Source: Hyphomicrobiales bacterium (GTDB lineage Bacteria > Pseudomonadota > Alphaproteobacteria > Rhizobiales > Beijerinckiaceae). From it: a stretch of DNA of 55,041 bases. A model generated the notes under the pieces. It saw nothing but the letters and a program-made list of their open reading frames with translations, was not told the origin of the DNA and made no database searches. The translations under genes and the position numbers were made by a program. Of the stretch, positions 1 through 55,041 are shown in pieces. The stretch's first letter is position 1. Every line of letters starts with the position of its first letter. The stretch is taken from contig CANGPL010000014.1 in NCBI GenBank assembly GCA_947455725.1, forward strand, positions 1 through 55,041. The letters are read 5' to 3'.

Positions 1-66
1 ACTCCCCAAATGAATCGTTATGAGTACCAGTCTTGCCAGTACCCACCGGCCCGGTAAAGAACAGAG

Positions 67-999
67 ATGCATATGCATACCCACGAAATTGCAGCCTTTT
101 ATAAGTTCCAGCGCATTGCAGACCCCGTTGATTTGCGCGATCGGCTGCACGCGATCTGTGAAAAGGCTGGCGCGAGGGGTATTTTGTTGGTGGCCAAGGA
201 AGGCATCAACGGAACCTTGGCTGTCGAGCGGGGCGGCATCGCAAATTTGGTTGAAAATATCTGTCGCGAAGCCGGGATCACGGAACTCACACCACGGTTT
301 TCATTTGACGATGAAATGCCATTCTTGCGGCTAAAAGTGCGGCTGAAAAAGGAAATCGTAACCATAAGCGCGCCGGAGGCGGATCCAACCGCGCTAGTGG
401 GTACCTATGTCGCCCCTCAGGATTGGAACGCGCTGATTTCAGACCCTGATGTTGTGCTCCTCGACACGCGAAACGATTACGAGGTCAAAATCGGGACCTT
501 TAAGGGCGCGATTGATCCGGAAACCCGCAGCTTTAGCGAGTTTCCGCGCTATGTGCAGACGCATCTCGATCCAACAAAGCATAAAAAGGTAGCGATGTTT
601 TGCACCGGCGGCATTCGCTGCGAAAAGGCGTCGAGCTATATGCTCGCCCATGGCTTTGAAGAGGTATTTCATCTTCAAGGCGGCATTCTCAATTATCTCG
701 AAAAAGTGCCGCCGGAAGAGAGCCTTTGGGAGGGTGGATGCTTCGTCTTTGATCGGCGCGTCGCCGTCGGCAGCGGGCTTGAACCGTTAGACCTCGACCT
801 TTGCTATGGCTGCCGCACCCCTCTAACGGATGAAGATCGTCTATCAGAAGAGTTCGAAGAAGGCGTTTCTTGTCCGCATTGCGCGTCACTTATGACGCCA
901 GCGCAAAAAGCATCATCCCGCGAACGCCATCGCCAAACGCTCTTGGCGGAAGCGCGTGGCGAAAACCATCTTGGCCCTCGGTTTCGCGAAGGCGCGTAA
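67..999 (+). CDS. trhO: tRNA uridine(34) hydroxylase TrhO (rhodanese-fold, YceA/UPF0176)
   Basis: TrhO hydroxylates uridine-34 of certain tRNAs (ho5U34), a wobble-base modification made in the cytoplasm. The protein of 310 residues has the usual length and plan: an N-terminal acylphosphatase-like domain (about residues 5-95), a rhodanese domain (about 110-220) with the active-site loop CTGGIRCEKA starting at Cys179 and a second cysteine at 185, and a C-terminal cysteine-rich tail with CxxC pairs at 246/249 and 269/272 that could bind a metal. The ATG at 67 is used; an in-frame ATG at 73 is an alternative because no strong ribosome-binding site is visible. Its stop codon directly abuts the stop of the convergent cfa gene with no spacer. 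The family assignment is secure; the reaction is taken from characterised homologues. Confidence 0.93.
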   Translation: MHMHTHEIAAFYKFQRIADPVDLRDRLHAICEKAGARGILLVAKEGINGTLAVERGGIANLVENICREAGITELTPRFSFDDEMPFLRLKVRLKKEIVTISAPEADPTALVGTYVAPQDWNALISDPDVVLLDTRNDYEVKIGTFKGAIDPETRSFSEFPRYVQTHLDPTKHKKVAMFCTGGIRCEKASSYMLAHGFEEVFHLQGGILNYLEKVPPEESLWEGGCFVFDRRVAVGSGLEPLDLDLCYGCRTPLTDEDRLSEEFEEGVSCPHCASLMTPAQKASSRERHRQTLLAEARGENHLGPRFREGA

Positions 1000-2259
1000 T
1001 TACGCCGCGATTTGCAGCGATAGGCTAACGGGCGCCACCACGGTTGCCGGAGGATGGGCTTCCTCAAAAGCGGTGATATAGTCGCGCGTGATCGGAACCG
1101 TGTCGACTTTTTTGGCCAGTTGGATTTGAAACACCATTTGCCCTTGATAACGAAACGACAATTCGCTGGTGATCAAATAAAACTCCCACATCCGGCAAAA
1201 GCGATCATCGTATAGCGCACGGATTTTTTCGCGATTGGCGGCAAAACGTTCTCGCCATCTTTTGAGCGTTTCGGCGTAATGCAGCCTTAAAATCTCGATA
1301 TCGGTAATCAGCAGGCCCGCCTTTTCGATGGCCGGAATAACTTCTGACAAAGCGGGACAATAGCCGCCCGGGAAAATATATTTATCAATCCAAGGATTGG
1401 TGTGGCCCGGCCCATCTGCCCGTCCAATCGCATGGATCAAGGCTACGCCATCATCGGTCAAAGCGTCGGAAATTTTCTGAAAAAACGCATCAAAATGATT
1501 AACCCCGACATGTTCGAACATGCCGACCGAGACGATGCGGTCATATTTTTCTGTCTCCGACCGATAATCGAGCAGCTTAAAGCGGATGCGATCGGCGACG
1601 CCTGCCTTTGCAGCGCGTTCGTTCGAAACGGCGTGCTGGTGTTCGGAAAGCGTTAGGCCTGTGACATCAGCGCCTGAAATTTCACCGAGATAAAGCCCGA
1701 GGCCGCCCCAGCCCGAGCCGATATCCAAGACGCGATGACCTTGTTCAATCAGGAGTTTTGCCGCGATATGCCGCTTTTTCTGCGCTTGTGCTGTCTCAAG
1801 CGTGTCGTCCGGCGACATCACATAAGCGCACGAATATTGCCGGTCGGCATCAAGGAAAAGGTCATAAAGCGTGTCGGATAAGTCATAATGATGCGCCACA
1901 TTCGCTTTTGAGCGACCGGCCGGATTAAATTGATTGATGCGTCGGATCCAGTTTCTTAAACGCTCGGTTACGCCGCTTAGCGGATATTTGAAGGGCCTTA
2001 AGCCGATATTTTTCAGGCCGAGGTCGAGAAAATCATAGAGCGAGCCTTCTTCAATCGTTAGTCGGCCCTCCATATAGGCCTCGCCAACTTCCAGTTGAGG
2101 ATTAAACGCCAAGCGCCAAGCGGTGGCCACGTCATGAATACGGATTGTCACCCGCGCGCCGGTTCCGTCCCCATAGGTTTTGGGTCGGTTTTTCCAGTCA
2201 AGAACACGCAGATTACCATTACGAATCAGTGGTTTAAGAAGCGCATCGAGAATGGTCAT
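1000..2259 (-). CDS. cfa: Cyclopropane-fatty-acyl-phospholipid synthase family methyltransferase
   Basis: SAM-dependent enzyme expected to methylenate cis double bonds of membrane phospholipid acyl chains, giving cyclopropane fatty acids typical of stressed or stationary alphaproteobacteria. The sequence shows the CFA N-terminal domain (ending near the AHHYDLSD segment), the glycine-rich SAM-binding motif VLDIGSGWGGLGLYL, and the conserved MFEHVG and HAIGR elements. The frame is open upstream to a TTG at 2334, but the ATG at 2259 gives a 419-residue protein that begins like family members and has a GGGGA stretch upstream, so it is preferred. Convergent and back-to-back with trhO. Related mycolic-acid-type or other lipid methyltransferases share the fold, so the exact lipid product is inferred. 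Confidence 0.9.
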   Translation of the reverse strand: MTILDALLKPLIRNGNLRVLDWKNRPKTYGDGTGARVTIRIHDVATAWRLAFNPQLEVGEAYMEGRLTIEEGSLYDFLDLGLKNIGLRPFKYPLSGVTERLRNWIRRINQFNPAGRSKANVAHHYDLSDTLYDLFLDADRQYSCAYVMSPDDTLETAQAQKKRHIAAKLLIEQGHRVLDIGSGWGGLGLYLGEISGADVTGLTLSEHQHAVSNERAAKAGVADRIRFKLLDYRSETEKYDRIVSVGMFEHVGVNHFDAFFQKISDALTDDGVALIHAIGRADGPGHTNPWIDKYIFPGGYCPALSEVIPAIEKAGLLITDIEILRLHYAETLKRWRERFAANREKIRALYDDRFCRMWEFYLITSELSFRYQGQMVFQIQLAKKVDTVPITRDYITAFEEAHPPATVVAPVSLSLQIAA

Positions 2260-2481
2260 GGCATGGTCCCCGAAATTGACAGCAAACCAATCTTTAAAAC
2301 TATGCCACTGTCGGGATTTTGACGAAAGAGGCAAATTTCAAAGCTGTATCGGAAAGCTAACGCTCTAGCAGGCCCTTAAAGGCATACGGGCATCCCCTAA
2401 TAGTGTTTTGGCACGCTCTTTGCTTAAGTAGTTTTGCTCGGCATGAGCCAAGCGGTTAAAGGATTTCGGAGGAAAGCCGTT

Positions 2482-2646
2482 ATGAATAATGTAACATTCG
2501 ATGGTGCATTGGACCTGCAACTCGCACGCGCCGAGCGCCGGATGGAAGAATTGATGAGCTGGGCCAAGCTTCGGAAGCGGCTTGCCACGTCAGTGCGTCG
2601 GCAAATTAAGCTTGCCCGCCAGACGTCAATTGGGCAGACACGTTGA
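2482..2646 (+). CDS. Small basic protein of unknown function (54 aa)
   Basis: I do not recognise this protein. The ATG at 2482 follows a strong Shine-Dalgarno (GGAGGA at 2468-2473) at ideal spacing, which is the main reason to accept it; the frame is open further upstream (TTG 2434, ATG 2443), but those starts lack such a site. The product is rich in Arg, Lys and Ala, with a predicted long helix running from about residue 6 to 45 and no signal peptide or membrane segment. It stands alone between the divergent cfa gene and the FlgM-like gene. It could be a small nucleic-acid-binding or regulatory protein, but nothing in the sequence proves this. Confidence 0.55.
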   Translation: MNNVTFDGALDLQLARAERRMEELMSWAKLRKRLATSVRRQIKLARQTSIGQTR

Positions 2647-2698
2647 TAAATAGACTTTTAGGCGGGAATTTCGCTGAATTTGTCTATTTTCTAGGCAC

Positions 2699-2759
2699 TT
2701 TTTGAATTTTTGAAAAAAAATAAAAAAAATTCAAAAATCGATTAAAGTTTTTAAATCGA
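2699..2759. repeat. Two AT-rich inverted repeats upstream of the FlgM-like gene
   Basis: A 13-bp arm (TTTTTGAATTTTT, 2699-2711) is repeated in inverted form at 2725-2737 around an A-rich loop. Directly after it, TCGATT at 2738-2743 pairs with AATCGA at 2754-2759. The segment is far more AT-rich than its surroundings and lies 60-120 bases ahead of the FlgM-like start. It may be a factor-independent terminator for the small upstream gene or part of the promoter/operator of the downstream gene; the sequence alone does not decide. Confidence 0.45.
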
Positions 2760-2818
2760 GAGCCGTCTTATAAGGTACAGAAACGTGTAGCTTTCCTCAA
2801 CGCACGCGTTGGAGGTGT

Positions 2819-3130
2819 ATGATGATAGACTCTATTGTGAACAAGGCGATGATTTCCGACACGACGGTCCGTAAAGGCCCGAAGGCGGATCTTAAGATCG
2901 CAAGCCCTTCTGCATCGGTTGCCGACACGGCGACGGTACAAAAGGAAGCTGCGACAATGGTGGAAGTGACCATTGCAAAGGGCAACGGGCTCTCGGAGCC
3001 GCCTTTTGACTATGCCAAAGTCATTGCACTGAAGCAGTCGATCAAGAACGGTGACTACAAGATCGATTTCGGCAAATTGGCCGACTCGATGATTGGCGCT
3101 GATATTCTGAACCCGGTTCGGGGCAAATAA
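2819..3130 (+). CDS. FlgM-like anti-sigma-28 factor (C-terminal domain similarity)
   Basis: The 103-residue protein has a low-complexity N-terminal half and a C-terminal segment (about residues 68-98, including IKNGDYKIDFGKLADSMI) that resembles the sigma-28-binding region of FlgM, where the pattern I-x-x-G-x-Y-x-(I/V)-D-x-x-x-(L/I)-A is typical. FlgM holds the flagellar sigma factor inactive until it is exported. Two overlapping ATGs (2819 and 2822) follow the ribosome-binding site GGAGG at 2811-2815; the second has slightly better spacing. No flagellar gene is present in this window, so the assignment rests on the motif and length only. A different small regulatory protein remains possible. 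Confidence 0.55.
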   Translation: MMIDSIVNKAMISDTTVRKGPKADLKIASPSASVADTATVQKEAATMVEVTIAKGNGLSEPPFDYAKVIALKQSIKNGDYKIDFGKLADSMIGADILNPVRGK

Positions 3131-3159
3131 CTCAGTCGTCTCTTTTTGCGCCCTATGAG

Positions 3160-3180
3160 CGAGCGGAGAATACCCGCTCG
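3160..3180. terminator. Possible hairpin between convergent FlgM-like and pabC genes
   Basis: CGAGCGG (3160-3166) and CCGCTCG (3174-3180) form a 7-bp GC-rich stem with a 7-base loop in the space between two convergent genes. There is no T-run after it on either strand, so a terminator role is only suggested by position. Confidence 0.3.
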
Positions 3181-3281
3181 TTGCAAGGCGAGTTTTACAT
3201 ATATACCGACGTTTCTCTGGCCGCCTTATTACCTGCGCCACTTCGCTTTTGAGCCCAACATAAAGTCGGCTCATCCACGCT

Positions 3282-4133
3282 TTAACGTGAAAGCGTAAAC
3301 CCGCCGCACTCTTTGCTTATGAGTTTTGTTATCTCATCCGTAAACGCGGCCCATCTTGCCATTGAATGGACAGAAACGGCCTTGCCGTCGATCTGCGTGA
3401 TTTTCGTTATCAAGCGCACACTGTTGGAAGCCATGACCAGATCGGCTTTCCGGAGCTCTTCCAGCGAGCAGTCGCCTTCGCTCACGTCCAATCCAAGGTG
3501 CGGCGCCACTTCAAGCAGCGCGCGGCGCATGATCCCCGGCAAGATGTTGCCGTCGAGGGCTGGTGTTGAAAGCCTATTCTGATTCAAAATGAAGAGGTTA
3601 GCCATGCTTGTGCAAGCGATACTGCCGGTAGGAGACAATAGTAACGCATCATCCGCACCCTTCGCTCGCGCCTCTTGCAGGCTTAAAACGGGATCGAGAT
3701 AGGCCAATGTCTTCATCGAGCTCGTAGGCGATGTCGGGTTTCGCCGGATCGAAACCGTCGCAAGCGTCGCCTCACCAAAGGCAATCGATCTTTGCCAAGG
3801 CGCACGCGTCGCAAAGATAAGCGGATTAGTCGTTTCAGGCGGTAATAGCCCGCGCGGACCTGCGCCGCGCGACACGTTAAGCCGGATCACACAGGGCGCA
3901 TTGTCCAATTCAGCGACGGCCAAAACAGCCTCTTGAAGGGCTTCACGATCCAACCCCATGCCAAGCCGTTCTGCTGAAGCCATCATCCGCTCAAGATGCG
4001 CATCGAGCCGAAACGGAATGAAATTAAACGCGGCCAAGGTTTCAAACAAACCATCGCCGAGCAGCAGCCCGCGATCAGCCACATCAAACGTGGCATCTTT
4101 GGCATCAATCAACTTCCCGTTATACCAGAGCAT
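3282..4133 (-). CDS. pabC: Aminodeoxychorismate lyase-like class IV PLP enzyme (PabC)
   Basis: Likely converts 4-amino-4-deoxychorismate to p-aminobenzoate and pyruvate, the last step of pABA supply for folate. It is a fold-type IV PLP protein of 283 residues: the opening strand and motif FDVADRGLLLGDGLFET (residues 16-32) are characteristic, Lys141 in SSMKTLAYLDP is the expected PLP lysine, and the ACTSMANLF segment lies where the cofactor phosphate region is found. Branched-chain and D-amino-acid transaminases share these motifs; the assignment to PabC comes from its place as third gene after pabB and pabA, overlapping pabA by 14 bases, so translation is probably coupled. Confidence 0.82.
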   Translation of the reverse strand: MLWYNGKLIDAKDATFDVADRGLLLGDGLFETLAAFNFIPFRLDAHLERMMASAERLGMGLDREALQEAVLAVAELDNAPCVIRLNVSRGAGPRGLLPPETTNPLIFATRAPWQRSIAFGEATLATVSIRRNPTSPTSSMKTLAYLDPVLSLQEARAKGADDALLLSPTGSIACTSMANLFILNQNRLSTPALDGNILPGIMRRALLEVAPHLGLDVSEGDCSLEELRKADLVMASNSVRLITKITQIDGKAVSVHSMARWAAFTDEITKLISKECGGFTLSR

Positions 4134-4716
4134 TATCCGCCATCCGTTTGTCGAGACTCAAGAAATTGCCGATGAGCTGATGTCCATATTCCGTTAAAAT
4201 CGACTCGGGGTGAAACTGAACGCCATAGGTCGGATGGCTTTTATGCTGGAGACCCATAATCTCGCCTTCTTCCGAACGAGCGGTGATGCGTAGAGGCGAG
4301 GTTGCCTCATTCGGCAAGGTAACAATCAAAGAATGATAACGCCCAGCGCGAAAGTGATCGGGTATCCCGCTGAAAACGCCCGTACCATCGTGATCGATGC
4401 GTGAATCGAGGCCATGCATTGGGCGCTTGGCTCTCCCGATCACGCCTCCGAAAGCCTCACCGATACATTGATGGCCAAGACAAATGCCGAGGATCGGAAT
4501 TTCGCCGGAAAAGCGCCGAATGAGATCAAGCGAAAGCCCCGCTTCATGCGGACCGCATGGCCCGGGAGAAATAATCATCCGCTCAGGCTTCAAAGCTTCG
4601 ATGTCTGACAGCGTAACCGCATCATTTCGCCGAACGAGCGTATCCGCGCCGAGCTCTTGGCAATAGCGAACAATATTGAAAACAAAGCTGTCATAATTAT
4701 CGAGGATGAGGATCAT
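4120..4716 (-). CDS. pabA: Aminodeoxychorismate synthase glutaminase component (PabA-type class I GATase)
   Basis: Provides ammonia from glutamine to the synthase PabB. The 198-residue protein is a complete class I glutamine amidotransferase: it starts MILILDNYDSFVFN, carries the nucleophile elbow GICLGHQC with Cys79, and has the His169/Glu171 pair in VQFHPES. The frame stays open upstream inside pabB, but the ATG at 4716 shares its A with the pabB stop (TGATG), a classic coupled arrangement and the right N-terminus. TrpG is nearly identical in fold; the pabB partner with its lysine motif and the pabC neighbour favour PabA, although such subunits can serve both pathways. Confidence 0.9.
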   Translation of the reverse strand: MILILDNYDSFVFNIVRYCQELGADTLVRRNDAVTLSDIEALKPERMIISPGPCGPHEAGLSLDLIRRFSGEIPILGICLGHQCIGEAFGGVIGRAKRPMHGLDSRIDHDGTGVFSGIPDHFRAGRYHSLIVTLPNEATSPLRITARSEEGEIMGLQHKSHPTYGVQFHPESILTEYGHQLIGNFLSLDKRMADNALV

Positions 4717-6140
4717 CACTGCTCCTCGCCACGCGGCAGTCGAAACGCACGAAAAATACGCTCGGCCTTTACAAGCGTTTCTTGATATTCCTCGCTCGGA
4801 TTGGAAAGAGCCGTAATACCGCCACCCGCATGGAAACTTGCCTGATTGGCACGAAAGGTAACGGTCCGAATGGCAACGCTCAGATCCATCGCACCATCGA
4901 ACCCGATATAACCGATCGAGCCGCAATAAACGCCACGGGGCAGGCCTTCAACTTCGCTAATAATTTCCATGGCCTTGATTTTAGGCGCGCCGGAAATCGA
5001 GCCACATGGAAAAGCAGCCTTAATCAGGTCAACGCCATCGCATTGTTCAGCCAAGGTCGCTTCAACGACAGACACAAGATGATGCATGGAGGCATAGGTC
5101 TCAAGCCCACACAGAACAGGCACTTTAACGCTAAACTTTTCAGCAACGCGGGATAGGTCGTTGCGTAAAAGATCAACGATCATGGTATTTTCTGCGCGAT
5201 CCTTCATTGAATCTTTGAGCGCCGTGGCCAAGGCTTCATCCTCAATAGGCGTTTTGCCACGCGGTGCTGTGCCTTTAATGGGGCGGGCTTCGATATGACG
5301 TTCTTTAAGCGTTAGAAAACGCTCCGGCGAATTGGAGGCTAATTGTAAATCACCGAAGCTGAGATAGGCACCAAAGGTAGATGGGCTCATGCTTCGCAAA
5401 GTGGCGTAAAAGCCCATCGGATCAAAATGGTCCGGAAGGGACGCAACAAAGCGCTGTGCCAAATTCGCTTGAAAAAGATCGCCGTTTAAAATGCGTTCGA
5501 TTGTATCCGCAACCGAACGCTCAAACCGCGCCCGGTCCATATCAAAATGCCAGTCTTCGATAGCTGGATTATCACTTGCTTGAGGCGAGGGGTTATTGAT
5601 CGCATTGAGCAGCCAAAGCGTTCGAGCTTCTGCCCGCTTTTCGCGGCGTGCGACATCTTGATCTGGCCAGCCGGACGAAAGAATAAAACTCCGGTTTTCG
5701 GCGTGGTCATGTGCAAAAATGACGTCGTAAAATCCGAACGCTAAATCCGGCATATCAGCGTCTGGCCGTATCATGCCCGGCACGGTTTCAATCAGGCGGG
5801 CGGCTTCATAGCTTAAAAAGCCGATGGCCCCCGTTTGAAAGGGAGGCAAATCAGGATGCGTTGGCAGCTCGTAGCGTTTCAATATCGCTCGGAGTACTTC
5901 AAAGGGGTCGGCCTCCAGCGCGTCCTCATTCCAATAAGCTACGCCATTGATAACGCGAAAAACACCAAACGGATCAGCGCCAATATAGGAATAACGCCCG
6001 AGCCCGTGCGGATCTTTGCCGCTGTCGAGGAAAGCGAGATGCGCATACGGCTCGAGTTTGCGCGCAACCTCGAGCGGTTCGCATGGCAAAATCTCACGAA
6101 CGTGAATCGGGCCAATCGCCACGGCGTTTCCTATTTCCAA
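4716..6140 (-). CDS. pabB: Aminodeoxychorismate synthase component I (PabB)
   Basis: Converts chorismate plus ammonia to 4-amino-4-deoxychorismate. It is a complete chorismate-binding enzyme of about 470 residues with an N-terminal TrpE-like region, the motif PIKGT at 287-291, the DLLRNDLSRV element and the C-terminal CGSISGAPKIKAMEII. The lysine at 289 in PIKGT is the residue that distinguishes PabB-type enzymes from anthranilate synthase, which has alanine there. The start is uncertain: the longest frame begins with TTG at 6140, but a GTG at 6122 has a better ribosome-binding site (AGGAA seven bases ahead). First gene of the coupled pabB-pabA-pabC set; 79 bases separate it from the upstream coxG-like gene on the same strand. 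Confidence 0.9.
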   Translation of the reverse strand: MEIGNAVAIGPIHVREILPCEPLEVARKLEPYAHLAFLDSGKDPHGLGRYSYIGADPFGVFRVINGVAYWNEDALEADPFEVLRAILKRYELPTHPDLPPFQTGAIGFLSYEAARLIETVPGMIRPDADMPDLAFGFYDVIFAHDHAENRSFILSSGWPDQDVARREKRAEARTLWLLNAINNPSPQASDNPAIEDWHFDMDRARFERSVADTIERILNGDLFQANLAQRFVASLPDHFDPMGFYATLRSMSPSTFGAYLSFGDLQLASNSPERFLTLKERHIEARPIKGTAPRGKTPIEDEALATALKDSMKDRAENTMIVDLLRNDLSRVAEKFSVKVPVLCGLETYASMHHLVSVVEATLAEQCDGVDLIKAAFPCGSISGAPKIKAMEIISEVEGLPRGVYCGSIGYIGFDGAMDLSVAIRTVTFRANQASFHAGGGITALSNPSEEYQETLVKAERIFRAFRLPRGEEQ

Positions 6141-6219
6141 AGCAAAGTCAGCAAGAGGATCGAATAATCCGAGACCGAATGAGGTGTCTGTTTCAATACC
6201 GCCTGCCTGGCGACGGAAA

Positions 6220-6717
6220 TCAGCCGATCAGCTTGCCAATCCAGCCTTTTTTCTTGGGCTCGCCTTCAACTTCTGGCGCCGGTGCGACAACTTCGCTGAA
6301 TTTCTCAAAAAAATCACCTGCGAGCTTCTTGCTCGTGGCATCGATCAATCGGCCGCCCAATTGCGCCAGCTTGCCGCCAATTTGTGCCTCGACAGTGTAA
6401 TGCAAAACCGTTGCATCACCATCAGCCTCAAGCGAGACCTTCGCGCCGCCTTTGGCAAAACCCGCAGCACCACCCGAACCTTCGCCGGTAATTGTGTAGC
6501 CATTGGGGGGATCGAGATCCGATAAGGTCACTTTACCCGAAAAGGACGCCTTAACGGGACCAATTTTCAGCGTGACCTTAGCCGTCATCTCGTTATCGGA
6601 TGTTTTTTCGATCGTCTCGCAGCCGGGAATGCATTGGCGCAAGACCTCGACATCGTTCAGCGCCGCATAAACCACTTCGCGAGAAGCCTCGATCCGTTGT
6701 GATCCTGTCATATCCAT
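6220..6717 (-). CDS. coxG: CoxG-like SRPBCC protein (carbon monoxide dehydrogenase subunit G family)
   Basis: A 165-residue START/SRPBCC-fold protein. Typical CoxG features are the N-terminal GSQRIEASREVVYAALND, the CIPGCE segment and the glycine-rich GEGSGGAAGFAKGGAKVSL stretch. CoxG proteins are described as helpers of molybdenum-containing CO dehydrogenases, linking them to the membrane. A charged, Pro/Glu-rich linker leads to a C-terminal tail PKKKGWIGKLIG that is lysine-rich and amphipathic, suited to membrane contact. ATG 6717 has AGGGA upstream; an in-frame ATG at 6711 also exists. No CO dehydrogenase genes adjoin it; the only molybdenum hydroxylase subunit in the window is about 10 kb away on the other strand. 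Confidence 0.82.
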   Translation of the reverse strand: MDMTGSQRIEASREVVYAALNDVEVLRQCIPGCETIEKTSDNEMTAKVTLKIGPVKASFSGKVTLSDLDPPNGYTITGEGSGGAAGFAKGGAKVSLEADGDATVLHYTVEAQIGGKLAQLGGRLIDATSKKLAGDFFEKFSEVVAPAPEVEGEPKKKGWIGKLIG

Positions 6718-6782
6718 GGCGCGTTTCCCTTATCGATACTTTCAATTATGATCGAGAGCCTACCGCATCTGAACCTTGTTTG

Positions 6783-7505
6783 TCACCTTGGCTCAACGCT
6801 TCCAAATTCCACAATGTGCAACCAGTCGGCTAATAGTGGCCATAGGATCAGGTGGCGCTCTGTCTCATCCGGTAAGACATTAACGGTAAGATGATCAAGC
6901 CATTGACCTGAAAGTCCTAGGTCTGATGCAAGCTTTGCACTTTCAACCGCCCGCGGACTCGTTTGAGCGATTGGCAGCGCTTTTCCCGGCGGGTAAGCTC
7001 CTGAAAGTCTGTCATGAAAAGACGCCCAGTAGCGATTGGAAAGACTCAGCTTTATTGCTTCGATCGTCGCTTGAGCCCGAGCCTGATCCTCATCATGGAA
7101 GAGGTGCTGGCCTAACACATTCGAAAACAAAATCGCATGTTCAGGATAGGCCTTAAGAATCGAGTCAAACTCACGGAAAAGATTCAATTTATGGAAGGTC
7201 AGAGACGTTCCACTCCGCGCCAAGGCAAGTCCATGATTGAAACGGAATAAAAGAGGCGCGAGCGGATCAATATCAACCGCATCGATGGTCTTAAACCGCG
7301 CAAGAAACGCAGAGGGCAGGCACCATCCAGCGCTCGGCCCCATGAGCAGGAGCCGGTCGGATGGCGGCTGCCAATTTTCAAGATGGCGGGCTAACTCGGA
7401 TTTAAAGCCCGCCCAACGCCATTGGCGCCAAAGCGCGCGCCAATGCCACACAGGGCCACCGCTCGGTATGAACAGCGCGCCCTCGTAAGGGTCATTCGAA
7501 ACCAT
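6783..7505 (-). CDS. Unknown protein with SAM-methyltransferase-like Rossmann region
   Basis: A 240-residue soluble protein I cannot assign to a named family. After a tryptophan-rich N-terminus (PVWHWRALWRQWRW), the segment LLLMGPSAGWCLPSAFL followed by IDAVDIDPLAPLLFR resembles motif I and the acidic strand-2 end of class I SAM-dependent methyltransferases. A later LFSNVLGQHLF could be the motif IV region. The glycine pattern is not canonical, so catalytic activity is uncertain. It lies 5 bases after the dienelactone hydrolase stop and 65 bases ahead of coxG on the same strand, so it is probably cotranscribed with both. Confidence 0.6.
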   Translation of the reverse strand: MVSNDPYEGALFIPSGGPVWHWRALWRQWRWAGFKSELARHLENWQPPSDRLLLMGPSAGWCLPSAFLARFKTIDAVDIDPLAPLLFRFNHGLALARSGTSLTFHKLNLFREFDSILKAYPEHAILFSNVLGQHLFHDEDQARAQATIEAIKLSLSNRYWASFHDRLSGAYPPGKALPIAQTSPRAVESAKLASDLGLSGQWLDHLTVNVLPDETERHLILWPLLADWLHIVEFGSVEPR

Positions 7506-7510
7506 TCGAT

Positions 7511-8182
7511 TTAGGCCGAAAGATGGCTCGCGAAAAACTCTAGAGTTCGTGTCCGAGCGAGTTCGGCGCTTGGCTGATCATAGCTGCCACGCTGATCGCA
7601 GTTGAAGCCGTGATCGGCGTGATAAACATAGACGGGCACCTTCGGCTGGGCCTTCTTGATCTCGTTCACCCCCTCAATCGGGATGTGCTTATCCAGTTCG
7701 CCAAAGTGCAGGATGGTTGGCACCTGAGGCGTTTGGTCCTTCATTCCAATAATGCCGCCGCCATAATATCCAGCGACTGCCGAAAGGCCTGAAAGCTGGC
7801 AAGCTGACGCATAAGCCATCGTGCCACCCCAGCAATATCCAACCAAACCGACCTTGCCGGCTTGCTTCACGTAATCAATGGCGGCGGCAATATCGAGCAG
7901 GGTCTTCTCGGACTTGACCTGTTGCACGAGAGCGAAGCCATTTTGCATATCTTCTTGATTATACCCAACTTCGAACCCGCGTTCGGCGCGATCAAACAAG
8001 GCGGGAGCAATCACCAAATAGCCATGCGACGCATAAAGATCCGCAACACTGCGAATATGCGAGTTAACCCCGAAAATTTCCTGAAGCACAACGAGCCCGG
8101 CGCGAGGTTTGCCTGCGGGTTTTGCGACATAGGCGCTGATTTCAACACCATCTTTGGTCTTCAAGGTAATCGTTTCGCCCAT
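7511..8182 (-). CDS. Dienelactone hydrolase family protein
   Basis: Alpha/beta hydrolase of 223 residues related to dienelactone hydrolase, which opens dienelactones in chloroaromatic degradation; most chromosomal homologues have unknown substrates. The catalytic triad is visible: Cys117 in the elbow GYCWGG, Asp164 in FGELDKHIP and His191 in YHADHGFNC, with Glu35 in LQEIFGVN, the residue that gates the cysteine nucleophile in this family. The ATG at 8182 follows GGAG at good spacing; a GTG at 8191 would add three residues. No signal peptide, so cytoplasmic. No aromatic degradation cluster surrounds it. Confidence 0.9.
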   Translation of the reverse strand: MGETITLKTKDGVEISAYVAKPAGKPRAGLVVLQEIFGVNSHIRSVADLYASHGYLVIAPALFDRAERGFEVGYNQEDMQNGFALVQQVKSEKTLLDIAAAIDYVKQAGKVGLVGYCWGGTMAYASACQLSGLSAVAGYYGGGIIGMKDQTPQVPTILHFGELDKHIPIEGVNEIKKAQPKVPVYVYHADHGFNCDQRGSYDQPSAELARTRTLEFFASHLSA

Positions 8183-8226
8183 CGTCCTCACTCCTTATCC
8201 TGAATATTTACGCCTTATTGACCGGC

Positions 8227-8796
8227 TTAACTGTCGCCTAGTTCTGTGACAATAGCGCTAATGACCCGGGCATCCGTCGGTTCCGTAGCCGTTGGGAAGA
8301 CTGCTGCAAGCCGTCCATCCCGTCCGATAAGATATTTGTGAAAATTCCAACGCGGCGTTTCCGCTGGCTTAAGCTGCGCCGTCCATTGGTAAAACGGGTG
8401 TGCCTCCGCACCTTTCACAACCTGCTTGGCTGCAATCGGGAAGGTCGCGTGGTACTCGCCTTGCGCGGTTGCCAGAATCTCGGCCGCCCCGCCCGGTTCC
8501 TGCCCACCAAAATCGTTTGAAGGGACAGCGATCACAACAAGCCCACGCGGGCCATAACGGGTATAAAGCTGTTCCATACCGGCCAATTGGCCGCTAAAGC
8601 CGCATTGTGACGCGGTATTGATGACAAGGATTGGCTTACCCTTAAAGTCCGCCAATTTGATATCGCCATCTTTCAGCGCCGGAAACGAAAAGCGATAGGC
8701 ATTCAAGGACGTCATCTCGGTTGCTCGGGCGAAAGAGGGGGCAAAAGCGAGGCTGCTCAAGAGAGCCAAACCCTGTCTGCGGCTAAATTGACGCAT
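8227..8796 (-). CDS. Secreted glutathione peroxidase family protein
   Basis: Thiol peroxidase of the glutathione-peroxidase family, here 189 residues with an export signal. The frame extends upstream, but ATG 8796 has GGAG six bases before it and opens a clear signal peptide (about residues 1-25, ending in FARA). It carries SRRQGLALL, which looks like a twin-arginine signal. The mature part has the peroxidatic Cys65 in NTASQCGFSGQ (cysteine, not selenocysteine), the SNDFGGQEPG glutamine motif and RWNFHKYLIG with the tryptophan and asparagine of the tetrad. Expected to reduce peroxides in the periplasm, probably using thioredoxin-like reductants. It heads the minus-strand run and diverges from folP. 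Confidence 0.88.
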   Translation of the reverse strand: MRQFSRRQGLALLSSLAFAPSFARATEMTSLNAYRFSFPALKDGDIKLADFKGKPILVINTASQCGFSGQLAGMEQLYTRYGPRGLVVIAVPSNDFGGQEPGGAAEILATAQGEYHATFPIAAKQVVKGAEAHPFYQWTAQLKPAETPRWNFHKYLIGRDGRLAAVFPTATEPTDARVISAIVTELGDS

Positions 8797-8947
8797 GGAA
8801 CGCTCCTTTGGTTGAAAGGGATATAACCCATATACGCCCTCAACCACGAGGTGGATGCACGCATTTCCGCGGCCAATGTCGCGAAAGCGCTTTGGCATGA
8901 CGATGGCAGTCTATCCTTGAACCCATCCGCCAGATTATAAGCCCGCC

Positions 8948-9781
8948 ATGGATCCTATGACACAACAGGTTTTTGACGCTGCCGGCCGCCGAATGGGCGG
9001 ATATAGCCGCACGCTTGTCATGGGTATTTTGAATGTAACACCTGATTCCTTCTCGGACGGTGGCCGCTTCGATTCGGTTGAACGCGCGGTTCTCCATGCC
9101 ATTCAAATGATGGAGCAGGGCGCGGATATTCTGGATATCGGAGCTGAATCAACCCGTCCGGGTCACGAGCCTGTGTCGGCTGACGTAGAAATACGCCGCC
9201 TTCTCCCCGTCCTCGATGCTCTTAAAGGGCGCGTCTCACGCCCGGTCTCGGTCGATACAACAAAGGCCAAGGTCGCCGAAGCCGCCCTTGAGGCTGGTGC
9301 CACCATCGTCAATGACGTCTGGGGCTTTCAAAAGGAACCAGAACTTGCCGAGATTGCGGCTGCTCACGGCGCGGCGGTCGTTCTTATGCATAATCGGACG
9401 AACATCGATCCAATGGTCGATATTATCGATGATATGCTCCGTTTCTTGGAAACGTCTCTGACGATCGCGCAGAAGGCTGGCATTTCCACAGACCGTATTT
9501 CGCTTGATCCCGGTATTGGCTTCGGCAAGACGCTCGAACAAAACATAACCGCGATTACGCATCTCGCGCGGCTTAAAAGTTTGGGCTGCCCATTATTGGT
9601 AGGCGCATCGCGTAAATCAATGATCGGTAAAATCATTGAATCGACAACCGATGAGCGGCTGCCAGGTACTTTAGCCATTCATACGGCTGCCATGTTAAAC
9701 GGCGCAGATATGATCCGCGTCCATGACGTAAAAGAGGCGGTGCAGGCTGCCCGTGTGACCGATCGTTTAAAGGATATCTGA
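8948..9781 (+). CDS. folP: Dihydropteroate synthase
   Basis: Condenses p-aminobenzoate with hydroxymethyl-dihydropterin pyrophosphate, the step blocked by sulfonamides. The 277-residue protein has the DHPS signatures: MGILNVTPDSFSDGG near residues 25-39, DIGAESTRPG near 62-71, SVDTTKA, NDVWG, DPGIGFGKT and the C-terminal IRVHDVKEA. ATG 8948 lacks a strong ribosome-binding site and an in-frame ATG at 8957 is possible. It starts the folP-folB-folK operon, and its stop overlaps the folB start (TGATG). The substrate pABA would come from the pabABC genes 3 kb away. Confidence 0.96.
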   Translation: MDPMTQQVFDAAGRRMGGYSRTLVMGILNVTPDSFSDGGRFDSVERAVLHAIQMMEQGADILDIGAESTRPGHEPVSADVEIRRLLPVLDALKGRVSRPVSVDTTKAKVAEAALEAGATIVNDVWGFQKEPELAEIAAAHGAAVVLMHNRTNIDPMVDIIDDMLRFLETSLTIAQKAGISTDRISLDPGIGFGKTLEQNITAITHLARLKSLGCPLLVGASRKSMIGKIIESTTDERLPGTLAIHTAAMLNGADMIRVHDVKEAVQAARVTDRLKDI

Positions 9782-10152
9782 TGGACAAGATCCGCATCAA
9801 TGTCACGAAACTCTCGCTCTTCGCCTATCATGGCGTGAATGATGAGGAGCAGCGTCTCGGGCAACGTTTCTATGTCGATCTTGATCTGACCGTCGGGCAG
9901 GTATCGGCTACGCAAACTGATCTTCTCGATGGCACGATTTCGTATGAACACGTCATCCAAGAAGTATCCGCCATTTTCTGCGGCGAGAAATTTAGAACCA
10001 TCGAGCGCGCAGCCCGCGCGGTGTCTGATGCCGTCATGGCCCGCTTTCCAACCATCGAGTCGCTCACCGTGACGGTGCATAAACCATCAGCCCCTGTCGC
10101 TGCGATTTTCGATGATGTCGCGGTTAGCGTGGAAGCCCATCGGAATGTCTGA
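9781..10152 (+). CDS. folB: Dihydroneopterin aldolase
   Basis: Cleaves 7,8-dihydroneopterin to 6-hydroxymethyl-7,8-dihydropterin and glycolaldehyde. The 123-residue length matches the small FolB family, and the sequence opens with the conserved strand IRINVTKLSLFAYHGVNDEEQRLGQRF, where the YHGV(N/F)xxE pattern contains the active-site glutamate. The C-terminal VTVHKPSAPV segment is also typical. Its ATG shares a base with the folP stop and its end overlaps folK by 8 bases, so all three are translationally coupled. Confidence 0.94.
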   Translation: MDKIRINVTKLSLFAYHGVNDEEQRLGQRFYVDLDLTVGQVSATQTDLLDGTISYEHVIQEVSAIFCGEKFRTIERAARAVSDAVMARFPTIESLTVTVHKPSAPVAAIFDDVAVSVEAHRNV

Positions 10153-10624
10153 TGTGCTCTTAAGCCTAGGCAGCAATATCGGCGATAGTCGCGCCAATAT
10201 TACCGAAGCGGTGAAGCGGCTTAACGATGAGCCCGGAATAAGCGTAAAAGCCTTGTCGCCGCTTTATCGCACAGCTCCCGTTGGCCCCGTTGCGCAAGAT
10301 GATTTTGTGAACGGTGCTGTTCGAGTTGAAACGGCGCTTGCGCCCGAAGTCTTGATGCAGCGTTGTCTAACCATTGAAGCCGCGATGGGCCGCGACCGCA
10401 AAAATGCGGTTCGCTGGGGGCCAAGAATAATCGATATCGATATCATCCTCTATGATGATCTGACTGTTTCGTCGGAAACGATTACGCTACCCCATCCGCG
10501 TTTCCGCGAACGGGCCTTTGTACTTGTGCCGATGGCGGATATTGCGCCTGAACGCGTTGTTGACGGTAAGTCTCTGGCCGCTTGGCTGACAGCGGTGGAC
10601 CGCGCGGGCGTGGAGAGGATTTGA
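10145..10624 (+). CDS. folK: 2-amino-4-hydroxy-6-hydroxymethyldihydropteridine pyrophosphokinase
   Basis: Pyrophosphorylates hydroxymethyl-dihydropterin using ATP, making the folP substrate. The 159-residue product begins MSDVLLSLGSNIGD, the standard HPPK start, and carries YRTAPVGPVAQDDFVN, MGRDRKNAVRWGPRIIDIDI (Mg-binding aspartates) and LPHPRFRERAFVLVPM. The frame is open 33 bases further upstream inside folB, but the ATG at 10145 gives the family N-terminus. Confidence 0.95.
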   Translation: MSDVLLSLGSNIGDSRANITEAVKRLNDEPGISVKALSPLYRTAPVGPVAQDDFVNGAVRVETALAPEVLMQRCLTIEAAMGRDRKNAVRWGPRIIDIDIILYDDLTVSSETITLPHPRFRERAFVLVPMADIAPERVVDGKSLAAWLTAVDRAGVERI

Positions 10625-10670
10625 CGGCTTTATCTTGAACTTAAAGCCGTAATGGGTTACCCTTTTGGTC

Positions 10671-10937
10671 ATGGCTTTTGTGACACTCCAAGACGCAAAA
10701 AATCGCCTTACCGAGCTTGCCCACGACGTTGAGCGGGGTGAGATCATTACGGTTACACAAAATGGCCGTCCTTTATTTGATCTGGTTCCCCATCAGGTCA
10801 AAAAGGGCATTCGTTTAGATGCAATGGCCGAGTTCAGCAAAGAGTTTGGAAGACCAATTGTGACCTATATTGCGGATGACTTCGACGCACCATTGCCCGA
10901 CGACATCCTTCTTCGTCCATTTTATCCCTCGTCATGA
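10671..10937 (+). CDS. Phd/YefM-type antitoxin
   Basis: An 88-residue protein whose N-terminal half fits the Phd/YefM antitoxin fold: VTLQDAKNRLTELAHDVERGEIITVTQNGRPLFDLVP matches the pattern of a short DNA-binding N-terminus that also represses its own operon. The C-terminal half, ending ADDFDAPLPDDILLRPF, would wrap around and neutralise the toxin. It overlaps the following PIN-domain gene by four bases (ATGA), the standard antitoxin-first order. Start at ATG 10671; the Shine-Dalgarno is weak. It sits 46 bases after folK. Confidence 0.85.
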   Translation: MAFVTLQDAKNRLTELAHDVERGEIITVTQNGRPLFDLVPHQVKKGIRLDAMAEFSKEFGRPIVTYIADDFDAPLPDDILLRPFYPSS

Positions 10938-11320
10938 GTGTGTTACTCGATACGCAGGTGTTCCTAGCGTTAATCGAGGATCGATTTTCTGCGCTGCCTG
11001 AACGGTTAAGGGTAGCCATTCAGTGCCATGATAGCCATTACATCAGCGTTGCAAGTCTTTGGGAAATTGCGATTAAACAAAGGATTGGCAAGCTCGACAT
11101 CTCTGTTCCACTTGCCACCCTTCCAAAACTTGTTGAATTACTAGGTCTCTCGCTCATGCCAATTAACGAACACCACGTTCTTCACGGCTTAGAGCCACAA
11201 CCTCCGACGCGGGATCCGTTTGATCGCATTTTACTTGCGCAATGCGCCATCGAAGGCTTTCAACTTGCTACCATCGACAGGGCGCTCGTTGATCATCCTT
11301 TGTCAGCCACAGCAACCTAA
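10934..11320 (+). CDS. VapC-type PIN-domain toxin (ribonuclease)
   Basis: A 128-residue PIN-domain protein expected to cleave RNA, often tRNA, when its antitoxin is lost. Metal-binding acidic residues are in place: Asp6 (LLDTQVFL), Glu44 (LWEIAIKQ), Asp97 (RDPFDRILLAQC) and Asp115 (ATIDRAL). The SLWEIAIKQRIGKL and PTRDPFDR motifs are those of the subgroup paired with Phd-like antitoxins. Start codon overlaps the antitoxin stop. All active-site residues are retained, so it appears functional. Confidence 0.87.
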   Translation: MSVLLDTQVFLALIEDRFSALPERLRVAIQCHDSHYISVASLWEIAIKQRIGKLDISVPLATLPKLVELLGLSLMPINEHHVLHGLEPQPPTRDPFDRILLAQCAIEGFQLATIDRALVDHPLSATAT

Positions 11321-11330
11321 TTTCTGAGCA

Positions 11331-12278
11331 TTAAATCGGCTTCAATCCCGCCTCAATCTGCGCGCGACGACCTTCCAAAAAGGGCGGCAGCGATAGTTTT
11401 TCGCCGAGGCTTTCCATTGGCTCGTCGGCATCAAATCCCGGACCGTCGGTCGCAATCTCAAACAGAATGCCATTTGGCTCGCGGAAATAGAGCGAGTGGA
11501 AATAGAAGCGATTAACTTCACCCGAAAACGGAATTTTCAACGCCGTCAAACGCTCGGTCCAGGCATGATATTCGTCCATATCGGGCGTGCGGAAAGCAAC
11601 GTGATGCACCGCGCCAGCGCCTTGTCGTGCCATCGGCAAATCTTGGCGTTCGACAACATGGATTTCGGCAGCCGCCCCACCCGGGCCCATTTTGTAAACA
11701 TGGACGCGGTGATCAGGGCTGTCCGGCGATTTATAATCGCGCACCTCTTCCATACCCAAAATTTTTGTGAGCGCCAAATCGGTATAACGCCGATCTGCAA
11801 CGGTGAGGGTAATCGGCCCAAGGCCGCGAATTTGATGCTCCGCAGGAACGGGGCTTTTTTCCCACGGATAGGATTCACCCGTACCGCCGTCATCGACCAA
11901 AGCGAGCCGTTGACCCTCAGGATCTTCGAACAACAGCGTGAGGCGGCCATCATGCACGGCGGTCTTTTTGTAGTTTAAGCCCGCGTCTGCAATACGCTTT
12001 TCCCAATAGCTCAGCGTGGCTGAACCATTGACTCGTAAGGCAGTGCGCGAAATCGAGTTCGTGCCGCGTTGCTCTGGGCCAACCGGCCAATCGAAAAACG
12101 TAATATCCGAACCGGGCGAGGCTTTGCCGTCGGCGAAGAAGAGGTGATAGGCGCTCACATCGTCCTGATTAACCGTTTTCTTGACCAGACGCAGGCCAAG
12201 AAACTGCGTGTAGAAATCATGATTGCCTTTGGCGTTGGCCGTAACAGCCGTCAGATGATGAATGCCTTGAAGCTGCAT
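11331..12278 (-). CDS. Ring-cleaving dioxygenase of the VOC superfamily (MhqO-like)
   Basis: A 315-residue protein made of paired glyoxalase/VOC domains. It opens with [21 protein letters not shown] and has a second module beginning at [12 protein letters not shown] (about 152), ending with the [20 protein letters not shown] motif. Expected metal ligands are His8, His226 (GAVHHVAFR) and Glu274. MhqO/LinE/PcpA-type relatives are Fe(II) dioxygenases acting on hydroquinone-like rings and on quinone stress in Bacillus. The substrate here is unknown. It is a single gene, convergent with the vapC-type toxin gene and divergent from the DCC-family gene, with no aromatic pathway nearby. Confidence 0.85.
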
Positions 12279-12433
12279 AACGCGCTCTCCGATTTGAAAT
12301 TCTTGATCTTCATATGGCCATTAGCCCGGTTTAACAAAAGCTTTTCCAGCTTGCATGGATACAATGAGTGTCTTGCGGGACATCCTTTCGGTGGCTTGAG
12401 GCGTATAGAGGTTAGCCGATAAAGGAATTTCCA

Positions 12434-12808
12434 GTGTCCAATCCAGAAAACGCCCCGCAATTGACCGTCTATTTCGATGGTGCATGCCCCATTTGTCGGT
12501 TCGAAATCGGGCATTATCAGCGTTGCTCGGGCAGTGAGCAGATCCATTTTGTCGATGTTGCAGCCGAAAACCTGCCCGATTTAGGGGAGGGGCTTGATCG
12601 CGACACCGCCTTGTCCCGCTTCCATGTGCGTCGCGCGGATGGGTCGCTGGCGTCCGGTGCCGAAGGCTTTGCGCTCGTCTGGCAAACGCTTCCTTCCTTC
12701 CGAATTCTTGGCCGAATGGCCGTATGGCCGCCGCTGCTCAAGCTTTTGGAAGCGGCCTATCGCGGCATTTTGCCCCTGCGCGCCCGCTTATCTGCCCTGT
12801 TGCGCTAA
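12434..12808 (+). CDS. DCC-family thiol-disulfide oxidoreductase-like protein (DUF393)
   Basis: A 124-residue protein with the DCC/DUF393 signature: a strand leading to YFDGACPIC, whose CxxC pair gives the family its name (D-x-x-C-x-x-C), followed by FVDVAAENL and a helical C-terminus. Members are thought to be thiol-disulfide oxidoreductases, but their partners are mostly unknown. It starts with GTG at 12434 behind an AAAGGA site with 8-base spacing. Monocistronic, ahead of the marR promoter region. Confidence 0.82.
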   Translation: MSNPENAPQLTVYFDGACPICRFEIGHYQRCSGSEQIHFVDVAAENLPDLGEGLDRDTALSRFHVRRADGSLASGAEGFALVWQTLPSFRILGRMAVWPPLLKLLEAAYRGILPLRARLSALLR

Positions 12809-12862
12809 TTTTGCAAGGCTGAGCTACCAAGAGTGCGATTGCAAAATTCGCGTAGATAAATA

Positions 12863-12886
12863 ATAAGCATGCTTATCATAAGCATG
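12863..12886. promoter_or_regulatory. Palindromic operator-like site ahead of marR-emrA-emrB
   Basis: ATAAGCATGCTTAT at 12863-12876 is a perfect 14-bp palindrome, and its left half ATAAGCATG recurs in direct orientation at 12878-12886, only 9 bases before the marR start. A possible promoter (TTGCAA at 12839-12844, TAATAA at 12861-12866, 16-base spacer) would place the -10 element on the palindrome. This is the arrangement expected for an autoregulating MarR repressor, but binding is inferred. Confidence 0.65.
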
Positions 12887-12894
12887 GTTACCTA

Positions 12895-13377
12895 ATGCCA
12901 CTCCTTTCCTCACCCCGCCGTGAACTCGGCTTTTTGTTATCCGATGCCGCCCGGGCTTTGCGCACGGTTGTCGACCAACGGGCGCGCGAATTTGGCATGA
13001 CCCGCGCACAATGGTCGGTCCTTGCCCGCGTTCAGCGTAGCGAAGGACTCAAACAGTCCGACCTCGCCGCGCAGATCGAGATTGCTCCGATTACTTTGGC
13101 GCGAATCATTGACCGTTTAAGCGCCACGGGTCTGGTTGAACGGCGTCATGATCCGGAGGATCGCCGCGCCAATCGGCTCTTTCTCTTACCCGCTGCCGTT
13201 CCTGTTCTCGAAAAGCTCGCTCTGACGGGTGAGGCCGTCATGGAAGAGGCGCTAGCGGGCATTGACGACGCAACCATCCGCGCTTTGTCGCAGCACTTGC
13301 TGACCATCAAAACCAATTTAAAGGCGTGCCAAAAGCCGGCCGCCTTATCGAGTGAAAACGGAGACGATCATGACTGA
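12895..13377 (+). CDS. MarR-family transcriptional regulator
   Basis: A 160-residue winged-helix regulator. The MarR core is clear: a dimerisation helix at the start (SPRRELGFLLSDAARALR), the recognition region SDLAAQIEIAPITLARIIDRL and the wing LVERRHDPEDRRANRLFLL with the conserved DxRxxR-type arginines. It is the first gene of an operon with the efflux genes emrA and emrB, so it most likely represses them and is released by a toxic small molecule. The stop codon lies inside the emrA start region (overlap of 8 bases). The palindrome just upstream is the candidate operator. Confidence 0.92.
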   Translation: MPLLSSPRRELGFLLSDAARALRTVVDQRAREFGMTRAQWSVLARVQRSEGLKQSDLAAQIEIAPITLARIIDRLSATGLVERRHDPEDRRANRLFLLPAAVPVLEKLALTGEAVMEEALAGIDDATIRALSQHLLTIKTNLKACQKPAALSSENGDDHD

Positions 13378-14464
13378 TGCAACGCCCCCCATGACGGAGC
13401 GCCAATCAAAGCTCAAACGGCGTATGATCTTGCTCGTCGGTATTCCACTTATCGTTATCATTGGCGCAGCTTCTGCCTATCTGATGGGCGGCCGCTATAT
13501 TTCAACAGACAATGCCTATGTCGCAGCTCAAAAAATTATCGTGACGCCATCGGTAGCGGGACGTGTCATTTCAATTTCGGTAACAGAAGGTCAGCGCGTC
13601 AAGCCGGGCGATCCGCTCTTTGTGATTGATCCCGGTTCTTATGAATTGGCGGTCAAACAAGCCGATGCGCATCTGGCGCAAACGATAACCGGATTTGAAA
13701 GCCTAGGTATCACGCTCAAAAGCGTTGATCGTCAAATCGAATTGGCAAAAGAAACGCTCGTCTTGCGTCAAGCCGATTCCGATCGGAAAACTGATTTATT
13801 AGCAACCAAAGCGACCTCTAAAAACGATGTCGATAGTGCCAATATCGCACTTGCTAATGCGCGTAACGCGCTTGAAGCGTTAGAGGCGCAAAGGGCTACG
13901 ACACTTGCTCAATTACAAGGTAAATCAGATCTCAAGATTGAAGAATATGCCCCGTATATAGAAGCAAAAGCGGCGCGCGATCGGGCGATCCGCGATTTTG
14001 ACGGAACGACCGTGCGGGCTTCGATTGCAGGTGTTGCAACGCAAGTACCATCCATCCAGCTTGGTCGCTATTTAACACCGGGTACCCCGGTCCTCGCACT
14101 CGTCGCCGACGAGCATCCATGGATTATCGCTAATCCAAAAGAAACCGATCTCACCTATCTGCATGAAGGCCAGCCTGTATCGATTTCAATCGATGCTTAT
14201 CCCGGTCGGGTTTGGCACGGTACCCTTGCTTCTTTGAGCCCCGGAACAGGCGCCGAATTTGCGGTACTGCCTGCTCAAAATGCCAGCGGTAATTGGGTAA
14301 AAGTTATTCAGCGCGTTCCAGTGCGTATCGAGTTTACGTCCGGTGGCGATCTTACCTCACTGCGCACGGGCATGAGTGCTCAGGTTGAAATTGATTCAGG
14401 CCATACCCGCTCGCTTGCTTCGATTTTCGGCTTCACATCATCCGCCCATGCCGAGGTACAATAA
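13370..14464 (+). CDS. emrA: EmrA/HlyD-type periplasmic adaptor of a multidrug efflux pump
   Basis: Membrane-fusion protein that links an inner-membrane exporter to an outer-membrane channel. The 364-residue product has a cytoplasmic tail, one membrane anchor (about residues 20-40, RRMILLVGIPLIVIIGAA), the first half of a lipoyl domain (YISTDNAYVAAQ...VTPSVAGRVISISVTEGQRVKPGDPLF), a coiled-coil hairpin (about 105-200) and the beta-barrel (PWIIANPKETDL). ATG 13370 has GGAGA seven bases ahead. Partner of the following DHA2 transporter; no outer-membrane TolC gene is in the operon, so it probably uses a shared one. Confidence 0.92.
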   Translation: MTDATPPMTERQSKLKRRMILLVGIPLIVIIGAASAYLMGGRYISTDNAYVAAQKIIVTPSVAGRVISISVTEGQRVKPGDPLFVIDPGSYELAVKQADAHLAQTITGFESLGITLKSVDRQIELAKETLVLRQADSDRKTDLLATKATSKNDVDSANIALANARNALEALEAQRATTLAQLQGKSDLKIEEYAPYIEAKAARDRAIRDFDGTTVRASIAGVATQVPSIQLGRYLTPGTPVLALVADEHPWIIANPKETDLTYLHEGQPVSISIDAYPGRVWHGTLASLSPGTGAEFAVLPAQNASGNWVKVIQRVPVRIEFTSGGDLTSLRTGMSAQVEIDSGHTRSLASIFGFTSSAHAEVQ

Positions 14465-14471
14465 GACAACA

Positions 14472-16007
14472 ATGGCTGATCAAAGCTCCGAGGCGTTTAA
14501 GCGAATTGCCATCACCATCTGCGTGATGATGGCGACCATTATGCAAGCGCTTGATACAACGATTGCCAATGTCGCATTGCCCTATATGCAAGGCTCGCTC
14601 GCGACCACCCAAGATCAAGTAAGCTGGGTGCTGACATCCTATATTGTCGCGGCTGCCATCATGACATCGCCACTCGGATGGATGTCGATGCGCTTCGGGC
14701 GGAAGAAACTGTTCATCGTTTGCGCCGCGGGATTCACGCTTGCTTCCATGCTGTGCGGTGTCGCACAAAGCATCGAGCAGATGGTGTTGTTTCGCCTGTT
14801 ACAAGGCATTTTCGGTGCGGCGCTCGTGCCTTTATCACAAGCCGTTATGCTGGACGCGTATCCGATCGAACAACGCGGACAAGCGATGGCGATTTGGGGC
14901 ATGGGCGTTATGCTCGGGCCTATTATGGGCCCAACACTTGGCGGCTGGCTTACTGAAGCGTTGAGTTGGCGCTGGGTCTTTTTTGTGAATTTGCCCTTTG
15001 GCATTCTGACCGTCTTGGGTCTTTCCGCGATTATGGAAGAGACGCCAGCACGAGAGGATGTTCCCTTTGATTGGCTTGGCTTCATCGCGCTCTCTATCGC
15101 AATCGGCTCTTTCCAACTCATGCTCGATCGCGGCGAGCAGGTAGGCTGGTTCGACTCGCTTGAAATCATTGCCGAGGCAGCGATTGCAGCATCTGGTCTG
15201 TATATCTTTTTGGCTCATGCGTTAACAACGGAGCGGCCCTTTATTCCTTTGGCCGTTTTTACCGATTGGAATTTCACCGTCGCGCTTTTCTTAATGTTTA
15301 TTGTTGGCATTATTTTGCTAGCGTCGATGGCCTTAATCACGCCCTTCATTCAAAACGTCATGGGCTACCCGGTTTTGGCTGCAGGTGAATTACTGGGCGC
15401 GCGTGGGATAGGAACGCTCGTCGCGATGATGCTTGTCGGTCGCCTTTTAAAATCGATTGATTCACGGCCGCTTGTTGCTCTGGGCCTCTTAATGTCGCTT
15501 TGGTCGATTTGGCAGAATATTTATTTTTCGCCCGACACCTCAGCCTGGTGGATCGCGGAAACAAGTATCGTTCAGGGCTTGGGTCTTGGCTTTATTTTTG
15601 TACCCTTAAACAGCGCCGCTTTTGCAACCCTTCCCGCTGCCTTACGTACCGATGGCGTGGCCCTTTGGACGCTGATTCGAAACCTCGGCAGCTCGATTGG
15701 CGTATCGATCGTCATCTCGCAATTGGTTTCAGGTACCTCGCTCTATCGAACGCGATTGGCCGAAACCCTCTCGCCTTTCAGTTTTGGTCTTCCAATGAGC
15801 GGCGCGTCCGACATGCTCGATCCGACGACGGCGGCGGGGCAGGGGATGATCGAAGGCCTCGTGATGCGTGAGGCGACCCTCATCTCTTACAGCAATGATT
15901 ATCTGCTGATGTTTGGCGTGACGCTTTTGGCCATTCCGCTGGTTTTTCTGCTCAGAAAGCCGCGCGGCACACCGGCTGCGGCTGCGCCAGCGGTGCACGC
16001 GGATTAG
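14472..16007 (+). CDS. emrB: EmrB-type DHA2 (14-TM) MFS multidrug exporter
   Basis: Proton-driven drug exporter of the inner membrane, 511 residues, the usual length for 14-helix DHA2 proteins. Characteristic motifs: LDTTIANVALPYMQGSL in TM1, GWMSMRFGRKKLF (motif A) after TM2, LFRLLQGIFGAALVPLSQA, and WGMGVMLGPIMGPTLGGWL (antiporter motif C). The frame is open earlier in emrA, but ATG 14472, 7 bases after the emrA stop, gives the standard N-terminus. Expressed with marR and emrA; the substrate cannot be read from the sequence. Confidence 0.94.
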   Translation: MADQSSEAFKRIAITICVMMATIMQALDTTIANVALPYMQGSLATTQDQVSWVLTSYIVAAAIMTSPLGWMSMRFGRKKLFIVCAAGFTLASMLCGVAQSIEQMVLFRLLQGIFGAALVPLSQAVMLDAYPIEQRGQAMAIWGMGVMLGPIMGPTLGGWLTEALSWRWVFFVNLPFGILTVLGLSAIMEETPAREDVPFDWLGFIALSIAIGSFQLMLDRGEQVGWFDSLEIIAEAAIAASGLYIFLAHALTTERPFIPLAVFTDWNFTVALFLMFIVGIILLASMALITPFIQNVMGYPVLAAGELLGARGIGTLVAMMLVGRLLKSIDSRPLVALGLLMSLWSIWQNIYFSPDTSAWWIAETSIVQGLGLGFIFVPLNSAAFATLPAALRTDGVALWTLIRNLGSSIGVSIVISQLVSGTSLYRTRLAETLSPFSFGLPMSGASDMLDPTTAAGQGMIEGLVMREATLISYSNDYLLMFGVTLLAIPLVFLLRKPRGTPAAAAPAVHAD

Positions 16008-16126
16008 TAGACCCTGTGCTGTGGGTGACTACCGGCCCTGCGCCACCACGGACTTCCAAATTTTTGATCATGCGTTAAAGTCCCGCCCATACCGTGCATA
16101 GATTAGTTTTCGTATGGAACCCAAAG

Positions 16127-16465
16127 ATGAGCTCTGGAAGTCCTCCTCCTGTTGAAAATTTGATGGTTGAGGCCATAAAATCAGGCCTTGAAACGTCTTC
16201 AATCCTTTTGGTCGATGTCCGTGAGGCTTATGAATTCGAAGCGGGTCATATTCCAGGTTCCGTTCTCGTGCCGCTTTCCACCTTTCATGTTTCGGATATT
16301 CCGGATGCGGCAGGTCGTCGCATCGTGTTGTCCTGTCGCTCGGGTCGCCGGTCTTTAACCGCTGCGGCTATGGCTTTTGAACAGGGCCTTCCGATTGATG
16401 CCCATTACGCGGGTGGTTTTTTGGATTGGGTTCAACACAATGAGCCTGTCGAGACAGGTTTATAA
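16127..16465 (+). CDS. Single-domain rhodanese-like sulfurtransferase
   Basis: A 112-residue rhodanese fold protein with the conserved VDVREAYEFEAGHIPGS motif, active-site loop SCRSGRRS (CxSGxR type, with the persulfide-forming cysteine) and the terminal YAGGFLDWVQHNEPV. Such proteins carry sulfane sulfur in the cytoplasm; the specific acceptor is unknown. ATG 16127 is preferred over an upstream GTG at 16094. It lies 76 bases before the molybdenum-hydroxylase subunit gene on the same strand. Because that enzyme family needs a sulfurated molybdenum cofactor, a link is conceivable but unproven. Confidence 0.85.
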   Translation: MSSGSPPPVENLMVEAIKSGLETSSILLVDVREAYEFEAGHIPGSVLVPLSTFHVSDIPDAAGRRIVLSCRSGRRSLTAAAMAFEQGLPIDAHYAGGFLDWVQHNEPVETGL

Positions 16466-16541
16466 TTTTGCGCAATCACGCCAAATTGATCTAAACAGTC
16501 ATATCAGTCGTTTAAATGAAGTCTGAATCGGGGAAGAAGCC

Positions 16542-18860
16542 ATGAGCGTTAAGAAATTTGGTATTGGGCAACCCATTCGTCGTGTGGAAGATGTTCGTCT
16601 TCTGACAGGCGGCGGTCATTACACGGCTGACTATTCACCTGACAAAGAATTGGTGTCGTTTGTTTTGCGCAGCCCTTATGCGCATGCCAATTTCAAAATC
16701 AAAGATATCGAAGCGGCAAAGGCGGTTAAGGGCGTAAAGCTCATTTTGACCGCCGAAGACATTGCCGATTTTGGCGATGTGCCTTGCTTGGCTCCGCTCG
16801 AAAATGACGATGGCTCGCAAAATTATGTAGCTGATATTCCGGTGCTTGCAAAAGGCACGGTTAAGTTTGTTGGTGATGCGATTGCTTTCGTTGTCGCCGA
16901 AACCTTGAATGCAGCAAAAGAAGCGGCCGAGGCAATCGATATCGACTTCAAAGCACTGCCAGCCGTTTCCGATATTCGCTCGGCGCTTGCCAAAGGCGCG
17001 CCCCTTGTATGGCCGCAAGTCAAAGACAATTTGGCATATGAGCAGAATCTTGGCGATCACAAAAAGGTCGATGCAATTTTTGCCAAAGCGCATCGTGTGT
17101 TGACGATTGAGATCGAGAATAATCGTCTGATCACCAACTATATGGAAACCCGTGGCGCCGTTGGTGAATATGACGCGGCCACGAAGACCATGAAGCTTAC
17201 GGTATCAAGCCAAGGCGTGCATGGCTTGCGTGACACGCTTGCTGAAAAAATCTTGAAGGTGAAAGCCGATAGGCTTCACGTGATGACGGGCGATGTCGGT
17301 GGGGGTTTTGGCACCAAAAGTTTCATGTACCGGGAGTATCCGCTTGTTCTCGAGGCCGCACGTCGCTTGAAGCGTCCTGTTAAATGGCTTGCCGATCGTG
17401 CAGACCATTTCCTCGGTGATGCGCATGGCCGCGATAACATCACAACAGCATCGCTGGCCGTTGATAGATCGGGTAAGTTCTTGGCGCTCAAGGCCGATGT
17501 GATTGGAAATCTCGGTGCCTATTGCTCGCAATTCGGCCCCTATATCCATTATCTTTGCGCGTCGATGATGACGGGCGTTTATAAGACGCCGGATATCGCC
17601 GTACGCTTACGCGCGGTCTATTCGAACACGGTTCCTGTTGATGCGTATCGCGGGGCAGGACGTCCAGAAGCGGCCTATAATCTCGAGCGGCTTGTTGATT
17701 ATGTCGCACGCGAATTGGGCATGAAGCCCGAAGCCGTGCGGCGTAAAAACTTCATTGCACCATCGGCAATGCCCTATAAGACACCGGTTGGTGATCGCAC
17801 CTATGATACAGGCGATTTCGATCAGCACATGACGCAAGCGATGGATGTTGCCGGTTGGGACACGTTTAAAGATCGCCTCAAAGCATCCAAAAAAGCCGGC
17901 AAGCTGCGTGGCATTGGTATGGCGACCTATATTGAATGCACGGCATGGGGCGATGGTGAAGAAGTAGCCGTTGATCTCGAGAAGGATGGGTCAGTCACCA
18001 TCTATTCCGGTACGCAATCGAATGGGCAGGGCCATGCAACCGCCTATGCGCAGTTCGCTTCGCAGCATCTGGATCTGCCGCTCGATAAGATCAAGGTTGT
18101 CCAAGGTGACACGGCACGCGTTGCAACGGGCCATGGCACGGGTGGCTCGCGCTCCATTCCGGTCGGCGGCGTATCCACTTTCGTTGCAGCCAAAGACCTT
18201 TCCGAGAAGCTCAAGAAATTGGCATCCGATAAGTTAGAAGCCAATGTCTCCGATCTTGAAATCGTCGACGGTACGGTTCGCGTGGCGGGCACTGACAAGA
18301 AAATCAGTTTTGCCGATATTGCAAAGCTTCCCGATGCTACACCGGATATGACGCGCGGACTTGGTGACTTCACGCCACCGGATGCGACCTATCCGAACGG
18401 GACGCACATTGCGGAAGTGGAAATTGACCCGATGACGGGCGTTGTTGAAATCGTCAACTACACGATTTGTGATGACTTCGGCATCGCGATCAATCCGATG
18501 CTGCTCGCAGGCCAAGTCCATGGCGGCGTCGCCCAAGGTATAGGTCAAGCGCTCATGGAGCACACGGTCTATGACAAAGACGCTCAGCTGATTTCGGCAA
18601 GTCTCATGGATTATACGCTGCCACGCGCGGATAATCTGCCGAACTTTCATTTCGAAACCAAGAACGTGCCTTCAACAACCAACCCGCTCGGCATTAAGGG
18701 TGCAGGTGAGGCGGGCTCGATCGGTTCAACGCCTGCCATCATGAATGCGGTAATCGACGCGCTCGATCACGGCTATGGCATTCATCATTTGCAAATGCCT
18801 GCGACGCCATCGCGTATTTTCGAGGCAATTCAGGCGGCGAGTAAAATGGCGGCTGAGTAA
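16542..18860 (+). CDS. Xanthine dehydrogenase-family molybdopterin-binding (large) subunit
   Basis: A 772-residue large subunit of a molybdenum hydroxylase of the xanthine oxidase/CO dehydrogenase family. It starts IGQPIRRVEDVRLLTGGGHY, has the GGGFGTKSF cofactor motif near residue 253, AYRGAGRPEA at 368-377, GTGGSRSIPVGG, and the C-terminal KGAGEAGS with the active-site Glu723. It lacks the AYxCSFR loop of true form I CO dehydrogenase (here AYRGAGR), so its substrate is more likely an N-heterocycle or aldehyde. The Fe-S and FAD subunit genes that normally accompany it are absent on both sides. Start ATG 16542 has GGGGAAG upstream. Confidence 0.92.
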   Translation: MSVKKFGIGQPIRRVEDVRLLTGGGHYTADYSPDKELVSFVLRSPYAHANFKIKDIEAAKAVKGVKLILTAEDIADFGDVPCLAPLENDDGSQNYVADIPVLAKGTVKFVGDAIAFVVAETLNAAKEAAEAIDIDFKALPAVSDIRSALAKGAPLVWPQVKDNLAYEQNLGDHKKVDAIFAKAHRVLTIEIENNRLITNYMETRGAVGEYDAATKTMKLTVSSQGVHGLRDTLAEKILKVKADRLHVMTGDVGGGFGTKSFMYREYPLVLEAARRLKRPVKWLADRADHFLGDAHGRDNITTASLAVDRSGKFLALKADVIGNLGAYCSQFGPYIHYLCASMMTGVYKTPDIAVRLRAVYSNTVPVDAYRGAGRPEAAYNLERLVDYVARELGMKPEAVRRKNFIAPSAMPYKTPVGDRTYDTGDFDQHMTQAMDVAGWDTFKDRLKASKKAGKLRGIGMATYIECTAWGDGEEVAVDLEKDGSVTIYSGTQSNGQGHATAYAQFASQHLDLPLDKIKVVQGDTARVATGHGTGGSRSIPVGGVSTFVAAKDLSEKLKKLASDKLEANVSDLEIVDGTVRVAGTDKKISFADIAKLPDATPDMTRGLGDFTPPDATYPNGTHIAEVEIDPMTGVVEIVNYTICDDFGIAINPMLLAGQVHGGVAQGIGQALMEHTVYDKDAQLISASLMDYTLPRADNLPNFHFETKNVPSTTNPLGIKGAGEAGSIGSTPAIMNAVIDALDHGYGIHHLQMPATPSRIFEAIQAASKMAAE

Positions 18861-18885
18861 TTACTCAGCTAAACGGCACGATAAG

Positions 18886-18911
18886 AAAAACGGGCCACAT
18901 GGCCCGTTTTT
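18886..18911. terminator. Bidirectional intrinsic terminator
   Basis: ACGGGCC/GGCCCGT stem with ACAT loop, flanked by A5 on the left and T7 on the right, so it can end transcription on both strands. It sits between the convergent molybdopterin-subunit gene and the XRE-cupin gene, whose stop codon begins at the next base. A separate perfect 18-bp palindrome (18852-18869) overlaps the stop codon of the former. Confidence 0.9.
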
Positions 18912-19529
18912 TTATTCCATCACCGCAGCCTTCAAAATACACACCATGGTCGCGTGTGCAGGCGCGTCAGAAACGTTTCTCACCGTATGAGGTCGGTCAC
19001 ACCGGTAGCGCAGTGTTTCGCCAGCCTTGGCCGTCTGCACGACGCCGGCGACTTCGACTTCATATTCCCCTTCGAGCACCGAGAGGCATTCAATCGACCC
19101 GCGTTGATGTGCGTCAGAATCGAGCACGCCGCCTGGTTCCGCATGAACATCATACCATTGCAGCCATTCAACGGTTTTGATCCAGCCAATGATCCCAAGC
19201 CGCACTTTGCCATCATCCGATAATAAAATCGGCGTATCACCGCGCGAGGTGCGATCAATAAACGGCTCGTCTTCGGATATCGACAAGACCCGTTCAATCG
19301 AAACATCGAGCGCCTGCGACAGGCGCCAAATGGTCGCCAAAGTCGGGTTGGTTTCGTTCCGCTCAATCTGGCTGATGATGGATTTTGCAACGCCGGATTG
19401 CTCTGCAAGCTCCGAGAGTGAAAGATGATAGGCTTTGCGAAGCCGCTGAATCGTTTTGCCAAGCTGGCCGGAGAGGGCATGAGCACCGCTCTCAAGGACA
19501 CGGACTTTGTCTTTTCCCTCGACGCCCAT
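18912..19529 (-). CDS. XRE-family regulator with C-terminal cupin domain
   Basis: A 205-residue transcription factor: helix-turn-helix of the XRE/Cro type (about residues 25-80, LGKTIQRLRKAYHLSLSELAEQSGVAKSIISQIERN in two parts) followed by a small cupin sensor domain (about 125-200, with EPGGVLDSDAHQRGSIECLSVL and ETLRYRCDRPHTVRN). Proteins of this plan regulate amino-acid, polyamine or sugar-related genes in response to a small ligand. It is convergent with the molybdenum-hydroxylase gene and upstream on the minus strand of nothing obvious, so its target cannot be named. ATG 19529 has GGAG ten bases before it. Confidence 0.9.
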   Translation of the reverse strand: MGVEGKDKVRVLESGAHALSGQLGKTIQRLRKAYHLSLSELAEQSGVAKSIISQIERNETNPTLATIWRLSQALDVSIERVLSISEDEPFIDRTSRGDTPILLSDDGKVRLGIIGWIKTVEWLQWYDVHAEPGGVLDSDAHQRGSIECLSVLEGEYEVEVAGVVQTAKAGETLRYRCDRPHTVRNVSDAPAHATMVCILKAAVME

Positions 19530-19630
19530 CGCGGAGTATCTCCTAAAAGCCTTGCCTTACACGTCCGGCAAACGTTTGATACTAAGAACGCTTTTGTTAA
19601 TTAAATCAGTCCAAATTGGCAAGGTCTATT

Positions 19631-20851
19631 TCAAACGGAGCGTTTCGCCAGTCCGAACAGCGCGGCCATCGCTAGCGTTGCGAGTAAACTGATGCCAAGA
19701 ATAAAAGATAACGCGCTTGCGGGGCCATGAGAGGCGAGAATCGCACCAAAAATGGCAGGTGCAGCCGCTTTCACCATCAAAGCGGGAGCAGCGACCAATC
19801 CTAATCGTCGGCCATAACCGTCCGATCCAAACAAGGCCAGCGGCACGACACCCCGCGCAATCGTTGCTAGCCCATTCGCTGCGCCATAGACAATGCCAAA
19901 GCCGATGGCGACCATCGGCCCGGCGATCATCACGAGCGGAATGACGAAAGCGAGCGGCATGAGAATAACGGGGATCATACCAAGTCCAACCGCGCTTAAA
20001 CGGCGGCCATAGACAAGTTCAATAACACGCGCTCCAACCTGCGCAGGGCCAATAAGCGATCCCGCTAAAATGGCCGAGCCGAGATCAATATGAAGCGCCT
20101 GAAAAAGCGTAATCACATGCACCGAAAGCGCATTGGCAACAAAGCCGAGCGCGGCCAGCACAACAGAAAAAAGCACCATGGCTCTACGAAAGCTTTTGGC
20201 GGGGATTAAAGGTGCGGAGAGAGCGTGTTCTCTATTCACCTTCTCGTCATCGCGCGTATTGTCGCTCTTCACCCGCGCGCCCTTAAGCGCGATGAAGGTA
20301 AGCGGAGCGCTCACCGCAATAATCAATCCGCTATCGATCAAACATATCCCGCGCCAATCAAGGATTTGCAGCAGGACCGATGTGGCTGGCCATATCAGTG
20401 TCGAGGCAAAGCCGGCGATTAGCGTAATCAACGAAATAGATTGACGCGTTGCTCTTCCGGTGAATTGCGCAATCGATGCGAAGGCGGAATCATAAAGGCA
20501 CGCTGACATGCTCGCACCCATAATCGCCCAGGCCACCATATAGGTCACACCATCTTTGGCGAGGCTCAAGACAAGCATTCCCATAGCACCCAATACGGCG
20601 CCGATCATCATGACGGGTAATCCGCCCCAGCGATCAATACGACTACCCGAGAGCGTTGAAAAAAGCCCTGTTACCAGAGTTGCAACGGCAAATCCCGAAT
20701 AGACAAACGCATCAGTCCAGTCCATCTCCGCTACAATATGCGGCCCGATTAAAGCGAGCGTGTAATAGAGAATTCCCCAATTCAAAATTTGCGCAAAACC
20801 CAGCGCGGATAAACGAAGCCGCAGCTCTGGCGTGAGCCAATGCGGGATCAT
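19631..20851 (-). CDS. MFS transporter, unknown substrate (thiD-linked)
   Basis: A 406-residue major facilitator with about 12 hydrophobic segments and a charged central loop (KGARVKSDNTRDDEKVNREH) between the two halves. The motif-A region GSRIDRWGG follows TM2. The ATG at 20851 overlaps the thiD stop as ATGA, favouring translational coupling; a TTG at 20857 is less likely. Last gene of the SDR-EamA-thiD-MFS operon. Linkage to thiD suggests a role in moving a thiamin precursor or related compound, but this is inference from position only; general MFS similarity does not reveal the substrate. Confidence 0.85.
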   Translation of the reverse strand: MIPHWLTPELRLRLSALGFAQILNWGILYYTLALIGPHIVAEMDWTDAFVYSGFAVATLVTGLFSTLSGSRIDRWGGLPVMMIGAVLGAMGMLVLSLAKDGVTYMVAWAIMGASMSACLYDSAFASIAQFTGRATRQSISLITLIAGFASTLIWPATSVLLQILDWRGICLIDSGLIIAVSAPLTFIALKGARVKSDNTRDDEKVNREHALSAPLIPAKSFRRAMVLFSVVLAALGFVANALSVHVITLFQALHIDLGSAILAGSLIGPAQVGARVIELVYGRRLSAVGLGMIPVILMPLAFVIPLVMIAGPMVAIGFGIVYGAANGLATIARGVVPLALFGSDGYGRRLGLVAAPALMVKAAAPAIFGAILASHGPASALSFILGISLLATLAMAALFGLAKRSV

Positions 20852-21648
20852 TTCCAATAGCTATGGAAGTGATGCACGGGACCGCTACCCTTGCCGATAT
20901 GAAGCGTCTCTGAGGCAGCAAGCGCTTCAGTGACATAGACCTTCGCGCTGCGTATCGCATCCGAAAGCGATTGGCCTTTGGCAAGTTCAGCAGCAATTGC
21001 AGACGACAAAGTGCATCCTGTTCCATGCGTGTTTTTTGTTGCGATACGCGGCGCCGAAAATGGCTCTGAACGTTCTGGCGTTACCAGAATATCGACGCTT
21101 TCTTGTCCCGTACCATGACCGCCTTTCATCAAAACCGCGCGGGCACCCAATGCAATAAGCGCTTTGCCTTGGCGTTCCATTGTCGCTGTATCTTGCGCCA
21201 TCGGTTCATTCAGAAGCGTTGCGGCTTCCGCCAAATTAGGCGTAATCAAAATGGCGCGTGGAAAAAGCCTTGCGACGATCGCACCAACTGCATCTTCGTG
21301 AATAAGGCGGTCGCCGCTTGTTGCGACCATAACGGGGTCAAGAACGGTGAAGGCCGGAGCCCAGCGATCAAGCCCATCGGCTACGGCATTGATGATATCC
21401 GTACGGCTCAGCATACCAATCTTAACGGCATTAACGGCGAGATCAGAAAACACCGCGTCAATTTGTGCCGTAACAAAATCCGCGGGCGCATCATGAATGG
21501 CGGTTACGCCCATTGTGTTTTGGGCGGTGAGCGCTGTGATGACACTCGCGCCGTAAACGCCCAAGGCCGAGAAGGTTTTAAGATCGGCTTGAATGCCCGC
21601 TCCACCCCCTGAGTCAGATCCTGCAATGGTTACGGCGATGGCGGTCAT
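20848..21648 (-). CDS. thiD: Hydroxymethylpyrimidine/phosphomethylpyrimidine kinase
   Basis: Phosphorylates HMP and HMP-phosphate in thiamin biosynthesis and salvage. The 266-residue ribokinase-like protein begins VTIAGSDSGGGAGIQADLKTF split by the standard glycine-rich motif at 10-20, has the ALTAQNTMGV element, LDPVMVATSG and the anion-hole motif NTHGTGCTLSSA near the C-terminus. It is in the middle of a four-gene minus-strand operon; the EamA stop is 9 bases upstream and the MFS start overlaps its stop. No other thiamin gene or TPP riboswitch is seen in the window, which points to salvage rather than full synthesis at this locus. Confidence 0.95.
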   Translation of the reverse strand: MTAIAVTIAGSDSGGGAGIQADLKTFSALGVYGASVITALTAQNTMGVTAIHDAPADFVTAQIDAVFSDLAVNAVKIGMLSRTDIINAVADGLDRWAPAFTVLDPVMVATSGDRLIHEDAVGAIVARLFPRAILITPNLAEAATLLNEPMAQDTATMERQGKALIALGARAVLMKGGHGTGQESVDILVTPERSEPFSAPRIATKNTHGTGCTLSSAIAAELAKGQSLSDAIRSAKVYVTEALAASETLHIGKGSGPVHHFHSYWK

Positions 21649-21657
21649 GAAATCTAC

Positions 21658-22587
21658 TCAGATCAAGGTTTCCGATAGCGCGACCTCTGCGGCGTGCCGC
21701 GCTTGGCTTAGTCGCCTCTCGCGATAAACGACATAAAGCCCCGATGCAATCACAATGGCGGCTCCCGCAAAAACGGCGGGGTGCGGTATGTCGCCAAATA
21801 GAAAATACCCAATGGCAACGGCCCAAACGAGACTTGTATATTCGAACGAAACAATCACCGAAGCATCGGCAAAGCGGTAACTCGATGTAATCAAAATCTG
21901 TCCGATCCCGCCCAAAAAGCCTGAGCAAATCAAAAGGAGTGCTTCATAGGGCGTTGGTTGCCGCCAAGCAAAAAGGGATAAGAAAAGCCCGATGGATGAG
22001 GTCACGAGCAGAAAATAAAAAACAATCGTACCGGTTCTCTCAATCTGCGCGAGCTTTCTAATTTGGATCGATGAAAATCCATTGCATGCCGAGGCCGTCA
22101 TGCCGGCAAGGGCTCCAAGCGCAGGGCCAGCGGTCAGAAACGCTGAAACATCGCGTTGTGCCATATGTGGCGCCACCATGATGAGGGTACCAAGAAAACC
22201 AACAGCAACCGCCAGCCAACGATAGGGTCTGACATTTTCCTTCAATAAAAAAGACGCAAGCACGGTCGCCACAAGCGGCGCAAGATATCCAATAGCGGTC
22301 GCATCCGGCAAGGGAAGCAAAGCAAGCGAAGCAAAACCAAAATACATCCCGCCCGAGCCAGAAATAGACCGCACAAGATGGCCGGAGAGACGGGTCGTTT
22401 TTACCGCACTGCGAAGCTCATCCGTCCACCACAACCAGATGCCCAAGGGAACAAGCGCGAAGGACGCGCGAAAGAACATCAATTCACCAATCGGCATATC
22501 GGAGCTCGCAAGCTTCACCAAAGTCGACATTGCGAGAAACGCGAAGGTCGAAATGATTTTAAGCCCGATGCCAATGAGCGGATTCAA
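21658..22587 (-). CDS. EamA/DMT-superfamily transporter
   Basis: A 309-residue membrane protein with about ten hydrophobic helices arranged as two EamA repeats; the first repeat ends with the helix after FLLKENVRPYRWLAVAVGFLG, the second contains ITSSYRFADASVIVSFEYTSLVWAV in two pieces, typical of drug/metabolite exporters. Substrate unknown. It lies 22 bases after the SDR gene and 9 bases before thiD on the same strand, so it is part of that operon. Confidence 0.88.
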   Translation of the reverse strand: MNPLIGIGLKIISTFAFLAMSTLVKLASSDMPIGELMFFRASFALVPLGIWLWWTDELRSAVKTTRLSGHLVRSISGSGGMYFGFASLALLPLPDATAIGYLAPLVATVLASFLLKENVRPYRWLAVAVGFLGTLIMVAPHMAQRDVSAFLTAGPALGALAGMTASACNGFSSIQIRKLAQIERTGTIVFYFLLVTSSIGLFLSLFAWRQPTPYEALLLICSGFLGGIGQILITSSYRFADASVIVSFEYTSLVWAVAIGYFLFGDIPHPAVFAGAAIVIASGLYVVYRERRLSQARHAAEVALSETLI

Positions 22588-22609
22588 GAGAGGCGTCCTA
22601 CCTCAAGGA

Positions 22610-23389
22610 TTAGAAGGCGGAGCGGAACGCGCCGCCATCAATCAACACATTTTGCCCGGTGATATAGCCCGCATGGGCGCTTGCAAGAAATGCCGCAAGC
22701 TTGCCGAATTCATCCGCCTCGCCCAACCGCTTGGCCGGAACATTGGCAATTCGGTCGGCCCGAATTTTATCTTCTGGAACATTTTGGCGCGCCGCCGCAT
22801 TGGCGAAATTATTGCGGATCCGGTCCGTATCAAACATGCCGGGCAAAATAGCATTAATCGTCACGTTCGAATGCGCCACATCGCGCGCCACACCGGCCAA
22901 AAAGGCCGTGAGCCCCGCACGCGCACCGGAGGAAAGATCAAGCCCGCTCAGCGGCGTTAAAACAGATGCTGAGGTGATATTGATGATCCGACCAAATTTA
23001 CGCGCCACCATACCGTCGATCACGCGTTGCACGAGTTCGATCGGGGTTACCATATTTTGCACAACACCACCCACAATCGCATCGCGATCTAAGGTGCGAA
23101 AATCTTTGAGCGGTGGACCGCCATTATTATTGATTAAAATATCCGGCTCAGGGCAGGCGGCAAGCAGCGCATCTTGCACCGCGCGCTCAGAAACATCACC
23201 AACGACTTCGTGAACGGTGGCGCCTGTCTTCTCGCGAATTTCTTTTGCAGCAGCGGAGAGAATATCGGCGTTACGACCATTGATGGTAACTTCACATCCG
23301 GCCTCTGCGAGCGCCATGGCACAGCCTTTGCCCAATCCTTTGCTTGAGGCGCAAATAATAGCCTTCCGGCCGGCAATTCCGAGATCCAT
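22610..23389 (-). CDS. Short-chain dehydrogenase/reductase-like protein lacking the YxxxK motif
   Basis: A 259-residue SDR-fold protein with the dinucleotide-binding ASSKGLGKG in place of TGxxxGxG, the NNNGGPP strand-4 motif, and a C-terminal GQNVLIDGG typical of the family. Where classical SDRs have catalytic Tyr-x-x-x-Lys, this one reads LSSGARAGL, so both the tyrosine and lysine are missing. A beta-ketoacyl-ACP-reductase-like subgroup with the same substitution exists, so the change is not a sequencing error. It may bind NAD(P) without classical catalysis, or use other residues. First gene of the operon with EamA, thiD and MFS genes. Confidence 0.85.
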   Translation of the reverse strand: MDLGIAGRKAIICASSKGLGKGCAMALAEAGCEVTINGRNADILSAAAKEIREKTGATVHEVVGDVSERAVQDALLAACPEPDILINNNGGPPLKDFRTLDRDAIVGGVVQNMVTPIELVQRVIDGMVARKFGRIINITSASVLTPLSGLDLSSGARAGLTAFLAGVARDVAHSNVTINAILPGMFDTDRIRNNFANAAARQNVPEDKIRADRIANVPAKRLGEADEFGKLAAFLASAHAGYITGQNVLIDGGAFRSAF

Positions 23390-23493
23390 GGCGCTAACTC
23401 CCTATCTAAATATCGATGCGGATAAGACGTTATAGCCGCCCGCCAAGCAAGGGCCAATGGCGGACATCTGCCATTCCCAAACCGAAGATGCCG

Positions 23494-24153
23494 CTAAACG
23501 CTAAGGTCCGCGGCGCCAGTTTGATCAGCGAGATCCGTTTCTTGCGGTTGATCATTCGCAGCCGGTCCAAGGGGAGGCTCGCCATAGGTGACAGGCCCAT
23601 TGGCATTAATCAGATCGCTCAATCGGCTTTTGACGTGGCGCTGAATTTCCGCAAGCGCCTCAAAGCGACGCATGGATACCATTTGCTCGGATGATAGCCG
23701 CACAAGCTCGGTCAGCTGATAATCGAGTTCGGCTAAGGCGTCATTTTCGTGCTGTGAGGCGGCGAGCTTTGTCGCAATATCGCGCGCAGCATCAGCAACC
23801 ACTGCCATTTCGATGCAGGTCCTCTCGCTTGCAAGCACAAATTCATTGAGCTTTTGCAGCCCCTCGCTTGGCTTTGAGGGGTCGCCCGTCAAGACCGCTA
23901 CCAGCGTATCCAGATCGTCTGACAGTTTTATTAGCTTTGTCCGCATATCGCTGCTACCATCAAGGGCGCTTGAGCGAGCGATCACCTTTTCGAGCCGCGA
24001 AAGGGATTTTAACAAGGTCATGGTTTCGGCCTGCCGATTGCGCACGGCAAATTCGGCCAAAAACCAGCGCCCACGGGCTGTTTCCATGACAGCCTGTTCA
24101 ATCGCCTCGAAGCTTTCATCGTCGGCTAGGGCAGCCTGTGACCGATCATCCAT
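23494..24153 (-). CDS. Unknown helical protein (219 aa)
   Basis: I do not recognise a characterised family. The N-terminal part (AIEQAVMETARGRWFLAEFAVRNR) is followed by long, probably coiled-coil helices rich in Leu, Ala, Glu and Lys (about residues 40-180) and a disordered Pro/Asp/Gln-rich tail. No signal peptide or membrane helix. The build resembles alphaproteobacterial helical-bundle signalling or chemotaxis-related proteins, without catalytic motifs. It lies 105 bases upstream of the SDR operon on the same strand and divergent from mlaE, so it may be transcribed alone. Confidence 0.7.
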   Translation of the reverse strand: MDDRSQAALADDESFEAIEQAVMETARGRWFLAEFAVRNRQAETMTLLKSLSRLEKVIARSSALDGSSDMRTKLIKLSDDLDTLVAVLTGDPSKPSEGLQKLNEFVLASERTCIEMAVVADAARDIATKLAASQHENDALAELDYQLTELVRLSSEQMVSMRRFEALAEIQRHVKSRLSDLINANGPVTYGEPPLGPAANDQPQETDLADQTGAADLSV

Positions 24154-24367
24154 CTTTTATAACGTCCCGAACATCTGTTTTATCAAACAAAACCACGCAA
24201 CGACCTCAGTATAGCCGCGTTATCTCAACGGATCGTTACCGAGAATAGCCACCATCACTGGCAGAATGAATCTGTTGACGGGCTCCATTCGATCGTCGCG
24301 GCGCGGATCAAGAGCGTGATAACGGTGGATTTGAGCGTCGCAAGGAAATAGGTGAGCGGGCACAAAT

Positions 24368-25498
24368 ATGGCTGGAAGGCCCGGATTTACGTTTTCAACC
24401 GGACCAAACGGGCGCCTTCTTTTATTGGAGGGCGACTGGTCGTCCGCCTACGCCGATGATGTGGAGCGGACAGCCGATCTTTTGCAGAAGACATCAGGAA
24501 CCGGCCCCTTGGTGCTCGACCTGACGAAATTGTCGTCTTTCGATACGCTGGGCGCCCTTTTGGTCAATCGGGTAATCCGCGAAGGGCAGGCGTCGGGACG
24601 CGCCGTTTCTGTTCAAGGCGCAAGCGAGGCCGCCGCCGTCTTGCTTAAAGAAGTTAGCCAGATCGTTGCGCCTGATATCGTGGTTCCAAACGGCAATAAG
24701 GCCATAAGCATTGTCGCCGATATTGGCGAAAGCGTTGTCGTCGCTGGCCGAGATTTTATGGGCTCGACAAGCTTTTTGGGTCAGGTCGTTGCGACCTTCG
24801 GAAGGCTTATCCTAAAGCCGCACAGGATCAGGTACACATCCATCGTCGCCCAACTTGAGCATGTCGCTTTTCGGGGCGTGCCGATCATCATGCTCATCTC
24901 GTTTCTTGTCGGTGCAATTGTTGCGCAACAAGGCATTTTTCAACTGAACCGATTTGGCGCGTCGACCTTCGCGGTTAATCTCATCGGCATCCTTGTGCTT
25001 CGCGAGTTAGGTGTCTTGCTCACCTCGATCATGGTGGCGGGTCGATCAGGCTCGGCGTTTACAGCTGAACTCGGTTCCATGACGATGCGCGAAGAAGTCG
25101 ATGCGCTCCGTGTGATGGGTTTGGATCCGATTGAAATATTGGTCTTGCCGCGCGTTATCGCCCTTGTTGTGGGCCTGCCTTTATTGACCTTTATCTCCGA
25201 TATTTCGGCGCTCTTCGGTGGCGGCGTAGTTTCATGGTTTTATGCGGGCATTTCCAACGATGTCTATCTCGAACGCTTAAGGGACGCGATCGGCTTGCAA
25301 ACAATATTTGCAGGCCTTCTGAAAGCGCCCTTCATGGCGTTGGTCATTGCACTCGTAGCATGCGGCGATGGTCTATCGGTCAAGGGCTCAGCTGAATCGC
25401 TTGGTCGGCAAGTAACCGATGCCGTGGTCAAATCGATCTTTATGGTGATTGTCGTCGATGGTATTTTCGCCATGTTTTTTGCTGCGATCCGGTTTTAA
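24368..25498 (+). CDS. mlaE: MlaE-type ABC permease with N-terminal STAS domain
   Basis: Inner-membrane permease of a phospholipid-trafficking Mla/MCE ABC system that helps keep outer-membrane lipid asymmetry. The 376-residue protein has a STAS-like domain (about 10-105, with GPLVLDLTKLSSFDTLGALLV) corresponding to MlaB, fused to a MlaE/YrbE permease with 5-6 hydrophobic helices (GVPIIMLISFLVGAIVAQQG; ELGVLLTSIMVAGRSGSAFTAELGSM in two parts). STAS-MlaE fusion is normal in alphaproteobacteria. First gene of mlaE-mlaF-mlaD-lipoprotein, 8 bases before mlaF. Confidence 0.93.
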   Translation: MAGRPGFTFSTGPNGRLLLLEGDWSSAYADDVERTADLLQKTSGTGPLVLDLTKLSSFDTLGALLVNRVIREGQASGRAVSVQGASEAAAVLLKEVSQIVAPDIVVPNGNKAISIVADIGESVVVAGRDFMGSTSFLGQVVATFGRLILKPHRIRYTSIVAQLEHVAFRGVPIIMLISFLVGAIVAQQGIFQLNRFGASTFAVNLIGILVLRELGVLLTSIMVAGRSGSAFTAELGSMTMREEVDALRVMGLDPIEILVLPRVIALVVGLPLLTFISDISALFGGGVVSWFYAGISNDVYLERLRDAIGLQTIFAGLLKAPFMALVIALVACGDGLSVKGSAESLGRQVTDAVVKSIFMVIVVDGIFAMFFAAIRF

Positions 25499-25506
25499 GG
25501 TTTATC

Positions 25507-26298
25507 ATGACGGATCCTTCAACCCTTCAGCATCAAGACACGGGTAAGGAGATCATCATCTCCGTTCGTGATCTTGTCGTTGCGTTCGGCACCAAGCGTG
25601 TGATGGATGGGCTAACCATTGATTTGCGGCGTGGTGAAATCATGGGCTTCATTGGCCCATCCGGCTCTGGTAAATCCGTGCTTATGCGGAGTATTTTGGG
25701 GCTCGTTAAAAAGTCATCCGGAAAAATTACTGCTTTCGGTTCAGACCTCGATCAAATTTCCCCGGCGGATCGGCGAAAAATAGAGCGCCGCTGGGGCGTC
25801 TTATTTCAACAAGGCGCACTGTTTTCGTCTCTTACAGTATTGCAAAATGTGCAGGTCCCGATGCGCGAATATTGGCATTTGTCACCGCGCTTAATGGATG
25901 AGCTCGCTTATGCGAAACTCGCACTTGTTGGATTGAAGCCTGATGCCGCGTTGAAATTCCCCTCCGAATTATCAGGAGGCATGATCAAGCGTGTTGCACT
26001 CGCCCGCGCTTTAGCGCTTGATCCTGAAATTGTGTTCTTGGACGAGCCAACTTCCGGGTTAGACCCGATCGGTGCGGGCGAATTCGACGAGTTGATCGCA
26101 ACACTACGCAATACGCTGGGCCTGTCTGTCTTTATGGTAACGCACGATTTGGGCAGTCTTTTCACGGTATGCGACCGGATTGCGGCGCTCGGAAATGGGC
26201 GCATTATCGCGGATGGCAATATTGACGCCATGCTAAAATCTGATCAACCGTGGCTGCGATCCTATTTTCATAGCAAGCGGGCAGGATCGATTCGGTAA
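25507..26298 (+). CDS. mlaF: MlaF-type ABC ATPase
   Basis: ATP-binding subunit driving the MlaE permease. In 263 residues it has Walker A GPSGSGKS (50-57), a Q-loop (LFQQGALFSSLTV), signature LSGGMIKR (a GGM variant usual for the MlaF subgroup), Walker B IVFLDEPTSGLDP and the switch histidine in VTHDLGS. The LFQQGALF and GGMIKRVALARA patterns separate MlaF-type ATPases from other ABC importers. Eight bases after mlaE and 20 before mlaD, one operon. Confidence 0.94.
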   Translation: MTDPSTLQHQDTGKEIIISVRDLVVAFGTKRVMDGLTIDLRRGEIMGFIGPSGSGKSVLMRSILGLVKKSSGKITAFGSDLDQISPADRRKIERRWGVLFQQGALFSSLTVLQNVQVPMREYWHLSPRLMDELAYAKLALVGLKPDAALKFPSELSGGMIKRVALARALALDPEIVFLDEPTSGLDPIGAGEFDELIATLRNTLGLSVFMVTHDLGSLFTVCDRIAALGNGRIIADGNIDAMLKSDQPWLRSYFHSKRAGSIR

Positions 26299-26318
26299 TG
26301 CGGGGATATATCGGCTAA

Positions 26319-27308
26319 ATGGAAACGCGCGCTAACTATGCCATCATCGGCCTATTTACTTTGGGCGTGGTTGCGGCTGCCTTTTTATTCGTTTGGTGGG
26401 CAGCCGGGCGCGATACGCGGTCGCAATTGCCGTATCGCATTCAATTCACTGGATCGGTATCGGGCCTCTCGCGCGGCTCGGTCGTGCTCTATAATGGACT
26501 TAAGATTGGTGAAGTCAGCTCGATTGCCCTTTCAACCTCCGATCCCGGCAAGGTAATCGCGTGGATATCCGTTGAAGGCTCGACACCGATCAATGAGGAT
26601 ACGCGGGCAAGACTAGAATTTCAGGGGCTAACGGGCGTAGCCTCGATTCAAATGACGGGCGGCACGCCCAATTCGAAGCGGCTGATCGTGAATGACGTCA
26701 CAACGCCTCCCTTAATCATCGCGGATCGATCGGATTTTCAGGATCTGCTAGAAAACGCGCAACGCCTGTCACGTCGGGCGGACGAAGTGCTGGGTCATGC
26801 CGAAAAGATATTCGCCGATAGCGAGCAACCTGTAACCGAGACCATCAAAAATATTCAGAGGTTTTCTCGTGGCCTCGTTACCGATCCCGATGCCGTGTCA
26901 AATATCCTGAGCTCAACAGCAAAGGCCGCGGCTTCGATTGCGGATGTTTCCGCCAAGACGGGTAATTTGGTTGATCGTTTAAATAAAGCTGCTGATCGCC
27001 TCGATAATGTGCTGGCCGGTGCGGAAACGGCCATCGGGTCCGGTGAAATTAAGGGATCGATTGTCGAGATCGGTGATGCCGCACGCTCTATTCGTGAGCT
27101 CGCCAATCATCTTGATAGCCGCACCGCCGATTTATCCGAGCGTTTCGGGAACGCCGCGACCGATGGCTTGCGTCAAATCAGCGGCATTGCAGTCGATAGC
27201 CGCCGCACTTTGGCTGAGATTGAACGTACCGTGCGTGAGTTCCGACAAAACCCGCAACAACTCATCACCGGTGCGAAGCCTCCGGTGCCAGCCTATGCGG
27301 GGCATTAA
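26319..27308 (+). CDS. mlaD: MlaD/MCE-domain lipid-binding protein
   Basis: Inner-membrane-anchored periplasmic protein that handles the lipid in Mla-type transport. The 329-residue chain starts METRANYAIIGLFTLGVV, a single N-terminal helix (about 7-28), followed by an MCE domain (about 38-115, with SGLSRGSVVLYNGLKIGEV) and a long helical C-terminal region with coiled-coil character (about 140-310), longer than the E. coli protein but common in alphaproteobacteria. It joins mlaE and mlaF upstream and the lipoprotein gene downstream (start one base after its stop). Confidence 0.92.
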   Translation: METRANYAIIGLFTLGVVAAAFLFVWWAAGRDTRSQLPYRIQFTGSVSGLSRGSVVLYNGLKIGEVSSIALSTSDPGKVIAWISVEGSTPINEDTRARLEFQGLTGVASIQMTGGTPNSKRLIVNDVTTPPLIIADRSDFQDLLENAQRLSRRADEVLGHAEKIFADSEQPVTETIKNIQRFSRGLVTDPDAVSNILSSTAKAAASIADVSAKTGNLVDRLNKAADRLDNVLAGAETAIGSGEIKGSIVEIGDAARSIRELANHLDSRTADLSERFGNAATDGLRQISGIAVDSRRTLAEIERTVREFRQNPQQLITGAKPPVPAYAGH

Positions 27309-27309
27309 A

Positions 27310-27888
27310 ATGATACCGTTTCTTCGGCTCGCCGCTGTCATCGGGATTGGGTCCATCATGGGTGGCTGCGCCTCGGGGCCACCTGCGACCTATGATCTCC
27401 TCGCTCCTCCCACGATGGGGGCGTTGAAGCCGCTATCGCTTAGCCTCGTCGTTTCAGAGCCTACGGCTCCTCGCGCTTTTGATACGGACCGGATGATTGT
27501 TCGCGAGGCAGATGGCGCCATCAGCTATGTGCAAGGCGCGCAATGGTCGGATCGTGCGCCCGCTCTTCTTCAGACGCGGCTGATCCGGGCGATTGAGAAA
27601 AAGGGATATTCAGTTGCGCGCGAAGGGGCGGGCGTGATTGGGGATCTCCAACTCACCGGTGAAATTTTATCGTTCAACCTCGTACCGGGCTCGCCGACAC
27701 AGGCTGACATTTCCTTGGTGATGCGGTTGATCGATACCCACGAAGGCAAACTTATCGCAAGCCGCTCGTTTCAGAACCGCGTCGCGGTCGAAACTTTGTC
27801 GGGAGCCGATATCGCGACGGGCTTTGATAAAGCCATCTCAGAGTTGACGCCGACAATCGCTGATTGGGTCTTGGCCCGTCGCCATTAG
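27310..27888 (+). CDS. ABC-type transport auxiliary lipoprotein (PqiC/DUF330-like)
   Basis: A 192-residue lipoprotein with signal sequence and lipobox IMGGC, so Cys20 is the predicted lipidated residue. The mature part begins ATYDLLAPP and contains LVVSEPTAPRAFDTDRMIVRE and SDRAPALLQTRLIRAIEKKGY, the pattern of periplasmic auxiliary proteins paired with MCE transporters (PqiC family). It probably docks the MlaD part to the outer membrane. ATG 27310 is chosen because it starts the signal peptide directly after the mlaD stop; longer frames run back inside mlaD. Confidence 0.85.
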   Translation: MIPFLRLAAVIGIGSIMGGCASGPPATYDLLAPPTMGALKPLSLSLVVSEPTAPRAFDTDRMIVREADGAISYVQGAQWSDRAPALLQTRLIRAIEKKGYSVAREGAGVIGDLQLTGEILSFNLVPGSPTQADISLVMRLIDTHEGKLIASRSFQNRVAVETLSGADIATGFDKAISELTPTIADWVLARRH

Positions 27889-27897
27889 TCCGATGAA

Positions 27898-28527
27898 CTA
27901 TTTTCGCGAAGAAACAACAATGTCAGCCGGGCTGTCGCTCAAGCGTACCCAAATATTAGGATTGCGTACGGATTGTCGTTCAATAAATCGATAGCCGGTT
28001 TGCTCCCAGCCCATGATCGTATCGGTCTGATTATCGAGGATAAAATCTCCGCGATCAGTGACGACCGTCAGGATCGCATGGCCTTCATGGCGGCGATTAT
28101 AGACGATGGTCATCAAGAGAGCAGAAGGCGATAGTTTGAGCGCGATCAACATCTTACGTTTTAAGAGCGCATAATCTTCGCAATCGCCTTTCCCATCCGT
28201 CGGAATATCCCAGGACTCAGCTACGCCCCAATGTTCGAGATCGGATACGGGTTGTATATCCCGGTTAACCGCTTCATTCACGTTTCGCAGCGTTTGCCAG
28301 ACGTCCGCCGTGAGTTCCACGTAAGATGGCCCGACCAGTTGATCATCACACTCGCGAGCAAATTTACGACAAAAATCGCGCCATCCAAAGGGCGCGGATA
28401 ACTCGCCGGTTGTCGCTGCCGATGTAACAACCATTGGAAGTTTTTCATCTTTTGAAAAACTTTGGGTTGCAATCGCTGGCACGCAGGAACACAGGATACT
28501 GAGGATTAACGTAAGATGTTTGAGCAT
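27898..28527 (-). CDS. Secreted transglutaminase-like cysteine protease (BTLCP family, LapG-like)
   Basis: A 209-residue exported protein with a signal peptide (about 1-21) and the papain-like triad of bacterial transglutaminase-like cysteine proteinases: Cys116 in GKGDCEDYALLKR, His150 in RHEGHAILTV and Asp165 in FILDNQ. The best-known member, LapG, cleaves a surface adhesin and so controls biofilm release under c-di-GMP; no adhesin or LapD-like gene is seen here. A GTG at 28536 could add three residues. Convergent with the mla operon, separated by 9 bases. Confidence 0.85.
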   Translation of the reverse strand: MLKHLTLILSILCSCVPAIATQSFSKDEKLPMVVTSAATTGELSAPFGWRDFCRKFARECDDQLVGPSYVELTADVWQTLRNVNEAVNRDIQPVSDLEHWGVAESWDIPTDGKGDCEDYALLKRKMLIALKLSPSALLMTIVYNRRHEGHAILTVVTDRGDFILDNQTDTIMGWEQTGYRFIERQSVRNPNIWVRLSDSPADIVVSSRK

Positions 28528-28836
28528 GGCGGCCACTTGAACGGGATCGGCTCGGCCTAGCGCAAGGTTACTTGACTGAGCTTTCGGCGATTTGCGGTTA
28601 AGTGGACCTAATGTGGCGCCAAAAGACTTTTATCTTGCAAAGATAATTTGGAAAATTTTACAGTAATATCAATAATTTGGGGTTATACTATCACCTTCAT
28701 TTTGAAATAAATTTTAAACACTGAATAGACCGAGCTTACGTTTTATTGCGCATTGCTTCGGGTATTCATGGACGATGGCTTGACGTTTATAGGCGGTCCG
28801 GAGACAAGAATGTATCGGCGGATAAAGGGGTAATGC
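28528..28836. other. AT-rich intergenic region, divergent promoters expected
   Basis: About 310 bases between the divergent BTLCP protease and rhomboid genes. The middle (about 28620-28720) is much more AT-rich than flanking DNA. No credible gene, hairpin terminator or repeat is visible; it presumably carries the promoters of both genes. Confidence 0.5.
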
Positions 28837-29640
28837 GTGAAGCGGGAACCAATTTTTAACGTACCCGCGGTGGTGCTCGGGCTGATCAGCGTGATGATGG
28901 CCGTTCAAGCGGTGATGGATTGGCTCGATGCCGATACCGCCAGCGAACTGATCATGGCCTATGGTTTTATTCCAGCCGATGTTTCGGAGCGGCTTTCCGG
29001 TGGTGTGTTACATCACCTGATGGACTTGGCCGCGGCAAAGCCGGATGATGTGGCGCTCACCGGCACCGCCGAATTGGCCGAATATGTCTTAACCCAGCCA
29101 AGCGCCTTGCCGTTGAGTTTTTTTAGTTACGCTTTTCTTCATGCCGGTTGGACGCATGTTCTCATGAATTCGGCGTGGCTCCTTGCCTTTGGCAGCTTAG
29201 TAGCAAGGCGTTTGGGTCCGGCTCGGTTTGTGTGTTTGTTTGCGCTGTCTGCATTCGGTGGCGCCGTCGCCCATTACCTCAGCCATACCGAGGATGTCAT
29301 GCCGATGATCGGTGCTTCAGGCGCCGTCTCCGGCATCATGGCGGCTGCCATCCGCTTTGTATTTCAGCCGGGTGAATCCTTATCGGGCTTTTCGCTCAAT
29401 GCCACCGGAAGCTATCGCGCACCCGCTTTGCCTCTCGTACAAACTTTTCGCGATCGGAGAACTCTGAGGTTCATTTTGCTCTGGCTCGCGATTAATATTG
29501 TTACCGGTCTTGCAGGCCTGCCATTAGGTCTAACCGAAGGCTCAATTGCGTGGGAAGCCCATCTCGGTGGATTCTTGATTGGTCTATTGGCGTTTTCGCT
29601 GATTGATCCGCCGCTAGACGACATTGATAGCCGCGCTTAA
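28837..29640 (+). CDS. Rhomboid-family intramembrane serine protease
   Basis: A 267-residue polytopic protein with the rhomboid active site: HAGWTHVLMN (His107, Asn111), the serine motif GASGAVSG with Ser161, and His242 in WEAHLGGFLIG. It should cut membrane-spanning substrates within the bilayer. The N-terminal helix is followed by a longer loop before the core than in GlpG, common in alphaproteobacterial rhomboids. Start is GTG 28837 behind AAAGGGG at six-base spacing. Substrate unknown. Confidence 0.9.
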   Translation: MKREPIFNVPAVVLGLISVMMAVQAVMDWLDADTASELIMAYGFIPADVSERLSGGVLHHLMDLAAAKPDDVALTGTAELAEYVLTQPSALPLSFFSYAFLHAGWTHVLMNSAWLLAFGSLVARRLGPARFVCLFALSAFGGAVAHYLSHTEDVMPMIGASGAVSGIMAAAIRFVFQPGESLSGFSLNATGSYRAPALPLVQTFRDRRTLRFILLWLAINIVTGLAGLPLGLTEGSIAWEAHLGGFLIGLLAFSLIDPPLDDIDSRA

Positions 29641-29828
29641 GCTAAGCGGAAGATCAGGTTTCTTCCCAATAAAAGTCTGATTGCCAATTAGCTAAAAGTA
29701 AGTGATCTTCATTACCGTTATCGTGCCTTGGTTGCGCGGTAGAGCGGCGCTTCCATTGTACGGATCGGTGAGGCATGGCCTCTCGTTCCCATGGCCTCAC
29801 AACGTATAAGAATACGGGGAGGAAGGTC

Positions 29829-30257
29829 ATGAGCGTCCAAGACATACTGGTCCAAAAAGGCCAACATATCGAGTTCATCGGTCCCGACGTTAAAATTGCG
29901 CAGGCGATTTTGCATTTAGCCTCAAAGCGTATCGGCGCATTGCTCGTCATGGACGATGCCCGTCGCATTTTAGGCATTCTATCCGAGCGCGATATCATTC
30001 GCGCGCTGGTTGCTGGATCTCATGCGCTTGATGATCACGTCCGGGATCACATGACGAGCGTTGTCGTCACCTGTCCGCTCAATACATCGGTCGCCGAAGT
30101 CATGGATATGATGACGCGAGGACGCTTCAGACATATCCCCGTCGTCAATGATGACGAGCTTGTCGGCGTCATCTCCATCGGCGATGTCGTCAAACACCGT
30201 TTAGCCGAGATGGAAAGCGAGAAGAGCGCGATTATCGCTTATATCGCGGCAGGCTAG
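29829..30257 (+). CDS. Tandem CBS-domain protein
   Basis: A 142-residue protein consisting almost only of two CBS domains (about 10-65 and 75-130), with the motifs IGALLVMDDARRILGILSERDIIRAL and RFRHIPVVNDDELVGVISIGDVVKHRL, both over 20 residues and shown here as landmarks only by their ends IGALLV...DIIRAL and RFRHIP...VVKHRL. CBS pairs bind adenosine nucleotides and act as energy or ionic sensors, often regulating other proteins. ATG 29829 follows a strong GGGGAGGA site. Convergent with hisI, so its target is not obvious. Confidence 0.9.
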   Translation: MSVQDILVQKGQHIEFIGPDVKIAQAILHLASKRIGALLVMDDARRILGILSERDIIRALVAGSHALDDHVRDHMTSVVVTCPLNTSVAEVMDMMTRGRFRHIPVVNDDELVGVISIGDVVKHRLAEMESEKSAIIAYIAAG

Positions 30258-30262
30258 GGGCG

Positions 30263-30679
30263 TTACACCCAATTGAGCTTGATCGTACCGTCGTCGGATA
30301 CCCCATCGACACGACGGTAGAAGCACTGTGGTCGTCCGGTGTGGCAGCACCCACCATCGCCGCCGACTTCAACCCGCAACAAAAGGCAATCTTGGTCGCA
30401 ATCCACGCGGATTTCTTTAACGGCCTGAATTTGTCCGGAGGTTTCGCCCTTAAGCCATAGGCTGTTGCGCGAGCGCGACCAATACCAAGCCTGTCCGGTC
30501 TCAATCGTCTTGGTGAGCGCTTCGGCATTCATATGCGCCACCATCAAGATCGCATTGGTCGCTGCATCAACCGTCACGGCGGTTATCAGTCCGGCGGCAT
30601 CAAATTTAGGAGCCAAAAATAGGCCATCTTCGACACTATGCTTGTCGCCTTGCGGCAAAAGCCGAGGAGAAGTGGTCAT
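30263..30679 (-). CDS. hisI: Phosphoribosyl-AMP cyclohydrolase
   Basis: Opens the purine ring of phosphoribosyl-AMP, third step of histidine synthesis. The 138-residue, monofunctional form (no HisE fusion) contains the zinc/magnesium site motifs: [28 protein letters not shown] and [14 protein letters not shown], whose cysteines bind zinc. ATG 30679 has GGAG at nine-base spacing. It is separated from the upstream folE by an intrinsic terminator, so it likely has its own promoter or read-through supply. Other his genes are not in the window. Confidence 0.95.
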
Positions 30680-30699
30680 TGCTCATACTCCATGATCAA

Positions 30700-30727
30700 A
30701 AAAAGCCCCGCATATGCGGGGCTTTTT
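30700..30727 (-). terminator. Intrinsic terminator after folE
   Basis: GCCCCGC/GCGGGGC stem with ATAT loop, with T7 following on the minus strand (and T5 on the plus strand). It sits between folE and hisI and would end folE transcription just ahead of the hisI start. Confidence 0.9.
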
Positions 30728-30757
30728 AACACAGTAGACGCTTGAAGAAAGGCCCGA

Positions 30758-31405
30758 TTATCGAGCGCGATAGCCCTGCAGCATGGTCATGAAGCGGGCT
30801 TGCTCTGCTGGATCATCCCGGAACACGCCCGTAAAGCGCGTTGTAATCGTCGAGGCACCTTGCTTTTGCACGCCGCGCATCGACATGCACATGTGCTCCG
30901 CATCGATCAAAACCGCGATGCCGCGAGGATGAAGCGCCTCATCAATAGCGTCGACAATCTGCGCCGTCATCGTTTCTTGCGTCTGAAGGCGCTTGGCGAA
31001 GACATCCACAACGCGGGCAAGCTTGGAGAGCCCGACCACGCCTTCGGATGGGTAGTAAGCCACATGGGCACTACCGACAAACGGCACCATATGGTGTTCG
31101 CAATGCGACGAGAAAGGAATATCGCGAACCAGAACCATGTCGTCATAGCCGGCTACTTCTTCAAAAACCTTGTCGAGGACATCAACGCCCGTCGATTGGT
31201 AGCCTTGGAAGAATTCATCATAGGCTTTGACCACGCGCTTCGGCGTGTCCAAGAGGCCTTCGCGGGACGGATCATCTCCGGCCCAAGCGATTAAGGTTCG
31301 CACAGCAGCTTCCGCTTCTTCGCGAGACGGGCGTACAACCGGTACAGGCTTTTCAACCGTCTGCTGCATATGCTTGATAGAAAGGGTCTTAACCACGGCG
31401 TCCAT
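30758..31405 (-). CDS. folE: GTP cyclohydrolase I
   Basis: Converts GTP to 7,8-dihydroneopterin triphosphate, the entry to folate synthesis. The 215-residue protein has the type I signatures: [12 protein letters not shown] with zinc ligands Cys102 and His105, [13 protein letters not shown] with Cys173, and [12 protein letters not shown]. The ATG at 31405 has GGAGG just upstream. The N-terminal 25 residues are variable as in other family members. It is divergent from the IscU-like gene and followed by a strong terminator. It complements folPBK and pabABC elsewhere in the window. Confidence 0.96.
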
Positions 31406-31586
31406 GGTGCCTCCATTTGAGTAAAGATACCGAGTTTACGGCGATGAACGAAGAGTGGACCACGAGAAACAAATGAAATGCGGCAAAACAGATCGATTTT
31501 TGTTCAGCTCTCGTAATTATTAGTAACCGCGTCTATATGGGGAGGCGTGCCTAATTCCGCCAGTATATTGTTTTTTTGGGTTCCCA

Positions 31587-32045
31587 ATGATCAACGAAAT
31601 TTACAATAAGCGTATCCTCGAACTGGCAGCCGATATCCCTCGTCAGGGTCGTTTAGCCGCGCCTGATGCATCGGCAACCGTGCATTCAAAGCTATGTGGT
31701 TCGACAGTCACCATCGACATTTCCATGCATGACGGAAAAATCTCGGACTTCGCGCATGAGATAAAAGCCTGTGCTCTCGGTCAAGCTTCCTCGTCGATCA
31801 TGGCGCGTCATGTGATTGGCGCAACCCCGCAAGAGCTTAAAGATGTCCGCCAATCCGTCCGCGCGATGCTGAAGGAAGGGGCCGCAGCGCCTCAAGGAAA
31901 ATGGGCTGATCTTGCGGTATTAGAGCCGGTGCGGGATTATAAAGCCCGCCATGCTTCAACGCTTCTGACGTTTGACGCGGTAGTGAAAGCCATCGAAGAG
32001 ATTGAGGGTCGCGAGGCGGTCAGCGTAGAGGCGGCGTCAAATTAA
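31587..32045 (+). CDS. IscU/NifU-N-like Fe-S scaffold family protein
   Basis: A 152-residue member of the IscU/NifU N-terminal family. Cys37 (SKLCGSTVTID) and Cys62 (IKACALGQASSSIM) match the first two scaffold cysteines, but the aspartate after CG is serine and the third cysteine site reads YKARHASTLLTFDAV without cysteine. This variant is widespread in alphaproteobacteria near folE and hisI, and its exact role is unclear. It could deliver or hold Fe-S clusters or act differently. Its 3' end overlaps the convergent mipA-like gene by 26 bases. Confidence 0.82.
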   Translation: MINEIYNKRILELAADIPRQGRLAAPDASATVHSKLCGSTVTIDISMHDGKISDFAHEIKACALGQASSSIMARHVIGATPQELKDVRQSVRAMLKEGAAAPQGKWADLAVLEPVRDYKARHASTLLTFDAVVKAIEEIEGREAVSVEAASN

Positions 32046-32823
32046 TATTGAGCGAAGCGCCCACGCGAACCTCGTCATTGAACGTCGTAGGCTTCGTGCC
32101 TTGCGATGTCGTGGTGGAGAGCATCACCCGGTCATAATTGGCAAATACCGAGGTTGACCAGTTCTTGCCCGCCGCGAATTTGATCAATCCGGCCGCCCCG
32201 AAACTACGGGCATCAATTGCGCCACCGGATAAACTGAGCGCCGAATAGTCAGCGCTATATTGAGCCGCCGTATAATCGGTGCCGCTCATCCCGACATGCG
32301 GTCCGGCAGAAACAACAAATTTGCCAACCCGCTGGACGTAATCCGCGCCCAAAGTACCCGTCAATCCGGCCACACCGTCGGTGCCAAGGCGGATCTCACC
32401 CCGAATACGAAGCTGATCAGGGGAGGGCCAATATTCGGCAAAGACGCCGGGTTCAACGACCCAACGCGAATCATTGGTCGAAAATCCTTCGCGACCAGCC
32501 CGCATCGGATCATAATGGCCGACTGCCCCCATCGCGACCGATGCGTTAGGGCTGAACAGAACAAGGCTCAAGCTCTCGTCTTTACCAACCAAATGATCGG
32601 ATATGCTCGGCGTCTCAACGCTAACCATCGGAAAATTCACGAAACTATAGCGATCACCGCCCGGGAAGCTCGGCGTTGTAATCGTCGTACCATTCACCGA
32701 CATAAGCCAGCCGGGATTGACCCGCTCGGCTGCCTGCGTTGATGTAGCAAAGAGGGCCGCGGTTAAGGCCGTTGCTTTTGCTAAACCATTAAAGGCTTTT
32801 GGTGTCAGAAACGCCAATGTCAT
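32020..32823 (-). CDS. MipA/OmpV-family outer-membrane protein
   Basis: A 267-residue exported protein: signal peptide about 1-31 (ending STQAA), then beta-rich sequence with the family-typical EPGVFAEYWPSPDQLRIRGE block (WPS...LR.RGE), GTLGADYVQRVGKFVVSAGP and alternating hydrophobic strands of a beta-barrel. MipA/OmpV proteins are outer-membrane barrels, sometimes linked to peptidoglycan enzymes. The C-terminus ends in LR rather than an aromatic residue, which is unusual for barrel insertion signals. Convergent with the IscU-like gene, divergent from yidD. Confidence 0.8.
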   Translation of the reverse strand: MTLAFLTPKAFNGLAKATALTAALFATSTQAAERVNPGWLMSVNGTTITTPSFPGGDRYSFVNFPMVSVETPSISDHLVGKDESLSLVLFSPNASVAMGAVGHYDPMRAGREGFSTNDSRWVVEPGVFAEYWPSPDQLRIRGEIRLGTDGVAGLTGTLGADYVQRVGKFVVSAGPHVGMSGTDYTAAQYSADYSALSLSGGAIDARSFGAAGLIKFAAGKNWSTSVFANYDRVMLSTTTSQGTKPTTFNDEVRVGASLNINLTPPLR

Positions 32824-32888
32824 CCATCTGTCTCTGGCCGCGGACTCTGCCGCCGTTAGGCGTCTCTATTACGAAAGTGTTAAGCCGG

Positions 32889-33257
32889 ATGCAACCCTCT
32901 ACACGTTTAGCGCGTCTATTATGGTTACCCGCAAGGCTCGCGCGCATTTTTATCCGCGTCTACCAGCTCACATTTTCCAGCATTTTAGGCAGACATTGCA
33001 GGCACTTGCCAACATGTTCTTCCTATATGGATGAGGCCATTGATCGCTATGGCCTGTGGAAAGGTGGTTGGGTCGGCCTTGCCCGTTTATGCCGCTGTCA
33101 CCCGTTTGGTACCTCCGGACTCGATCTTGTCCCAGAAGAATTGCCCGATGCAGCGCGCTGGTATATGCCGTGGCGCTATGGTCGCTGGAAAACATGTAAT
33201 CGCGGCCCGACCTATGTCTGCGAGGCCGTCGAGCCGGGCGATGGCGCTTCTCGCTGA
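32889..33257 (+). CDS. yidD: YidD membrane protein insertion efficiency factor
   Basis: A 122-residue version of the small YidD family, which helps YidC insert inner-membrane proteins. The core [19 protein letters not shown] and [17 protein letters not shown] carry the conserved cysteines and the HP-x-G motif; an amphipathic N-terminal helix ([17 protein letters not shown]) would attach it to the inner leaflet. A C-terminal extension beyond the core (about 40 residues) is seen. ATG 32889 is chosen as start because it begins the family N-terminus; the ribosome-binding site is weak. 62 bases ahead of thrS, same strand. Confidence 0.88.
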
Positions 33258-33319
33258 TTTCATGCCCCGGAATAGGCTTACCCGTGTGGTTCGCGGGAGT
33301 GAGCAAGGAGAGTATAAGA

Positions 33320-35296
33320 ATGATCCACCTGACATTTCCCGATGGCGCCAAGCGGACTTTTGAGCCCGGCATTACCGGTTTCGATATTGCCAAAGGCATT
33401 TCGCCCTCATTGGCCAAGCGCACCGTCGCCATGGCGCTTGATGGCGTCGTTACTGATCTCAATGACTCCATTTCCACCGACGCCAAAATCGAATTTGTTG
33501 GCCGCGACGATCCCCGCGCGCTCGAATTGATCCGTCATGACTGCGCCCATGTGCTCGCCGAAGCGGTGCAGACGCTCTGGCCCGGCACGCAAGTGACCAT
33601 CGGTCCCGTGATCGAAAACGGCTTCTATTATGATTTCTACCGCGCCGAGCCTTTCACGCCGGAAGATTTTCCAGCGATTGAAGCCGAGATGCGCAAAATC
33701 ATTGCGCGCGACAAGCCTTTCACCAAGGAAATTTGGAAGCGCGAAGATGTCCGCTCGCTGTTCGAGACCAAGGGCGAAGCCTTCAAGGTTGAGCTTGTCG
33801 ATGCCATTCCGCCCGGCGAAGATTTAAAAATCTATCGCCAAGGTGACTGGTTCGATCTTTGCCGCGGTCCGCATATGACCTCGACAGGCAAGATCGGCGA
33901 CGCGTTCAAGCTTATGAAAGTGGCCGGTGCCTATTGGCGCGGCGACAGCAACAACCCGATGCTGACGCGTATTTACGCCACCGCTTTCGCAACCAAAGAC
34001 GAGTTAGAGGCCTATCTTCACCAATTGGAAGAAGCCGAGAAGCGCGACCATCGCCGTTTGGGCCGCGAAATGGACCTCTTCCACTTCCAAGAAGAAGGTC
34101 CGGGCACGGTATTCTGGCATCCGAAAGGCTGGACGCTGTTCCAATCGCTCATCTCCTATATGCGCCGCCGTCTCGACAAGCTTGGTTATGACGAGGTGAA
34201 TGCGCCGCAGCTTTTGGATAAGTCCCTCTGGGAGACGTCTGGTCACTGGGGTTGGTATCAGGAAAACATGTTCGCGGTTAAATCCGCCTACGCCTTCATG
34301 CACCCGGAAGATAAAGAGGCCGAGCATCGCGTCTTTGCGATCAAGCCGATGAACTGCCCGGGCCATGTGCAAATCTTTAAGCACGGCCTCAAATCCTATC
34401 GCGATTTGCCGTTACGGTTGGCCGAATTCGGTGCTGTCCATCGCTATGAGCCATCAGGCGCCTTGCATGGCTTGATGCGCGTGCGCGGATTTACGCAAGA
34501 TGACGCGCATATTTTCTGCACGGAAGCGCAAATGGCCGATGAGTGTCTTGCGATCAATGATTTGATCCTGACGACCTATAAGGATTTCGGCTTCGACAAG
34601 ATTGTCGTCAAACTCTCGACACGCCCCGAAAAACGCGTCGGCGACGATGCTCTATGGGACCGCGCCGAAGCCGTGATGACCAAGGTGTTGGAGCAGATCA
34701 AGGAGCAATCCGGTGGCTTGATTGAAACCTCGATCAATCCGGGGGAGGGCGCGTTTTATGGCCCGAAATTCGAATATGTCCTGCGCGATGCCATCGGCCG
34801 CGATTGGCAATGCGGCACAACGCAGGTCGATTTTAACTTACCCGAGCGTTTCGGTGCGTTCTATATCGGTGAAGACGGTGCGAAGACCGTACCCGTCATG
34901 ATCCATCGCGCGATTTGCGGTTCGATGGAGCGTTTCACGGGTATTTTGATCGAGCATTTCGCCGGTCATTTCCCACTTTGGCTCGCGCCTTTGCAGGCGG
35001 TTGTTGCGACCATCACCAATGATGGCGATGACTATGCCGATGAAGTCGTCAAAGCGCTGAAAAAAGCGGGCATCCGCGTTCAGCCTGATCTTCGCAACGA
35101 AAAGATCACCTATAAGGTCCGCGAGCATTCGCTGGCCAAGGTTCCGGTTCTGCTCGTGGTTGGTCGCAAAGAGGCGGCTGAGCGTACCGTATCAATCCGT
35201 CGCTTCGGCTCGCCGGATCAAACCATGATGACGTTGGATGAGGCCATTGCCACGCTGAAAGCGGAAGCTGTGCCTCCTGATCAGCGCCGCGATTAA
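33320..35296 (+). CDS. thrS: Threonyl-tRNA synthetase
   Basis: Charges tRNA-Thr, and edits Ser-tRNA-Thr. At 658 residues it has all domains: TGS (about 1-62), the N2 editing domain with His73/His77 (HDCAHV) and Cys181/His185 (DLCRGPHM), the class II catalytic core with the zinc-binding Cys346 in [10 protein letters not shown], motif 2 ([30 protein letters not shown], two overlapping blocks), motif 3 near [12 protein letters not shown], and the anticodon-binding domain. ATG 33320 follows AAGGAG. A tRNA-Thr gene occurs later in the same window. Confidence 0.97.
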
Positions 35297-35302
35297 GGTA
35301 AT

Positions 35303-35337
35303 TTGAGCAACCTCTCTGGCAAAGGGAGGTTGCTCAA
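35303..35337. terminator. Strong hairpin after thrS
   Basis: TTGAGCAACCTC (35303-35314) pairs perfectly with GAGGTTGCTCAA (35326-35337) around an 11-base loop. There is no long T-run, but it fills the gap between convergent thrS and the next gene and could stop transcription in both directions. Confidence 0.6.
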
Positions 35338-35340
35338 GCA

Positions 35341-36189
35341 CTATCGGGCTAACACTTCGATATCTTGATCAACACCACTGCGAACCTTGAATTCGCTCGT
35401 AAACACGCGTCCGGCATTGCGCGCGATCAAGATATAATCGCCTTCCGCTAAAATCAGCGATGGAAACGCCCCGAAAAGGTCGCGGATCGTATCCCCACCA
35501 GGGGTCAGCACGCTGAAATTAGTACCCGCATAGGCTTCCCCGCCCAAATTATTGACGAGTTTCAACGTCACGGTCGCCGCACGGTGCTTAAGCGTGGCTT
35601 TGATGAGTTTGGCAGGTTCAACGGCCAAATCTGCGCTCGCCACGGCATTGGTATCCCCATAGCGCGAGACGACACGATAGGTGCCCACGGGAAGTCGAAT
35701 CGTCACGCCCGCCTTCAAATTATCAGCAATGAGCCGCCCCTCCGGATCGGTTCCAACCGCGACATAAATGCTAAACCGGACTTTGTCGCTCGGCACCGGC
35801 GTATCACCCACCATCGCATTGAGCACCAAAGCCCCGGCACTGATGGAAATGGTCTCACGAACAGGATTTGACCCCAGCACAATCCGTTGCGTAGTACCGG
35901 AAAGCCCATAGGCGACATGGACGATATAAGCGCCCGGTTTAAGCGAAAAGCTCGGCGTTGCCGCTTCAGATAGTTGCACAAAGCGGGCAGGGGTGCCATC
36001 CGTCGGGTCGGCATAAATCCGCCAGATAAGCCCTGAACGGATCATCGCCCGATCACTTTCGAGATGCGCCGATAGCGTCAATGAGCTGTCCGGCATAGCC
36101 TCATCGGCCATCACGGGTGCGATGTGCCCGAGAAAGAGAACCAAGACGATCCGTAAGAGGCGCTTCAACATGGAGGGTAGCAAGAGCAT
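35341..36189 (-). CDS. Unknown secreted protein (about 282 aa)
   Basis: I do not recognise a named family. The product has a signal peptide (MLKRLLRIVLVLFLGHIAPVMA region) and a beta-strand-rich mature part with repeated elements that end in glycine turns, such as LKPGAYIVHVAYG, LPVGTYRVVSRYG and LAEGDYILIARNAG. These look like three related carboxypeptidase-regulatory or Ig-like modules. The start is uncertain: ATG 36189 or ATG 36171 both put the hydrophobic segment at the N-terminus; a longer frame reaches 36252. Likely periplasmic. Convergent with thrS and divergent from the nitroreductase gene. Confidence 0.7.
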   Translation of the reverse strand: MLLLPSMLKRLLRIVLVLFLGHIAPVMADEAMPDSSLTLSAHLESDRAMIRSGLIWRIYADPTDGTPARFVQLSEAATPSFSLKPGAYIVHVAYGLSGTTQRIVLGSNPVRETISISAGALVLNAMVGDTPVPSDKVRFSIYVAVGTDPEGRLIADNLKAGVTIRLPVGTYRVVSRYGDTNAVASADLAVEPAKLIKATLKHRAATVTLKLVNNLGGEAYAGTNFSVLTPGGDTIRDLFGAFPSLILAEGDYILIARNAGRVFTSEFKVRSGVDQDIEVLAR

Positions 36190-36279
36190 ATGCCACGCAT
36201 TCCCGTCAATCGGATAGAACAGAGCCCTTGACGCGCGCGGATGATCGGGCAAGGGAACGGGTAAAGAAGGAATACACGC

Positions 36280-36855
36280 ATGAGCGATCTCTTACGCCTC
36301 TTCGAAACCCGCCGTTCAGTGGCCCCACATCTGATGATCGGCCCCGGTCCAACTCCTGAGGAGCGGGATCGGCTCTTAAAAATTGCGTCGCGTATTCCCG
36401 ATCATGGAAAATTGGCTCCTTGGCGTTTTATTGTCTTTGAAGGTGACGCACGCGTTAAGGCCGGGCACATCATTTCTGACCGCTATAAAGCGCTCCATCC
36501 CGACGCAACCGATGACATGGTGAAGGTCGAAGGCAATCGGCTGGCCCGCGCTCCGCTTGTGATCGCGGTGGTCAGCAAAAGCGCGCCACACGTCAAAATT
36601 CCACAATGGGAACAGGAATTATCGGCAGGCGCCGTCTGCACCGCGCTCACCTTCGCGGCCAATGCGATGGGCTTTGTCACCGCATGGCTTACCGAATGGT
36701 TCGCCTATGACCGCGAGGTCTTAACGCGCTTCGGACTATCGGAAAGCGAGCGGATCGCGGGCTTTATCCATGTTGGTCGCGCGAGCGAAGCACCGGTTGA
36801 TCGCCCACGGCCAGTGCTTGAAGACATCGTCTCGCATTTTGCCCCAAAGGATTAA
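36280..36855 (+). CDS. Nitroreductase family protein (YdjA-like)
   Basis: FMN-dependent NAD(P)H oxidoreductase fold, 191 residues, of the small YdjA-type. It starts with LLRLFETRRSVAP, the usual FMN-phosphate-binding R-R-S, and has IPDHGKLAPWRFIVF and the GAVCTALTFAANAMGFVTAW helix. The natural substrate is unknown. AAGGAA precedes ATG 36280. The next gene, a flavin-reductase-like protein, starts 3 bases after its stop, so the two flavoproteins are probably coexpressed. Confidence 0.88.
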   Translation: MSDLLRLFETRRSVAPHLMIGPGPTPEERDRLLKIASRIPDHGKLAPWRFIVFEGDARVKAGHIISDRYKALHPDATDDMVKVEGNRLARAPLVIAVVSKSAPHVKIPQWEQELSAGAVCTALTFAANAMGFVTAWLTEWFAYDREVLTRFGLSESERIAGFIHVGRASEAPVDRPRPVLEDIVSHFAPKD

Positions 36856-36858
36856 TCC

Positions 36859-37464
36859 ATGTTCTACGATACCAAATCAAACGGTCATGGACTTCCGCAT
36901 GATCCTTTTAAGGCAATTGTTGCCCCGAGACCCATCGGCTGGATCAGTTCGCTCGGTGCCGATGGCTCGGTCAATCTCGCGCCCTATTCCTTTTTCAACG
37001 CGTTTTCGTCCCGCCCGCCGATTGTCGGCTTTGCGAGCGAAGGCCCCAAGGATTCCGTCGCCTTTATTGCCGAGACACGCGAATTCGTCTGCAACCTCGT
37101 CACCTTCGATTTGCGCCATGCAATGAACGCGACCTCAGCGCCCTTGCCGCGCGGTGAGAGTGAATTCGTTCACGCAGGTCTTGAAACCGCGCCATCGAAA
37201 CTTGTGAAGCCGCCTCGCGTAAAAGCTTCGCCCGTCGCCCTAGAATGTAAATTGGTTGAAATCAAACAACTCAATGATTCAGACGGAAATTCAATCAATT
37301 CCTTTTTGGTGTTAGGTCATGTCGTCGGCATTCATATTGATGAGGCTTATATTAAAGACGGCAAATTCGACATCGTAGCCGCAGGCACCATCGCACGTTG
37401 CGGATATATGGATTACGCCGTCGTCGATGATCTCTTTTCAATCACCCGCCCGAAAGGTGGTTAA
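36859..37464 (+). CDS. Flavin reductase-like FMN-binding split-barrel protein
   Basis: A 201-residue flavin-reductase-like domain protein. The family start is visible in HDPFKAIVAPRPIGWISSLGADG, followed by NLAPYSFFNAFSSRPPIVGF and EFVCNLVTFDL, which line the FMN site. Such proteins bind FMN and reduce flavins or act on their own substrates. Located 3 bases behind the nitroreductase gene; its stop codon overlaps the stop of the convergent CitE-like gene by 3 bases. Confidence 0.87.
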   Translation: MFYDTKSNGHGLPHDPFKAIVAPRPIGWISSLGADGSVNLAPYSFFNAFSSRPPIVGFASEGPKDSVAFIAETREFVCNLVTFDLRHAMNATSAPLPRGESEFVHAGLETAPSKLVKPPRVKASPVALECKLVEIKQLNDSDGNSINSFLVLGHVVGIHIDEAYIKDGKFDIVAAGTIARCGYMDYAVVDDLFSITRPKGG

Positions 37465-37991
37465 GCACGCGTCTTGAGTGTCACGACGCCTCTAAAGCCA
37501 TCACGCAAGGACCGTTCATTCGCAGCTGCCAGATCGAGTCCTGACACCGTCCATTCATAGGCGGGAATGTCCAATTCCAAGCTCATCAGAACCGTCATAT
37601 TACGCCCCATGCGCAAGGCGTCTGGCCATTCCTCGATGGGCGTATCAACCCCAATCTGCATCGTCGTCAGTAATTTTTCGGGCGCAAACACCAATCCGCT
37701 TAAGCGATGTAGACGCGGCCATTGTGTAGCCATGGCGCGTAACGAATGAGGCGTCTCGCCCATCACCGCCCAAAGCTTGACGTGACCACCCGGCAAATCA
37801 TGCACGGCTTCTTGCACTGCCAGACGCGATGAAACATGTTGAAGATCCGCAAAGCCAGAAATCCCACGTACCGCAACGATTGCTGGACGCGTTGCCATGA
37901 GCGCTTCAAGACGAGGCTCTGACGACGGATCATTCGGCTCCGCAATCAAGGGTATCTGCCGATCTTCCCAGATCAGATAGTCATCCATCAT
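37461..37991 (-). CDS. Short CitE-like (HpcH/HpaI aldolase family) protein
   Basis: A 176-residue protein whose middle (AIVAVRGISGFADLQHVSSRLAVQEAVHDLP then VKLWAVMGETPHSL and LSGLVFAPEKL, listed as landmarks) follows the order of strands in CitE-type lyases, where K-x-E-S/DLQHV..., ILPVIETA and GLTWGAEDL occur. The usual N-terminal part with the acidic metal-binding LDLEDAV segment is absent and the length is about 100 residues short, so it may be a degenerate or specialised relative without lyase activity. The similarity is judged by eye and is moderate. Confidence 0.55.
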   Translation of the reverse strand: MMDDYLIWEDRQIPLIAEPNDPSSEPRLEALMATRPAIVAVRGISGFADLQHVSSRLAVQEAVHDLPGGHVKLWAVMGETPHSLRAMATQWPRLHRLSGLVFAPEKLLTTMQIGVDTPIEEWPDALRMGRNMTVLMSLELDIPAYEWTVSGLDLAAANERSLRDGFRGVVTLKTRA

Positions 37992-38086
37992 AAGCGCCCA
38001 ATTTCTCCCGATTCATATTTTGTTTACCACAATTTGCGATTGTAACCTTAGCGTTCGTCGAGGACGCGCAACGATGCGGGGCTTTT

Positions 38087-39094
38087 ATGTTTATGCTTTT
38101 CACCACGCCAGCCGCGCCAAAGACGGGCATGAAAGAGGGTGGCGATACCGTCATCAACGCCATCCGCGAAGGCGCACAGAAAAGCGGTGCGGATTTTTCA
38201 TATTTGCTAAAAACAGCCCGGCAAGAATCCTCGCTCGACCCGAAGGCGAAAGCCACCCGCTCAAGCGCCACGGGCCTATTTCAATTTGTCGAACAGACCT
38301 GGCTTAAGACGCTCAAAGAATCAGGTCCGCAATTAGGCTTATCACGCTATGCCGCAGCGGTCGTCGAAACCAAAGCAGGGCGCTACGATGTGCCTGATCC
38401 TGCCATGCGGGAAGAGATTTTAAGGCTCCGTTCCGATCCAAAAATCGCAAGCCTCATGGCCGGTGCACTCACAAAGTCCAATGCCGCAACTTTATCCGAC
38501 GCCTTGGGTCGCAAGCCCGATGCAGCGGATTTATACATCGCCCATGTCTTAGGGGCGAATGGGGCCGCGGGCCTTTTGCGAAACAGCCAATCCAATCCGG
38601 AAATACCCGCCTCTGCGCTTTTTCCCGAAGCCGCGAAATCAAACCCTGCTTTGTTTTTTGATCCCGCCTCGGGCAAATCAAAAAGCGTGAGCGACGTCAA
38701 AGACACGCTGGCCCAATTGCACGCCAAAGCTGGCAATGCGCCGCTTCCCGCAGCGGTCTTTGTAGAAGATGCGGATCAACAGCCTGTCGCACCCTTAGCC
38801 TATGCCCACCCCGATGGTCCGGCGCTATTCAGCCTGTTTCGAAATGTCGGCAACGTCGCTCCGCTTAATCCGGTTGTTGGTGCTTTATGGACCGAGCCCG
38901 AGAAGTTCACACCCGAGACGCCCTCTTATTTCCCAACAGGCGTTGCAGGTGTTCCGGGCGTTGAAAAGCCACAGACGGCGAACGCCAATCCAGTCTCTGC
39001 CACCAAACCCGACAACGCGCACACGAAGCCAAAGCATCATCCAAAGCCGCTTGATCTAACGCAATTTGTCAAACAGGAGAGCGTTGATGAATAA
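38087..39094 (+). CDS. Lytic transglycosylase-domain protein
   Basis: A 335-residue protein with a SLT-type lysozyme-like domain at the N-terminus: the catalytic glutamate is Glu47 in KTARQESSLDPKAKA, followed by SSATGLFQFVEQTW. A second region (about 140-165, DLYIAHVLGANGAAGLL) completes the fold. The C-terminal third is low-complexity, Pro/Ala/Lys-rich. There is no clear signal peptide, yet the substrate peptidoglycan is outside, so export may be unusual. Proteins of this type are common in Bradyrhizobium-like bacteria. Its end overlaps the DUF2336 gene by 8 bases. Confidence 0.83.
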   Translation: MFMLFTTPAAPKTGMKEGGDTVINAIREGAQKSGADFSYLLKTARQESSLDPKAKATRSSATGLFQFVEQTWLKTLKESGPQLGLSRYAAAVVETKAGRYDVPDPAMREEILRLRSDPKIASLMAGALTKSNAATLSDALGRKPDAADLYIAHVLGANGAAGLLRNSQSNPEIPASALFPEAAKSNPALFFDPASGKSKSVSDVKDTLAQLHAKAGNAPLPAAVFVEDADQQPVAPLAYAHPDGPALFSLFRNVGNVAPLNPVVGALWTEPEKFTPETPSYFPTGVAGVPGVEKPQTANANPVSATKPDNAHTKPKHHPKPLDLTQFVKQESVDE

Positions 39095-39818
39095 GAATAT
39101 CGAAGCCAGCGCACAGGAAGCGGCCCAACAACTCTCTGTTCTTATTCCCTACCTTCCCATCGAGGCGCTGGTCGATCTCGTCATGATTGGTAACGGCCCG
39201 TGTCATGCGGCACTTGCGACATCCGACCCAGTCAAAAAGCCGGTATCGGCGGCTCTCGCCGAAATCGCCGATGAGCCTGTGATTTTGCAACTCCTATGCA
39301 ACCCGTCGTCCGAGATTGCGGCTTTTTCTTACATTCGGATCATCGAGCGGTTTAACACGTCTGAAACGGTACTCGGTGCGATTGAAAAGCGGCCTAAGTT
39401 AAGCAGCGACATTTGGGCTGCATTGGCCTCAACGCGGCTGAAAATGATTGTCGGCATGATCGATGATCAAAAGAGTTCGGATGCGATAGATCAAGCCTTG
39501 ATTGCGCTCTTATGGGCGGCTGAAGGTGCAGTAAGAAAAGCCTATATCTCAGCCTTTATTCGCTTTGATTGCATTACGCCCAAGCTGATCGGTGCCGCTT
39601 TATTAAGTGACGCTACAGAGGTAGTAGCCGATCTCTTAGCTGCTTTATCTGGTGACAATCTCACGCAGATTAAAGAAATAATTTCAAACGCCGATGGTGT
39701 GGCCTTTAGAGCGCTTCTCAAGCGTTGCGGCATTCCGGCCGCCGTTATGCTTGAATGTGAAGCGGCGTTTTTACGGGTGACTGCAAAATCATCGGGCACG
39801 TATGCAGACGCGGCGTGA
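39087..39818 (+). CDS. DUF2336-family protein
   Basis: A 243-residue, all-helical, Ala/Leu-rich protein that matches the pattern of alphaproteobacterial DUF2336 proteins, which look like HEAT-repeat arrays (AEIADEPVILQLLCNPSSEIAAFSYIRIIERF style repeats). No catalytic residues, signal peptide or membrane helix. Function unknown; some members are linked to cell-cycle and motility regulation. ATG 39087 has AGGAGA upstream and lies inside the end of the transglycosylase gene, so the two are coupled. Confidence 0.7.
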   Translation: MNKNIEASAQEAAQQLSVLIPYLPIEALVDLVMIGNGPCHAALATSDPVKKPVSAALAEIADEPVILQLLCNPSSEIAAFSYIRIIERFNTSETVLGAIEKRPKLSSDIWAALASTRLKMIVGMIDDQKSSDAIDQALIALLWAAEGAVRKAYISAFIRFDCITPKLIGAALLSDATEVVADLLAALSGDNLTQIKEIISNADGVAFRALLKRCGIPAAVMLECEAAFLRVTAKSSGTYADAA

Positions 39819-39829
39819 AACGTGAAGGC

Positions 39830-40600
39830 TTAACCGCCGAACTGCTCACGCAATATACGCTCGTCTAAACTATGCCCGGGATCATGCAGCATCACGAGAT
39901 CGACGCTGTGGTCAATCGACACGCGGATGCTTTTAACCGACCTAAACTCTACATGGTCCGCCACCGCATTCACCGGTCTTTTATCCGTCTCTAACGCTTC
40001 GAGCATAATCGTCGCATTATCCGGTAGAATAGCGCCGCGCCACCGCCGTGGACGAAAAGGCGAGATGGGGGTGAGCGCCAACATCGGCGCGTTAAGGGGT
40101 AAAATCGGCCCATTGGCTGATAGGTTATAGGCGGTAGAACCCGCGGGCGTCGCCACCAAAATCCCGTCTGCGACCAATTCATCAAGCCGCGGCCTGCCAT
40201 CAATCGAGATTTTCAATTTAGCCGCTTGGTAGGATTGCCGGAAGACCGAAACCTCATTAATCGCGCGCGCTTCTGAAACGTGACCTGCTTCATCGGTCAC
40301 ATGCATCAAAAGCGGATGGACGATGCTTTTCTCCGCCGCTTCTAGGCGCTCAATCAGCCCATCCTCGGAATATTCATTCATCAGAAATCCGACGGATCCC
40401 CGGTTCATCCCGTAAATCGGCTTTCCGGTACCCATCAACCTGTGCAGGGTCGATAGCATCAGGCCGTCGCCGCCGAGGGCCACGACAATATCGGCCTTTT
40501 CAGGCGAAACATCGCCATAACGCGCTCGTAGGCGGTTACCGGCGGTTTGCGCCTCGTCCGTATCACTGTTCACAAAAGCGAGGCTCGGTATTTTGGTCAC
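39830..40600 (-). CDS. nadK: NAD kinase
   Basis: Phosphorylates NAD to NADP. The 256-residue protein has the hallmark GGDG motif (residues 43-46, [10 protein letters not shown]), the [12 protein letters not shown] loop and [17 protein letters not shown] in the C-terminal domain. The start is GTG 40600, with CTGGAA at about eight-base spacing. It is a compact alphaproteobacterial form without the N-terminal extension. Convergent with DUF2336, monocistronic or with the Ada-like gene upstream on the same strand. Confidence 0.94.
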
Positions 40601-40677
40601 GCGATATTCCAGAATGTAAAACGACAGAGCTGAACTGTAACACGAAATGTTTTAAATCGGGCAGGGGGTTGTGGCAA

Positions 40678-40938
40678 TTAAGCCTTTCGCGCCTGCCATA
40701 GGGCGAACTGAGCACGCAAACATTGCCCGCAGGGCCTAAAACCGCTCCATTGTGCGTGGGCCTCCGTGGCGAAAAAGACCCGGTTGGCTCGTTTCATCCG
40801 CTTGCCCTGGTAGCAGTCTAATCGGCCATAGATCAGGCTTTTCCGGTGTCCGGCTAAAACGATGCCCTTTTTCCGGATCAGAGAGCGCACCGACCGATCG
40901 TCTATCTGGTCATGCAGGATCACATCAAACTCCAGCAT
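40678..40938 (-). CDS. Small Ada-like zinc-binding domain protein
   Basis: An 86-residue protein ending in a sequence that resembles the metal-binding N-terminal domain of Ada: SLIYGRLDCYQGKRMKR, then RVFFATEAHAQWSGFRPCGQC. Ada uses four cysteines (CxxxC and CxxC); here the first, which in Ada is the methyl-accepting residue, is glycine (YGRLDC instead of YCRPSC), leaving three. Repair by methyl transfer is therefore unlikely; it may be a structural zinc-like or DNA-binding module. Start is ATG 40938; a TTG at 40980 has its ribosome-binding site too close. Similar short proteins are common in Rhizobiales. Confidence 0.68.
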   Translation of the reverse strand: MLEFDVILHDQIDDRSVRSLIRKKGIVLAGHRKSLIYGRLDCYQGKRMKRANRVFFATEAHAQWSGFRPCGQCLRAQFALWQARKA

Positions 40939-41068
40939 TCGATCAACGTACCCCTGGTTGAGCCATAGCTTTAAGTACAACCTCCGATACGGGCTTTTCC
41001 TATCGTCTAAACCCCCTCGTTAAGCGTTGTCCTAGCAAGTCGCAGTTTGCCGAGGCAAGGGGGTCATC

Positions 41069-41734
41069 ATGAGCACCAGCGAAATTCAGGCACGCGGTGA
41101 AGTCCTGTTGCGGCCACGGCGTTATGTGACCCATTTCGTAAAGCGTGTGCTTGATGTTGTCGGTGCAGCCCTTCTCCTCGTTCTGCTTTCGCCCGTTTTT
41201 CTTATCGTCAGTATTCTTGTGGCCCTAGACGGTGGGCCCGTGTTTTACCGTCACCAAAGAATTGGCCGAAATGGTGTTACCTTCGGCTGCCTTAAATTCC
41301 GCACCATGATCTTAGGCGCGGACCGCTGCCTCAATGAATATCTCGCTTACCACCCCGCGGCCGAACAAGAATGGGACCGCGAACAAAAGCTCGCTTTTGA
41401 TCCCCGCATTACGGCCATCGGGCGATTTTTACGCCGCACAAGCCTTGATGAATTACCGCAATTAATGAATGTGCTTTACGGCGATATGAGCCTCGTCGGA
41501 CCGCGTCCGGTAACCCAAAGCGAGCTCCGTCATTACGGCCATGCGAGTGCCGATTATCTCTCCATTCGTCCGGGTATTACCGGCCTCTGGCAGATCAGTG
41601 GACGCAATGACGTGTCTTATGCCCAGCGTGTTGCTCTTGATCAATCTTATGTCGCAACACTGAGCCTATGGCGCGATCTTTTGATCCTGCTCAAAACACC
41701 CATGGTGGTCTTTTCAAAGAGAGGTGCGCGATGA
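41069..41734 (+). CDS. ExoY-type undecaprenyl-phosphate sugar-1-phosphate transferase
   Basis: Starts polysaccharide repeat-unit assembly by placing a sugar-1-phosphate on the lipid carrier at the inner membrane. In 221 residues it has one hydrophobic helix (about 24-52), the GPVFYRHQRIGRNG motif (56-69), KFRTM (76-80), and DELPQLMNVLYGDMSLVGPRP (127-147, the catalytic/phosphate-binding region). This is the short ExoY-like form rather than the long WbaP/WcaJ form. The start has GGGGG upstream. First gene of the plus-strand polysaccharide operon; the next gene overlaps its stop (ATGA). Confidence 0.92.
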   Translation: MSTSEIQARGEVLLRPRRYVTHFVKRVLDVVGAALLLVLLSPVFLIVSILVALDGGPVFYRHQRIGRNGVTFGCLKFRTMILGADRCLNEYLAYHPAAEQEWDREQKLAFDPRITAIGRFLRRTSLDELPQLMNVLYGDMSLVGPRPVTQSELRHYGHASADYLSIRPGITGLWQISGRNDVSYAQRVALDQSYVATLSLWRDLLILLKTPMVVFSKRGAR

Positions 41735-42588
41735 ACGATATATCCAACATCAATCTACAGCCGCGCGTTAAAAACGGTGTGAACGTTTTGATGTCGACGC
41801 ATAAGGGAGAGAACGGCAAAAACCTCGCTGAAGCGCTTGAAAGCATTTATGCGCAGACTCTCCCACCTGATCGTGTGGTCTTAGTTTTAGACGGACATGT
41901 AGGCACCGATCAGCATGATGTTATTGGCACCTATGGCGCTGATAGCCGCGGCCCCGATTTAACGATTGTATCGCTGCCATCGAATAGCGGCTTAGCAAGC
42001 GCACTAAACGCAGGACTTGCCTATTGCGATGGCGAATTCGTGATGCGCATGGACAGCGATGATATTTGCATGCCGGATCGGTTGGCGCTGCAACTCGCTT
42101 ATTTCAATGAGCATCCGAAAATGGATGTCATTTCAAGCTGGGCCAGTGAGTTTTCTGCCAATGATACAACAGAAAAAATGAAAGTCTCACCGACCGAACA
42201 TGACGCGCTCGCAATGGCATTGCGGTGGCGAAATGTCATCGCCCATTCCGCGATTTTAATCCGCACCGAAGCGCTTAAAAAAGTCGGCGGTTATCGGGCT
42301 GATTTTGGTCTTTTGGAAGATTATGATTTGTGGGTAAGGCTCCTAACAGCTGGCTCGCAATTCCATGTCCTTCCTAAAGTTCTTTTGAGGATTAGAACAA
42401 GTCTCGCCCAACGCGGCCGCCGCGGCAATCTTGCTTATCTGCGCAATGAAATTCGCTTCCGTTCAGAGTGCCTGAGAATAGGCTTCCTCACACGCTCCCA
42501 ATTCGTCGCAACCTTGTTCCTCTATGCGATGTTTCGCTTAGCAGGACCGATGCTCCGAAATCAATTTTATGCCCTCGCCAGAACATAA
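41731..42588 (+). CDS. Family 2 glycosyltransferase (AmsE-like)
   Basis: A 285-residue inverting GT-A glycosyltransferase that should add a sugar to the lipid-linked repeat. It shows NVLMSTHKGE, ALESIYAQTLPPDRVVLVLDG, SNSGLASALNAGL and the DxD-type metal site MDSDD (Asp108, Asp110). A weakly hydrophobic C-terminus may contact the membrane. It overlaps the ExoY-like gene by four bases. The linkage and sugar cannot be read from sequence. Longer frames upstream are inside the previous gene. Confidence 0.88.
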   Translation: MNDISNINLQPRVKNGVNVLMSTHKGENGKNLAEALESIYAQTLPPDRVVLVLDGHVGTDQHDVIGTYGADSRGPDLTIVSLPSNSGLASALNAGLAYCDGEFVMRMDSDDICMPDRLALQLAYFNEHPKMDVISSWASEFSANDTTEKMKVSPTEHDALAMALRWRNVIAHSAILIRTEALKKVGGYRADFGLLEDYDLWVRLLTAGSQFHVLPKVLLRIRTSLAQRGRRGNLAYLRNEIRFRSECLRIGFLTRSQFVATLFLYAMFRLAGPMLRNQFYALART

Positions 42589-42658
42589 AATGTGAGTGTT
42601 CTTTTTATCCCCCGAAGCCAAGGGTGAGTGCCTTGGTGTCATGAAAGAAAGTTAGAAA

Positions 42659-43633
42659 ATGGCTGACGTTCAAATCAACACCGCAACTTTTGACAAATAT
42701 GCTCAAAAGTCGACGAGCAAGGATGCGCGCCTTTCTGCTGTATCCTATGAAGATAAAAATAAGCGCTCACCCCTGACGCGCTTTGCTAGCGGATTTATCC
42801 TCGTTGTTATGTGTAGCCTTGCCGCATGGCCTTTCTTGCCGCGCCGCTACGAGTCAACCGTTACGCTGATTTTGCGCGCTACCGATGAGGCTGGCCCCAT
42901 CAGTCACGGCCAAGCCTTGAAGCAGCTCTTGGACGAAGGTGCCGTACAATCCGAATTGGATGTGATGGCATCTTTGCCCTTATCCGCTGATGTGATGGAT
43001 CGCCTTAATTTGAACACCGATCCTGAATTTACGAAATCAAGCGGCAGCCTTTTCAATCGAAGCGCCACAACGCTTTTGGAACCCGCGCGTGAGGTTCAAA
43101 ATCATGTTGTCGTTTCCCGCGATCGTCGTTCCTATACCGTTCGCCTCGGCTATTGGTCGAGTGATCCCGCCAAATCCGTCCGTATGGCCGATGCGCTAGC
43201 TACCGCCTATCTCGATCGGCAGGTTCAACGCAAACTTGATAACAGCGCGCAATTGATCGACCGTCTTCGTTCACGCTTAGTAGAACTCGCCACCCGCGAG
43301 GCCGAGCTTCGTCGTGTAACCGATGGTGAGACAGCCACAAGCATTAAAGTTGCCGACCCGTCGGACGCGCGCACAACGACAGCGATCGAATTCGCCAGCA
43401 TTAGGCAGAAATTAGTCGATGCAACGCAACACCATAGTGAAATTGGCCCCGATGCCGAACGTATTTCGGATGCCGTGATGCCGCTCAATGCAACCTTTCC
43501 TAATCCGGTTATGATGACCCTTGCAACGCTGATATTTGCTACCCTCTTAGGCTTTGCCTTTGCATGGCCGGCCTTACGCTTCCGGTCTGATGATCAAATT
43601 CAGTCGATCGACGGCGCAAAAGGTGTGAAATGA
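42659..43633 (+). CDS. Wzz-like polysaccharide co-polymerase without kinase domain
   Basis: Chain-length regulator of the PCP family, 324 residues. It has a short cytoplasmic N-terminus, TM1 about 42-60 (ASGFILVVMCSLAAWPFLP), a periplasmic domain with a probable coiled coil (about 195-225, rich in Arg/Leu/Glu), and TM2 about 278-300 preceded by the proline-bearing FPNPVM, the usual PCP ending. The cytoplasmic tyrosine kinase of ExoP/Wzc is absent and none is encoded nearby. It overlaps the polymerase gene by four bases (ATGA). Confidence 0.82.
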   Translation: MADVQINTATFDKYAQKSTSKDARLSAVSYEDKNKRSPLTRFASGFILVVMCSLAAWPFLPRRYESTVTLILRATDEAGPISHGQALKQLLDEGAVQSELDVMASLPLSADVMDRLNLNTDPEFTKSSGSLFNRSATTLLEPAREVQNHVVVSRDRRSYTVRLGYWSSDPAKSVRMADALATAYLDRQVQRKLDNSAQLIDRLRSRLVELATREAELRRVTDGETATSIKVADPSDARTTTAIEFASIRQKLVDATQHHSEIGPDAERISDAVMPLNATFPNPVMMTLATLIFATLLGFAFAWPALRFRSDDQIQSIDGAKGVK

Positions 43634-44922
43634 GCATTGCTGACTATTTCTTATCGTCCGATTTTCGGCGCGCTAACTATGGCGAGCGAAAGGGCTCGTC
43701 ATGGGGGTTTAATCAGCGAACCTTCGTCATAGCGCTGATTGCAATTATCACTTTCATGTTAAGCATGAGTTTTGGACTCCGTGCACAAGGTGATGTTGGA
43801 CTTAACTTTCAAAACGGGGCGAAGCTCTTAATTTGGGTTGCCCTCGTCAATTGGGCGCTATTCGAGTGGCGCGTTATTCTACCAACGCTTATGCAGCCAG
43901 CCGGATATCTTCTCTGCTTTATAGGCATCTATGCCGCATGTTCGGCCCTATGGTCGCCAGTGCCGCTTTATACGTTAGGCTCCGCCTTAGGTTGGCTTGC
44001 ATATATTGGCTTAGCGTGCCTCGCCGTCAAATATGTAGAGGTGGATGTCGTTTTAGCAACGATCTTCTGGTCACTCTTTAGCTTCATTGCCGTAAGCTTT
44101 GCGCTCGCTTTCGTAATGCCCGATACGGTATGGATGCCGCCATCCGATGTCGAAAACGTGTTTCGATTTGTCGGCCTCACCGATCATCCGAATAATTTCG
44201 GGCATTTCTCGGGTCTCTATCTCGTTTTCACAATGGCGTGTGTGTCACGAAAAATTATTTCGACTAAATGGGCTCTGTTTCATGGTCTCATTGGCTTAAC
44301 GGCGCTGGGTCTATCGGGTGATCGTACCATCGCTTTTGTGCTACTATTGATTACGATCCTCGTGGCGATGCGCTATTCGGTGATCGCGCGCTATATAGCA
44401 TTCGGCGTCGCCATACCGCTCACAATTGTTTTTTTCCTCTATGCCGCTGGTGTGGGCCCTGATCTTCAAAGCTTTATGGAATCCATGAGCCGCACCGGTA
44501 ATGCCAGCGAGATCATGACATTAACGGGGCGAACGGAGATCTGGTCTGCCGCGATAGATCGTATTTTTGAAAAGCCAATCTTTGGCTGGGGTTTTAATGG
44601 CACCGAGCAGCTGATGCTCTCGAGCGCACCTTTACGCTTTTATGGCAATCCGGTGAATGCGCACGAGATGTATCTGCAGATTGCCTTATCGCTTGGCGTC
44701 GTTGGGTTACTTCCCAGCATCGTTTTAGTCGCTCTTCCAATTCACGCTTATTTCCATAATCCAAAATTTTATCGCGACATCATCCTTGGCCTCATTTTAC
44801 TCAATGGGCTTACCGAGGCCGATATTTTCGCCACTCCCGTCTTAAGCGGCTTCGTTGCATTCTGGCTTTTATTGCTGGATGGCGCGCCATCACCTTCTTT
44901 TGCTTACCATGAAGAGGCGTAA
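43630..44922 (+). CDS. Wzy/O-antigen-ligase-like polysaccharide polymerase
   Basis: A 430-residue membrane protein with about 10-12 helices and the O-antigen-ligase/Wzy_C pattern: a large periplasmic loop containing GRTEIWSAAIDRIFEKPIFGWGFNG, in pieces, followed by NAHEMYLQIALSLGVVGLLPS. In this setting it most likely polymerises lipid-linked repeat units in the periplasm (ExoQ-like) rather than ligating O-antigen. Sits between wzz-like and GT4 genes; the GT4 gene begins 3 bases after its stop. Confidence 0.86.
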   Translation: MSIADYFLSSDFRRANYGERKGSSWGFNQRTFVIALIAIITFMLSMSFGLRAQGDVGLNFQNGAKLLIWVALVNWALFEWRVILPTLMQPAGYLLCFIGIYAACSALWSPVPLYTLGSALGWLAYIGLACLAVKYVEVDVVLATIFWSLFSFIAVSFALAFVMPDTVWMPPSDVENVFRFVGLTDHPNNFGHFSGLYLVFTMACVSRKIISTKWALFHGLIGLTALGLSGDRTIAFVLLLITILVAMRYSVIARYIAFGVAIPLTIVFFLYAAGVGPDLQSFMESMSRTGNASEIMTLTGRTEIWSAAIDRIFEKPIFGWGFNGTEQLMLSSAPLRFYGNPVNAHEMYLQIALSLGVVGLLPSIVLVALPIHAYFHNPKFYRDIILGLILLNGLTEADIFATPVLSGFVAFWLLLLDGAPSPSFAYHEEA

Positions 44923-44925
44923 TTC

Positions 44926-46128
44926 ATGACCAGTTCCGAACACCACATTCAGGGTTCACCTGAAGGTCGCCGCGTTCTCCTCTGGCACTGGGGGAAGGAA
45001 GGGGCAGGGGCTAAATTTTCAGGCGCATTGGCGCGTGGCTTACGCGATTTACCAGGAACGGAAATCGCCATCTCCGCTGCAACCTCATCGGATCTAGCAC
45101 GCGATATCAGTGCTAGCACCGATTTGCCGCTTCAGTCTGTCAAAATTTTCGAGGGCAACAAAGCTTCTCTGTCTGGCAAATTAGCCGCAGGCTTTGCCTT
45201 ATTAGGTCTACCGCGTATCGGCGCCGAATTTTCGGGCGCTATGGAAGAATTTCGTCCGGATGTCGCCCTGTGCGCCTTTCAGTCGATATGGGATCTTGCT
45301 GCGTTGCCTGTATTGCGTCGCGCAGCAAGTCGATTTGTCTTGGTGCTGCACGATGCGGAGCCGCATCCGGGTGATCGCTACCCGATGCGCAGTGCTGTCA
45401 TGGGGTGGGAGGTTAAAACCGCTGACGCTTTGATCGCCCTTAGCGATCACGTGGCGAGAGAAGCCATTCGCTTATATGATTTTCCTGCGGATCGGATTTA
45501 TACAATCCCGCACGGCGCCTTCACCTTTAGTGATGAAATCATCTCGCCACGCCGTTTTCCAATTAATCGGCCTTTCAAGCTTTTGTTCTTCGGCCGTATC
45601 GTTGCCTATAAAGGGCTTGGTCTCTTGCTCGATGCATATAAAATCCTCTTATCACAAGGCTGGTCGTTTGAATTATCCATTGTCGGCTCCGGCGATTTAT
45701 CGCCCTACCATGACGCGATAAAGCAGCTTGTCGGCGTAACCATTCGCAATGGCTGGGTCGATGACACCGAGATTTCAGACGCCTTGGTCGATGCCGATGC
45801 TGTCGTATTACCCTATATTGAAGCGAGCCAATCGGGTGTTGCAGCCTCTGCCTTTTCGGCAGCCCTTCCGGTAATAGCAACGCCCGTCGGCGGCTTAATC
45901 GAGCAAGTAACGGATGGTGAGACCGGCTTGATCGCAAAGGAAGTAACAGCGCAAGCCTTGGCCGACTCCATTATGCGCCTAGTTACGTCACCGAAGCTCT
46001 ATGAAGAATGTTCCAAAGGTGCACTTAACCATGCCCGAATTGCGCTTGATTGGGGTGTTATTGCACGTCGTGTCGGTGGCATTATCGATGAAGTAGCAAG
46101 GCGTCCGCGACGCGGTGCGGAAACATGA
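44926..46128 (+). CDS. Family 4 glycosyltransferase
   Basis: A 400-residue retaining GT-B glycosyltransferase. The C-terminal donor-binding half is clear: LLFFGRIVAYKGLGLLLDA, SIVGSGDLSPY, RNGWVDDTEISDALVDADAVVLPYIEASQSGV (shown in order) and ATPVGGLIEQVTDGETGLI with the nucleotide-binding glutamates. The N-terminal half has the acceptor domain starting RRVLLWHWGKEGAGAKF. It probably adds the next sugar to the repeat unit. Its stop overlaps the start of the flippase-GH16 gene (ATGA). Confidence 0.9.
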   Translation: MTSSEHHIQGSPEGRRVLLWHWGKEGAGAKFSGALARGLRDLPGTEIAISAATSSDLARDISASTDLPLQSVKIFEGNKASLSGKLAAGFALLGLPRIGAEFSGAMEEFRPDVALCAFQSIWDLAALPVLRRAASRFVLVLHDAEPHPGDRYPMRSAVMGWEVKTADALIALSDHVAREAIRLYDFPADRIYTIPHGAFTFSDEIISPRRFPINRPFKLLFFGRIVAYKGLGLLLDAYKILLSQGWSFELSIVGSGDLSPYHDAIKQLVGVTIRNGWVDDTEISDALVDADAVVLPYIEASQSGVAASAFSAALPVIATPVGGLIEQVTDGETGLIAKEVTAQALADSIMRLVTSPKLYEECSKGALNHARIALDWGVIARRVGGIIDEVARRPRRGAET

Positions 46129-48326
46129 AGCCTATTGTGATCGTGGATGGAGAAACAACCCAGAAGCCAAACAGCCATTCGCGTTTTAATCACATCAGAA
46201 ATTGGCGTGCGCTGACTTATCTTAATCATCCCGCAGCCTATGCCATTGGTGCGGCGATTGTCACGGCACTAAGCGCCGGGACGACTTTTGTCGCGCCCAT
46301 GCTTTTGGGGCCTGAGTCCTTTGGTGCGTTTGCGCTTCTCATCACCTTCTTCCAGCTCGCGGCGCGCAGTGATTTTGGTTTGTCTCAACTCGCTGATCGT
46401 GAATTAGCCGTAGGCACTAACGATCAATATGGCGCTAAAGATATTCTAGAAGCCCGATGGCTATTAGGCGGTATCTTCTTCTTAATCGTAACGCCGATCT
46501 TTATTTTATTGATGAGCGGCAATACAGGTCTATCTCCCATTGATATAGCCATTACGATTTTTGGCGGCATCGCGGCTATGATCGCGGTGGGTCCGGTAAC
46601 AATTTATCGCGCATCGTCTAAATTATGGGAATTCACAGCACTCGCACTGGCACTTCAACTCGGTATGACGTTTCCCCGTATCATCGGCTTGGTCTATGGG
46701 GGAACAACAGGTTGTTTCATCATTTTAATGCTTTGGTACGCAAGTTTTGCGCTTCTTTTTGCATGGCCGAGAGGAGCACGTTTTTTTAATGTTAGACCGT
46801 ATCTCAAATTACTACGCTCAGCTCTACCGCTATTCATATTTTCAACGATGTGGCTGATTTATCTCTTCGCCAATCGTTGGATTTCATCGTCACTATCGAG
46901 TGCATGGGATTTTGGTCTTTTCGCCTTTGGTGCCAATCTGGCCTATATCGTCATTGGTACAATGGGCGCCATTGGTCAGGCCTTTTATCCGAAAATATTA
47001 ACGGAAATTGGTCATTCTCCGAAAGGGGAGGGTTCAAAAAGTCTAACGCGGCAAACACAGTATCTATTAATCGGACTTTCACTGCCGCTTGCCTTAACAC
47101 TGCCCTTTGCACCCTATCTGATTAATTCGATATTTCCCCGATTTTCAGCGGCTATTGATACAACCATACTCCTCAGTGTAAGTGCCGTTCCGCTTTCGAT
47201 TGCGACATGGCTTTTGCCAATTACGATAGCGCTTTCTAAAAAGCCATTACGCGAGACAGCGCTTTTAATGGTGCCGGCATTTCTTTCCCTCATTACTTTC
47301 ATGTATTTCGGGAACGAGCTTGCAGGCATTGCAGGTCAGGCAATGGCCAACACGGCGTCTGGTACCGTGGCGACCCTATTATTGCTTGGGTTATTATGGC
47401 TACAAGGAGCATTCAATGGTCGACAATTGATTTATCTTGTTGCCGCCACCGGCACCGTTGCTTTACTGCTCACCTATGAAGCCACTAGCCTCATGGTGAG
47501 GCCATTAGAGACATCGCAGTATTTTGGCGGTCCACCGGTCGAAAAAGCTGCCCTTCAACCGTCGCAAGATCCAAAGTCGGGAATGCGTCTCGTCTTCTCT
47601 GAGGAGTTTGAGCGGCTCCGGCTCGTTGGCGAGTCAGGCGGCGGTGTATGGGAGCCCGCCTATCCTTGGGGCGCGCGCAGCAACACGGATAATCGCGAGC
47701 TGCAATATTATGTTGATCCGCGCGCCGGCAAAGAGGCGGATGCGTTAAAGGAGGTAAACCCGTTTCACATCAAAACCGGCATTTTATCAATTTCAGCCAC
47801 GAGAGCTGACGGATCGCAGACGGCCTATACCCGTGGCTTACCTTATTTATCCGGAATGTTGAACACATCGAAATCCTTTGCGATGACCTATGGCTATATC
47901 GAAATGCGCGCGCGATTGCCCAAGGGTGCCGGTTTATGGCCCGCCTTGTGGCTCTTGCCCGTCAGCGGCGGTTGGCCTCCTGAAATAGACGTCATGGAGG
48001 AAATCGGCAATCGAACCGATCGTTACTATGGTTCGGTTCACTCTAATCGGGGTGGCTCACGGTATGAAACGGTGATCCCGATCGACACCGTAGATCTATC
48101 CCGTCACTTCAACACATTCGGATTAAAATGGGATTCCCACACGATTGATTGGTACTTCAACGGCTTGAAAGTTGCCACAGCGCCAACACCGCCTGATTTA
48201 AATCAGCCAATGTATGTGTTGATTAATCTAGCCATTGGCGGCAATTGGGCAGGCCAGCCGGACGAAGACACATTATTTCCGGCCCATTTTGATATTGATT
48301 ATATCAAAGCCTATTCATTACCGTGA
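46125..48326 (+). CDS. Wzx-like flippase fused to a GH16 beta-glucanase domain
   Basis: One uninterrupted 733-residue frame encodes two proteins that are normally separate. Residues about 35-455 form a polysaccharide flippase of the MOP superfamily, with about 12 hydrophobic helices (GAAIVTALSAGTTFVAPMLLGPESFG is the Wzx-like start, shown by its ends) plus one extra at 435-452. Residues about 487-733 are a glycoside hydrolase family 16 domain: LVFSEEF, GYIEMRARLPKGAGLWPALWLLP and the catalytic motif EIDVME with nucleophile Glu620, Asp622 and acid/base Glu625, then WYFNGLKVA and NLAIGGNWAG. ExDxxE is the beta-1,3-glucanase/laminarinase form. An odd number of helices would put the enzyme in the periplasm. 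No good ribosome-binding site is seen at the junction (Met457, Met487), so a separate GH16 product is unlikely. Confidence 0.9.
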   Translation: MKPIVIVDGETTQKPNSHSRFNHIRNWRALTYLNHPAAYAIGAAIVTALSAGTTFVAPMLLGPESFGAFALLITFFQLAARSDFGLSQLADRELAVGTNDQYGAKDILEARWLLGGIFFLIVTPIFILLMSGNTGLSPIDIAITIFGGIAAMIAVGPVTIYRASSKLWEFTALALALQLGMTFPRIIGLVYGGTTGCFIILMLWYASFALLFAWPRGARFFNVRPYLKLLRSALPLFIFSTMWLIYLFANRWISSSLSSAWDFGLFAFGANLAYIVIGTMGAIGQAFYPKILTEIGHSPKGEGSKSLTRQTQYLLIGLSLPLALTLPFAPYLINSIFPRFSAAIDTTILLSVSAVPLSIATWLLPITIALSKKPLRETALLMVPAFLSLITFMYFGNELAGIAGQAMANTASGTVATLLLLGLLWLQGAFNGRQLIYLVAATGTVALLLTYEATSLMVRPLETSQYFGGPPVEKAALQPSQDPKSGMRLVFSEEFERLRLVGESGGGVWEPAYPWGARSNTDNRELQYYVDPRAGKEADALKEVNPFHIKTGILSISATRADGSQTAYTRGLPYLSGMLNTSKSFAMTYGYIEMRARLPKGAGLWPALWLLPVSGGWPPEIDVMEEIGNRTDRYYGSVHSNRGGSRYETVIPIDTVDLSRHFNTFGLKWDSHTIDWYFNGLKVATAPTPPDLNQPMYVLINLAIGGNWAGQPDEDTLFPAHFDIDYIKAYSLP

Positions 48327-51116
48327 TGTCGTTTGTTTAGCAGCATGTTTAAGCTGCTCAGTAACGAGTTGAACAAGCGAATCGCGGTTAGGGTTTCGTA
48401 ACATCGAGTGGTGGTTTCCGTTAACGGTGTGAACCGTTACCTCTCGAACATAGCTGCTCCATCCAAGATCTTTCGGAGCGCCCGGTCTTTTTTGCTCGGA
48501 CACAAAAAGCTGAGCGTCTATTGGCATAAGGTTGCGTGGCGATTGCGTGATCCAGCTTTCAAGAGCACGCGATTGCAAGGCTTCCCAGATCGCGTTGCGA
48601 AGTGAAAAGCGAAGGGTCATCGGCGCCCATCGATATGTATATTTGGAAAGGCGAGTTAAAACTGGCCGAAGCTTCGGATGGCTTAAAATGATTCCGGTCG
48701 TTTCAATCGCTTTTTCAAAGGCCGTTAATCGCTCGACTTGACCTTTTTGGCGCAATCCGAATTTAAAATTTCTCGGATTTAATGTTAGCGCTGATGAACG
48801 ATGAACATTATTATCGAGAATGCCCAATAGCTTTATTTCCCGACCTTGTTCATGGAGGCTCTTAGCCGTCAAATAGGCAACCGACCCGCCTAGTGAATAG
48901 CCGATTAGATAGATAGGGCCACTCGGTTGAATTTGCGTAATGGTTTCATGCGTTGCGGCGACCATATCGAAAATACTATCCGCGCCATTGATCATATCTT
49001 GGCAAGAAGGAAATTCGATCAAATGAACATTGGCGTAAGACGATAGCGCTTGTCGAAAGGCTGCAAGGCTCGGCCCTTCGCCAGTCAGACCAGGTAATAA
49101 AAAGAGATTTGGCTTTTCACGATCATCGTCTTGTTCAATCTTACAATATGTATTTTTATTGATAAGTACCAAAATATCACTTGGCGTCATATCCATATGA
49201 AAATCTGAAATTTTGAGGCTACGCTCCAAAGCATTTTCAAGATGAAAGACAAACTTAATGAGCGATAAGGAATCGCCACCCGATGCGTCCCAACTTTTAT
49301 CCAACCGGTATGTGTTCTTTCCTAAAATATCTTGCCACTCGCGCGCGATAATGGCTTGAATAGGGTCGTTGTTATCAGATGCATCAAAGCCATTTAGATG
49401 AACGGCTTCTTCAGTGTGCTGCAAGGTTCGATCCATTACAAGCAGCGCGGTATTGTCTTGCTTACCACTCGGCAGGCGTGGAATGTGATCAACACGATGT
49501 AAGCGCGCTGGATGCAAATGCGAGGGCAGTAGCTCTCGTAAACTATGCCGAATCTTATCAATTCCGTTGTTTGAAGGTGAGCCGAGGGAGCGTTCGACGA
49601 TAAAAGCAATCAGCCGATATTGTTCGTTCTCCATCATCGTTACGATAGCTGCATCTGCGATGCCATCAAGGCCACGTAAACAAACCTCAAGCTCTGCAGG
49701 CTCCACACGCCGTCCATTGATTTTTATTTGTCGATCTTTTCGTCCAATGATTTCAAGCAAGCCATCGGGCCGCTCGCGGACGATATCGCCTGTCCGAAAA
49801 ATCCTTAAATCGGCGTGATCCGGATCGGGTATAATCAACCCGCGATCAATGCCACCATTGCGCCAATAACCCAAGGCCACATAGGGGCTTCGTATAACAA
49901 GCTCCCCTTCATCACTGTATAGATCATTTTGTGGTTCGGTGGCCTCAATCCGATAATCGACACCCGAATGGAGATAGCCGGCCGCAATGATGGGTCCGCG
50001 TAAGTCAGGATCGCGAGGCACTTCATAATAAGTCGCGGTTGTTTCCGTTGATGAATAGCTGGCTTGAATGCGGCATTCATCAGAACAGGTTGAGAAGAAT
50101 AAATCGATATCGGAAGATAAAATCCGATCACCGCCAACACGGATCATTCTGATGCTGCGGAAATCAGAACACTTCTCACCAGCGCCCGCCATCAGTGCCC
50201 GCAGGACAGCAGGCACACCATTAAGCACGGTTACGCCCTTTTCATTGATGAAAGTGCGGATGCCATGCAGACCAGTTCCATCGGGGCTTGCAAGAATGAG
50301 TTTGGCGCCAATTGCTAACGCCGTGAAACATTCGCGTGTTCCGGCAACCGTACAGGCGGAACTTAGCGGAAGAAAGACATCGTCACATGTAAATCTGCCA
50401 GAATGGATATAGTGCCGAACCCGTTCAAGCACGGCTCTTTCGTGATTAACAATTCCCTTCGGCTCGCCGGTACTTCCAGATGTGTAAAGGATAATAGCGG
50501 GCGTATCCGTATCGGGCGTTGGGCGGGATAACGGCGTTAGGTTAGACAGCGCTATATTTACTTCGCGATGAATGGCAATGATCTGATGGTCGCTTGTCAC
50601 GTGAAGATCGTTCAAATGCGCTTCTTCAATGGCAATCAGCGTCCGTAATCCAGATTTTTTAATAATGTCACGATTGCGCTCGAAGGGACTGTTCAAATCC
50701 ATGGCAATATAGGGCCGCTGTGCTGCAAGACAGGCGAGAATAGAAACATGAAGTGATATCGAATTTCGTAAAGCCAACCCAATCGCTTCTCCGTCAATCG
50801 TACGTGCTAGAATAATTTGGCTGAGGCATTCAGCGCGTTGCAGAAGTGCTTCATAGCTAATCGTTTCCTGTCCATCGTCGATCGCGATTTTTTGACCGTA
50901 AAGCTGTGCCTGTATCCGAACATACTCAATGAGGGATTTTCGCGTAAAGTCTTCCTCCAGCTCGGCCTGTTTTGAATGAGCGGGTTGATGAGGATCATTT
51001 GGAAAGTCAGGGGCTTTACGCCACAGAGTTTCATTCGTCTGCGTGATGCGTTCTGCCGTGAAACCAAGGGTAGAGAAGGTGATATCGTTACGCATGACAA
51101 GGTCTACACGATCCAT
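48318..51116 (-). CDS. A-T-TE tridomain NRPS-like synthetase (adenylation, carrier, thioesterase)
   Basis: A 932-residue enzyme with no condensation domain. Adenylation domain about 60-560: A3 YTSGSTGEPKG (211-221), A5 SYSSTETT (353-360), A7/A8 FRTGD and GRKDRQIKINGRRVE (440-472), and A10 lysine 552 in LPSGKQD. Carrier domain about 585-655 with the phosphopantetheine site GGDSLS (Ser616). Thioesterase about 670-932 with GYSLGG (Ser741), Asp768 and His902 or His903 (NGNHHSML). Aligned by eye, the place of the amino-acid-binding aspartate (FDxS motif) reads TVAG, so the activated acid may lack an alpha-amino group. ATG 51116 follows AGGA. Twelve bases after the deacetylase-like gene; its end overlaps the flippase-GH16 gene by 9 bases tail to tail. 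Confidence 0.9.
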   Translation of the reverse strand: MDRVDLVMRNDITFSTLGFTAERITQTNETLWRKAPDFPNDPHQPAHSKQAELEEDFTRKSLIEYVRIQAQLYGQKIAIDDGQETISYEALLQRAECLSQIILARTIDGEAIGLALRNSISLHVSILACLAAQRPYIAMDLNSPFERNRDIIKKSGLRTLIAIEEAHLNDLHVTSDHQIIAIHREVNIALSNLTPLSRPTPDTDTPAIILYTSGSTGEPKGIVNHERAVLERVRHYIHSGRFTCDDVFLPLSSACTVAGTRECFTALAIGAKLILASPDGTGLHGIRTFINEKGVTVLNGVPAVLRALMAGAGEKCSDFRSIRMIRVGGDRILSSDIDLFFSTCSDECRIQASYSSTETTATYYEVPRDPDLRGPIIAAGYLHSGVDYRIEATEPQNDLYSDEGELVIRSPYVALGYWRNGGIDRGLIIPDPDHADLRIFRTGDIVRERPDGLLEIIGRKDRQIKINGRRVEPAELEVCLRGLDGIADAAIVTMMENEQYRLIAFIVERSLGSPSNNGIDKIRHSLRELLPSHLHPARLHRVDHIPRLPSGKQDNTALLVMDRTLQHTEEAVHLNGFDASDNNDPIQAIIAREWQDILGKNTYRLDKSWDASGGDSLSLIKFVFHLENALERSLKISDFHMDMTPSDILVLINKNTYCKIEQDDDREKPNLFLLPGLTGEGPSLAAFRQALSSYANVHLIEFPSCQDMINGADSIFDMVAATHETITQIQPSGPIYLIGYSLGGSVAYLTAKSLHEQGREIKLLGILDNNVHRSSALTLNPRNFKFGLRQKGQVERLTAFEKAIETTGIILSHPKLRPVLTRLSKYTYRWAPMTLRFSLRNAIWEALQSRALESWITQSPRNLMPIDAQLFVSEQKRPGAPKDLGWSSYVREVTVHTVNGNHHSMLRNPNRDSLVQLVTEQLKHAAKQTTSR

Positions 51117-51128
51117 CGAAAATCCTGC

Positions 51129-52202
51129 CTATGAAATGTTAAGACGGGAACCGAAATTGCGTATCAAAAAGGGAGCACCGGATAGCATCGTATCAAGCCG
51201 CTCAATGCTTTGGAAAAACCCGTTAAGCGAAACCCTTGGCAGCGCGGTAGGCCATTGCTCATGCGCTTGATAAAGGAGACCGGGTCGCGTTGTCGTAGCC
51301 GACGCAAAGCCCAAAGCTTTGGCCATAGAGAACTCACGTGGCCCGGCATGACCTTGCGCGCCATTTGGATAAGAAAAATGACGAACAGGTTTATCTATTC
51401 GATCTTCGATAGTGGCGCGCGAACGTGCCATCTCCACCATCGCTTCCGCCGCGTGACAATGGGCTAAAACGGGATGATTGACCGTATGCGCACCAATCGT
51501 CACAAGCGGATGACGAGATAGGTCGACAATTCCGTTCCAATCAAGGCACGTCTCTTCGCTAAGCCTCTTAACGTCAACATCAGCCTGTCTCGCAAGCTCC
51601 GAAACCAGCGGCTTCACCTGATCCGCCGGAAGCTGCAAAATTCGGTCGTGGATATGTCGAAACGCTTCACGCTTTTTGGCCACATTATCGGTTGCAAAGC
51701 CGATGGGTCCGTCCGAGTCCGGGAGTGAGATGGAGGGCGATTGTTTAATTGCCTCTTCAAGCGTCAACCACCAAAGAGGCGTTAGTCGATCGGCAAAGCC
51801 TGAGGTTATAAATACCGTTGCCGGAATAGTATGTTTTTCAAAAATAGGCAGGGCGTATTCTGCCGTGTCGTAATAGCCGTCGTCCAAGGTCATAACAGCA
51901 AAATTTTCACTGTTTTTTGTACCGAGCCTTCGCAAAGCCTCGTCCATGCTGACGAAATAAAAACCGCGGGATTGGGTGTGGAGAATGGCTGCCTCTAAAA
52001 AATCAGGCGTAATTTCCAAGCCAAGATTGGGCTGAAATGAGGCCTCGCGAAAGGGCCGCACTCGATGGACCGCAAAAATCACACCGCGAGCGCCACCAAT
52101 CAGATTGAACACACGGTCAATCTTCGCCGATCTTATGGCGCGGAAGGCATAATCATACAGGCGATAGGCGGTCGGAGCCGCGTCAGTTTGCACGAGGTTC
52201 AT
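51129..52202 (-). CDS. Polysaccharide deacetylase-like protein (CE4/NodB fold)
   Basis: A 357-residue NodB-fold protein with intact metal site: the T(F/L)DDG motif as MTLDDGYYDT (Asp107, Asp108) and the H-x3-H motif in GAHTVNHPVL (His239, His243), followed by FSYPNGAQG. It would remove N- or O-acetyl groups from a sugar. Unlike exported deacetylases, it shows no signal peptide or membrane helix, so it probably acts in the cytoplasm on a lipid-linked or nucleotide-linked sugar. It is the first gene of a minus-strand operon with the A-T-TE synthetase, running toward the polysaccharide locus. Position next to that locus suggests repeat-unit modification, by inference. Confidence 0.86.
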   Translation of the reverse strand: MNLVQTDAAPTAYRLYDYAFRAIRSAKIDRVFNLIGGARGVIFAVHRVRPFREASFQPNLGLEITPDFLEAAILHTQSRGFYFVSMDEALRRLGTKNSENFAVMTLDDGYYDTAEYALPIFEKHTIPATVFITSGFADRLTPLWWLTLEEAIKQSPSISLPDSDGPIGFATDNVAKKREAFRHIHDRILQLPADQVKPLVSELARQADVDVKRLSEETCLDWNGIVDLSRHPLVTIGAHTVNHPVLAHCHAAEAMVEMARSRATIEDRIDKPVRHFSYPNGAQGHAGPREFSMAKALGFASATTTRPGLLYQAHEQWPTALPRVSLNGFFQSIERLDTMLSGAPFLIRNFGSRLNIS

Positions 52203-52284
52203 CGTGCTTTTTTAGCCGAATTCTAGCGTTCAAGCATTTTAGCGCGGCTACTTATAGGAAATTATCGTATCGGGCGCCCTTTGG

Positions 52285-52357
52285 TGCCGGTTACCTGAAT
52301 CGAACAGGTGACCTACGGTTTACAAAACCGTTGCTCTACCAGCTGAGCTAAACCGGC
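52285..52357 (-). tRNA. tRNA-Thr (anticodon UGU)
   Basis: The minus strand folds into a full 73-base cloverleaf: acceptor GCCGGTT/AACCGGC with discriminator A, D-arm GCTC/GAGC, anticodon stem ACGGT/ACCGT with loop TTTGTAA (anticodon TGT, reads ACN threonine codons), and T-arm ACCTG-TTCGATT-CAGGT. The CCA end is not encoded. It lies 82 bases upstream of the deacetylase gene on the same strand, at the edge of the polysaccharide locus. Confidence 0.95.
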
Positions 52358-52551
52358 AACTGGGCGGCGATACGCGAGGACTGGATACCCTTTGATGCGC
52401 TTTAAGGCAAGTCTCCCTGTTATTCGAGCCCCTCGATTTTGAATTGTCCCAATCTCGCCGCAATTGGTTCATGGGCTATTCACGGCGCTAGCGAGAAAAT
52501 TGGATAAATCCTGAATGAGTCGTCAGGTCGAATTTCCCTGAGGAGGGTAAA

Positions 52552-52941
52552 ATGTCTGGTATCGTATCGCTTCTGAAAAACAACTCCGTCCTTCGTCGCG
52601 CTATCCTGGGGCTTGCGATGGGTGCCTCGCTTATGGCGGCAGCTTCTAACCCTGCCGCGGCGCGTGGCGGGTGGGATCCTGGCGCGGCTGCGGCCGTTGG
52701 CGTCATCGGCGGCCTAGCCCTTGGTGCGGTTATCGCTAATCAAGACCGGGGGTATAGCGCCAGCTATTCTTATGGCCCTCGGTATGGATATGGTGGCGGC
52801 TATGGTTATGAGGGCGGGTGGCATCATCATCACCCGCATTATGGCTGGGCACCACCACCGGATGATTGCTATGTCGTGCGCGAACGCGTTTGGATCCCCG
52901 GTTGGGGCTGGGATGTTCGCCCCCGTACCGTCTGCAATTAA
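52552..52941 (+). CDS. Small secreted Gly/Tyr/His-rich protein
   Basis: A 129-residue exported protein: signal peptide about 1-37 (ALGLAM-like hydrophobic core, ending AAAR), then a hydrophobic glycine-rich helix (AAAAVGVIGGLALGAVIA), a low-complexity Tyr/Gly stretch (YGYGGGYGYEGG), a run of histidines (WHHHHPHYGW) and a short conserved tail with two cysteines (DDCYVVRERVWIPGWGWDVRPRTVC, abbreviated here to DDCYVV...RTVC) that could form a disulfide. Related small proteins are common in Rhizobiales, with unknown function. ATG 52552 follows GAGGAGGG. A strong terminator follows. Confidence 0.78.
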   Translation: MSGIVSLLKNNSVLRRAILGLAMGASLMAAASNPAAARGGWDPGAAAAVGVIGGLALGAVIANQDRGYSASYSYGPRYGYGGGYGYEGGWHHHHPHYGWAPPPDDCYVVRERVWIPGWGWDVRPRTVCN

Positions 52942-52954
52942 AACGGTGAAATAA

Positions 52955-52982
52955 AAAAGGCCCCGCGTGAACGGGGCCTTTT
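52955..52982. terminator. Bidirectional intrinsic terminator
   Basis: GGCCCCG/CGGGGCC stem with a six-base loop, A-rich on the left and T-rich on the right, between the convergent small secreted protein gene and the MHS transporter gene. It can stop transcription from both sides. Confidence 0.9.
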
Positions 52983-53005
52983 CTTTTATTTAACGAGCCT
53001 TGAGC

Positions 53006-54718
53006 TTAGTCGTGCTCATAGATGTCGCGATCTTTCGTTTCTGGGATGAACAGAAGACCGACAACGAAGGTAATCAGCGCAAAGCCGATTGGATACCAGA
53101 GGCCATAATAAATATCGCCCGTCTGCGCCACGAGGGCGAAGGCGGTAGCGGGTAGAAGACCACCAAACCAGCCATTGCCGATATGATAAGGCAGCGACAT
53201 CGAGGTGTAGCGGATGCGGGTTGGGAACAACTCGACAAGGGCAGCTGCAATCGGGCCATAGACCATCGTGACATAAATCACGAGCACGGTCAGAATGGCG
53301 ATGATCGTCAGCGTCTGCGATTTAAAGATATCGAACACGCCCGTAATCTTAACCTTGCCCGCGTCATCCGCTTTCGGATAACCCGCAGCAACCGCTGCGG
53401 CGGTTAGGTTTTTGCCGAAATCAGCGTCAAGCTTGCCATCTTTGAAAACGGCAATTTCCTTATCGTTGACGACGACCTTAGCCTTTTCACCCGCTGCTGC
53501 CGTCAGGTTTGACGTGTAGCGAATAGCGCCTTTCGACAACGCATCACGCGCCAAGTCGCAAGACGAGGTGAATTTCCGTGTGCCGATTGGGTTGAACAAG
53601 TCACCGCAATCCGCCGCATCGGCCACAACCTGAACCTTAACGGTATCAAGCGCATTGGCGAGCGTTGGGTTGGCATTCTTGGTCAAGGCACCAAAAAGCG
53701 GGAAATAGGTCAAGGCAGCGAGCAAGCAACCGGCCAAGATAATCGGCTTGCGGCCGATTTTGTCCGACAGCGCACCGAAGGCGATAAAGCCAACGGTACC
53801 AATCGCCAGCGAATAGGCAATCAGCAGGTTCGCCGTGTAGCCGTCGATCTTCAAGATCGATTGTAAGAAGAACAACGCGTAGAATTGACCCGTGTACCAC
53901 ACAACGCCTTGGCCCATGACCAAACCGAAAAGTGCGAGCAGGGCGATTTTGGCGTTTTTCCACTGACCAAAAGCCTCGGTCAAAGGAGCCTTCGAGTGCT
54001 TGCCTTCTTCCTTCATCTTTTGGAAGGCAGGCGATTCACTGAGCTGCAGACGGATCCAGACGGAAACGCCGAGCAGCACAATCGACACACCAAACGGTAC
54101 GCGCCAGCCCCAAGCCGCGAATTCTGCTTCACCGATGATCGTACGGGTCGCTAAAATCACGATCAGCGAGAGGAACAGGCCGAGCGTCGCCGTTGTCTGA
54201 ATCCACGAGGTGTAGAAACCACGGCGGCCATGCGGTGCATGCTCGGCTACATAGGTTGCAGCCCCACCATATTCACCACCCAGCGCCAAGCCTTGCAACA
54301 GGCGAAGGCCGATGAGGATGATCGGTGCCGCAATGCCGATGCTGGTCGAGCTTGGCAACAGAGCCACCACAAAGGTCGAAAGACCCATGATCAGAATGGT
54401 GACAAGGAAGGTATATTTACGGCCGACAAGATCGCCGATCCGTCCGAACACGAGTGCGCCGAACGGGCGAACAATAAAGCCCGCGGCAAACGCCAAAAGC
54501 GAGAAGATGTTGCGGGTTGCTTCATCAAACATCGGTTTGCCATCGGCACCCGCGACGTTGAAGAATTGCGCGCCAATAATCGCAGCGAGCGAACCATAAA
54601 GATAAAAATCATACCATTCGAAGACGGTACCGAGCGAAGAAGCGAAAATCACTTTCTTCTCGGCATTGGTCATCGGGCGAGGCTCAGCATGAGCATGTAC
54701 ACCGGACACAGTGGCCAT
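53006..54718 (-). CDS. MHS-family MFS transporter with large internal insertion
   Basis: A 570-residue proton-coupled metabolite transporter of the MHS (ProP/KgtP-like) group, inner membrane. Motifs: SSLGTVFEWYDFYLYG in TM1, GRIGDLVGRKYTFL (motif A), RLLQGLALGGEYGGA, and GALSDKIGRKPI in the second half. Between about residues 345 and 465 there is an extra stretch of about 120 residues, rich in Ala/Lys/Asp with two cysteines (371, 387), probably periplasmic. This type is typical of Hyphomicrobiales. The substrate is not readable (organic acids or osmolytes are typical for the family). ATG 54718 has AGGAAA upstream. Confidence 0.9.
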   Translation of the reverse strand: MATVSGVHAHAEPRPMTNAEKKVIFASSLGTVFEWYDFYLYGSLAAIIGAQFFNVAGADGKPMFDEATRNIFSLLAFAAGFIVRPFGALVFGRIGDLVGRKYTFLVTILIMGLSTFVVALLPSSTSIGIAAPIILIGLRLLQGLALGGEYGGAATYVAEHAPHGRRGFYTSWIQTTATLGLFLSLIVILATRTIIGEAEFAAWGWRVPFGVSIVLLGVSVWIRLQLSESPAFQKMKEEGKHSKAPLTEAFGQWKNAKIALLALFGLVMGQGVVWYTGQFYALFFLQSILKIDGYTANLLIAYSLAIGTVGFIAFGALSDKIGRKPIILAGCLLAALTYFPLFGALTKNANPTLANALDTVKVQVVADAADCGDLFNPIGTRKFTSSCDLARDALSKGAIRYTSNLTAAAGEKAKVVVNDKEIAVFKDGKLDADFGKNLTAAAVAAGYPKADDAGKVKITGVFDIFKSQTLTIIAILTVLVIYVTMVYGPIAAALVELFPTRIRYTSMSLPYHIGNGWFGGLLPATAFALVAQTGDIYYGLWYPIGFALITFVVGLLFIPETKDRDIYEHD

Positions 54719-55041
54719 AGGCTTTCCTTTTTGGCTTACAGGCTCGAGAAATTGAGGCGCGTAGCACCTCTCAAAGCCAATGGAACATTGGCTAAGCCCT
54801 CTTGCCTGCGCCGACGATTGCGTCGGCAGTTTCCCCCAGGCGGACCATTAATTGGACCGCTGCGATCGACTTACGCACAAATCCTGATTCGGGATTTCTA
54901 CGACGTCATAGATAATTCATACAGGAAGACGCCGATGAGGTCGATGCAACCGGTTATCGGCATTTGGTCTAAGGTTTGTATCGAAAAAATCTATTTTTAA
55001 GAGCGCTTTATAACGCCTACAACCGTCGCTAACGCGATGGC
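54719..55041. other. Non-coding end of window, promoter side of MHS transporter
   Basis: The last 320 bases contain no credible gene: plus-strand reading frames here are the tail of an antisense frame over the transporter. It should hold the transporter promoter. I see no tRNA, hairpin terminator or repeat. Confidence 0.5.

Follow-up and report, generated by a model that had tools for sequence, protein, structure and literature searches.

The whole stretch of DNA analyzed here (55,041 nucleotides, referred to as the window) contains a polysaccharide operon on its plus strand. A priming phosphoglycosyl transferase gene (41069 to 41734; PF02397, with a WbaP-like C-terminal catalytic domain) is followed by genes for a GT2 glycosyltransferase (41668 to 42588), a Wzz-like chain-length determinant (42659 to 43633), a Wzy-like polymerase (43630 to 44922; PF04932, the Wzy_C/O-antigen ligase family), and a GT4 glycosyltransferase (44926 to 46128). 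The GT2 frame overlaps the previous ORF by 67 bases, and its real start may lie downstream; the Wzz-like protein gave a weak match to EpsF (2.1e-7) and no Pfam match. These genes lie upstream of the gene under study (46125 to 48326, plus strand), which had been annotated as a fusion within a polysaccharide operon. On the minus strand, a gene for an NRPS-like protein with AMP-binding, carrier, and thioesterase parts (48318 to 51116) converges on the fusion gene, and a polysaccharide deacetylase gene (PF01522) lies at 51129 to 52202. Among 18 other fusion loci, some of which end at contig or stretch ends, the neighborhood of the fusion included Wzy in 18, Wzz in 17, the phosphoglycosyl transferase and GT2 in 16 each, the deacetylase in 15, and GT4 in 10. 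Full-length relatives of the NRPS-like protein occurred only in two loci of the window's own genus among those compared. The fusion belongs to a conserved Wzx/Wzy polysaccharide operon. In seven fused and two split loci, a Poly_export (OPX/Wza) match starts 99 to 129 bp past the fusion or flippase match.

The fusion gene is a single open frame of 733 amino acids without interruption, and its ATG start shares four bases (ATGA) with the stop of the GT4 gene. The product comprises a Wzx/MOP-type flippase half with 13 predicted transmembrane helices (residues 1 to 457; 46125 to 47495), the 13th of which (TM13) spans residues 432 to 458 (47418 to 47498), a variable linker (residues 459 to 484; 47499 to 47576), and a GH16 domain (residues 485 to 733; 47577 to 48326 with the stop). 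The catalytic motif EIDVME (residues 620 to 625; 47982 to 47999) is of the EXDXXE beta-bulge type. Its residues E620, D622, and E625, the positions already named in the initial annotation, are intact and were invariant in all 19 fusion proteins found. The gene thus encodes a real flippase-GH16 fusion in which the frame and both domains are intact, as first annotated. An assembly or sequencing artifact has a negligible probability and was rejected as an explanation because the same junction and architecture were present in assemblies of other species.

The GH16 half matched PF00722 at residues 560 to 713 (5e-20; 72.1 bits against a cutoff of 22), confirming the family first assigned to it. The NCBIfam EglC model NF052454 matched residues 484 to 732 (4.3e-70; 236.9 bits), but this score was far below the equivalog cutoff of 700, and the domain does not qualify as an EglC equivalog. 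EXDXXE or EXDXE is the catalytic motif of GH16 (PMC6827312). WPA (with S in place of P in 4 of the 19 proteins), WP, and H639 were present, as would be expected of the laminarinase subfamily GH16_3 with its WPA ... WPX pattern and conserved His; however, GH16_1 and GH16_9 have this pattern as well (PMC6827312). The domain has a beta-jelly-roll fold with Foldseek matches to laminarinases. Of the 30 best rows, 28 had a TM-score by target of 0.71 to 0.85; the other two, whose targets were larger multidomain proteins, had 0.42 to 0.43. PF03935 (SKN1/KRE6) also matched the window protein (40.5 bits against a cutoff of 30), though other scanned GH16 proteins matched it too. This match, the inclusion in GH16 of a yeast glucanase/transglucosylase (GH16_2; PMC6827312), and the lack of an OPX exporter detectable by PF02563 in the window's genus would fit a retaining transglycosylase, which would join or transfer chains in remodeling or acceptor attachment, instead of a hydrolase. 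We regard this as quite improbable, as the closest profiles and solved structures were those of laminarinases and beta-1,3(4)-glucanases and no sequence feature singles out transglycosylation. In addition, a second GH16 protein, of the RTX type, is encoded elsewhere in the genome; it may do the main trimming, which would count against cutting by the flippase-linked enzyme.

The flippase half matched PF01943 at 4.5e-6 and 26.7 bits, slightly below the cutoff of 28.2, and 8 of 10 aligned members matched this profile at an E value of ≤0.01. The predicted structure of this half (pLDDT, 83.1; pTM, 0.83) gave WzxE crystal structures as the top PDB matches in Foldseek (4.3e-6), followed by MurJ and MATE; with the whole-protein model, only GH16 proteins appeared among the 50 matches listed. 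On these structural models, the flippase half has the MOP fold. The Wzx-type assignment was thus supported by structure match, but the Pfam score stayed under its cutoff.

Wzx/MOP flippases typically have 12 helices and a cytoplasmic C terminus, although this is not strictly defining. The window protein is predicted to lack this trait, as TM13 would put its C terminus in the periplasm. Lysine and arginine numbered 11 to 21 in the loops predicted to lie inside versus 0 to 4 outside in 25 of 25 rows, a sum that left out the linker itself; this topology was predicted on a model derived from 10 sequences, in which two extended helical stretches were split by hand. In two relatives, G325 and G132, GH16 has its own gene within the same locus, and the start of this gene, judged by eye, resembles a signal peptide. 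Because of the 13 helices with their strong positive-inside pattern and the exported-looking separate GH16 of these relatives, the GH16 domain is predicted to be extracytoplasmic, on the periplasmic side, as initially proposed, and a cytoplasmic location was disfavored.

The initial annotation had also noted an extra helix at residues 435 to 452. This helix was found (432 to 458), but it is not specific to the fusion. Since a hydrophobic segment aligned to TM13 also occurs in the stand-alone and outgroup relatives G011, G005, G879, and G1017, an origin of TM13 in the fusion was ruled out, and by this alignment the predicted helix is a feature of the flippase lineage, fused or unfused. The linker that follows was modeled with low confidence (pLDDT of <50 at residues 457 to 480), and the model therefore provides no fixed geometry in support of a cut at the flippase exit.

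TM13 might instead serve as an internal signal peptide, after which signal peptidase would cut in at least some members and release a free periplasmic GH16. An A-x-A directly follows TM13 in four of four g45 rows and one of two g46 rows, where 14 residues separate TM13 from the GH16 domain, and also in G706 and G246; the split relatives, moreover, seem to export GH16 alone. However, a crude count over equal distances found A-x-A after TM13 in 12 of the 19 fusion proteins and after six other outward helix ends in 11, 11, 10, 1, 9, and 11 of 19, showing no enrichment past TM13 in this set. G163 carries T at the needed A. In the window's genus, all three proteins are without A-x-A at this place, and their linkers are the longest (31 residues versus 13 to 24). 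Release by cleavage is accordingly rated as rather unlikely.

The same architecture was found in 19 genomes with eight genus codes. These comprise the window's genus, Microvirga, Chelatococcus/Pseudochelatococcus, another four genera of the family, and one genus from a different family within the order. Matches spanning both halves occurred in 18 of 397 family genomes, with G706, from the other family, as one more. At an E value of ≤1e-30, the flippase lineage was detected in 20 of 298 family genomes and was fused in 17; one of the three unfused carriers (G132) encodes GH16 separately in the locus. Full-length versions in other genomes, including Microvirga isolates and Pseudochelatococcus lubricantis, were 70, 56, and 41% identical to the window protein. 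No fusion was found outside the order in 385 class genomes, and none beyond the window's own and G706 in 339 phylum genomes; the first pass of the family, order, class, and phylum surveys scored at most two to three candidates per genome, and misses are possible. Among 281 plasmid records with a match, none covered 80% of the protein. Between the window protein and G007, dN and dS were 0.20 and 2.6 for the flippase and 0.18 and 1.9 for GH16, with dS near saturation, and the dN of the linker was 0.59; several other comparisons gave no dS.

The survey also showed that the joined state, found in 19 genomes, is not universal. Because GH16 is separate in G325 and G132, and the flippase is present without GH16 in G011 and G005 of the window's own genus, the covalent link is not obligatory, and these sequences indicate that the tether is dispensable in evolution. 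In the flippase tree, a clade of the 19 fusions alone, apart from split, stand-alone, and outgroup rows, was rejected (AU P = 0.0004), which spoke against the split state as ancestral; when just the two split rows were kept outside along with the outgroups, P was 0.052. Fission is therefore probable rather than shown. The trees favor a single fusion, after which GH16 was lost once in the window's genus and probably split off once. In the GH16 tree, whose backbone is weak, a clade uniting the fused with the split copies was neither recovered nor rejected (P = 0.31). The probable fission and the loss, which show that the link is dispensable, would suit a GH16 that merely clears polymer stranded in the periplasm, with the flippase link having no role beyond coexpression; AlgL, likewise, has been described as free in the periplasm and dispensable for alginate production (PMC5099689). 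Nevertheless, the fusion has been kept over deep divergence (about 35 to 40% identity to the most distant members) and in eight genus codes, and we consider such a housekeeping role unlikely.

We consider it probable that the protein is an ExoK-like GH16 endo-beta-glycanase that is tethered to the periplasmic face of the flippase and cuts the locus's own polymer near the site of assembly. Once the flippase half had brought lipid-linked repeat units over to the outer leaflet, Wzy would polymerize the flipped units, and the tethered GH16 would cut beta-linked bonds of the same polymer close to where it is made. By analogy with ExoK, PrmQ, and AlgL, the cutting could lower chain length or clear over-long or misrouted chains. 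We infer that GH16 is active, that the polymer of its own locus is the substrate, and that the tether places the enzyme at the assembly site. The patchy occurrence of the locus within the window's genus (3 of 12 genomes) and the evolutionary dispensability of the tether count against this reading, as does, with regard to the polymer's route out and to what GH16 would meet, the null result for OPX in that genus. The alternatives considered here do not all exclude one another or a tethered enzyme that cuts its own polymer. In a bolder version, which we hold to be very unlikely, GH16 at the exit site would act on still lipid-linked polymer and determine what becomes of it. In the window's genus, which yielded no OPX match, it would be a transglycosylase that transfers the chain from undecaprenyl diphosphate to an acceptor in the envelope, in place of the usual export.

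Among the matches listed from the open PMC literature, no description of a Wzx-GH16 fusion was found. It is disputed whether the degrading enzymes encoded in several polysaccharide loci, such as AlgL, form part of the assembly machine or act as free scavengers (PMC5099689). A flippase and a glycanase that are covalently joined in nature, and that occur in relatives in split and single versions, make this question testable. A single protein may combine export with trimming, and the sequences suggest chain cutting at the inner membrane beside Wzx/Wzy in these bacteria. The fusion offers a starting point for understanding how chain length is controlled in Wzx/Wzy pathways, and a flippase lineage with a predicted outward C terminus is useful for mapping.

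Finally, we compared the fusion with known systems. The alginate lyase AlgL is likewise a degrading enzyme from a polymer biosynthesis locus and is periplasmic, but it is a lyase described as a free protein, and the paper on it makes no mention of a flippase (PMC5099689). WzxE and other Wzx flippases resemble the flippase half in fold and in an operon with a phosphoglycosyl transferase, Wzz, Wzy, and glycosyltransferases, whereas the fusion differs in its 13 predicted helices, outward C terminus, and added enzyme domain; the mapped Wzx of P. aeruginosa has 12 helices, and its C-terminal GFP fusion was functional and fluorescent (PMC3412221). PrmQ of the promonan cluster in Sphingomonas sp. LM7 is likewise a GH16 encoded in a Wzx/Wzy exopolysaccharide cluster. 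Deletion of prmQ changed mucoid colonies to rugose ones, and PrmQ is predicted to work on the polymer as it is secreted, but it has its own gene with a signal sequence, and Wzx is encoded by a separate gene, prmI (PMC11340318). As to the glycanases EglC, ExoK, and ExsH of Sinorhizobium, the GH16 half was closest to the EglC profile. These three are separate proteins and are not known to be joined to a flippase. ExoK and ExsH produce low-molecular-weight succinoglycan (PMC4916376). In contrast to the ExoK-type glycanase, a separate exported enzyme, the GH16 of the window is joined to the flippase.

The fusion gene lies at 46125-48326 on contig C14 of a draft genome (2.98 Mb, 90.5% complete), and its ATG shares 4 bases with the stop of the preceding GT4 gene. 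Translation gave 733 residues with zero internal stops, which bears out the uninterrupted reading frame proposed in the initial annotation. The Pfam search agreed clearly with the proposed GH16 domain (residues 560-713, 72.1 bits against a cut-off of 22) and weakly with the flippase half (polysaccharide synthase, residues 44-290, 26.7 bits against a cut-off of 28.2). Residues 484-732 also matched the NCBIfam profile of the EglC glycanase, far under its equivalog cut-off. The AlphaFold model of the whole fusion, built with 10 fusion sequences, had a mean pLDDT of 78.5 and low confidence in the linker (457-480), and GH16 proteins were its only matches among the best 50 structure matches listed. 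The flippase half modelled alone (pLDDT 83.1, pTM 0.83) matched WzxE best in the PDB (E 4.3e-6), followed by MurJ and MATE transporters. Laminarinases were both the structure matches of the GH16 part and its nearest sequences with a solved structure.

Full-length matches were present in 4 of 41 genomes (that of the window plus 40 relatives), with identities of 70% in G007, 56% in G004, and 41% in G016, which belongs to another genus. Both halves were matched in 18 of 397 genomes of the family, including G399, at a contig end, where the match starts from residue 80. The survey of the order (397 genomes) added one further fusion, from G706 of another family, and the surveys of the class (385 genomes) and phylum (339 genomes) found no new fusion. 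The architecture described initially is therefore shared by 19 genomes, among them Microvirga flavescens, M. brassicacearum, M. antarctica, M. terricola, M. alba, a Chelatococcus MAG, two Hyphomicrobiales MAGs, and Pseudochelatococcus lubricantis, where the search match spans only 10-406 and GH16 nonetheless follows in the same frame. Its occurrence was patchy: 3 of 12 genomes in the window's genus, 4 of 51 in genus g45 (G399 also with a second contig piece), and 5 of 48 in Microvirga. Residues E620, D622, E625, W605, A607, W617, P618, and H639 were invariant in all 19 fusions, and P606 was replaced by S in four. Besides G007-G004, two within-genus pairs were measurable in both halves (window-G007 and M. 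terricola-M. alba), and these showed dN of 0.16 to 0.20 and dS of 1.6 to 2.6 in both halves; dS is near saturation, with no value for window-G004 or three of four linkers, and dN/dS figures are indicative only. Linker dN (about 0.6) was above that of both halves.

Thirteen transmembrane helices were assigned from the model and averaged hydropathy, whose 18 peaks were grouped by hand; the long helical regions at 167-212 and 374-426 were also split by hand, and the flippase-only model shows a break in the first at 179-183. With the N-terminus assumed inside, all 25 sequences (G399 and G005 incomplete, linker excluded) carried 11 to 21 K+R in inside loops versus 0 to 4 outside. Because of the helix number, the inside N-terminus, and this excess, the C-terminus of the fusion is predicted to lie outside the cytoplasm. 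Relatives with separate genes provide an independent argument. In G325, the flippase gene ends shortly after the 13th helix (TM13, residues 432-458) and is followed by the gene of the Wza-type outer-membrane exporter (OPX, Poly_export), Wzy, and a separate GH16 gene whose start encodes a hydrophobic segment resembling a signal peptide. The order in G132 is similar, and its GH16 starts with a twin-arginine-like segment (both judged by eye). Since these genes begin with export-signal-like segments, the GH16 enzyme would work outside the cytoplasm, and the outer-side placement claimed initially holds as a prediction. The extra helix claimed with it is likewise predicted but is not peculiar to the fusion: G011 and G005, whose flippases stand alone, carry an aligned segment, and so do two distant flippases (G879, G1017), so that, on alignment, TM13 is a feature of the flippase lineage with or without fusion. 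TM13 made this lineage suited to acquire an exported domain. In g45 and g46 members, GH16 could possibly be released after TM13 by signal peptidase, as an A-x-A resembling a signal peptidase I site directly follows TM13 in L091, L093, L095, and L096 (g45) and L092 (g46), as it does in L086 (G706) and L090 (G246); however, this motif is about as frequent after most other outward helix ends and is absent there in the window's genus.

At E <= 1e-30, the flippase lineage was found in 20 of 298 family genomes: fused in 17, split in G132, and alone in G011 and G005. On the flippase tree (25 rows), whose root depends on two long outgroup branches, the fusion label required three changes, taken as one gain and two losses, and G011 and G005, on a long branch, fell with the window's genus (100/97). 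An exclusive group of the 19 fusions was rejected on this tree (p 0.0004); rejection was unclear when the split rows were held apart (p 0.052). On the GH16 tree (49 rows), split copies stood next to G706, Chelatococcus, and Pseudochelatococcus (95/94). Seven fusion rows lay across the backbone, which was weak; a single clade uniting fused with split copies was not rejected (p 0.31). These trees are best explained by one fusion with a later loss and a probable fission.

The stand-alone flippases of the window's genus (L025:1097-2449 and L026:1-1257, on the long branch) are followed by unrelated genes, which we take to be LysE-like and EamA-like. Because they sit on short contigs, a fusion-type GH16 may be present elsewhere in G011 or G005. 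G011 has a GH16 copy that groups with a second GH16 of the window's genome, which carries C-terminal RTX repeats (G000:C2:50326-51048; L016:1495-3048). Five Microvirga loci (L057, L058, L059, L061, and L062) encode a second GH16 near the fusion, on the strand opposite to it; in L061 (13857-15392, minus strand), the one inspected for repeats, it is also of the RTX type. Given these repeats, type I secretion is probable for the second GH16.

The operon order is priming phosphoglycosyl transferase (PGT), GT2, Wzz, Wzy, GT4, and fusion, with a deacetylase on the opposite strand nearby. Among 18 other fusion loci, some cut by contig or stretch ends and with duplicates of L060 and of L062 counted once, Wzy was a neighbor in 18, Wzz in 17, PGT and GT2 in 16 each, the deacetylase in 15, and GT4 in 10. 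The second glycosyltransferase belongs to another family (PF13704) in L058 and the split locus L084. Genus g46 has a possible GT2-Wzz fusion, a single open frame matching both window proteins (L092:8488-10977, minus strand; L094:2241-4742, plus strand). In the window's genus, the opposite strand also encodes an NRPS-like protein (48318-51116, minus strand; 932 residues; AMP-binding, carrier, and thioesterase), convergent with the operon; among the compared loci, full-length relatives occur only in this genus (L055, L056), and the match in L063 is partial (AMP-binding).

A Poly_export match begins 99 to 129 bp past the fusion match in G163, G098, G122, G303, G055, G264, and G706, and at a distance in the same range past the separate flippase match in G325 and G132. 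In G016 it is 2.5 kb off, on the opposite strand; in G073 it shares the contig at a distance of 15.8 kb; and in the five Microvirga genomes and G246 it is on other contigs. With G399 left out, OPX was present in 17 of 21 further genomes searched, that is, all 17 carriers or split relatives outside the window's genus. The PF02563 search found no OPX in the window's genome (90.5% complete) or in G007, G004, G011, and G005 of its genus, and all five of these genomes have the flippase. Since completeness reaches 98% in G007 and 100% in G004, the locus seems to operate in this genus with no outer-membrane exporter of the usual kind.

By family, the flippase half would turn lipid-linked units outward, Wzy would then make the polymer, and the tethered GH16 would cut beta-linked bonds of the same polymer. 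Low-molecular-weight succinoglycan is described as the product of ExoK and ExsH action (PMC4916376), and deletion of the GH16 gene prmQ is reported to alter colony form, with promonan hydrolysis during secretion predicted for PrmQ (PMC11340318); these findings support the proposed cutting by analogy. Split and single forms speak against the tether being strictly required. Flippase and GH16 are known kinds of protein, and their joining in one conserved protein appears new: the matches listed by a full-text literature search included no such fusion, and the main text of the GH16 subfamily paper contains neither "flippase" nor "transmembrane" (PMC6827312). For the mapped Wzx of P. aeruginosa, which has 12 helices, a GFP fusion at the C-terminus is reported to be functional and fluorescent, so that the Wzx C-terminus is cytoplasmic (PMC3412221). 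In contrast, the flippase-GH16 fusion is predicted to have 13 helices and an outward C-terminus.
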